In this document: positions 1 to 37,473 of the stretch, one piece after another
How positions within the stretch are numbered: position 1 is the first letter of the stretch
Layout: each line of letters begins with the position of its first letter
From: an uncultured Flavobacteriales bacterium
GTDB taxonomy: Bacteria > Bacteroidota > Bacteroidia > Flavobacteriales_G > Salibacteraceae
Direction: 5' to 3'
DNA length: 37,473 nucleotides
Assembly: GCA_913057205.1 (NCBI GenBank)
Contig: CAJXNO010000026.1
Coordinates: forward strand, 1-37,473
Notes under the pieces: model-generated
Databases searched by the model: none
Told to the model about the DNA's origin: nothing
Seen by the model: only the letters and a program-made list of their open reading frames with translations
Made by a program: the position numbers and the translations under genes

Positions 1-1867
1 TAGCCTCTCCATCATTGCCGCCGTTACAGCTTACATTCTGATCAACCACTGCAGTTGCGATCAAAGCAGCTGGTTCGGTGATGGTTACTGTTTCGGTATC
101 GGTACACCCGTTGTCATCGGTTACCGTTACGGTGTAGGTTCCTGCTGCTAGACCACTCTCGGTAGCTGCCGTGCCACCAGAGCTCCAGGCGAAGCTGTAA
201 GGAGCTATTCCACCGGTTGCACTTGCCGTTGCTTCACCATCATTGCCACCGAAGCAGCTTACGTTCTGATCGACTACTGCACTTGCTGCTACTGCCGTAG
301 CTGGCTCTGTGATGGTGACGGTTTCGGTATCGGTACAGCCGTTATCATCTGTTACGGTTACCGTGTAGGTTCCTGCTGTTAGGCCGGTTTCTGTTGCTGC
401 TGTTCCACCTGAACTCCATGCGAAGGAGTAAGGTGTGGTTCCACCATTAGCGCTTGCCGTAGCTTCACCATCGTTGCCACCGAAGCAGCTAACGTTCTGA
501 TCCACCACGGCGCTTGCTACCAATAGGGTAGGCTCTGTGATGGTGACGGTCTCTGTATCGGTACAGCCGTTGTCATCGGTGATGGTTACCGTGTAGGTTC
601 CGGCTGCAAGGCCGGTCTCGGTGGCTGCTGTTCCACCAGAGCTCCATACGAAGCTGTAAGGTGTGGTTCCACCCGTTGCACTTGCGGTTGCTTCTCCATC
701 TGCCCCGCCGTTACAGCTGACGTTCTGATCTACTACTGCACTAGCCACCAATAGGGCAGGCTCGGTGAGTGTTGTTGTTTCTGTTCCCGTACAGCCCGAA
801 TTGTCGGTGATGGTTACCGTATACGTTCCTGCACCGATACCTGAAATACTCGCTGTTGTACCACCCGTATTCCACGCAAAGCTGTATGGACCGCCGTTTC
901 CTCCACTGCCTGTTGCAGTGATTGAACCGTCTAAGCTGCTGTTACAGCTCGGTGAAACCGACGTGAAACTAGCGGTTACTGCTGCTGGTTCGGTGATCGT
1001 TACTGTTTCCGTATCGGTACATCCGTTCGCGTCGGTAGCGGTTACGGTATAGGTTCCTGCAGAGAGACCCGTTGCTGTAGCTGTGGTTGAGCCAGAGCTC
1101 CATGCATAGCTGATGGCACCTGTTCCTCCGCTTCCCAAGGCCGTTGCGCTTCCATCATTACCTCCGTTACACGTTACGTTGCTAATTGCGGTAATGGCTA
1201 CGCTAACCGCAGTAGCAGGTTGGGTAATGGTTGCAATGGAAACGGATTGACAGCCATTCGCATCAACCACAGTAACCACGTAAGATCCTGCGCTGAGTCC
1301 AGTTACAGTTGCGCTGTTCCCTCCGTTGCTCCAACTGTAGGTATATCCTGGTGTTCCACCTGAACCTGCTGCTGATGCTGATCCATCGTTTCCACCAAAA
1401 CAGGATACATTGGTGGTTGAAGTAATACTAGAAGTAAGTGCAGAGGTAGGTTGCGTGATCGTTATGTTATCGGTTTCTGTACATCCATTCGCATCGGTAA
1501 CGGTGAGGATGTAGGTTCCTGCTGCCAGTGCAAAGTTGACGTTGTTGGTTGATCCGTTAGACCAATTGTAGGTATACCCAGGGGTACCACCCGTTACGAA
1601 CGCAAATGCGCTTCCTGTGCTGAAACCGCTGCAACCAATGTTGTTGCCTGCAATGGTTATTGAAAGCGCCGTGGGTTCGGTAATTACTAGAGTGCTAGTG
1701 GCGTTGCATGTAGTGCCATCATCCACCGTTACCGTGTAGGTACCTGCCGTAAGGTTGTTGATGGTTGCTGTGGTGCCTCCATTCGACCAACTGTAGGTGT
1801 AAGTCCCACTGCCTCCGGTAGCCGTTGCTGTAATGCTTCCGTCATTGCCGCCGTTGCAACTAACATT
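1..1867 (-). repeat. Tandem array of SprB-type repeats, 225-231 bp units
   Basis: Measured from the Asn codon of each NVSC-like motif (Ser in the fifth unit), units span 1643-1867, 1412-1642, 1181-1411, 956-1180, 725-955, 497-724, 266-496 and 38-265, with a partial ninth at 1-37. Lengths are 225, 231, 231, 225, 231, 228, 231 and 228 bp, always whole codons. The four units nearest the left edge are very similar even at DNA level, while the first five in protein order are more divergent. This is a coding repeat, not a CRISPR. Confidence 0.9.
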
Positions 1868-4375
1868 GGTTTGTGCGGTGGTTACAGATGGACCCGTAGT
1901 AACCGTTACATCGAAGTCAACGGTATCCGAACATCCGTTCAGATCTGTACCAATAACCTCATAGCTTGTAGTAACAGCAGGACTAGCATTTACGGATGCT
2001 CCAGTACTTTGGTTCAGTCCAGTACCTGGAGACCATGCATAGGTATTTGCTCCAGAGGCGGTTATCGTCACTGGCGTGCTGCAATAGAACGGGTTGGTAG
2101 GGGAGATGCTGACGGTTGGAGCCGGTACTACATCAATGGTAACGCTATCTGCATCTGAGAATGCACCACATGCTTGATCGATGAACCGGACATAATAGGT
2201 GGTGGTGGTGGTAGGACTAACGTTCAATGTATAGCCTGAGTCGATTGCTGCGGCAATGGTTGTACCGGAGCTGGATGTAAACCAATAGGGTTTGAAGTCT
2301 GTGTACTCAAACTCCAGCTCTACATAGGCTCTCCATCTGATACCATGGCCGAGTCCGGCTACGTTTACGTTACCGTTCGGTACACCTCTGAAGACGACTA
2401 ATCCGTCATCCGCGTACCCTTCCCATGCTGATATGGATATGGTTGTATGCGCAGAATCCATATTCCGCCAAGCTTGGAAGGTGGTTTGCAATGAGTCGAT
2501 CAACGTAACGTTGTTTTCATCCTGTAGCTTTAAGATCTCAAACTGCGTTGGTTCAAAGTTGATATCACCATGGTAATAGTACTTCACCGCAACGTCTTCC
2601 ACTGGGTTCTTTGGCGGTTCTTGAATTTGAACGGTATCCTGAACAGGACCAATATTGGAGAATAGCGCTCTCGAATAATATTGGAATAGCTTCGTGTTAT
2701 CCGGGAAACCAATACTCAAGGAAACTGTGTCTTGACTGTTATCGCAGATGGTTGTAGAACTCGCGGTGATCGTTGGGGCAGATGGAACCTCTACCGTTCC
2801 TACTTCGGCAGTGACAATTCTGATGATGGTATTGGAAGTGATGGTTACGGTATACGTTCCAGCGGAGAGTCCAGTGATGGTCTGTGTGGTAGCGCTGTTC
2901 GACCAGGAGTAAGTGGCTACTGCATTGCCAAACGCCGCATATGCGGTCAACGAACCGTCTCCTGCGCCGGTGCAGCTTTCATCGGTTACTTCAACGCCAT
3001 TGGAAACAACGATTCGGTCGATGGCGCGGTCGCCGTCATTATTCTGATCTCCACCAAATGTGAGGATGTTGCCCAGTTGTCCTATGATTTGGAAACGCAC
3101 AATGTCACCTTGATATGCAGTGAGGTCTTCACGCATGGTTTGCCAGGCAGTGCTAACGTTTCCGCTTTCTGAGAAGAGGGTGTCCCAAGTAGAGGTTCCA
3201 ACCTCTTGAACCCGCAAGAAAATGCTTCCCATGTGAGCAGCAGTTGCAGCACGCATATGATAACGCATACTGATGTAGGGTGCTCCCGAGCTCGGAATGG
3301 TGTAACAGGGGCTTTCAATAATACCTATGTCGTCATCTCCTAATTGCGGTCCACCGTTGGTGTTGGCTGAGTAGTTTGCTTCCGTGTAGATGTACCGCGA
3401 CCCCTCTGCGGCTCCGGTTGGGCCAGTAGTTGCTGTAGAGGTGGCACCTTGGTGCATCAACCAATCAAAGTCGTCATCTGGTCTATTGAACCATCCACCA
3501 TAACCTGTTTCAAAATCCACCACGTGTGGAAGGTCTGCGATGTTCTGCACACTTGAAACATCAATCGTATAATCCACGAGCTTCTGTACGGCTAGGTTGT
3601 CCGTGATGGTCACGGTATAGGTGCCTGGACTGATGTTTGATTTTGTTCCAACTTGAACACCCGTTTGGGTTGGTCCGCCAGGCCATGCGATGGTGTAGGA
3701 AGGCGTAGAGGAAGCACTGAAGAATGGACGAACCGTAGCCGTACCGTCGTTTCCTAAGCAGGTTTCATCTGTGGTCTCAATACCTGTAGAAACAAAAAGA
3801 TTGTCAATGGCTCGGTCGCCTCGCCATGCATTTCCACTTGATCCTGTTTCACCTAAGAAGGTGAGTCTTACGCTCTGTCCGCTGTAATCGCTGAGGTCTA
3901 CGGTATCTGCCAACCATGCGCTTCCTTGGTTGCCAAAACGACTCCATAGTGTATCATAAGTTCCCGTTGCATCTACGTCAGCCAACAGATATAGGCTGCC
4001 CATATCTGTGTTGTTCGTGGTGAGCATATGATAGTTGAAGGCGATGTAAGGAACACTGTTGCTCGGAAAGCTGAAACAAGGTCCGTCAAGGAACAACAAG
4101 GCGTTCTGAAGACCGGTGGCACCTTGCGATGTTTCCGTATAAACGTAATCTGTTCCGTCAAAGGCAGAGCTAGGTCCTGTCCCTGCCGAAGCAGTTCCAT
4201 TACTGGTTTGTTGCCAACCTGGGTTAGCAATATCTCCGGTCCAGTCACCAAAGCCGTCCTCGAAACTCTCCGTGTAAGGGAAGTTGACGATGGTTGAAGT
4301 ACACTGTGCCTGTGAGGTCTGTCCGATAAAAAGGGCTGCAGATAGGGTGAACAGCGCGCGTATAAGTGTTTGCAT
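1..4375 (-). CDS. Giant secreted SprB-repeat adhesin with MAM-like modules (C-terminus beyond left edge)
   Basis: The minus frame from the ATG at 4375 stays open to base 1, at least 1458 residues. Residues 1-24 look like a signal peptide (MQTLIRALFTLSAALF, then Ala-Gln-Cys). Two MAM/jelly-roll-like modules follow at about 25-195 and 285-460; each begins with a FE-type strand (YTESFEDGFGDW; VDFETGYGGW) and ends in GDRAID (residues 186 and 448). Each is followed by a divergent SprB-like module ending GTYTVTIT. A linker with Ig/PKD-like sequence reaches about residue 830. From there eight full SprB repeats and part of a ninth run to the edge, with NVSCNGGNDG and AGTYTVTVTD signatures. SprB of Flavobacterium is a type IX-secreted adhesin moved along the surface during gliding. 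A sorting domain cannot be seen because the C-terminus is missing. Adhesive function is inferred from family resemblance. Confidence 0.85.
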   Translation of the reverse strand, partial: MQTLIRALFTLSAALFIGQTSQAQCTSTIVNFPYTESFEDGFGDWTGDIANPGWQQTSNGTASAGTGPSSAFDGTDYVYTETSQGATGLQNALLFLDGPCFSFPSNSVPYIAFNYHMLTTNNTDMGSLYLLADVDATGTYDTLWSRFGNQGSAWLADTVDLSDYSGQSVRLTFLGETGSSGNAWRGDRAIDNLFVSTGIETTDETCLGNDGTATVRPFFSASSTPSYTIAWPGGPTQTGVQVGTKSNISPGTYTVTITDNLAVQKLVDYTIDVSSVQNIADLPHVVDFETGYGGWFNRPDDDFDWLMHQGATSTATTGPTGAAEGSRYIYTEANYSANTNGGPQLGDDDIGIIESPCYTIPSSGAPYISMRYHMRAATAAHMGSIFLRVQEVGTSTWDTLFSESGNVSTAWQTMREDLTAYQGDIVRFQIIGQLGNILTFGGDQNNDGDRAIDRIVVSNGVEVTDESCTGAGDGSLTAYAAFGNAVATYSWSNSATTQTITGLSAGTYTVTITSNTIIRIVTAEVGTVEVPSAPTITASSTTICDNSQDTVSLSIGFPDNTKLFQYYSRALFSNIGPVQDTVQIQEPPKNPVEDVAVKYYYHGDINFEPTQFEILKLQDENNVTLIDSLQTTFQAWRNMDSAHTTISISAWEGYADDGLVVFRGVPNGNVNVAGLGHGIRWRAYVELEFEYTDFKPYWFTSSSGTTIAAAIDSGYTLNVSPTTTTTYYVRFIDQACGAFSDADSVTIDVVPAPTVSISPTNPFYCSTPVTITASGANTYAWSPGTGLNQSTGASVNASPAVTTSYEVIGTDLNGCSDTVDFDVTVTTGPSVTTAQTNVSCNGGNDGSITATATGGSGTYTYSWSNGGTTATINNLTAGTYTVTVDDGTTCNATSTLVITEPTALSITIAGNNIGCSGFSTGSAFAFVTGGTPGYTYNWSNGSTNNVNFALAAGTYILTVTDANGCTETDNITITQPTSALTSSITSTTNVSCFGGNDGSASAAGSGGTPGYTYSWSNGGNSATVTGLSAGSYVVTVVDANGCQSVSIATITQPATAVSVAITAISNVTCNGGNDGSATALGSGGTGAISYAWSSGSTTATATGLSAGTYTVTATDANGCTDTETVTITEPAAVTASFTSVSPSCNSSLDGSITATGSGGNGGPYSFAWNTGGTTASISGIGAGTYTVTITDNSGCTGTETTTLTEPALLVASAVVDQNVSCNGGADGEATASATGGTTPYSFVWSSGGTAATETGLAAGTYTVTITDDNGCTDTETVTITEPTLLVASAVVDQNVSCFGGNDGEATASANGGTTPYSFAWSSGGTAATETGLTAGTYTVTVTDDNGCTDTETVTITEPATAVAASAVVDQNVSCFGGNDGEATASATGGIAPYSFAWSSGGTAATESGLAAGTYTVTVTDDNGCTDTETVTITEPAALIATAVVDQNVSCNGGNDGEA

Positions 4376-4479
4376 AAGCAGGTTCAGAAATTCACATTGG
4401 TTTGTTAACAAAGATTGTCAATCATCCGTTTCATTACGCGTTTTCTTGTGAATGGTTGCTCCAATGCCACAAAATGCTC

Positions 4480-4525
4480 GATGAGATAACCTCATCAATA
4501 GATGAATACATAATGTCTATAGACA
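4480..4525. promoter_or_regulatory. Dyad-symmetric sites in the adhesin/rpsP divergent intergenic region
   Basis: A 6-bp inverted repeat GATGAG-ATAAC-CTCATC lies at 4480-4496, and a perfect 12-bp palindrome TGTCTATAGACA at 4514-4525. Both sit in the 268-bp gap between the divergent adhesin and rpsP genes, upstream of the likely rpsP promoter. They could be an operator or chance. There is no T-tract, so they are not a terminator. Confidence 0.25.
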
Positions 4526-4555
4526 AGTAGGGTAGAAAATATTTTTTTCATGGAG

Positions 4556-4589
4556 TTGAAAGCTTTTCTCAGAAATAAGTAGATATTTG
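4556..4589 (+). promoter_or_regulatory. Likely Bacteroidota-type promoter of rpsP
   Basis: TTG at 4556-4558 and GATATTTG at 4582-4589 (7 of 8 to TANNTTTG), 23 bp apart. This would place transcription start near 4596 and give a leader of about 48 nt before the rpsP ATG at 4644. Confidence 0.4.
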
Positions 4590-4643
4590 CAGCCGCTTTA
4601 ATCAGCCAGTTTTCGCAACGAATCGATTAAAATCAATATATAG

Positions 4644-5318
4644 ATGTCAACACGTATTAGACTTCAGCGCCACGGTAAAAAGGGCAAACCTTTCTTCCAC
4701 ATTGTAGTAGCTGACCAACGAGCAAAGAGAGACGGACGTTTCATCGAGAAGCTCGGAACTTACAACCCGAATACCAATCCTGCCACCATCGACCTCGATT
4801 TTGAGCGTAGCGTGCATTGGGTTTCTGTTGGTGCTCAACCTACAGATACTGCCCGTGCTATTCTTTCGTATCGCGGTGTTTTGATGAAAGAACACTTGCT
4901 TCGCGGTGTGAAGAAGGGAGCCTTGACGCAAGAACAAGCGGAGGCGAAGTTTGAGAAATGGCTCGAAGAGAAGGCTGGAAAGATCGAGAAAAAGAAAGAC
5001 GAGCTTACGAAAGATGCAGAGAAAGAACGTGCAGAACGTTTGGCTGCAGAACGTAAAGTAAGTGAAGAGCGTGCAGCTGCATTGACTCCGCAACCAGAAG
5101 AAGAGGAAGCACCTGCTGAGGAAACAGATACTGAAGAAGCGGCTGAAGCAACTACAGAGGCTCCTACTGAAGAGGTGAAGGAAGAAGCTCCCGCTGAAGA
5201 AGCTCCTGCTGAAGAAGCGAAGGAAGAAGCTCCTGCTGAGGAAGCGAAAGAGGAGGCTCCAGCTGAAGAGGCGAAGGAAGAAGCTCCTGCTGAAGGCGAA
5301 GAAGAGAAGAAGGACTAA
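4644..5318 (+). CDS. rpsP: 30S ribosomal protein S16 with long acidic repeat tail
   Basis: Residues 1 to about 82 are a canonical S16 domain ([20 protein letters not shown], then [12 protein letters not shown] and an [10 protein letters not shown] segment), a 30S assembly protein. The rest is not found in most bacterial S16 proteins: a charged, probably helical segment at about 95-148 (Lys/Glu/Arg-rich) and an extremely acidic Glu-Ala-Pro tail at about 150-224 built on the nonapeptide KEEAPAEEA. At 224 aa it is far longer than the roughly 80-90 aa of E. coli or Bacillus S16. Extended S16 proteins are common in Bacteroidota, but the length of this tail is notable. It is first gene of the rpsP-rimM pair. 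Confidence 0.97.
5178..5303 (+). repeat. In-frame 27-bp repeats encoding KEEAPAEEA in rpsP
   Basis: Three full KEEAPAEEA nonapeptides (residues 179-187, 193-201, 202-210) and a variant fourth unit, with an inserted PAEEA pentapeptide after the first. The DNA units are close to identical and in frame, so copy number may vary by slippage among relatives. Confidence 0.8.
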
Positions 5319-5344
5319 ACTTTCTTCCGATAATCATACTTTCG

Positions 5345-5373
5345 AAACCCTGACCTTAGGTTGGGGTTTTTTT
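5345..5373 (+). terminator. Intrinsic terminator between rpsP and rimM
   Basis: The stem AACCCTGACC (5346-5355) pairs with GGTTGGGGTT (5359-5368) across a TTA loop, with two G-T wobbles, and a run of seven T occupies 5367-5373. The rimM ATG begins at the very next base, 5374. The structure can therefore act as a terminator or attenuator for rpsP and also forms the immediate leader of rimM. Confidence 0.75.
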
Positions 5374-5871
5374 ATGTCAGCATACGTAAACATAGGTTCA
5401 GTCATCAAGCCGCACGGACTCAAAGGAGCCGTGGCGTGCCATGTAGATGCGCTCTACTTTGATGTGTTTCAAGGAGCAGAAATGATTTTTATTGATCACA
5501 GCGGTTCGTTTGTTCCTTATAGTATTTCATCCAATGATGTACTTACAAAAGACCGCTTCAAGGTTCAACTTGCTGGAGTGGATGATCAGTCGGAAGCTGA
5601 ACTCCTTCGTGGAAAGGAGATTTTCTTGCCGGAAGAAGATCTTCCCGAGCATGCTCAGATCGAGTTGGAAGGCTTTATGGTGTACATCAAAAGCCACGGA
5701 GAACTAGGAGTGATCAGTCAGGTGATTGAGCAATCTACACAAGTGCTGATCGAGGTGGAAAAGGATGAACAGACCTGGTTGATTCCTTTCGTAGAAGCCT
5801 TTATCCTGTCGATTGACCCAGAAGAGCAGCGCATCGATATGGAACTTCCGGATGGACTTCTAGACATTTGA
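5374..5871 (+). CDS. rimM: Ribosome maturation factor RimM
   Basis: A 165-aa protein with the RimM order: an N-terminal beta-barrel (YVNIGSVIKPHGLKGAV at 4-20) and a C-terminal PRC-barrel-like half (TWLIPFVEAFILSIDPEEQR near residues 133-152). RimM binds S19 in the 30S head and assists late 16S processing and assembly. The ATG at 5374 is the only start that keeps the conserved N-terminal GSVIKPHGLKG. No purine-rich ribosome-binding site precedes it; it follows directly on the T-tract of the rpsP terminator. Linkage to rpsP is the usual bacterial arrangement. Confidence 0.95.
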   Translation: MSAYVNIGSVIKPHGLKGAVACHVDALYFDVFQGAEMIFIDHSGSFVPYSISSNDVLTKDRFKVQLAGVDDQSEAELLRGKEIFLPEEDLPEHAQIELEGFMVYIKSHGELGVISQVIEQSTQVLIEVEKDEQTWLIPFVEAFILSIDPEEQRIDMELPDGLLDI

Positions 5872-5875
5872 TGGC

Positions 5876-6883
5876 ATGCGGCGTATTCTGACTTCTATCG
5901 TGTTCATCGTTGCCTTATCAAACCTCCTTTTTGCGCAGAAATGGAATGGTTGGATCCTTCAAGCGGAACAAGAGGTCTTGCAAACCAACCATGCGGATGC
6001 CATCAAGGCTACCTCAGCGAATATGGTGGTGTTGACCCCCATTGCCTTGGCTTCTGATATGATACCTAGGTTGGAATGGAATACCGATTGGCAATGGGTT
6101 GGTGAGCGCGATACCGGAATCATCTCTGCTGTCCAAGTACTAAAGCAGCAAGGACTTCGATGTGCGATCAAGCCGCGCTTGGCCATGGAAGGTCCAGGAG
6201 CGGTGGATCAGCTGGAGATGCTTGGTCCGAACGACTGGAAAGTATGGTGGGGAGATTACAGTGCTTATATCTTGCACTTTGCACACATCGCAGATTCGCT
6301 GGATGTAGTATGCTTTGTGATCGGTGATGCGTTGTCAAGCACCATGAAACCCTTGGCTCCAGAGTGGGAAACCTTGATCGACTCCATCCGGAGTTTCTAC
6401 GATGGAACACTGACGTATGCGGCGCACAGTGATCGGTATGAGCAGGTGCCGTTTTGGGATAAGCTCGATGTGATCGGCATCAATGCTCATTACCGATGCG
6501 ATTCCAGCGAAACACCCGACACCCGTATTTTGGAAGCATGCTTTTCTGAGCAAAGGAATGCGCTTGCTGAGTTCTCCAATAGTACTGGTAAACCGGTACT
6601 GTTCACCTCTTTCGGCTTCCGAAGCGTAGATCAAACCGCTTGGGAGTCAGACGCAATGCCGTCTATTCAACATGAACTCTTCTTACATACCAATCCGCTT
6701 GGACAGGTACATGCTTTTCGATCCTTTTTCAAAGTGTTCTGGAAAGAGGAGTGGCTCAGAGGAGGGTGGATTTATAAATGGGAACCTAGACAACCGATAT
6801 TCGCCACAACGGGCAACGGCTATACGCCTCAAGGCAAGGCTGCCTTAGATGTCATCAAGGCGTGGTTCGGGCAATTCCAGTGA
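5876..6883 (+). CDS. Secreted GH113-like protein, probable pseudoenzyme
   Basis: 335 aa with a signal peptide (about 1-20, ending LLFAQ) and a clan GH-A TIM-barrel look. WNGWILQAE, NMVVLTPIA, the strand near residue 96 (CAIKPRLAM), FVIGDALSS (147-155), DVIGINAHY (198-206), PVLFTSFGFRS (240-250) and GGWIYKWEP resemble GH113 beta-mannanase-like proteins. In active GH-A enzymes the acid/base Glu sits at the end of strand 4 (G-x-E or NE) and the nucleophile Glu at the end of strand 7 (T-E-x-G). Here those places read G-D-A (Ala152) and T-S-F-G (Ser245). The likely role is carbohydrate binding or a scaffold rather than hydrolysis; this is an inference. The ATG at 5876 lies 4 bases after rimM, so the genes are probably cotranscribed. 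Confidence 0.7.
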   Translation: MRRILTSIVFIVALSNLLFAQKWNGWILQAEQEVLQTNHADAIKATSANMVVLTPIALASDMIPRLEWNTDWQWVGERDTGIISAVQVLKQQGLRCAIKPRLAMEGPGAVDQLEMLGPNDWKVWWGDYSAYILHFAHIADSLDVVCFVIGDALSSTMKPLAPEWETLIDSIRSFYDGTLTYAAHSDRYEQVPFWDKLDVIGINAHYRCDSSETPDTRILEACFSEQRNALAEFSNSTGKPVLFTSFGFRSVDQTAWESDAMPSIQHELFLHTNPLGQVHAFRSFFKVFWKEEWLRGGWIYKWEPRQPIFATTGNGYTPQGKAALDVIKAWFGQFQ

Positions 6884-6894
6884 ACAGGGGAGGG

Positions 6895-7242
6895 TTAGTC
6901 TTCTTTTCCATTCTCACCGAGCTCATCAAAACTGATGTCGGTGAACTGGTTGTTGAGCTTGTGTTCTAAATGCTCGCTTTGCTCTTTGTTTAGGTCAATG
7001 ATCTTCTTGAAGCTTTCGCCCAGCGCATCGCTGAATTTCTCAAAGTCTTCTTTGTAAAGGAAGATTTTGTGCTTCTGGTAACTCACAGAGCCGTCTTCAT
7101 TGAAGCGCTTCTTGCTCTCGGTGATCGTTAAGTAATAGTCTTTGTTCTTCGTTGAACGAATGTCAAAGAAGTAGGTTCGCTTCCCTGCTCTTACCGCGTT
7201 GGCGTAAATCTCATCACGTCCGTTTGCTCCATTGTCTTCCAT
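6895..7242 (-). CDS. DUF3276 / PUR-alpha-like nucleic-acid-binding protein
   Basis: A 115-aa acidic protein matching the Bacteroidota and spirochete DUF3276 (PUR-family) pattern: RAGKRTYFFDIRSTKNKDYY at about 19-38, then TITESKKRF, KIFLYKEDFEKF and an acidic C-terminal tail. PUR-domain proteins bind single-stranded DNA or RNA; the target here is unknown. It converges on the GH113-like gene with an 11-bp gap and no visible terminator. It has its own promoter upstream. Confidence 0.85.
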   Translation of the reverse strand: MEDNGANGRDEIYANAVRAGKRTYFFDIRSTKNKDYYLTITESKKRFNEDGSVSYQKHKIFLYKEDFEKFSDALGESFKKIIDLNKEQSEHLEHKLNNQFTDISFDELGENGKED

Positions 7243-7283
7243 GCCTCACATCTGTGTTACTCATACCCAAAATAGGACCTAGA

Positions 7284-7312
7284 CAAATCTAAAAAAATAA
7301 TGAAACGACCAA
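7284..7312 (-). promoter_or_regulatory. Promoter of the DUF3276 gene
   Basis: On the minus strand TTG (7312-7310) is followed after 18 bp by TAGATTTG (7291-7284), a full TANNTTTG match. The predicted start site is about 7277, giving a leader of about 35 nt. It lies in the 72-bp gap behind the ABC transporter gene. Confidence 0.6.
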
Positions 7313-7314
7313 GT

Positions 7315-9111
7315 TTAATCTAAGCTTTTGAGCGATTCAAGCTGCTGTTGCTCGTGTATGTCGAAATATACGCCCTCTTTTTTGATGAGATCATCATGCC
7401 TTCCTTCCTCGATGATCTGACCATCTCCCAGCACAATGATGTGGTCGCAATGCTTCACAGAGGATACGCGGTGACTCACGATCACGGTGGTTTTTGACTC
7501 CATCAAGTCTTGCAAGTTGTTTAGGATACGCTCCTCCGTTTCGGTATCTACGGCTGAAAGGCAGTCGTCGAAGATCAGAATTTGCGGTTGCTTAATGATG
7601 GCTCGCGCTATGGAGATGCGCTGTTTTTGTCCACCACTCAGCGTAATACCGCGTTCACCAACCTTGGTGTCAAATCCCTTCGGGAAGGATTGGATGTTAT
7701 GCTTTACCCATGCATTTTCGGCGGCCTGATGCACAGCCGTGGTATTGTGGTTCGCAATGCTGGTGCTGAACGCGATGTTGTTATTGATGCTCTCTGAGAA
7801 GAGGAAGACCTCCTGCGGCACGTAGCCAATGCTGCTTCTATAGTGGTCAAGGTTCAAGGTCTTCAAGTCCTGTCCGTCAACATAGATGCTGCCAGCCGTA
7901 GGATCGTAGAGCCTACAGATCAAGTTCGCGATGGTGGATTTCCCTGATCCGGTGTGCCCAATGATGGCCAAGCTTTCACCTGGCTTTACATCGAAGCTCA
8001 CATTCTGAAGCGCTTTTACACCGCTGTCAGGATAGGTGAAGCTTACGTTTTTGAAGGAAATGGCGCCTTGGACGTTGAGGTCTGCTTGGCTCGGATTCTG
8101 GATCTCTTCTTCCGCGTTCAAAAACTCATTGATGCGTCGCTGACTGGCTGCAGCACGTTGCACCAATGAGGTTACCCATCCCACCGATGCAACCGGCCAA
8201 GTAAGCATGTTTACATAGATCACGAATTCAGCAATGTTTCCCGGAGAGACCTTGCCTTCAATGGTCAATTGGCCACCTATATAAATGGTCAAAATGGTAC
8301 TCAATCCGATCAGGAGGATCATCGCCGGAAGGAAAAGTGCGTTGATCTTCACCAAATCGAGGTTGGTTTCTTTGTACGTGTTGCACTCTTCTGTGAATTC
8401 ATGTTCACGTTCAGGAAGTCGATTGTACGCCTTGATCACACGAATACCACTGAAGGCTTCTTGCACAAAACTTGAAAGATCGCTCAATTTGGCTTGAACC
8501 ACCTCGCTGCGCTGATTGATCTCCCGGCTCACCCAATAGATCAAGATCGAAAGGATGGGAAGCGGAGTAAGTACGTAGAGGGTAAGGGTAGGGTTAACAC
8601 TGAGCATCGTAGCAATCACCATCACAAAAAGCACGATGAGGTTGATGGTGTACATGATGGCCGGACCAACGTACATGCGTACACGACTGACGTCTTCACT
8701 GATCCTGTTCATCAGGTCGCCGGTGTTGTTTCGCTTGTAAAAGGCCATTGACAGGCGTTGGTACTTATCGAAGATGTCGTTTTTCAAGTCGAACTCGATG
8801 TAGCGACTCATCACGATGATGGTTTGTCGCATCAGGTACATAAAGAATCCCTTCAGAATAGAGAGCACGATGACCAAACCGGAGAAAAGCAGCACTGCAT
8901 AGCTCAGTACATCCTGATACGACTCAGAAAAAGCAGGCGTGTCAAAGGCGGGGTAAACCGCGAGGGTATCTTGTACAAAATCAATCGCATAGCGGATCAC
9001 CTGAGCAGGAAAGATGGCAAACAGGTTACTGATTGCAACGAAGAGAATACCCGACAAAAAGTGCCACTTGTAGCGTACGAAATAGTGGTTAAGTTGTAGG
9101 AGTTCTCTCAT
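7315..9111 (-). CDS. ABC transporter, fused permease and ATPase (MsbA/BmrA-like half-transporter)
   Basis: A 598-aa half-transporter. The N-terminal type I exporter domain with about six membrane helices covers roughly 15-325, and the ATPase domain 345-598. Walker A GHTGSGKST is at 385-393, the signature LSGGQKQR at 491-498, Walker B ILIFDD at 511-516, and the switch His in VSHRVS near 547. The residue after the Walker B Asp, normally the catalytic Glu, is Asp516 (FDDCLSAVD). That occurs in degenerate-site subunits of heterodimeric exporters such as BmrC. The substrate cannot be told from sequence; lipid or multidrug export is typical. No second ABC gene is adjacent. Confidence 0.92.
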   Translation of the reverse strand: MRELLQLNHYFVRYKWHFLSGILFVAISNLFAIFPAQVIRYAIDFVQDTLAVYPAFDTPAFSESYQDVLSYAVLLFSGLVIVLSILKGFFMYLMRQTIIVMSRYIEFDLKNDIFDKYQRLSMAFYKRNNTGDLMNRISEDVSRVRMYVGPAIMYTINLIVLFVMVIATMLSVNPTLTLYVLTPLPILSILIYWVSREINQRSEVVQAKLSDLSSFVQEAFSGIRVIKAYNRLPEREHEFTEECNTYKETNLDLVKINALFLPAMILLIGLSTILTIYIGGQLTIEGKVSPGNIAEFVIYVNMLTWPVASVGWVTSLVQRAAASQRRINEFLNAEEEIQNPSQADLNVQGAISFKNVSFTYPDSGVKALQNVSFDVKPGESLAIIGHTGSGKSTIANLICRLYDPTAGSIYVDGQDLKTLNLDHYRSSIGYVPQEVFLFSESINNNIAFSTSIANHNTTAVHQAAENAWVKHNIQSFPKGFDTKVGERGITLSGGQKQRISIARAIIKQPQILIFDDCLSAVDTETEERILNNLQDLMESKTTVIVSHRVSSVKHCDHIIVLGDGQIIEEGRHDDLIKKEGVYFDIHEQQQLESLKSLD

Positions 9112-9132
9112 CTATTTGTCCTTATTTGCTCG

Positions 9133-9163
9133 TTTGTTGACTAGGTGAATAAAGTTACATTTG
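9133..9163 (+). promoter_or_regulatory. Strong Bacteroidota promoter driving the dehydrogenase-nusB run
   Basis: TTTG at 9133-9136, a 19-bp spacer, and TACATTTG at 9156-9163 match the TTTG-N19-TANNTTTG consensus exactly. The start site would be near 9170, giving a leader of about 70-110 nt depending on the start codon. A second weaker -7-like element, TAAATTTA, lies at 9229-9236. Confidence 0.65.
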
Positions 9164-9237
9164 CCGCGCCAGAAAAGGAGGGCAAATGTAGAAGAAGACC
9201 CTCAAGGCGATACTAAAACAGGTTCTTTTAAATTTAG

Positions 9238-10326
9238 TTGCAATTGGAATCACAATCGAACGCACCCCTGACTCAAATGGCCCAAATGGGACATGAGCAG
9301 ATCCTTTTTTGTAACGATCCTCACACAGGATTAAAGGCGATCATCGCCATTCACAATACGGTTCTTGGACCCGCGCTAGGCGGCACACGCATGTGGATGT
9401 ATGCGTCTGAGCAAGAAGCATTGACCGACGTACTCCGACTTTCTCGTGGCATGACCTACAAGGCAGCCATCTCTGGCCTCAACCTGGGTGGAGGCAAGGC
9501 GGTCATCATCGGCGATGCACGCAAGATGAAGAATGAAGCACTGATGCGCAGATTCGGTGCCTTTGTGGACTCGTTGGGCGGTAAGTACATTACCGCAGAG
9601 GACGTGGGAATGACCACCAAAGACATGGAATACATCCACATGGAAACGGAGCACGTTGTAGGTATTCCGCAGACCTTAGGTGGAGGTGGAGACCCTTCGC
9701 CGGTTACAGCTTATGGTGTTTACATGGGGATGAAGGCCGCTGCCAAGCAGATTTATGGAACCGATCAGCTAGACGGCAAACGGGTATTGGTTCAAGGTGC
9801 CGGTAATGTCGGTGGCTACTTGATCGATCACCTGGTGGAAGAGGGTGCTAAGGTCTTGGTGAACGACATCTTTGAAGACAAGCTGAAGAACATAACCAAT
9901 AAGTACGCACACGTTGAGGTAGTTCCGTCTGAAAAAGTGATGGACCTGGATATGGATATTTATGCGCCTTGTGCTCTAGGAGCTACTTTGAACGACGAAA
10001 CCATTCCGCGCCTAAAATGTGCGATCGTAGCAGGTGCTGCCAACAACCAGTTGGCCGTTGAGAAGGTTCACGGACAGCAATTGGTTGACCGCGGAATCGT
10101 TTATGCGCCCGATTTCTTGATCAATGCAGGTGGGCTTATCAACTGCTACAGCGAGCTGGAAGGATATAATCAAGAGCGCGCACTGCAGCAAGCGGAACAG
10201 ATCTTTGAAACCACTACCGCAGTTCTCAATGAAGCTGCCTCCTCTGGGAAGCCTACTTTCGAGATCGCAAATCAAATGGCAGAACGCCGTATTGAAGACA
10301 TCGCACAAATTCACCGAAGCCTCTAA
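9238..10326 (+). CDS. Leucine/Glu/Phe/Val dehydrogenase family protein (probable leucine dehydrogenase)
   Basis: A 362-aa amino-acid dehydrogenase with GPALGGTRMW (44-53), the active-site lysines in GMTYKAAISGLNLGGGK (Lys75 and Lys87) and the NAD-binding GAGNVGG at 187-193. It would deaminate branched-chain amino acids to 2-oxo acids reversibly with NAD, in the cytoplasm. Which of Leu, Val or Phe is preferred is not resolved. The TTG at 9238 comes directly after an in-frame TAG; the first in-frame ATG is 9277 (residue 14). I keep the longer form because residues 2-13 continue smoothly into the family N-terminus, but 9277 is possible. Its stop overlaps the nusB start (TAATG). Confidence 0.88.
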   Translation: MQLESQSNAPLTQMAQMGHEQILFCNDPHTGLKAIIAIHNTVLGPALGGTRMWMYASEQEALTDVLRLSRGMTYKAAISGLNLGGGKAVIIGDARKMKNEALMRRFGAFVDSLGGKYITAEDVGMTTKDMEYIHMETEHVVGIPQTLGGGGDPSPVTAYGVYMGMKAAAKQIYGTDQLDGKRVLVQGAGNVGGYLIDHLVEEGAKVLVNDIFEDKLKNITNKYAHVEVVPSEKVMDLDMDIYAPCALGATLNDETIPRLKCAIVAGAANNQLAVEKVHGQQLVDRGIVYAPDFLINAGGLINCYSELEGYNQERALQQAEQIFETTTAVLNEAASSGKPTFEIANQMAERRIEDIAQIHRSL

Positions 10327-11297
10327 TGAGTAAAGGAGTTCCATCGCTGGTCAACCGCAGGTACATCCGCATCAAGGTCTTTCAGGCCTTGTATGCCTAT
10401 CACAGAACCGAAGATGCCGACAAGCAGAAGCTGCAGCGTGGGTTCTTTGAGAGCATCACCCGTTTGTATGACCTGTACCTCTACCTGGTGAAGCTGGTAA
10501 TGCAAGTGGAAGTAGCGGCACGGGAGATCATGGAACAGAACCGCAAGAAGAATTTACCATCGCGGGAAGACCTTGATCCGAACACGCGCTTTGTGGAGAA
10601 TCAAGTGTTCAAGATCCTGAAGGAGAACGTTCAATTGCAGCAGCTCATGGAGCGCGCCAAGATCGATTGGAGCGATGAGCACGACGATATCAGAAGGATC
10701 TTTAAATCTTTTCGTGAAGACGAGGCGTTTCAGCTCTACATGATCCGTGAGGAGAACAACCTACAGATCGATAAAGACATCATTGTTAAGTTGATCAAGG
10801 AATACCTAGGCATTAGTGAGGTGATCCATTCGGCCCTGGAAGAGAAAGACATCTATTGGCAAGACGATCTGCCCATTGCCGTACTCACCTTGATCAAGAC
10901 CATTCAAGGACTGCCGTCTGCTGACAGTTCACAAACCTCCGTCCTTGCAGACCTTTACAAGAATAAGGAAGACGATCAGTCCTTTGCCAAGGAACTGTTC
11001 AATAAGAGCATCTCCTTTGCGGATGAGTACAGTACCATGGTTTCATCAAAAGCTGACAATTGGGAAACGGAGCGTATCGCCCTCTTAGACATGATCCTAA
11101 TGCAGATGGCACTAACAGAATTGGAGCATTTCTCAAGCATCCCGGTCAAGGTTACCCTAAACGAATACATCGAGTTGGCTAAGGTGTATAGTACCCCGAA
11201 GAGTAAGGTCTTTATCAATGGGGTACTGGATAAGCTGGTGTTGGAGATGAAAGAGAACGGACGCATCAATAAGCGCGGACGCGGATTGATGGAGTAA
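10326..11297 (+). CDS. nusB: Transcription antitermination factor NusB, Bacteroidota long form
   Basis: A 323-aa protein starting with VNRRYIRIKVFQALYAY, the NusB-type first helix. The C-terminal part (about 195-315) carries the rest of the all-helical NusB fold, including LDMILMQMALTEL and PVKVTLNEYIELAKVYSTPKS near residues 253-299. NusB works with S10 in rRNA antitermination. Bacteroidota NusB is about twice as long as E. coli NusB (139 aa) because of an added helical N-terminal region. The ATG at 10326 overlaps the dehydrogenase stop by one base, indicating translational coupling. Confidence 0.93.
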   Translation: MSKGVPSLVNRRYIRIKVFQALYAYHRTEDADKQKLQRGFFESITRLYDLYLYLVKLVMQVEVAAREIMEQNRKKNLPSREDLDPNTRFVENQVFKILKENVQLQQLMERAKIDWSDEHDDIRRIFKSFREDEAFQLYMIREENNLQIDKDIIVKLIKEYLGISEVIHSALEEKDIYWQDDLPIAVLTLIKTIQGLPSADSSQTSVLADLYKNKEDDQSFAKELFNKSISFADEYSTMVSSKADNWETERIALLDMILMQMALTELEHFSSIPVKVTLNEYIELAKVYSTPKSKVFINGVLDKLVLEMKENGRINKRGRGLME

Positions 11298-11374
11298 TTG
11301 TTAATGAAAAACAAAGAGTGGGCATAGGAGACCGAACTAGGCTTCTATTTTTGTCCACGAACAAATCAGGAAAA

Positions 11375-11842
11375 ATGAAAAAGACGTATTTAGGTTTTAT
11401 CCTCGCATCTGCGGTGCTGTTGGCATCGTGTGGTGGTGAAGGTGGAAACGATGAAGGCAATGCCCAGCCAGAGATCACCACAGAGAATGTGGAAACAACA
11501 ACGAGCATCAGCTTTGAAGAAGAGGTGTTCGATTTTGGTGAGATCACACAAGGGGAGAAGGTGAACCACACCTTCAAGTTCAAGAACACGGGTGATGCTG
11601 ACCTCGTGATCGTATCAGCGAAGGGAAGCTGCGGTTGCACGGTTCCTGAATGGCCAAAGGAGCCGATCGCACCAGGAGCAGAAGGTGAGATCAACGTCGT
11701 GTTCAACAGCGAAGGAAAATCAGGTAAGCAACATAAGCGCGTGTCTGTAGTAGCGAACACAGAGCCTGCAACCACTGCGGTTGCGTTGAAGGGAGAGATC
11801 ATCACTCCAGATACGGAAGCACCAGCAGAAGCAACAGAATAA
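11375..11842 (+). CDS. DUF1573 lipoprotein
   Basis: About 155 aa from the ATG at 11375. It has a lipoprotein signal peptide with lipobox LLASC (Cys18 or so), then a short Gly/Asp/Glu-rich linker. A DUF1573 beta-sandwich follows: [50 protein letters not shown] and [12 protein letters not shown], ending in an acidic Ala-Glu-Pro-Thr tail. An upstream in-frame GTG at 11318 would add 19 residues ahead of the signal peptide and is rejected. The role of DUF1573 is unknown; the fold resembles ASH/MSP-type Ig domains. Its stop overlaps the yajC ATG, so it is in the nusB-yajC transcript. Confidence 0.88.
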
Positions 11843-12177
11843 TGACGATTACAAGCATATTACTACAAGCAACCGGAGGAGAGAATCCGATCATGACCTT
11901 TTTACCACTGATCTTGATTGTGGTGGTGTTCTATTTCTTCATGATCAGGCCACAGAGCAAGAAAGCCAAAGAAGCCAAGCAATTCCGCGAATCGATGGCA
12001 AAAGGAGATAAGGTGGTAACCATTGGAGGAATCCACGGAAAGATCGTTGAACTCAAAGAACAGTACGTGGTCCTTCAGATCGCCAACGGTGTGGATATCA
12101 AGGTAACCAAGTCGGCCGTGAGCCCAGACCTGAGCACCGGCAAGGGACAAAGCGAATTGCAGCAGCAACAACGCTGA
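11842..12177 (+). CDS. yajC: Preprotein translocase subunit YajC
   Basis: 111 aa: a short N-terminus, one membrane helix at about 16-35 ([20 protein letters not shown]), then the YajC signature [20 protein letters not shown] and [15 protein letters not shown]. YajC associates with SecDF-YidC at the inner membrane. It overlaps the DUF1573 stop by one base (TAATG) and is the last gene before a terminator. Confidence 0.95.
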
Positions 12178-12201
12178 TCCTCCCGTAAAGAACATGCAAA
12201 G

Positions 12202-12227
12202 GCCCTGTATACTGCAGGGCTTTTTTT
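12202..12227 (+). terminator. Intrinsic terminator after yajC
   Basis: GCCCTGTA (12202-12209) pairs with TGCAGGGC (12213-12220) around a TAC loop with one G-T wobble, followed by seven T at 12221-12227. Confidence 0.8.
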
Positions 12228-12239
12228 ATGCCCCTTAGC

Positions 12240-12247
12240 TACATTTG
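12240..12247 (+). promoter_or_regulatory. -7 element of the ybbR-coaE promoter
   Basis: TACATTTG matches TANNTTTG fully and lies just after the yajC terminator. No clear TTG is visible 17-23 bp upstream. The start site would be near 12254, only about 10 nt before the ybbR ATG. Confidence 0.45.
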
Positions 12248-12263
12248 ATGTAGGTTTGAGCTT

Positions 12264-13253
12264 ATGGCGAAAGAGTCGTTTTTCAGTGTACGAGATATCT
12301 TCCGTGATCGGCGTAAGCTCACGATCTTCTTGATCTGTGTGCTGCTCGCGTCGCTCAGTTGGGTGCTGATCTCCTTGGGCAAGGATTTCAGTACAACGCT
12401 CATCGTGCCGGTGAAATACGTCAACTTTCCTGAGAACAAGACCCTGCTCAACGAAGTGCCACAACAGTTGGCCGTGAATGTGAATGGCACCGGCTACGAT
12501 CTGCTGCAATTCGATGAGCGCCTCACAGAGGACACTTTGGAGGTGAACCTCGACAACCTGAAGATGAGCATCTTCGGAGACTACCAGCGCGGCTACCTCG
12601 ATCAGTCGATGCTCAGCAATGAATTGCAAGAGCGCTTAGGTGGACTGCTTTCCATCAATCGCGTGTTGACGGATTCCATCAACTTCTTATTCGACCTCAA
12701 GGTGGCTCGTACTTTACCGGTAAGGTCTATGCTGTCCTTTGATGTAGCCTCGGGTTACGTTCAAGCAGACTCCATCGAGGTATTCCCTCAGGAGGTTGAT
12801 GTGGTAGGGGCATTATCGATCTTGGATACGCTTTCCTTTCTGCGTACGGAAGCTTTGGAAATGGGCGTCTTGAATAAGACCCGAACCTTCCGTGTACCGC
12901 TTCAACGGGTTTCCTTCTTCTCGTCCGATGCGATGGAGGTAGACTCGGTAGATGTTCGTGTACCCATCGACCAGTTGACCGAGAAGACCTTCTTGATCCG
13001 TCCAGCCATGCGCAATGTGCCGGATAGCATCGAGATGCTGGTCTTTCCAAACAGCATTGAAGTGAAGGTGCAATTGGGCATCAGCCATTACGATGAGGTG
13101 AACGCGGAGCATTTCAGCATGTACGTGGACTACGAAGACCTGAGCGATGATTACCTCGTTCTGCCGGTGCACTTGGAGCAATGGACCACCCGAGCGCATC
13201 AGGTACGCATCGAACCGGAGCAAGTGGAAATTGTCTTAACCCGAACGGAATGA
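12264..13253 (+). CDS. YbbR/CdaR-like domain protein
   Basis: 329 aa with a cytoplasmic basic N-terminus, one membrane helix at about 18-38 (TIFLICVLLASLSWVLISL) and an extracytoplasmic region of repeated YbbR-like beta modules (PVKYVNFPENKTLL; QLAVNVNGTGYDLL; later VRIEPEQVEIVL). In Firmicutes the related CdaR regulates the CdaA diadenylate cyclase. No cdaA lies in this window, so that role is not established here. The stop overlaps the coaE ATG (ATGA), so the two are coupled. Confidence 0.8.
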   Translation: MAKESFFSVRDIFRDRRKLTIFLICVLLASLSWVLISLGKDFSTTLIVPVKYVNFPENKTLLNEVPQQLAVNVNGTGYDLLQFDERLTEDTLEVNLDNLKMSIFGDYQRGYLDQSMLSNELQERLGGLLSINRVLTDSINFLFDLKVARTLPVRSMLSFDVASGYVQADSIEVFPQEVDVVGALSILDTLSFLRTEALEMGVLNKTRTFRVPLQRVSFFSSDAMEVDSVDVRVPIDQLTEKTFLIRPAMRNVPDSIEMLVFPNSIEVKVQLGISHYDEVNAEHFSMYVDYEDLSDDYLVLPVHLEQWTTRAHQVRIEPEQVEIVLTRTE

Positions 13254-13840
13254 AACTGATCGGATTGACAGGAGGCATTGGCAGCGGCAAGTCTACCATA
13301 GCGGCCATCTTTCGTGCATTGAGTGTGCCGGTTTTCGAGGCTGATGCGCAGGGGAGAAGGGTGCTTGCTGAAGACCCACAGGTCATACAAGCGGTGAAGG
13401 CGTTGCTTGGAGCAGAGGTCTATCCCAACAATGTTCCTGATCGAAAACGAATTGCCGAAATGGTATTCAGCGATGAAGCGCTGTTAGAGGGACTCAATGC
13501 GATCATTCATCCAGCGGTAAAACGCTCCACCGAAGCGTGGCTCCGTGGGCTCCCTGTGTCAACGGCCTATGCCATAAAGGAAGCGGCCATCCTCTTTGAA
13601 AGTGGTTCGGCTGAGGCCTGCGATGCCGTCATCATGGTTTCAGCACCAAAATCGATTCGATTAGAACGTGTTGCACAGCGCGATGGGTCCAAAATATCAG
13701 AAGTAGAGGCGCGCATGGCGAAGCAGTGGACGGACGAACAGCGCGCGGCAAAGGCCGATTTCATCCTCCACAATACGGGTGATGAAGCCTTGTTGCCGCA
13801 AGTATTAAAGCTGCACGAACAGATCCTCCGCCTACCTTAA
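13250..13840 (+). CDS. coaE: Dephospho-CoA kinase
   Basis: 196 aa from the ATG at 13250, starting KLIGLTGGIGSGKSTIAAIF, with the P-loop GGIGSGKST at about 7-15. VFEADAQGRRVL (substrate Asp region) and RKRIAEMVFSD follow, and the lid segment near RVAQRDG. It phosphorylates dephospho-CoA in the last step of CoA synthesis. The open frame extends upstream to 13181, but that part lies inside ybbR and lacks family sequence. The 3' end overlaps the convergent rlmD by 9 bp. Confidence 0.95.
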   Translation: MKLIGLTGGIGSGKSTIAAIFRALSVPVFEADAQGRRVLAEDPQVIQAVKALLGAEVYPNNVPDRKRIAEMVFSDEALLEGLNAIIHPAVKRSTEAWLRGLPVSTAYAIKEAAILFESGSAEACDAVIMVSAPKSIRLERVAQRDGSKISEVEARMAKQWTDEQRAAKADFILHNTGDEALLPQVLKLHEQILRLP

Positions 13841-15241
13841 TTCCATCAAGGCAATGTTCTCTACATGGCTGGTGTGCGGGAACATATCAACAGGCTGTAA
13901 GCGCTTCACATCGTACTTTGCACTCAGAAGCTGTACGTCTCTGGCTTGCGTTGCCGGATCACAACTCACATAGACCAATCGCTTCGGTTCGGCTGCCAAG
14001 ATGCGCTCGATCACATCGCCATGCATACCCGCTCGGGGTGGGTCTGCGATCATCACATCAGGCTGACCATGCTGTGCCATGAAATCGTCTGTGAGGATGT
14101 CTTTCATATCACCGGCAAAGAAGGCACAGTTGGACTTTTCATTAAGTGCCGCATTCTTATCTGCGTCTTCAATGGCTTCAGGCACGTATTCGATCCCAAT
14201 CACTTTCTCGGCTTGATCGGCCACAAAGAGGGCAATAGAACCCGTTCCTGTGTAAAGGTCATACACCACATCTCCCGCCTGAATGCTAGCCCAGTCGTAG
14301 ACGATCTGGTATAACCGCTCCGCCTGCCTGCTGTTGGTTTGGAAGAAGCTCTTCGGACCGATCAGGTACTCAACGCTTGAGCCATCTTCCCGATGAAAGC
14401 GCTCCACTAGGTGCTCGTTTCCATGGATACGTTCCATCTCGCAGTCGGCATAGGTATCATTGACCTTCTGGTTGTAGATGTACCAAAGTGAGACGATCTG
14501 AGGAAACTGCTCGATCATCGCGTCAGAGAGTCGGTCAAGCGCCTCACTGCGTTCAAAAACGATCAGCAGTACCATCCATTCACCCTTGTTGTTCTTGCGT
14601 AGCACCAGATTCCTAAGCATGCCTTCTTTATCCCGAGGATGATAAAAGCTGATGCCTGCTTTTACCGCGTGCTCATACACGAAGTTGCGCATGGCGTTGT
14701 TTTCATCTTCCATCAGGTGACACCCTTCGATGTGGAGTACCCAATCGAATCGGCCCGGGACGTGGAAGCCGAGGGCCGGACGCTTCTCGATCTGTTCTTC
14801 GCTTTGGATCTCCTCGGGGGTAAGCCAACCTTCTGGAACGAAGGTGAATTCAAGCTTGTTGCGGTAGGCATACTGCTCCTGTGTACCCAGAATTGGCTCG
14901 AAAGGTGGGTCTTGGAGTCCACCGATGCGCCGCATCTGCTGATGCACCCTTCGTTCTTTGAGCGCCAATTGCTCCTCGTATTTCAAGTTCTGCCAATTGC
15001 ATCCCCCACAGTGATCAAAGTGCACGCACCGCGGCTCTGTGCGATGGGGTGAATAGGAACGTATGCCTTGAACGCGCCCTTCAAACATCCCTTTGCGTTT
15101 CTTCCGCACTTCAAGGTCTACCACATCTCCCGGAACCACGCCCGTAGTGAGGTAGGCAACACCATCCTTCTTACCGATGAGCTTTCCTTTTGCCGCGATG
15201 TCTACGATCTCCACGGCTTCGATTAACTTCTTTTTCTTCAT
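13832..15241 (-). CDS. rlmD: 23S rRNA (uracil-5-)-methyltransferase, RlmD/RumA family
   Basis: 469 aa. An N-terminal TRAM-like domain (about 8-62) precedes a 4Fe-4S cluster motif CVHFDHCGGC (Cys72, 78, 81) with a further Cys near 174 (HIEGCHLM). The SAM motif DLYTGTGSIALF lies near 330, DVMIADPPRAGMHGDV near 400, and the catalytic Cys in VYVSCDPATQARD near 434. It makes m5U in 23S rRNA; the exact position (1939 or 747 type) is by family only. It is the last gene of a five-gene minus-strand operon, 2 bp after the hemerythrin-like gene. Confidence 0.92.
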   Translation of the reverse strand: MKKKKLIEAVEIVDIAAKGKLIGKKDGVAYLTTGVVPGDVVDLEVRKKRKGMFEGRVQGIRSYSPHRTEPRCVHFDHCGGCNWQNLKYEEQLALKERRVHQQMRRIGGLQDPPFEPILGTQEQYAYRNKLEFTFVPEGWLTPEEIQSEEQIEKRPALGFHVPGRFDWVLHIEGCHLMEDENNAMRNFVYEHAVKAGISFYHPRDKEGMLRNLVLRKNNKGEWMVLLIVFERSEALDRLSDAMIEQFPQIVSLWYIYNQKVNDTYADCEMERIHGNEHLVERFHREDGSSVEYLIGPKSFFQTNSRQAERLYQIVYDWASIQAGDVVYDLYTGTGSIALFVADQAEKVIGIEYVPEAIEDADKNAALNEKSNCAFFAGDMKDILTDDFMAQHGQPDVMIADPPRAGMHGDVIERILAAEPKRLVYVSCDPATQARDVQLLSAKYDVKRLQPVDMFPHTSHVENIALMELR

Positions 15242-15243
15242 GC

Positions 15244-15678
15244 TTATAGGGTGATGTCTAGTGATGCTAGTTCGTCTTCCGTCAATACCTCTTGAATGCG
15301 CTGAAAGAGTTCGCGTTCCTCCAAGCGTATATGTGCTTCGAGCAAGTGTCCGATTTCGTCCATCGCAAAAACTTGATTGACCTCCGCGCCTAAGCGTTCA
15401 AAGCGAAGTGCCAATTCTACATGATCGTCTTGGAGTTGGTAGATCAATTGGTCGATTGCTGGATCTTTTCCAGCAATGGATGGGAAAAGGCGCTCTTCTT
15501 CTTGCTGCCAATGCAATTTCATTTCATCCTCAAAGCACTGCAATGCATAGCGCGATTTTCCTTCAATATCTTGCGGTAATTTAGGATAGGCGGGGGCGTC
15601 TGACTTCAGGAGTTGGGCAACTACCAACATACGGTGGTGGGTTCTGCTTAATGGTTGAAGGCTAGGGTGTCGTTTCAC
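15244..15678 (-). CDS. Hemerythrin-like HHE cation-binding protein
   Basis: 144 aa, a four-helix bundle with hemerythrin-type ligands in order: LSRTHHRML (near 10-18), LHWQQEEERLFP (near 55-66), LQDDHVELALRFE (near 82-94) and LEAHIRLEERELF (near 113-125). Such domains bind a di-iron centre and sense or store oxygen, nitric oxide or iron. The protein has no signal peptide and is cytosolic. The start overlaps the preceding HEAT-like gene (ATGA). Confidence 0.8.
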   Translation of the reverse strand: MKRHPSLQPLSRTHHRMLVVAQLLKSDAPAYPKLPQDIEGKSRYALQCFEDEMKLHWQQEEERLFPSIAGKDPAIDQLIYQLQDDHVELALRFERLGAEVNQVFAMDEIGHLLEAHIRLEERELFQRIQEVLTEDELASLDITL

Positions 15679-16217
15679 TGTTCGCCCAAGAGTTTGTCTA
15701 ACAACACCTGGCGCAGGCTTACCATCAAGTCTTGCTTGTCATCCTTCACCTCAACGGCTTTATCCATTTTTTGAATGCTCTTGGTCAAGGCGTCATCGTT
15801 CGAAAACTCCAGGTTTTCGATCACGGTCATCGCCTCCATGGCCGTTAGGAAGTCGCCCTTTACAGCGCGGTCAACCAAGATGTGCAGGTGTTCGCTCACA
15901 TCGAGTCCGCTTTGCCACAAGGCGGAGAGCACCTTGGCGTGTTGTTTGTCCTTTTGGTCATCGTTGAGCACATCCATCATCGGTTCCACGCACGCCGGAT
16001 CCTTTAGGTTGTGTAAGGTTTTTTCGAGCAGGATGATCACTTCCTCGCTGGGTGATTGTGCGTAGAGGTTGAAGAGGGCTTCCATCATCTCTGGACTTCC
16101 CTCGTGCGGAACGCGCTTCAACGCTTCGATGACCTTACGCTCATTCCGAGACTCGAGGTCTATGATGATGTTCTGTACCTGCTGTTGCCGTTGTTGTTCT
16201 TTATTGCTTTCACTCAT
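15675..16217 (-). CDS. HEAT-repeat-like cytosolic protein
   Basis: A 180-aa all-helical protein. Repeated helix pairs (IEALKRVPHEGSPEMMEALF; IILLEKTLHNLKDPACVEPM; KVLSALWQSGLDVSEHL; FLTAMEAMTVIENL) look like HEAT/ARM repeats with conserved Pro-Ala or Gly at the turns. It has no signal peptide or catalytic motif. It is probably a binding scaffold; the partner is unknown. It is co-operonic with the hemerythrin-like gene (4-bp overlap) and lies 11 bp after the ABM-fold gene. Confidence 0.65.
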   Translation of the reverse strand: MSESNKEQQRQQQVQNIIIDLESRNERKVIEALKRVPHEGSPEMMEALFNLYAQSPSEEVIILLEKTLHNLKDPACVEPMMDVLNDDQKDKQHAKVLSALWQSGLDVSEHLHILVDRAVKGDFLTAMEAMTVIENLEFSNDDALTKSIQKMDKAVEVKDDKQDLMVSLRQVLLDKLLGEQ

Positions 16218-16228
16218 TGCTTTGTGCT

Positions 16229-16513
16229 TTATGCGATCACATCAACGCTCCATGCTTGTGGTCGATCAGAGAAATGGATCTTGGTCTTAGCCCAAGTTGA
16301 TTTGAAGAGTTCAGAATGCCGGTAAGCCTCCAATGCTTCCGGGCCATCCCACTTGCTGATGGTCATCAAGGTACCCGGGTCGTCAATTCCTTGAACCAGT
16401 TTTACCTCATGGCACCCTTCAATAGCCTCGATCTTCGGCTTAGCTGCTTTGAATACCTCAAGGAATTCAGGTATGCGTTCGGTTTGGAAGTGCATCTTGA
16501 CGATTCGTATCAT
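16229..16513 (-). CDS. ABM-fold (antibiotic biosynthesis monooxygenase-like) protein
   Basis: 94 aa with the ferredoxin-like ABM pattern: IRIVKMHFQTERIPEFLEVF, IEGCHEVKLVQGIDDPGTLM, ISKWDGPEALEAYRHSELF. Related small dimers are heme monooxygenases or cofactor-free oxygenases, but many have no known role and the substrate here is unknown. The start overlaps the DUF62 stop by 4 bp. Confidence 0.8.
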   Translation of the reverse strand: MIRIVKMHFQTERIPEFLEVFKAAKPKIEAIEGCHEVKLVQGIDDPGTLMTISKWDGPEALEAYRHSELFKSTWAKTKIHFSDRPQAWSVDVIA

Positions 16514-17292
16514 GAGAAGGTAATGATTATGGCTTCGTTCTTTGGGAGTCCGAGCAAGTTGGCCGCGTGTCCTTGGCGGATAGCGATTTCTAAGTAGCCG
16601 GCTGAATTTATCAAGGCGAGGCGTTCGTTGATGGCAACATCGTCATAGCGCTGCTGGATCTCATGCAGCTCGTAGCCCTTAGAAACAAAGCCGATGAGTA
16701 GATCACGTCCCTTAGCCACTTCCTTGATCAGGCTTTCATGGATGTTGGAGATCGCATTGCCGTAATGATCTACGTAGATCACAAATCCTTTGATGTAGTC
16801 TTCACCGGTGGTGGGCAAGAGCATGGTGCGCTTCGGCAGGTTCTGCATCTGTCTGCCGATCACCTCTAAGCTACCGCCTTTTGCCAGGTAGGCTGCTGCC
16901 GGACCGTAGAGGTCGCGCATCGGGAAGATCAACTTATCACTGTCTACGTTCATTGTCAGCTCCACCACCAGGTCAGGATGGTACTGGTCAGCGATCAAAC
17001 TGAGCAGTCCATTGTTGGCTGCCAAAATGAATTGATTGCGGTAGCGAATTCCGAGGTGCTCGATCGTATCGATGGATCGGGTATCGATGCCTACGATGTG
17101 GATCGTGTCTTTGGGAAAGTCAGATAGGATGGATTTAACCACGTACGCCGCTTCTGCGATGTCGTAGGGGTTGATGCTGTGTGAAATATCAATGATCTGT
17201 GCATCAGGTGCTTGTGAAAGGATTTTTGCCTTTACAAGCGCCAGATACGGATCTTCGTATCCCAGGTCAGATGTGAGCGTTATTATCGGCAT
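16510..17292 (-). CDS. DUF62 S-adenosyl-L-methionine hydrolase (adenosine-forming)
   Basis: 260 aa from the ATG at 17292 (MPIITLTSDLGYEDPYLALV). The Asp of TSDLG and the later ISHSINPYDIAEAAYVV, NNGLLSLI and FVIYVDHYGNAISNI motifs are diagnostic of the DUF62 family, which hydrolyses SAM to adenosine and methionine or makes halogenated adenosine. An upstream TTG extends the frame by 21 residues of poor quality and is not used. It is first gene of the operon ending in rlmD. Confidence 0.88.
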   Translation of the reverse strand: MPIITLTSDLGYEDPYLALVKAKILSQAPDAQIIDISHSINPYDIAEAAYVVKSILSDFPKDTIHIVGIDTRSIDTIEHLGIRYRNQFILAANNGLLSLIADQYHPDLVVELTMNVDSDKLIFPMRDLYGPAAAYLAKGGSLEVIGRQMQNLPKRTMLLPTTGEDYIKGFVIYVDHYGNAISNIHESLIKEVAKGRDLLIGFVSKGYELHEIQQRYDDVAINERLALINSAGYLEIAIRQGHAANLLGLPKNEAIIITFS

Positions 17293-17384
17293 AATTCCAT
17301 CGCAAATCACCAAAAGAAATTTCTTTCTTTGCCTTGCGCGAAAGTAGAAAAACAAATGCGCCTCAATTTGAAATACACGACCGC

Positions 17385-18334
<950 letters not shown>

Positions 18335-18338
<4 letters not shown>

Positions 18339-18736
18339 AAGCAATGATTACATCGATCATCGTGTGCGTGGTTTCGCTAGGCGTTTCTGCACAGGTTAGC
18401 CTAGATGAAACGAAAGGTACGGTTCGCCTCATGAGCGATTACAGTAAGTTCGACGATCGGGAAGAGTATGACCGGACCGACCATGAGGTGATCATCAATT
18501 TTGAAACGAAGAACATCACGGTGATCGAGCAGCATAGCGGCAGAGAGGTGTACAACATCACTTACATGGTTCACCACGATGGTACATCAAAGGATGTGAT
18601 CCTGCAGCCCGGTGAGAACTTGTTCATGGTACGAGCTGATTCCATTGAGCTGTGTAGCTTCCAAGACATGTTCAAAGCATTTTCCATCAACTTCATGAAC
18701 GAGCGTACCCATTCCTTCATGGGAATTGAGCGCTGA
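18335..18736 (+). CDS. Small secreted protein of unknown function
   Basis: 133 aa with a clear signal peptide (about 1-19, ITSIIVCVVSLGVSAQ). The mature part is small, beta-rich and acidic with one Cys. I recognise no family. The ATG overlaps the phoH stop by 4 bp, suggesting coupling with phoH, and purC follows 15 bp later. Confidence 0.75.
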
Positions 18737-18751
18737 TAACCTTTTCAACCC

Positions 18752-19705
18752 ATGGCAGAGGCCTTAAAAGAGACCAATTTTCACTTTCCCAATCAACGGA
18801 AGATGTACCGAGGAAAGGTGCGCGACGTTTATCACATCGGTGATGAACTTTTGGTGATGGTCGCCAGCGATCGCATCTCCGCTTTTGATCATGTGTTGCC
18901 AAAGGGCATCCCGTTCAAAGGACAGGTCCTCAACCAGCTTGCCGCTCGCTTTCTCGATGCTACCAAAGACATCGTCCCCAACTGGTTGGTGGCAGTTCCC
19001 GATCCGAACGTGACCATCGGTAAGAAGTGCGAGCCGATCAAGGTGGAAATGGTGATCCGAGGCTACCTGAGCGGGCATGCATGGCGCGAATACAGAGCAG
19101 GTAAGCGCCTGCTGTGCGGTGTTAGCATGCCGGATGGGATGCGCGAAAGCGACCCCTTCCCAGAACCCATCATCACCCCGGCAACCAAAGCGGATGAAGG
19201 CCATGATGAGGACATATCAAGAGAAGAAATCCTAAGGCAAGGTATTGTAGCTCCTGAGATCTACGAGCAACTCGAAAAGTACACCCGTGCGCTGTTTCAG
19301 CGGGGTACAGAGATCGCCGCCAAGCAAGGCCTTATCCTGGTAGACACTAAGTACGAGTTTGGCATCGACGCCGAAGGGGTGGTTACCTTGATCGACGAGA
19401 TCCACACGCCCGATAGCTCACGCTATTTCTACAAAGAAGGCTATGAAGACCGTCAAGAAAAAGGAGAAGCCCAAAAGCAGCTGAGCAAGGAGTTTGTCCG
19501 CCAATGGCTGATCAGCAATGGTTTCCAAGGCTTGGATGGTCAGCAAATGCCCGTGATGCCAGATGAATTCGTAGAAACGGTGAGCGAACGTTACATTGAG
19601 CTCTTTGAGCACATTACCGGAGCGCGCTTTGTACGTGCGGATACCGACCGCATTGCCACACGTGTGGAGTCGAACATTGCAGCATGGCTGCAAGACAATC
19701 GATAG
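18752..19705 (+). CDS. purC: Phosphoribosylaminoimidazole-succinocarboxamide synthase
   Basis: 317 aa, the longer (about 300-aa) PurC type. [20 protein letters not shown] with [19 protein letters not shown] is at about 18-57. [35 protein letters not shown] and [17 protein letters not shown] follow. It joins CAIR and aspartate with ATP in purine synthesis. The ATG at 18752 begins the family N-terminus. It converges on the gene at 19715 with a 9-bp gap and no T-rich hairpin. Confidence 0.97.
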
Positions 19706-19714
19706 GAGAGAAGG

Positions 19715-20215
19715 CTACTCCTCTGAAGGTTCGATCTCGTCGAAATAACTCTTGGTGTAATTCTTGTCGTAGCGGAACTCCTTTCGCTTCTCGTCATAAG
19801 CGATCAAGGCCGATGGATACTCACTGAGGTAGGGATCAAAAGCCGCCTCTTCTTTCATCGTCATACCGATGTCGAAGGCAAACTTGAAATCATCATCAAT
19901 ACCCTGTGGCATCTTTGTGCTCACCGAAATGCGCTTGGTGTAATAGCCCTTCTTGGAGATCTGAATGGTGTAGATCTTCTCGTTCATCAAGTTGAACTTG
20001 AACTTTCCGTTGTTTTTTGTCTCAAAGGCATCGATCACCTTGTTGCCCTCGAAGAGTTCAACCAAGGATTCACCCAAACCTTTGTCATTATGGCTGATAA
20101 CACCGCTGATCTCAAGCACTTCGTAGGGTTCAACTGCCGTTTCGTCTTGACTGATGACTGGTATGCTTATTGACCAGAGGAAAACAAATAACAGTAGCGA
20201 GTAGGCTCTTTTCAT
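19715..20215 (-). CDS. Small secreted protein with carboxypeptidase-regulatory-like domain
   Basis: 166 aa with a signal peptide (about 1-22, SLLLFVFLWSISIPVIS) and a beta-sandwich of the CarboxypepD_reg type: ISGVISHNDKGLGESLVELF, NNGKFKFNLMNEKIYTIQI, KKGYYTKRISVST. This module is common in Bacteroidota envelope proteins, here alone with a charged C-terminal tail. The role is unknown. Confidence 0.7.
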   Translation of the reverse strand: MKRAYSLLLFVFLWSISIPVISQDETAVEPYEVLEISGVISHNDKGLGESLVELFEGNKVIDAFETKNNGKFKFNLMNEKIYTIQISKKGYYTKRISVSTKMPQGIDDDFKFAFDIGMTMKEEAAFDPYLSEYPSALIAYDEKRKEFRYDKNYTKSYFDEIEPSEE

Positions 20216-20255
20216 GCTGAATAAGGTCCGATTCAGGTACTAAAGTCAGGAAAAA

Positions 20256-20960
20256 ATCAATAAGAATTTAAAATACGGACTCACGATTTCCACACTCATC
20301 ATTGGGATATTGTGGCTCATCTTTGGTTTTAACCTGATCATCGAAACAGATCTTCGGCAGTTTGGCTTACGTCCACGTACATGGGACGGCTTGCTCGGAC
20401 TCTTTACCTATCCCTTACTGCATGGCGACTGGAAGCACATTACTGATAATTCTGTTTCTGGATTTGTGCTGATGCTCGGACTCTTCAGCTTTTATGGCCG
20501 CATTGGTTGGCGGGTACTTGGTTGGAGTTGGTTGATGAGTGCGGTTTGGATTTGGATTGCAGCACGCGGAGGTAATCACATCGGCTTTAGCGGAATCATC
20601 TACGCCGTAGCCTCGTTTGTGTTCTTCTCAGGTGTGTTTAGAAAGCACTATCGCCTCATGGCGCTCTCCCTCGTGGTTGTCTTCCTTTATGGCTCCATGA
20701 TCTGGGGGGTACTGCCGATCAAGCCGGGCATTTCATGGGAAGGACACCTCTTTGGCGGCATTGCAGGCTTCATTCTAGCCTTTCAATTGCGGAAGGATGG
20801 ACCGCAGCGTCCGAAGTACAGTTGGGAGCTGGAAGAAGAGGACGATCATTGGGAAGAAACTATCCCATACGAAGCACTCCCACGCGATACGGCGGAGGAA
20901 CCTAGCAAGGCCTCATCTCCAGGCATCGTATACCATTACAGGAAGAAAGACCAAAAGTGA
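20256..20960 (+). CDS. Rhomboid-family intramembrane serine protease with no standard start codon
   Basis: Rhomboid features: LHGDWKHITDNSVSG, the catalytic Ser in HIGFSGIIYA, and the catalytic His in WEGHLFGGIAGF, with about six membrane helices and a soluble acidic C-tail. The only standard start codon, TTG at 20310, would cut the first helix in half. The same frame stays open upstream to a TAA at 20241 and reads KYGLTISTLIIGILWLIFGF, a complete first helix. No ATG, GTG or TTG exists upstream in frame, and no ATG in any plus frame between 20216 and 20309. I give 20256 (ATC) as an arbitrary upper bound; ATT at 20286 is another candidate. Function is by family. Confidence 0.75.
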   Translation: MNKNLKYGLTISTLIIGILWLIFGFNLIIETDLRQFGLRPRTWDGLLGLFTYPLLHGDWKHITDNSVSGFVLMLGLFSFYGRIGWRVLGWSWLMSAVWIWIAARGGNHIGFSGIIYAVASFVFFSGVFRKHYRLMALSLVVVFLYGSMIWGVLPIKPGISWEGHLFGGIAGFILAFQLRKDGPQRPKYSWELEEEDDHWEETIPYEALPRDTAEEPSKASSPGIVYHYRKKDQK

Positions 20961-20988
20961 TTGGTGCACCGAGGAGTGTCGGGTAGGA

Positions 20989-22110
20989 TTACTGGCTCAA
21001 CATCACCGGCATCACCAACATCACGATCTCTTCTGCATCTTCTTTCTCAGAAGGAGAGAGGAGTCCCGCCCGATTAGGTGCGCTGAGCAAAAGCCTTACC
21101 TCATCGCTGTCCAAGTTGTTCAGCATCTCGATCAAAAAGCGGCTGTTGAAACCGATGGTGATGTCTTCACCCTTGTAGTTACAACTCAAGCGTTCGCTTG
21201 CTTCATTGCTGTAGTCGAGGTCTTCTGCAGAAACCTGTAGTTCGCTGCCTTTGATGGACAAGCGCACCTGGTGTGTGGTCTTATTCGAGAAGATGGAAAC
21301 ACGACGGATCGAGTTCAAGAACAACTGTCGGTCGATCATCATCTCGTTTGGATTCTCTTTTGGGATCACCGCCTCGTAGTTCGGGTACTTACCATCGATC
21401 AAACGGCTCACCAATCGGTAGTTCTCAAACACAAAGGATGCATTCGTCTCGTTGTATTCAATCTCCACGTCGGTTGACAGGTTCGCAACCAATCCTTTGA
21501 TCAGGTTCAGCGGCTTCTTTGGCATGATGAAGCTCGCGCTCTTACCCGATTTGCAATCGCTTCGGTGGTACTTCACCAACTTGTGCGCATCGGTTGCTAC
21601 GAAGGTTACGCCTTCTTTTTCCAAGGCGAAATAAACGCCGCTCATCACCGGACGGAGCTCATCGTTTCCGGTAGCAAAGACCGTCTTGTTGATCGCGTTG
21701 AAGAGGATGCCGCTGTCGATGGTCATGTTGGAACTGCTGTCCATCTCAGGCAAGCGTGGGAATTCATCGCCGTTGGTTCCCGCCAACTTGTACTTACCGC
21801 TGTCGGAAGCTACCTCGATGCCGAAGTTCTTCGCATCCACCGAAAAGGTAAGGGGTTGATCCGAGAAGGTTTTCAACATGTCCAACAAGAGCTTCGCAGG
21901 CACACAGACCTTCATATCATCGTCTGCCTTCTCCAAGTCGATGTCAGCGATCATGGTCGATTCAAGGTCTGAACCTGAAACGGTCAATTTCTTGTCTTTG
22001 ACATCAAAGAGGAAATAGCCGAGGATTGGTAGGTTACTACTCGTGTTCAATACTCCGCTGATGGATGTGAGTTGCTTCAGTAGCGTGCTGCTGGAGACGA
22101 TGAATTTCAT
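20989..22110 (-). CDS. dnaN: DNA polymerase III beta sliding clamp
   Basis: 373 aa, the usual clamp length with three similar domains. Diagnostic segments are MKFIVSSSTLLKQLTSISGV at the start, LPILGYFLFDVKDKKLTVSG, FVATDAHKLVKYH, and LIDGKYPNYEAVIPKENPNE. The C-terminus ends in the expected EIVMLVMPVML. It encircles DNA as a dimer and tethers polymerase. Here it lies downstream of gldF-gldG-DUF4340 and has its own promoter. It is not next to dnaA in this window. Confidence 0.97.
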   Translation of the reverse strand: MKFIVSSSTLLKQLTSISGVLNTSSNLPILGYFLFDVKDKKLTVSGSDLESTMIADIDLEKADDDMKVCVPAKLLLDMLKTFSDQPLTFSVDAKNFGIEVASDSGKYKLAGTNGDEFPRLPEMDSSSNMTIDSGILFNAINKTVFATGNDELRPVMSGVYFALEKEGVTFVATDAHKLVKYHRSDCKSGKSASFIMPKKPLNLIKGLVANLSTDVEIEYNETNASFVFENYRLVSRLIDGKYPNYEAVIPKENPNEMMIDRQLFLNSIRRVSIFSNKTTHQVRLSIKGSELQVSAEDLDYSNEASERLSCNYKGEDITIGFNSRFLIEMLNNLDSDEVRLLLSAPNRAGLLSPSEKEDAEEIVMLVMPVMLSQ

Positions 22111-22157
22111 GCTTGTTTGTTGTTTATTCTACCTTATAAAAGGCTTGCGATAGGTGG

Positions 22158-22192
22158 CAAATATAGACGTTTGACCTAAAGAACTTCCCCAA
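22158..22192 (-). promoter_or_regulatory. Promoter of dnaN
   Basis: On the minus strand TATATTTG (22165-22158) is a full TANNTTTG match in the 108-bp gap upstream of dnaN. A TTG lies 24 bp upstream (22192-22190), slightly beyond normal spacing. The predicted start site is near 22151, a leader of about 40 nt. Confidence 0.5.
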
Positions 22193-22218
22193 GTTTGAGG
22201 CGGCTATTCAAGAAGTTT

Positions 22219-23217
22219 TTAACGGTTTCTCAGGAAGCCGATTCCCCGGGTCAATGGGTCGAATATGGCATACTGTGCCACCACTACTTTATCCTCGTTG
22301 ATCTTCAGGTAAAGGCGGTCCTGATCATAGTCGATCGGATTGCCTTCGTAGTCGTAACCATCGCTCAGTGGCTTTCTGAAACCGGTGGCCGTTGTTACCA
22401 GATCGTTCTGATCGGTAAGTGCAATAACGAAGATGGGCTCACTTTGCATCACGCTGTCGATGAACGCCTCGGTCTTGGTCTCTTCGAAGCCTTCAAAGTG
22501 CACCATGTCGTAACGCGCTAAGTATGCATTCAACATAAACGTATCTAACTGCGTAACAGGCGTTGCTTCCAAGCCAGCGGTCACCTCAAACGATCCGGGT
22601 TCCGCTTGTTCAATGACGAAGTTGTTCTCAGGCTTTTCGGGGTACTGAAGCTCCAAGCGCTTGATGTCAGCCTTGGCGTACTCGAACACCACACGCTCGC
22701 GCCATTCGTTTACGTTGGTGAAGAAACGCGGGGTTAGAAATCCATGAAACCCTTCGATGTGCATGAGGTAGGGGCGGCTGGATCCTTTCATCATCATGAA
22801 GGTGCCCGTGTGTTCGCGATCCGGCCCTCCTACGTAGTAGGTCTTCACAAGCTCACTTCCGCTGTATGCTTCTACCAAGGTGTTTTTGGCGATGATGTTT
22901 TTGAGCACCGTGTTCTTCATGGTTTCGCTGATGGGTGCTTTCACCCGCAGTTTGTTCATCGTTCGCAGCAAGATATCCACAGCATCTGGCCGTGCAACGT
23001 ACTGCTCGTTCACGATCCAGCCGCTCTCCGAGCGATCCAATTGAATGCGATTGCCTTGCTCATCCTTCAACAATATACGATCGATCGATGCGGTGTCTTC
23101 AATGGCGAAATCAGTCAGCTCTTTGCGCATCGTGCTGCTGCGGTCTTGTTGGGTGACCCAAACGGTGACGCCTGCGAGTATCAAGAGCAAGAGTATACCA
23201 ATGCCAACTTTCTTCAT
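22219..23217 (-). CDS. DUF4340 membrane-anchored protein
   Basis: 332 aa with an N-terminal membrane anchor (VGIGILLLLILAGVTVWV, about 4-21). The extracytoplasmic part has DUF4340-like segments: IDRILLKDEQGNRIQLDRSE, GWIVNEQYVARPDAVDIL, FMMMKGSSRPYLMHIEGFHG and VFEYAKADIKRLELQYPEK. DUF4340 genes commonly neighbour GldG-like and ABC-2 permease genes, as here (10 bp after gldG). Its role is unknown; a structural or accessory part of the same complex is an inference. Confidence 0.8.
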   Translation of the reverse strand: MKKVGIGILLLLILAGVTVWVTQQDRSSTMRKELTDFAIEDTASIDRILLKDEQGNRIQLDRSESGWIVNEQYVARPDAVDILLRTMNKLRVKAPISETMKNTVLKNIIAKNTLVEAYSGSELVKTYYVGGPDREHTGTFMMMKGSSRPYLMHIEGFHGFLTPRFFTNVNEWRERVVFEYAKADIKRLELQYPEKPENNFVIEQAEPGSFEVTAGLEATPVTQLDTFMLNAYLARYDMVHFEGFEETKTEAFIDSVMQSEPIFVIALTDQNDLVTTATGFRKPLSDGYDYEGNPIDYDQDRLYLKINEDKVVVAQYAIFDPLTRGIGFLRNR

Positions 23218-23227
23218 TGTATGCTAA

Positions 23228-24946
23228 TTATCGTGCGAATTTTCGTTTCCTGATGTACATCCGAGCAGCACCATACAACAGAACGATGATGATGGGCAGC
23301 GCGGTATTCGTTGTCTGCCAGAAGTAGCGTTCTTCCTCCACCTTGGCTTGATCCAATAAACGGATCTTGAACTCCTTGGTTCGTACCTGGATCAGTCCAC
23401 TGTCATCCAATAAATAGTTCAATGCATTCAGCAAGAACGCCTGATTGCCGTAGATCTGCTCGGTGTACTTGTAGTAACCCAAGGCGTAGAATCGCTCTTC
23501 CACGCGGTTTACTTCATTGCGGATGATGTCGCCATCCGCTACCACGATCATCTTGGTGGGTACAATACTTTTTTCCTTAAAGCTGATGCCGTCATCGTCG
23601 ATCAAGCGCTTGGGCAGGCGATTGGTGAAAACCGAAGAGAAGGTGCCTTCGAGCAACAGGGCGTTGGTCAATGGCCCTTGATTGAAACGCTCGTACTGGG
23701 GCGATTCGCGTAAGATGCTAAAGCTCACCCGCGCCGGTGCATTCACCAAGCGCGCACGCTCGCTGCTCATCAAAAGAGGTGTGGCGCTTACGCCTTCCAC
23801 ATCCACGGGATCTACCGTACTTGCAAATTCTGTCTTGATCCGATCCAAGTTACGGGTCACGGGATGTGCTTCGTTCCCGCTCAACAAGGGTTGATAGTAC
23901 CACGTAAACATGTCCTGCCGTGGCTGATTCCCCACCATGCCGGTTACGATCGGAATGGGAAGGGCTTCCAGATCCATGATGAGGTCGTTGTTCAAGCGAG
24001 CGCCGTACTTGAAGAGCTGGTCGGTGAGGTTGTGTTCCAAGACCATCGCCATGGTAAACTGGCTGCGCTTGAGGCTGTCCATCCGCGCAAAGACCGGATC
24101 AACGAACCAAAGCGCTTTTCCACCGCGCATGATGTATTGGTCGATGATGAACTTGTCTTTTTCAGAAAATGCGCTGTCTGGACGAGCAACAATGATGGCA
24201 TCTACTCCCGTTAGGGCGTCTAAGTTTTCATTGATGGTGATCCGCTCTACAGCATAGAATTCTGACAAGGCTCGTTCGGCCGCTGCGGTTTCCAGCTTGC
24301 GTAGCTCGCCATGTCCTTCGATGAAGGCTACCCTCATCAAAGAGGCCTCGGATAGCTTTCGGATCGCGCTCATGATCTCATACTCCAACTGCTGAATAGA
24401 CGATGCGATCATCGACTGCTGGGTGGCGCCGGCTTGACTTTTGAGCAGCTGGATTGGCGTTTCTTTGCCCTTGTACGCTAAGATAGCGCCGGGGAAGATG
24501 ATCTGCTCGGAGACTTTATCGCCGGAGCGCATGCGAACGTTTGTGTACTGCAACCCGTCTTTGGTGAGGTCTTGGTAAACCTGGTAGCGCTCTTCTTCGT
24601 TGGGACTGGCAGATGGGTCGATGAACTCGTATTCCAGTTTTCCTCCCGCATAAGCCCGCATTTCATCCAAGGTTTCCTTCGTAGCATCGCGCAGTTCACG
24701 GAACTCGGTTGGAAGGTTTCCATCCAGGTAAACGCGGATGAAAACGACATCCTCGAGGGCTTCAAGGTTGTTGATGGTAGCATCGCTCAGGGTATAGCGC
24801 TTCTCAGCCGTGAGGTCAACGCGCTCAAACACAAAGGTGCTCAGGTAGTTGAGCAGCACGATGGAAGCGATGGCAATGACCAAGGTGCCCAGGTCTAGCC
24901 AGCGTTTATTCGCCTTCTTGCCGCTATTTTTTTCCTTCGCTACCAC
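23228..24946 (-). CDS. gldG: Gliding motility-associated ABC transporter substrate-binding protein GldG
   Basis: 572 aa with an N-terminal membrane helix (about 17-38) preceded by basic residues and a C-terminal helix near 545-563 (TALPIIIVLLYGAARMYIRK). Between them is a large GldG / ABC-type auxiliary domain: RYTLSDATINNLEALEDVVF, VRMRSGDKVSEQIIFPGAIL, RVAFIEGHGELRKLE and GKALWFVDPVFARMDSL. In Flavobacterium johnsoniae GldA, GldF and GldG form an ABC transporter associated with gliding. The start overlaps the gldF stop by 7 bp. The ATPase gldA is not in this window. Confidence 0.92.
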   Translation of the reverse strand: MVAKEKNSGKKANKRWLDLGTLVIAIASIVLLNYLSTFVFERVDLTAEKRYTLSDATINNLEALEDVVFIRVYLDGNLPTEFRELRDATKETLDEMRAYAGGKLEYEFIDPSASPNEEERYQVYQDLTKDGLQYTNVRMRSGDKVSEQIIFPGAILAYKGKETPIQLLKSQAGATQQSMIASSIQQLEYEIMSAIRKLSEASLMRVAFIEGHGELRKLETAAAERALSEFYAVERITINENLDALTGVDAIIVARPDSAFSEKDKFIIDQYIMRGGKALWFVDPVFARMDSLKRSQFTMAMVLEHNLTDQLFKYGARLNNDLIMDLEALPIPIVTGMVGNQPRQDMFTWYYQPLLSGNEAHPVTRNLDRIKTEFASTVDPVDVEGVSATPLLMSSERARLVNAPARVSFSILRESPQYERFNQGPLTNALLLEGTFSSVFTNRLPKRLIDDDGISFKEKSIVPTKMIVVADGDIIRNEVNRVEERFYALGYYKYTEQIYGNQAFLLNALNYLLDDSGLIQVRTKEFKIRLLDQAKVEEERYFWQTTNTALPIIIVLLYGAARMYIRKRKFAR

Positions 24947-25671
24947 TTTCTACTCTCCAATTTTGTTTTAGTGAATAGCAGAAATACTCCGATCAAACTC
25001 AAGAAGTAAATCAGGTCGCGGGTGTCGATCACCCCGCGGCTCATGGATGCGTAGTGCTGCTGGATACCGAGGTAAAGAAAGGTGCGCTCCATGCCTCCGT
25101 TGGGCAAGAAACCACTCAGCGAGTCGAAACCGATAAACATGATGAAGCTGAGAAACACAGCGATGATGAACGAGATGATCTGGTTGTTGCTCAACGAAGA
25201 CGCGAACAAGCCGATCGCAACATAGACGCCGTCTAGAAAGATCAATCCAATGTAAGAATCGGTGATTCCTCCAACGTCTAAGTTTCCTTTGGGACTTCGC
25301 AACTGGTAAACCGTATAGAAGTAAACCAAGGTGGGCAGCACAGCAATGATCATCAGGATCCATCCTGCCAAGAACTTTGCAAAAATGATTTGCCAATCAC
25401 TCAAGGGCTTGGTCATCAGCATTTCAATGGTGCCTGTACGCTGTTCTTCCGCAAAGAGGCGCATGGTAACGGCTGGACCCAAAAACAGGAATACCCAAGG
25501 AGCTAGCATGAACAAGGCATCCAAGTTGGCATAACCGCTGTTGAGCACGTTCATGTCTATCGGAAACACCCAGGTGAAGAGTCCAACCGCACACAAGAAC
25601 ACAGCAATCACCAAATACCCGATGATCGAGGAGAGGAAGTCACTGATTTCTTTACGTAGTAAACTGATCAC
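24940..25671 (-). CDS. gldF: Gliding motility-associated ABC transporter permease GldF
   Basis: A 243-aa ABC-2 type permease with about six membrane helices (FLSSIIGYLVIAVFLCAVGL; LFMLAPWVFLFLGPAVTM; ILMIIAVLPTLVYFYTVY and others). It carries the family segment FAEEQRTGTIEMLMTKPLSD near 73-92. First gene of gldF-gldG-DUF4340. It partners with GldG; the cognate ATPase GldA must lie elsewhere. Confidence 0.92.
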   Translation of the reverse strand: MISLLRKEISDFLSSIIGYLVIAVFLCAVGLFTWVFPIDMNVLNSGYANLDALFMLAPWVFLFLGPAVTMRLFAEEQRTGTIEMLMTKPLSDWQIIFAKFLAGWILMIIAVLPTLVYFYTVYQLRSPKGNLDVGGITDSYIGLIFLDGVYVAIGLFASSLSNNQIISFIIAVFLSFIMFIGFDSLSGFLPNGGMERTFLYLGIQQHYASMSRGVIDTRDLIYFLSLIGVFLLFTKTKLESRKW

Positions 25672-25691
25672 ATGAAGTGCTTTGAAGGGGC

Positions 25692-25699
25692 CAAATATA
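25692..25699 (-). promoter_or_regulatory. -7 element of the gldF promoter
   Basis: TATATTTG on the minus strand (25699-25692) matches TANNTTTG fully and is 20 bp upstream of the gldF ATG, predicting a leader of about 15 nt. No TTG is visible at the usual upstream distance. Confidence 0.45.
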
Positions 25700-25753
25700 A
25701 CTGCATTCCTTGGGCCTGAAAGTGAAAATGAGTTATCGGTTCTAACAGTGCTT

Positions 25754-25786
25754 GAAGGTATGGAAATACCTTCGCTCTATCGAGCG
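25754..25786 (+). repeat. Two adjacent perfect hairpins in the gldF/lysC divergent region
   Basis: GAAGGTAT (25754-25761) and ATACCTTC (25766-25773) form an 8-bp stem with loop GGAA. CGCTC (25773-25777) and GAGCG (25782-25786) form a 5-bp stem with loop TATC, the two sharing base 25773. There is no T-tract. They lie between two divergent promoters and upstream of the predicted lysC start site, so they are more likely a DNA-level site than a leader structure. Confidence 0.55.
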
Positions 25787-25811
25787 TGAAGAATGTTCTA
25801 TCAACCGTTCG

Positions 25812-25838
25812 TTGCGTTCTTCGGAGCCCTTACATTTG
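25812..25838 (+). promoter_or_regulatory. Promoter of lysC-lysA
   Basis: TTG at 25812-25814, 16-bp spacer, and TACATTTG at 25831-25838 (full TANNTTTG match). The start site would be near 25845, 14 nt before the lysC ATG, too short a leader for a lysine riboswitch. Confidence 0.55.
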
Positions 25839-25858
25839 CGCTCCTTATGTAGGAAGTT

Positions 25859-27181
25859 ATGTTGATTCAGAAGTTTGGTGGAACGTCCGTAGGCTCGGCA
25901 GAGCGGATCAAGCATGTGGCTGAACTGATCCAGGATGGTAAGCGCAAGATCGTGGTGCTCTCGGCAGTAGCAGGTACCACCAACGCCTTGACGGAGATTG
26001 TTGAAGACCTTTATCGCGGCAATAAGGTGGCGGTAGAAGAGAAGGTAGCGGCCTTGACCAAACACTATGAAGCACTCGTTGACCAGCTTTTTACATCCCA
26101 AGAGCCCAAGAAGGAGGCCTTAACGGCGCTCGATACACATTGGACGCACATTCGTTCTTTCACACTTGATATGTTTACGCGTTTTGAAGAGCGCACGGTA
26201 CTGGCGCAAGGGGAGTTGATCTCTACCATGCTCATGCAGTTCTATCTGGAAGAACGAGGCGTGAAGAGCGCATTGATTCCGGCCTTGGATTTCATGCGCA
26301 TCGATCAGCAGAGTGAACCTGACATGTGGTACGTGCAATCCAACCTGGAGCGCATCCTGAAAGAACAAAAGGGGATTGACCTCTTCATCACACAAGGCTA
26401 CATCTGTCGCAATCACTTTGGCGACATCGATAATCTGAAGCGAGGTGGAAGCGACTACACTGCAAGCATCATCGGTGCGGCCATGAAAGCTGATCGGGTG
26501 CAGATCTGGACAGACATCGATGGGATGCACAACAATGACCCACGTGTGGTGAAGCATACCCGTCCGATTCGCAAGCTTACCTTCGACGAAGCAGCGGAGT
26601 TGGCTTATTTCGGCGCGAAGATCTTGCACCCAACTTCGATCCAGCCGGCACGAAAGGCGGGGATCCCCGTGGAGTTGAAGAACACCATGGAACCTGAAAA
26701 ACTGGGTACGGAGATCAGCGACGAAGCTTCTGGCGACTTCATCAAAGCGGTAGCAGCGAAGGATGGTATCACAGCGATCAAGATCAGAAGCGACCGCATG
26801 TTGCTGGCCTATGGTTTTTTACGCAAGGTATTTGAGGTCTTTGAACGCCATCGCGTGCCGATCGATATGATCACCACCAGTGAGGTGGCGGTGAGTTTGA
26901 CCATCGACAGTACGGAGCGCTTGGATCAATTGCTGGAAGACCTCAGGGAATACGCACAAGTGGAGGTAGAGCGGGATCAAACCATTGTTTGCATCGTTGG
27001 ACACCTCTTACAGGAAGAAGAGGGCCATGCTGCCCGCATCTTTGGCGCACTGAGCAACATCCCATTGCGCATGATCTCCTATGGTGGTAGCAAAAACAAC
27101 GTATCGATTTTGATCGATTCCAGTTGGAAGGCGGAAGCACTGAAGGCCCTGAATCGCGGACTATTTGATTTAGAGGCATGA
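25859..27181 (+). CDS. lysC: Aspartate kinase
   Basis: 440 aa, monofunctional. The kinase domain (about 1-285) has KFGGTSVGSAERIKHVAELI at the start, FITQGYICRNHFGDIDNLKR with GGSDYTASIIGAA in the middle, and WTDIDGMHNNDPRVV. A C-terminal ACT pair follows (ITAIKIRSDRMLLAYGFLRK; QTIVCIVGHLL; LRMISYGGSKNNVSILID), the usual site of lysine or threonine feedback. It catalyses the first step of the aspartate-family pathway. The stop overlaps the lysA start (ATGA), so its flux is coupled to lysine and diaminopimelate synthesis. Confidence 0.95.
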   Translation: MLIQKFGGTSVGSAERIKHVAELIQDGKRKIVVLSAVAGTTNALTEIVEDLYRGNKVAVEEKVAALTKHYEALVDQLFTSQEPKKEALTALDTHWTHIRSFTLDMFTRFEERTVLAQGELISTMLMQFYLEERGVKSALIPALDFMRIDQQSEPDMWYVQSNLERILKEQKGIDLFITQGYICRNHFGDIDNLKRGGSDYTASIIGAAMKADRVQIWTDIDGMHNNDPRVVKHTRPIRKLTFDEAAELAYFGAKILHPTSIQPARKAGIPVELKNTMEPEKLGTEISDEASGDFIKAVAAKDGITAIKIRSDRMLLAYGFLRKVFEVFERHRVPIDMITTSEVAVSLTIDSTERLDQLLEDLREYAQVEVERDQTIVCIVGHLLQEEEGHAARIFGALSNIPLRMISYGGSKNNVSILIDSSWKAEALKALNRGLFDLEA

Positions 27182-28332
27182 TCAGCACGGCATCGATATC
27201 TGCTTGGAAGGAACTGCCAACGCCGTTCTATCACTATGATCTGGCGCACCTAGAGCGTACCCTGCGTTCGGCTCAAGGCGCTGCAGAGCGCTACGGTTAT
27301 CACATCCATTACGCCCTGAAAGCCAATACCGATGAGCGCATTCTTGAAATGATGGTGAATCATGGACTGGGTGCTGACTGCGTAAGCGGTCAGGAGGTGG
27401 AGCGTGCACTGGAGGTGGGTTTTACCCCAGAACACATCGCTTTTGCCGGAGTAGGGAAGAGCGACGATGAGATTCGTCTTGCCATCAACAGCGGTATTTT
27501 CACCATTAATGTAGAATCGTTGGAGGAGCTCACCATCATCCAACAACTGGCGAAAGAGATGGGGAAGGTAGCGGAAGTTGCCCTTCGTTTGAATCCTGAT
27601 GTGGATGCCCAAACCCACCGCTACATCACCACCGGATTGGAGGAGAATAAGTTCGGCATCAGCACTTGGCAGTTGGATGAAGTGATTGCTTACTTGAAGG
27701 GGGCTGAAAACCTGAAATTAAAGGGCTTACATTTTCATATTGGCTCGCAAATCACCTCCTTAGAACCGTTTAGAAACCTCTGTGCACGGGTAAACATCTT
27801 GAATGAACGTTTCAGGGATACGGGTTTCCCAATCGACCACATCAATGCAGGAGGTGGACTGGGCATCGATTATGATCAGCCGGATGATCCGAAGAACCCA
27901 GACTTTGATGCCTTCTTTGCGCTTTTTGATGATTACTTGGAACTTCAACATGGTCAGCAGTTGCATTTTGAATTGGGGAGATCCTTGGTAGCCAATTGCG
28001 GTGACCTCATCAGCCGGGTGCTCTACGTGAAGAAAGGCTTGAAGACCAATTTCTTGATCTTAGACGCGGGCATGACCGAATTGATCCGTCCCGCCCTCTA
28101 CCAGTCCACCCACTTGATCGAGAACCTTTCAGCAGGAGAGGAGCTAGACGCCGTCTATGATGTAGTAGGCCCGGTATGTGAGAGCAGCGATTGTTTCGGT
28201 AAGCGGGTGGCTATGCCCACATCGCGTCGGAGCGACCTCATCGCCATACGATCAGCAGGCGCATATGGTGCTTCCATGGCATCTCACTACAACTTGCGCA
28301 GCCTACATCCGAGCTATTACAGCACCCCTTAA
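27178..28332 (+). CDS. lysA: Diaminopimelate decarboxylase
   Basis: A 384-aa fold-type III PLP enzyme. The PLP lysine is in HYALKANTDERIL (Lys48). GLGADCVSGQEVERAL, FHIGSQITSL, INAGGGLGIDYDQPD, LELGRSLVANCGDLISRVLY and the substrate and dimer-interface segment GPVCESSDCFGKR follow in order. It converts meso-diaminopimelate to lysine. Overlap with lysC by 4 bp shows an operon. No terminator hairpin is visible after the stop. Confidence 0.95.
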   Translation: MISTASISAWKELPTPFYHYDLAHLERTLRSAQGAAERYGYHIHYALKANTDERILEMMVNHGLGADCVSGQEVERALEVGFTPEHIAFAGVGKSDDEIRLAINSGIFTINVESLEELTIIQQLAKEMGKVAEVALRLNPDVDAQTHRYITTGLEENKFGISTWQLDEVIAYLKGAENLKLKGLHFHIGSQITSLEPFRNLCARVNILNERFRDTGFPIDHINAGGGLGIDYDQPDDPKNPDFDAFFALFDDYLELQHGQQLHFELGRSLVANCGDLISRVLYVKKGLKTNFLILDAGMTELIRPALYQSTHLIENLSAGEELDAVYDVVGPVCESSDCFGKRVAMPTSRRSDLIAIRSAGAYGASMASHYNLRSLHPSYYSTP

Positions 28333-28370
28333 GCAGAATTTATTTTAAAGTATTTCAGCAAGTTAAGCCG

Positions 28371-28396
28371 TTGCGCCTTACTTATCCTTATTTTTG
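28371..28396 (+). promoter_or_regulatory. Promoter of the RRM protein gene
   Basis: TATTTTTG at 28389-28396 matches TANNTTTG fully; a TTG lies at 28371-28373, spacer 15 bp (short). The start site would be near 28403, giving a roughly 34-nt leader that is very T-rich. Confidence 0.45.
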
Positions 28397-28436
28397 TATC
28401 CAATTCACTTTTTACACACTTTTTAATTTTTTTTCT

Positions 28437-28682
28437 GTGAATATTTACGTAGGTAACCTGAACTACAGGTTAGAAGAAGAATCCCTAGAGCAGGCATTTG
28501 CACAGTACGGGGAAGTATCATCCACCAAATTGATCACCGATCGCGAAACTGGCCGAGCTAAAGGCTTTGGTTTCATTGAAATGCCTAACGATGACGAGGC
28601 GCAAGCTGCTATCGATGGTTTAAACGGTACTGATTTGATGGGTCGTACATTGGTAGTCAACGAAGCAAGACCACGTTCTTGA
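28437..28682 (+). CDS. RRM-domain RNA-binding protein
   Basis: 81 aa from the GTG at 28437: one RRM with RNP2 (NIYVGNLNY) and RNP1 (KGFGFIEM) in the right spacing. EESLEQAFAQYGEVSSTKLI forms the first helix and second strand, and LMGRTLVVNEARPRS the end. Single-RRM proteins of this kind are common in Bacteroidota (RbpA/RbpB type in Bacteroides) and bind single-stranded RNA. The open frame extends to a TTG at 28371, but that segment overlaps the predicted promoter and is not RRM-like. A strong terminator follows. Confidence 0.92.
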   Translation: MNIYVGNLNYRLEEESLEQAFAQYGEVSSTKLITDRETGRAKGFGFIEMPNDDEAQAAIDGLNGTDLMGRTLVVNEARPRS

Positions 28683-28707
28683 TCATATATTTCGTTTAGA
28701 CAAACTC

Positions 28708-28739
28708 AAATCCCGTTCGATTATCGAGCGGGATTTTTT
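28708..28739 (+). terminator. Intrinsic terminator after the RRM gene
   Basis: ATCCCGTTCGA (28710-28720) pairs with TCGAGCGGGAT (28724-28734) across a TTA loop, one G-T wobble, with A-T extensions and a run of six T at 28734-28739. A textbook rho-independent terminator. Confidence 0.9.
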
Positions 28740-28765
28740 ATTTTCAGCCATTGCATCCTACTCCT

Positions 28766-29311
28766 ATGGCTGATACAGGTTTTAGACCGAGATACAAATT
28801 CTTTGTGCCACAAGCGCCCGAAGCGATCCAAGGAGCGATCAGCATCAAGGCAAAAGACCGAAACCCAGACCGCATCATCGTGCGTAAAACCCGCGATCAC
28901 ATGGTGCTCGACATCCCCAACGAAGACCGCCATTTCTGGTCGCCTCATATGGATTTGAATGTGGAGCGAGATCAGGAGTTGAACGCTACCTTGGTACGCT
29001 GCCTTATCGGTCCATCACCTACGGTTTGGACCATGTTCATGTTCTTCTATGGCCTCTTTGGTTTCATAGGTTTTGTTGGATTGATGCTCGGCATGTCGCA
29101 GTGGACCTTGAGCACGGAGATGTGGGGCTTTTGGTTTGTTCCGGTTTCCTTTCTCGGGATGGGGCTGATGTACTACGTTTCTAACAAGGGAAAGGAATTG
29201 TCGAGAACAGAAATGATTCGCCTGAAAAGCTTTGTAGACGATGCGCTGGGATGCGATTGCTTAGCCTTGGCTGATCAACAATTGGAAACACCAAACAATC
29301 TTGTAACCTAG
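28766..29311 (+). CDS. Two-helix membrane protein of unknown function
   Basis: 181 aa from the ATG at 28766; a TTG at 28751 would add five residues. The N-terminal 85 residues are soluble and charged (KDRNPDRIIVRKTRDHMVLD). Two membrane helices follow at about 94-116 (MFMFFYGLFGFIGFVGLMLG) and 126-146 (GFWFVPVSFLGMGLMYYVS). The C-tail contains a CDC motif. I recognise no family. It lies 15 bp before the VWA gene, in the same direction, so a shared transcript is likely. Confidence 0.75.
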   Translation: MADTGFRPRYKFFVPQAPEAIQGAISIKAKDRNPDRIIVRKTRDHMVLDIPNEDRHFWSPHMDLNVERDQELNATLVRCLIGPSPTVWTMFMFFYGLFGFIGFVGLMLGMSQWTLSTEMWGFWFVPVSFLGMGLMYYVSNKGKELSRTEMIRLKSFVDDALGCDCLALADQQLETPNNLVT

Positions 29312-29326
29312 CTCGTTCCATTGCCA

Positions 29327-30427
29327 ATGAAAGGTTATAGATTCATAGCACGCGAAGACGAAGAAGGGAAGAGCCCATTCGAAAAACTCCTCGACCTCTT
29401 CATGGAATTGCTCACCCATACCAGTGGCGACGTAGACGAGGCGATCGATTGGCTGCGGGAGTTAGACAAGGAGTACCAGCTCACCGACGATAGTTATACC
29501 ATTGATGACTTTTTGGATGAATTGCGCCGCAAAGGTTACGTGCAACAAGACCCAAAGAACGGTGGTGGCATGGCCATGACGAGCAAGTCTGAGCAGGTGA
29601 TCAGAAAGCGGTCATTGGATCAGGTCTTTGGTAAGATGAAGAAAAGCAAGTCGGGCGGACACAAGACCACGAAACTCGGCAGAGGAGATGAGATCATACC
29701 AGAAACCCGACCCTACCAGTTTGGTGATCGGGTAGATCGCATAGCGCTTACGGATAGCATACGAAATGCCCAGATCCGCGGCGGAATTGATGACTTCAAC
29801 CTAACGCATGATGACCTGATCATGCATGAAACGGAACACAAGGCATTGACCTCAACGGTCCTGATGATCGATCTGAGTCACTCCATGATTTTGTACGGTG
29901 AAGATCGGATCACCCCTGCAAAGAAGGTAGCCATGGCTTTGGCAGAATTGATCACTACGCGCTATCCAAAAGACACCCTTGACATCATTGCATTCGGAAA
30001 CGATGCTTGGAAGGTGAGCATCAAAGACTTGCCCTACTTGCAAGTTGGACCCTTTCATACGAACACGGTTGCAGGGTTGGAACTGGCGCTAGACATCCTC
30101 AAGCGGAAGAAAAACCCCAATCGACAGATCTTTATGATCACGGATGGCAAGCCTTCTTGCCTGAAGAACCCAGATGGCAGCTACTACAAGAACAGCTTCG
30201 GTTTGGATCCTAAGATCGTGAACAAGACCTTGAACCTGGCAGCAGCAGCAAGAAAGTCGCATATCCCCATTACGACCTTCATGATCGCTCAAGACCCTTA
30301 TTTGCAGGATTTCGTACAGCAGTTTACGGCCGCGAATCAAGGCAAAGCATTCTACACCAGTTTGAAAGGACTGGGCGACTTTGTTTTTGAAGATTACGAG
30401 AAAAATCGAAGAAGAAACGTACGCTAG
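29327..30427 (+). CDS. VWA-domain protein
   Basis: 366 aa from the ATG at 29327. An N-terminal helical region (about 1-110, acidic) and a Lys/Gly-rich linker precede a von Willebrand A domain with a metal-ion site, D-L-S-H-S near 182-186 and ITDGKPS near 271-277. It is cytosolic with no signal peptide. Such proteins often pair with MoxR/chelatase-type AAA+ ATPases as substrate adaptors, and one is encoded 420 bp downstream. Function in Bacteroidota is not established. A TTG at 29321 would add two residues. Confidence 0.88.
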
Positions 30428-30473
30428 CCCTAGAGTTCTGCAAAGATCTCTAGAGCCCCACGAGTTCGTCTTT

Positions 30474-30725
30474 TCATGAGGCTGTGATGACGTAGATGCC
30501 TTGCGGCACTTCGCTGCCTGCTTTAATGCTCAAACGTCCGCCCTTGACCTTGTCTGTGGGTCGCGTTTTCCACATCACCTATACTTGATCCATCCCATCA
30601 TCCGGATACACATAGTACTCCTTGAAACCACTATCAACTGCAGTGAATCCAAGTAGAATGATCGAAAGAAGCGCAATGCCTCCAGCGATTTTGTATGTAA
30701 ATCTGTTCTTGGTTGACGGGTTCAA
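30474..30725 (-). pseudogene. Possible broken small membrane-protein gene (in-frame TAG)
   Basis: The minus strand inside the 420-bp gap between the VWA and AAA+ genes reads, from a TTG at 30725, a short basic N-terminus, a membrane helix (FTYKIAGGIALLSIILLGF) and a tail ending YYVYPDDGMDQV. A TAG at 30581-30579 follows. The same frame then stays open for 34 codons (VMWKTRPTDKVKGG...VPQGIYVITAS) to a TGA at 30476-30474. Replacing TAG by Tyr would give one coherent protein of about 83 residues. There is no ATG start. It may be a decaying gene or chance; I recognise no family. The remaining bases of the gap (30428-30473 and 30726-30847) show no gene. Confidence 0.4.
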
Positions 30726-30847
30726 AGCGCAAGGACTTGCGTTGTTTCAACGGCTCTGATGTAAGGCTTTCACATATTCGCTCAGATTAGGCGCAGAACA
30801 TTTTTCAAAGGTGTTGGTCTTAGCTGTATACTTTCTTAATTCGAAGC

Positions 30848-32296
30848 ATGAAGCAAGTAAACACCTTAGGTGAACTCAAGGCTGCTGGTTATCAAAGCCG
30901 TTCCATAAAAGAAGAACTCCGCAGCAATCTGATAGATCGCATGCAATCTGGCGAAACGCCTTTTCCAAGTGTGGTAGGCTACCAGGAAACGGTCATTCCT
31001 CAGCTGGAGCGGGCCATACTTGCTCGACACAACATCAGTTTACTCGGGTTGCGTGGGCAAGCCAAGACTACCATCGCCCGCTTAATGGTGGAGCTGTTGG
31101 ATGAGTACATTCCAGTGATCAAAGGTTCTGCCTTGAATGAAGACCCATTGCGCCCGATCACCAAAGAAGCACAGCAAATGCTGGCAGAATTAGGAGATGA
31201 CCTTCCCATTGAATGGCTGCATCGCAGTGAACGCTATACAGAGAAGCTGGCTACGCCGGATGTTTCGGTTGCTGACCTGATCGGCGATCTTGACCCCATC
31301 AAAGCGGCCAACCTGAAACTAAGCTTTTCGGATGAAGGCGCGATCCATTACGGATTGGTACCACACAGCAACCGAGGCATCTTTGTTATCAACGAGCTGC
31401 CCGATCTTCAGCCACGGATCCAAGTGGCCTTGTTCAACATCCTGCAAGAAGGAGACATCCAGATCAGGGGATTCAAGGTGCGCTTGCCGCTCGATCTGCA
31501 GTTTATATTCACCTCTAACCCCGAAGACTATACCAACCGTGGCTCCATTATCACGCCACTGAAGGATCGCATCCAGTCGCAGATCATCACGCACTATCCG
31601 CTTAGCATTGAAGATTCCAAGCAGATTACGCGTCAAGAAGCAGACATCCGTCCGGAGCAAAAAGATCGGGTAGAAGTCCTGCCTTTGATGGATGACCTGG
31701 TAGAAGAGATCGCATTTGTTGCCAGGGAGAGCGAGTTGATCGACCAAAAGAGTGGCGTTTCCGTGCGCCTGAGCATTACCGCATTTGAGAACCTCATCGC
31801 TACGGCTGAGCACCGTGCCATTAAGAACCGTGATGCGAAGACCCGTGTGCGCATCAGCGACCTGATCGGAGCCATCCCTGCCATTACCGGAAAAGTAGAA
31901 CTGGTTTATGAAGGAGAGCAAGAAGGGGCACTGCAAGTAGCGCACCAGGTGATTCGAGATACGATCAGAAAGGTGTTCTTGCAACATTTCCCGAACCCTG
32001 AACGTCTCTCAAAGCGCGAAGAGGGTTCTCCCTATGATCCCATCATCCAGTGGTTTGGCGCCAACGCACTCGATCTAGACAATGATGCGAGCAATGACGC
32101 GTATGAAACAGCCTTGCGCAAGATCAATCCCTTGATGGAATTCGTAGAGAACCACGCGGATGAATGCTCGGATGACGAGCGATTGATGTACGCTGAATTC
32201 GTGCTCCACGCGCTTGCTGAGTACTCTTTGATCAGTAAGAAGAGCTACCACGGACGCATGAATTTCAACGATATGCTGGGTTCGATGCTGGGTTAA
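30848..32296 (+). CDS. AAA+ ATPase, magnesium-chelatase / MoxR-like
   Basis: 482 aa. Walker A is the variant GLRGQAKTT (67-75), Walker B FVINE (179-183, Asn where Asp is usual), sensor 1 FTSNPEDYTN (221-230). Chelatase-type segments follow: RGSIITPLKDRIQSQIITHY and SVRLSITAFENLIATAEHRA. The INELPDL form recurs in this family as I recall it, so the protein need not be inactive. It is probably a remodelling ATPase working with the VWA protein, by analogy with MoxR-VWA and ChlI-ChlD pairs; the substrate is unknown. The stop interlocks with that of the convergent subtilase gene (TTAA). Confidence 0.88.
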   Translation: MKQVNTLGELKAAGYQSRSIKEELRSNLIDRMQSGETPFPSVVGYQETVIPQLERAILARHNISLLGLRGQAKTTIARLMVELLDEYIPVIKGSALNEDPLRPITKEAQQMLAELGDDLPIEWLHRSERYTEKLATPDVSVADLIGDLDPIKAANLKLSFSDEGAIHYGLVPHSNRGIFVINELPDLQPRIQVALFNILQEGDIQIRGFKVRLPLDLQFIFTSNPEDYTNRGSIITPLKDRIQSQIITHYPLSIEDSKQITRQEADIRPEQKDRVEVLPLMDDLVEEIAFVARESELIDQKSGVSVRLSITAFENLIATAEHRAIKNRDAKTRVRISDLIGAIPAITGKVELVYEGEQEGALQVAHQVIRDTIRKVFLQHFPNPERLSKREEGSPYDPIIQWFGANALDLDNDASNDAYETALRKINPLMEFVENHADECSDDERLMYAEFVLHALAEYSLISKKSYHGRMNFNDMLGSMLG

Positions 32297-33879
32297 GGCT
32301 GGGTTAACAGCTGCTCCACGGCGCCGTAAACATTCACCACCTTCCCAGTAGTAGTGATTTCACTGAAACGCACCTTGTCTTTGGTGCCGGGGATGCGCAC
32401 TTTCTTCTTCCCAAGGTCGATGCCCGTGTTGATCAGGACGGCTCTGAGCTCATCAGCAGTGAGTTCTGGAAAGTAGGCCCAGATCAGTGCCGCAGCACCG
32501 GCTGCAGCGGGTGAAGCCATGCTTGTTCCACTAAAGAATCCGTATGCATCGCCAGGCAGGGTAGAGTAGATGTCATCCCCTGGAGCGAAAAGATCAACAC
32601 TTCCTTTACCGTAATTGCTGAACGTAGCCAGAAGTTTCTTCTTCTTCTTGGTAGGCGATAGTGCACCGATGGTCAGGTAGCGCGCTTTTGCGGCATCACT
32701 CAGGGCTTTGTTGTTCGGATAATTCATCACCTCATCGTTGTTAGACGCGTCGTTTCCGGCGGCATGTACCAACAAGACGCCTTTTTCTGTAGCGTATTCG
32801 ATGGCTTCATACACCATCTCTTTCTTTGGTGAGATGCCTTTACCAAAACTCATGTTGATGATGTGTGCCCCGTTGTCTGCCGCATACCGAATAGCCGCAG
32901 CCACATCCATGTCGCGTTCATCACCGTCGGGCACTGCACGGATCGCCATGATCTCGGCTGCTCCGCCAGCAACACCTCTTGTGCCGAGGTCATTTGAACG
33001 GTTGGCAGCTACGATGCCAGCTACGTGGGTGCCGTGTTCTGCGTGGTCGCCTTCGTAATGGTTGTTGCCGTAGTAAAAATCTTCTGGAGTATAGCCTGCA
33101 CGTGGATCAAAATCCATGTTGAGGTAGTACTGGTTCATCTTGTCATAGATGCTACCCATTTCTTCGAGGTCGCTCTTGCTCACGCCGAGTGTTCTGAAAA
33201 TGGCGAAGAGCTTCTTGGCTGTTTTGATGTCTTCATTATCACCTGCATCCACCTCCTTCATCTCCTCCATGGTGTAGTCTTCCTTCTGCAGCACAGCTTG
33301 GGCGGTAGAGTCCATGATGACCCATGCCTTACCGAACTGTTCCATGGCGGCGGCTTCTGCGTTGTTCTCGTTGTAGATTTTGGCTGCTTGTTGCAGCATG
33401 TCTTGCGTCATCCAATCTGGCGCAGGTGTGCCGTTCATCTCTGCTTGTTTGCTCAGTCGCAGCACTCGCGTGGCTTCTAGGTTGTCATAGCCGATGTCAT
33501 TGCCCTCGCCATCCACCAGGAAGTTCCAGCCATGCACATCATCCACATAACCATTGCCATCGTCGTCTTTGCCGTTGTTTGGGACTTCATCATCGTTGAC
33601 CCACAAGTGCTCCTTGAGGTCTTCATGCTCGGTGTCTACACCGGAATCTATGATGGCCACCACGGTCTTTCGCTTAGGCTGGCGATCGGCCAGAAGTTCG
33701 GTCAACGCTTTATTGGCTCCCGTGCCATATACTTTGTCATCTTTGATATAGCCGTTGTGCCAATCCTTCTTTTCCTCCCGGTCGAGTTTCCCAGATGTGG
33801 CTCCAACACGTTGAAGCGACTGTGCATTCACTAAACTAACCAGGGCGACGCCGATGGCGATCAAGATCGTATTCCGCAT
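32293..33879 (-). CDS. Secreted subtilisin-like serine protease (S8 family)
   Basis: 528 aa from the ATG at 33879 with a signal peptide (about 1-20, ILIAIGVALVSLVNAQ). The catalytic Asp is in AIIDSGVDTEH (near 78), His in EHGTHVAGI (near 282), the oxyanion Asn in HAAGND (near 377) and Ser in FSGTSMASP (near 454). About 200 residues separate Asp and His, far more than in subtilisin. The first part has a calcium-loop-like KDDDGNGYVDD and the rest is a helical insertion at about 140-260. No typical type IX sorting domain is visible. The open frame upstream to 34422 is antisense to the nuclease gene and is rejected. Confidence 0.93.
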   Translation of the reverse strand: MRNTILIAIGVALVSLVNAQSLQRVGATSGKLDREEKKDWHNGYIKDDKVYGTGANKALTELLADRQPKRKTVVAIIDSGVDTEHEDLKEHLWVNDDEVPNNGKDDDGNGYVDDVHGWNFLVDGEGNDIGYDNLEATRVLRLSKQAEMNGTPAPDWMTQDMLQQAAKIYNENNAEAAAMEQFGKAWVIMDSTAQAVLQKEDYTMEEMKEVDAGDNEDIKTAKKLFAIFRTLGVSKSDLEEMGSIYDKMNQYYLNMDFDPRAGYTPEDFYYGNNHYEGDHAEHGTHVAGIVAANRSNDLGTRGVAGGAAEIMAIRAVPDGDERDMDVAAAIRYAADNGAHIINMSFGKGISPKKEMVYEAIEYATEKGVLLVHAAGNDASNNDEVMNYPNNKALSDAAKARYLTIGALSPTKKKKKLLATFSNYGKGSVDLFAPGDDIYSTLPGDAYGFFSGTSMASPAAAGAAALIWAYFPELTADELRAVLINTGIDLGKKKVRIPGTKDKVRFSEITTTGKVVNVYGAVEQLLTQP

Positions 33880-33987
33880 GCGTAAAATTTTTCCAAACCA
33901 ACGAATAATTCCTCGCTTCTGTTCGAAGATTGGGATGAGTTTTTCGTTTGAGGATGAATGGTCGACTGCGATTGATAATTTTACAGG

Positions 33988-35364
33988 GTGAAGTACGCAG
34001 TGGTGGATATCGAGACAACAGGCGGTAGTGCTAAGAAGCACGCCATCACTGAAGTGGCCATCGTTCAAATGGAAGATGGCGAGGTGGTTGATGCCTATGA
34101 AACGCTCATCAATCCCAACGTACTTATACCACGGAAGATCACAGCGCTTACTGGCATTAGCAACGAGATGGTGCAAGATGCGCCCGCTTTTCACGAGGTG
34201 GCGAAAGAGATATGGGAGCGTACCCATAACCACGTTTTCGTTGCGCACAATGTCAACTTCGACTACGGCTTCATTCGCGAACAGTTTGCTCGATTGGGAG
34301 CGCAGTGGCGTCCGAAGCGGCTCTGCACGGTTCGACTCTCCCGCAAGGTGTTTCCACATTTCTATTCTTACAGCTTGGGCAAGATCGCAGCGCAGATGGG
34401 TGAGCAGATCGATGACCGCCACCGTGCGATGGGCGATGCCAAGTTTACGGTAAAACTCTTTCAGCAGATATTACAAAAGGATCAGGAAGGATTCATTGAC
34501 TACGCCTTGAATCCACGATCCAGGGAAGCCAGTCTACCGCCCAACCTGAACCGCAAACAGTTCGATGCGCTCCCTTCTACCCAAGGCGTGTACATCCTCA
34601 AAGGCAGCAAGGCTAAGGTGCTCTATGTAGGCAAAGCGAACGACCTCAAGAAACGGGTAGCAGAACACCTGCGCGGCAACACCCATACCGGCTACAAGAG
34701 CCGTTTTGCCGAAAAGATCGAGGAGATCGACTGGGTAGAAACGCCGAACGAACTCATCGCCTTGCTCACCGAGGCCAACCTCATCAAAAAGCACTGGCCA
34801 CCCTACAATCGGGTGATGAAGCGGGTGTCGTTGAACTGGGGCATCTACAACTACACCGATCAAAGTGGCATGCAGCGCTTCAACATCGGCCGGGTAGGGA
34901 AGTGGGACCGTCCATTGATCAGTTTCAGAAATCGATACGAAGCCCGCAAGGTGCTCGAGGATCTGTGTAGCGAACATGAACTCTGTGCGAGGTTTTGCGG
35001 ACTACAAGAGCTTACCGGGCGATGCATTGAAGAGATCCATGGTCCGTGCCGAGGGGCATGCGTAGGCGAAGAAGATGCCACAAGCTACAACCAACGCTTC
35101 TTCGAGGCGCTACGATCCCTAACGGCTTCTGGACGTACCCTCTTGATTCGAGGTAAAGGATTTCGCCAAGGTGAGCGCAGTTTGGTATTGATCGAGAACG
35201 GACGATACAAAGGACATGGAGTGGTTCCGGCGGATCTCTCAGTAGATGATCTCGACGCCATCAAGGTGCACATCGAAACGGGTTATGATGATCAAGACAT
35301 CCAGAGTTTGATCATGAGCAGCTTGCATCGCCATCCGGAAGAACACGAGGTGATCCGGGTCTAG
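33988..35364 (+). CDS. DnaQ-like exonuclease fused to GIY-YIG (UvrC/Cho-like) nuclease
   Basis: 458 aa from a GTG at 33988. Residues 1-165 are a DEDDh 3'-5' exonuclease: Asp7 and Glu9 in VVDIETTGG, Asp92 in HNVNFDYGF, His145 and Asp150 in HRAMGD. Residues about 196-275 are a GIY-YIG domain: GVYIL (200-204), LYVGKANDLKKRV and the Glu of LLTEANLIKKHWPPYN. The C-terminal part has a four-Cys cluster (ELCARFCGLQ; RCIEEIHGPCRGACVG) of the kind seen after the nuclease domain in related fusions. Such fusions are known and often annotated as polymerase III epsilon; a repair role is more likely. A -7-like TAATTTTA (33976-33983) lies right at the start codon, so the mRNA may be nearly leaderless. Confidence 0.9.
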   Translation: MKYAVVDIETTGGSAKKHAITEVAIVQMEDGEVVDAYETLINPNVLIPRKITALTGISNEMVQDAPAFHEVAKEIWERTHNHVFVAHNVNFDYGFIREQFARLGAQWRPKRLCTVRLSRKVFPHFYSYSLGKIAAQMGEQIDDRHRAMGDAKFTVKLFQQILQKDQEGFIDYALNPRSREASLPPNLNRKQFDALPSTQGVYILKGSKAKVLYVGKANDLKKRVAEHLRGNTHTGYKSRFAEKIEEIDWVETPNELIALLTEANLIKKHWPPYNRVMKRVSLNWGIYNYTDQSGMQRFNIGRVGKWDRPLISFRNRYEARKVLEDLCSEHELCARFCGLQELTGRCIEEIHGPCRGACVGEEDATSYNQRFFEALRSLTASGRTLLIRGKGFRQGERSLVLIENGRYKGHGVVPADLSVDDLDAIKVHIETGYDDQDIQSLIMSSLHRHPEEHEVIRV

Positions 35365-37473
35365 TCGTTGGCTTCGTCGAGGAACTTTGCTTTCAGTGTT
35401 TTGAAAACCCCTTGGTTGTGTGCGCTTAAGACGGAGTTCTTGATGCGTTGTTTTTCCTTTTCGGTCAAATGCCAGCTCAAGCTGATCGGGTTTTCTTCAT
35501 CCCGCTCTAGGATCAATTCTATCATCTCTACCGGACCATTGTACCATTCATAGGCCAGCCTGAGCTGTTCCTCCATTTGGTAATCCTGCACGTCTAGCAC
35601 GGTATTGTAGAAGGTGCCAAATGGCTGGGTGATGGACTCCCAGAGACTTCGGCTCTTATCCGGCTTGAGATCGATGAATTTCTCCTGATCGCGCACTTGG
35701 ATCAAAACCACCCCAGAGGAGTTGTCTGCCAACCAATGACGGAAGGTGTACATGAACTTAAGGGTGTTGCTGATGCCATAATTATCCCGAATTCCAGCGT
35801 CGAGGATCTCGATGCTCGGATCGCTTGGAAGGTTGGTCGCCGGAAAAACATAGGGGAAGGTGGCACTCATGCGCAAGGCAGAGAGGAAGCTGAGGCTGTC
35901 CGCATCCTGCACCGAAAAGAAACGCCGAAACTCGATGTTCTCGTTGATCTGATAGGGAGCAGTGTTATGCGCGAGGTAGGAGGTGCCTTGTGCAGAGATG
36001 ATCAGCTTACGACCGTCATCGCTGATGGTAGGTGCGAGCACCATCATGGGTGTTTTTGCCTGAAATTCCAACTCAGCATAGTCATGGAGGGTGCGGTTGA
36101 GCCACCCTCTGGTATCTTGATTCAGTTTCCGCTCGAAGGCATGTGCACGGTCATTGGTGTATCGCCGTCCGCTGTACTCAAAGCTCTTGAAGCGAAAGAA
36201 GAGGTCATTCATGACCGCTGTAGCCGCCACTGGATTCAGCTTGTCTGCCGAAAGGTCTTCAAACAACATGTTCTTCGATCCTCCGATGCTGTCTTGCCTC
36301 AGGTAGAATTCGCGCAGGTAGGCGGCACCGATCATTCCTCCAGATGATCCACTGATCAGGATGCTGTGTTCCCAGAGCTTTCCTGCAGAAGCATCGTTGG
36401 CCTGAGCGATCGACAAAGCCGTCCATACAGCAGAGCGAAGTCCCCCTCCAGGAACATTGATGAAAACAGCGATCGGCTTCTCCTCGCCGAGCTTGTTGCG
36501 CCAGTTCTCCAGTTGGCGCATGCCATTGGTGACGTCCACTTTGTAGGCCTCATCATCCTCTTGGAACATGCGGATCTTAGACTGCGTGTAAGGTGTTTCC
36601 AGCGTATCGTAGTTCAATCCGTAGGCTTGACTTGCGTATTCAAACGGTTCGCGTTGAGAGAGGTAGTTAACGGCAAGAAGAAAACAGATCAAAATCACAG
36701 ACGTCCAGCCTTTGAACCAGGAGTAAACCGCTGAGGTCACCATGATGAAGATGGTGAAGAAGAGCAAGACGCTTCCGGCTGCCGGAAACATCAACCATTC
36801 ATTGTTGTAGAACCATCCCAACGCGAAGAGGATGAGCATAACGGTCACCTGAAATACAGAGGCATTGATCTGGTTTTGCGCAAATACCTTGGTCAGGGTG
36901 GCTTGATCGTAGTGACTGCTGTCGCGTGCAATGGCGATTTTTCCCCAATCGCTGATGTAAGTGACCACCTTCCATTCTTTGCGGTTGACGCCGATCTCTT
37001 TCCATTGCTTTCGGTTGCTGAAGAGGTCTTTCACCGCATGGGTGTAGTCCTTTTGATCATCTACATTGTTGTCTGATGAACGATAGGAACGCGTGTTCTT
37101 GTTGGTGAAGGCAAAGTAGGTAACCGTAAGCAAGATGAAAATGAGGTTTCCAGCGATGAATCCCGCCACATTGAGCAGCACGTCCAGCGGTGGCATCTGT
37201 TCCTCATCCAACTGAAAGCTGGCCAGCATGATGATGTACACCACAGCGAAGCTGAGTGGAATGAGGGTATTGTTCTGACAATACTTGATGAAGGGCCTGT
37301 TCAAGGTAGCCAGGAAGGGAAACCGGAAACCGTTCACCACATAGCTGGAGATGTTGAAGGCCATGATGAATCCACCCGCGGTCAGTCCGATGATGAAGTG
37401 CGAAAGGAAGTTGACGGCACCAAGGTATTCCGGTTGTAAAAACAAATACGGGACACCGTACTTGGTTCCAAGG
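35361..37473 (-). CDS. Membrane-anchored patatin-like phospholipase (N-terminus beyond right edge)
   Basis: The minus frame is open from the right edge to 35361, at least 703 residues. The N-terminal ~280 residues hold about six membrane helices (FIIGLTAGGFIMAF; IPLSFAVVYIIMLA; VAGFIAGNLIFILL and others) with a soluble loop between the third and fourth. A patatin domain follows: the oxyanion-type loop VPGGGLRSAVW, the nucleophile elbow ISGSSGGMIG (G-x-S-x-G) and the Asp in ILDAGIRDNYG. It would be a lipid acyl hydrolase at the inner membrane; the substrate is unknown. A TTG at 37445 is in frame but the sequence before it (KYGVPYL) continues the protein, so the true start is outside. The stop interlocks with the nuclease stop (CTAG). 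Confidence 0.9.
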   Translation of the reverse strand, partial: LGTKYGVPYLFLQPEYLGAVNFLSHFIIGLTAGGFIMAFNISSYVVNGFRFPFLATLNRPFIKYCQNNTLIPLSFAVVYIIMLASFQLDEEQMPPLDVLLNVAGFIAGNLIFILLTVTYFAFTNKNTRSYRSSDNNVDDQKDYTHAVKDLFSNRKQWKEIGVNRKEWKVVTYISDWGKIAIARDSSHYDQATLTKVFAQNQINASVFQVTVMLILFALGWFYNNEWLMFPAAGSVLLFFTIFIMVTSAVYSWFKGWTSVILICFLLAVNYLSQREPFEYASQAYGLNYDTLETPYTQSKIRMFQEDDEAYKVDVTNGMRQLENWRNKLGEEKPIAVFINVPGGGLRSAVWTALSIAQANDASAGKLWEHSILISGSSGGMIGAAYLREFYLRQDSIGGSKNMLFEDLSADKLNPVAATAVMNDLFFRFKSFEYSGRRYTNDRAHAFERKLNQDTRGWLNRTLHDYAELEFQAKTPMMVLAPTISDDGRKLIISAQGTSYLAHNTAPYQINENIEFRRFFSVQDADSLSFLSALRMSATFPYVFPATNLPSDPSIEILDAGIRDNYGISNTLKFMYTFRHWLADNSSGVVLIQVRDQEKFIDLKPDKSRSLWESITQPFGTFYNTVLDVQDYQMEEQLRLAYEWYNGPVEMIELILERDEENPISLSWHLTEKEKQRIKNSVLSAHNQGVFKTLKAKFLDEAND

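Follow-up and report, generated by a model that had tools for sequence, protein, structure and literature searches.

The gene that lies directly behind rimM in the window (the whole stretch of 37,473 nucleotides analysed here, from an uncultured Flavobacteriales bacterium) raises the question of whether it still encodes a glycoside hydrolase of family GH113, or whether the fold of that family has been kept while its chemistry was given up. The gene and its immediate surroundings are arranged as follows.

4644..5318, + strand: rpsP (ribosomal protein S16; PF00886), start of a likely transcription unit
5374..5871, + strand: rimM (PF01782, PF24986), immediately 5' of the GH113-fold gene
5876..6883, + strand: GH113-fold gene of 335 aa, a pseudoenzyme candidate lacking both catalytic glutamates (Pfam, PDB, predicted model, alignment)
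5876..5935, + strand: signal-peptide-like N-terminus, residues 1-20, read by eye; helix 2-19 in the model
6895..7242, - strand: DUF3276 gene, the convergent right flank, syntenic among relatives

The reading frame of the GH113-fold gene is intact; it is separated by 4 nt from rimM and by 11 nt from the convergent DUF3276 gene, beyond which lie an ABC transporter and a Glu/Leu/Phe/Val dehydrogenase. Between rpsP and rimM, at 5344-5370, there is a terminator-like hairpin of 12 pairs with a T run, possibly an attenuator inside the operon; the region holds 5 terminator-like sites, against 2.9 expected. The protein begins with MRRILTSIVFIVALSNLLFA followed by Q, with an apparent cleavage point, read by eye, between A20 and Q21. 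It has no lipobox Cys, and its first 95 residues are free of cysteine. Based on this Sec-signal-like N-terminus, export of the protein into the periplasm or the medium is plausible, and to that extent the proposal of the earlier note that the protein is secreted holds up.

By sequence and predicted fold, the window protein is a GH113 (β/α)8 TIM barrel. Pfam PF22612 (GH113) matches residues 41-307 with an E value of 1.4e-32 and 113.7 bits, the cut-off being 27 bits, and the best solved relatives found by phmmer in the PDB are all GH113 β-mannanases: AaManA (4cd6, E 9.2e-17; 3civ), BaMan113A (7dv7 and its variants) and 5yli/5ylh. An AlphaFold model whose input was the window protein together with six relatives (mean pLDDT 75.9, pTM 0.81; segments 13-16, 106-110, 249-271 and 302-318 below pLDDT 50) superposes on the solved GH113 enzymes with Z scores of 30.5-31.0 and rmsd values of 2.3-2.6 across 280-286 residues, while the next structural matches, GH5 mannosidases, reach Z scores of at most 22.4. 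NCBIfam assigned no family to the protein, and the viral_contigs scan confirmed no relative.

A GH-A retaining glycosidase carries one catalytic Glu at the end of β4 and another at the end of β7. In a multiple alignment with AaManA, whose catalytic residues are E151 and E231, the window protein has Ala and Ser at these two positions, just as the earlier note had read them, and three further strand-end residues that are invariant in 95 relatives are replaced as well. The five codons are listed here.

6329..6331, + strand: Ala152 (GCG), β4 acid/base position (AaManA E151)
6425..6427, + strand: His184 (CAC), end of β5; Asn in 95/95 relatives
6488..6490, + strand: His205 (CAT), end of β6; Tyr in 95/95 relatives
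6608..6610, + strand: Ser245 (TCT), β7 nucleophile position (AaManA E231)
6773..6775, + strand: Tyr300 (TAT), end of β8; Trp in 95/95 relatives (AaManA W281)

The predicted model agrees with this placement, as β4 spans residues 146-151 with A152 right after it, and β7 spans residues 241-249 and contains S245. We searched the two catalytic motifs in the alignment for a Glu that might have shifted to take over either role; none was found, and the sole acid nearby is D151.

The changes extend well beyond the catalytic pair. Seven columns are invariant in the 95 relatives (E152, N184, Y205, E245, G247, G296 and W300), and the window protein has lost five of them, namely both glutamates together with N184, Y205 and W300, keeping the two glycines. 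Across the 49 columns that are at least 80% conserved it departs at 14: W103A, E152A, N184H, W185S, Y205H, F206Y, P207R, L208C, W223F, E245S, Y248F, P258S, W259D and W300Y. Conserved residues of the substrate pocket of a GH113 enzyme are replaced at N184H, Y205H, W300Y, W103A, W185S and W259D. For PcMan113, an active mannanase, the catalytic pair E152/E232 and a set of eight substrate-binding residues (N98, W104, R105, D183, Y204, W282, D283 and Y300) are described as strictly conserved in the comparison of GH113 members made there (PMC10992819). If the one-residue offset from AaManA numbering given by the catalytic pairs applies throughout, PcMan113 D183, Y204 and W282 would correspond to His184, His205 and Tyr300 of the window protein.

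Retaining glycoside hydrolysis is not to be expected of a protein with this sequence, because the two carboxylates are lost and so are the Asn, Tyr and Trp that belonged to the pocket, and the ancestral sugar subsite appears to have been largely dismantled. The earlier note had held that the barrel motifs surrounding the two catalytic positions are retained; this holds for the scaffold and fails at the active site, where W103A, N184H, Y205H, W259D and W300Y are examples to the contrary. Its suggestion of a sugar-binding role is likewise weakened, because N184, Y205 and W300, three further invariant residues, are gone.

The Ala/Ser state was seen in one genome only. GH113 matches were found in 2 of 13 genomes of the genus sample (the window's own counted), 9 of 35 of the family sample, 12 of 42 of the order sample, 49 of 395 of the class sample and 78 of 395 of the phylum sample, the last two being even samples that overlap the other sets; a scan of named genomes gave 6 loci. 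Every matched locus was taken into the survey except four weak matches below the cut-off from the phylum sample. Once duplicate and contained ORFs had been set aside, the family model hit 134 distinct ORFs, and both catalytic columns were aligned in 129 of these: 127 have Glu/Glu, one has Glu/Gln, and the window protein alone has Ala/Ser. The one other departure, L219:302-1411, keeps the β4 Glu and has Gln (MQTG) at the nucleophile position. Five ORFs have one column missing; L225 has Glu at β4, L230 has Glu at β7, and L121-L123, three remote sequences, have His, His and Arg at β4. Tandem pairs of GH113 genes were observed at L090 and L088, in G034 and G406.

With homology to an enzyme family, catalytic residues gone, and frame and predicted fold kept, the window protein answers to the description of a pseudoenzyme. 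We think it probable, going by sequence and model, that it is a lineage-specific one derived from GH113, in which the fold rather than the chemistry has been maintained. On this reading, an ancestor shared with the G008 and G030 copies described below would already have held a Glu-bearing GH113 gene behind rimM; the window lineage would then have rewritten its catalytic face, which lies at the C-terminal ends of the strands, with the barrel core under roughly normal constraint. What function is left may be that of a scaffold, or that of a binder of an altered ligand, for which an envelope glycan and a partner protein are candidates. A role as a mannan lectin is disfavoured, because the residues of the ancestral pocket are gone.

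The history of the locus bears both on this reading and on its main rival, which is slow decay: a dispensable GH113 gene, missing by now in most members of the genus that were examined, that has lost its function, is drifting, and is still open by chance and by virtue of its rpsP-rimM position. A GH113 gene occupies the same slot behind rimM in one genome of the same genus (G008) and in one of another genus of the same family (G030), and both of these copies retain the two catalytic glutamates. Of the 11 genomes compared at this locus, 8 (G001-G006, G011 and G012) have an empty slot, with rimM directly abutting DUF3276; in G007 a different gene adjoins rimM, and searches of G009 and G010 gave no rimM match. 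At L084, in G011, rimM appears as two overlapping ORFs that lie in different frames, broken by a frameshift or a sequencing error.

A quick GH113 tree, from which the 14 active-site columns were left out, groups the window protein with the G008 and G030 copies (SH-aLRT 95). A tree of five neighbouring proteins, rimM excluded, places the window genome (G000) with G005 and G011 (support 86/89, not starred); this probable sister pair has the empty slot in both genomes. Presence of the gene in the slot requires at least two changes on the five-neighbour tree, and the simplest story would be ancestral presence followed by repeated loss. Since the slot is empty in eight relatives, the probable sisters among them, the gene is dispensable in this lineage. 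The earlier note had placed the gene in a ribosome-maturation operon, and its position after rpsP and rimM is indeed as described; a functional link does not follow, given the eight empty slots and the presence of rimM in the fetched flank of just 3 of the 49 distinct GH113 ORFs in the loci covered by this comparison (the window, G008 and G030). The place behind rimM looks like an inherited address rather than a functional link. Nor do other surroundings suggest a pathway, as ten genes that lie close to GH113 copies in eight other genomes are of mixed kinds and include a sulfatase, a nucleoside phosphorylase, a DUF547 protein, a β-lactamase-like protein, an amidohydrolase and a SRAP protein. 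Among the top matches listed in the open-licence literature, nothing on rimM linked to glycoside hydrolases concerned the present case.

The rate of change gives slow decay some further support. In counts of the Tajima type, residues unique to the window and to G008 number 60:29 for the GH113 protein versus 106:100 for the five neighbours pooled (p 0.015), and 50:28 when the 14 active-site columns are removed (p 0.06). Three-taxon branch lengths (LG+G4), given as window : G008, are 1.62 : 0.63 for the GH113 gene and 1.52 : 0.64 with the 14 columns removed, compared to 0.28 : 0.33 for rpsP, 0.29 : 0.25 for DUF3276, 1.51 : 0.74 for rimM, 0.35 : 0.17 for the ABC transporter and 0.31 : 0.11 for the dehydrogenase (GDH). 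The GH113 gene is thus mildly accelerated by the Tajima counts, while its branch-length ratio of 2.6 stays within the spread of its neighbours, from 0.85 (rpsP) to 2.8 (GDH). There has been some relaxation or change, yet it is not spread evenly over the protein as a full loss of constraint would have it.

This uneven spread speaks against slow decay, since drift should strike the barrel core and the catalytic face alike. In the model, the stretch from the midpoint of each strand to the helix that follows was assigned to the catalytic face, and all remaining columns were counted as core; the boundaries were set from the model after the differences had been seen, and the p-values and profile scores that follow are indicative. 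In columns at least 90% conserved, 7 of 12 are changed on the face and 0 of 17 in the core (Fisher p 5e-4), which bears out the claim of the earlier note that the catalytic residues were lost with the scaffold kept. At a threshold of 80% the changed columns are 13 of 24 on the face and 1 of 25 in the core (p 1e-4). The contrast is weaker at 70% (16/34 and 7/38, p 0.012), at 95% (5/9 and 0/6, p 0.044) and at 99% (5/6 and 0/1, p 0.29) than it is at 90%. We also computed a profile score that uses no conservation threshold, with the same face and core boundaries. The 121 rows scored have 250 or more filled columns each, and six rows that were odd or remote were omitted. The window face scores 0.41, the lowest of the 121 (mean 1.86, sd 0.50), while its core scores 1.50, which is 18th lowest (mean 1.77, sd 0.28), about 1 sd under the mean and inside the family range; the residual of the face given the core has a z of -3.2.

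Taken with the intact frame and export-like N-terminus, these results lead us to regard slow decay as possible but unlikely. It is favoured by the eight empty slots, by the mild acceleration, by an Ala/Ser state that occurs in no other of the 129 ORFs, and by the lack of a second copy, as a family search of the window genome gave a single GH113 match.

A second alternative is that the pocket was re-equipped, with D151 (β4), H184 (β5), H205 (β6) and S245 (β7) forming a new metal site or a Ser-His-acid hydrolytic site. The replacements do bring an Asp, a Ser and two His together on the ends of adjacent strands, much as is seen in metal-dependent TIM-barrel hydrolases, and at 90% conservation every changed column lies on the catalytic face. 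However, none of the 95 relatives has His184, His205, Ser245 or Asp151, so conservation lends the idea no support, and the changes from N to H and from Y to H each need a single nucleotide change. We believe this alternative to be improbable, and we put slightly less faith in its bolder form, in which a mannanase barrel would have been re-equipped at D151/H184/H205/S245 for unrelated chemistry within a single genus while keeping its address behind rimM.

That the protein is still a glycosidase by way of other residues, for example with D151 as acid/base and a distant carboxylate, is very improbable: D151 does adjoin the acid/base position, in a column that is Thr in 72 of 95 relatives and Asp in none, but no acidic residue stands at or beside the β7 position (FTSFGFRS), and N184, Y205 and W300 are lost. 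Finally, an assembly or sequencing artefact, for which only the singleton state speaks, can be given a negligible likelihood and was rejected, because a single sequencing error cannot account for Ser245, all three bases of codon 245 (TCT) differing from either Glu codon, because 14 well-conserved positions are altered, because synteny agrees with the relatives, and because the assembly, in 68 contigs, has a completeness of 99.94% and a contamination of 0.17%.

Compared with the GH113 β-mannanases (AaManA 4cd6, 5yli, BaMan113A 7dv7 and PcMan113), the putative pseudoenzyme shares the family (PF22612), the fold and most of the conserved core; it differs in that the two catalytic Glu are missing and, with them, the Asn, Tyr and Trp that are invariant in the pocket. 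Glycosidase-type barrels without catalysis that are reused for binding or regulation are familiar from heparanase-2 and Klotho. These are animal proteins of other GH families with known roles, and the analogy would extend to the window protein insofar as it, too, is a barrel from which no catalysis is expected. No report of a GH113 pseudoenzyme appeared among the top matches listed in a search of the open-licence literature.

Bacteroidota GH113 proteins have resisted functional assignment. For the large Bacteroidetes clade 5 of GH113, one study states that the catalytic residues are kept, that members rarely lie in polysaccharide utilisation loci (26 of 661) and that most have signal peptides; seven soluble members were inactive on all substrates assayed, and the clade was left without an assigned activity (PMC9032380). 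Judging from its relatives, the window protein would belong to this clade; it is likewise a Bacteroidota GH113 protein and differs from the members described in having lost the catalytic residues. An orthologue with an erased site at the same address as Glu-bearing copies offers a built-in control for telling catalysis from binding.

A separate group of GH113-like lipoproteins, reached from three remote GH113 hits, comprises 11 proteins from 11 genomes in seven other families of the class (L154-L163 and L165; surroundings L184-L194). Their profile aligns with that of GH113 at an hhalign probability of 97% (E 7.7e-11, 187 columns), and their PDB matches are to GH113 only (best E 3.2e-05), while Pfam recognises three of the 11, of which two exceed its cut-off and one falls short, the other eight having no family. 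Their lengths, counted from the first start codon, are 240-344 aa. All 10 aligned sequences share a Cys at the end of the apparent signal peptide, the eleventh being cut short, and the group has its own C-terminal motif, N-L-x-G...K-N-x-L-R-F-W. At the β7 nucleophile position none of the 11 has Glu (Q in six, H in two, and N, R and A), and at β4 one has Glu, four have Asp and six have other residues. Kinship of the window protein with this group was considered and is not supported, as the window protein is distant in sequence, has neither the early Cys nor the C-terminal motif, and groups with the G008 and G030 copies in a tree that left out three lipoprotein-type sequences. That these lipoproteins lack the nucleophile suggests more than one origin, within this bacterial group, of a non-catalytic role for the barrel. 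A common neighbour gene is present at 4 of the 11 lipoprotein loci, and in the three tested it encodes a glycosyltransferase of family 9.
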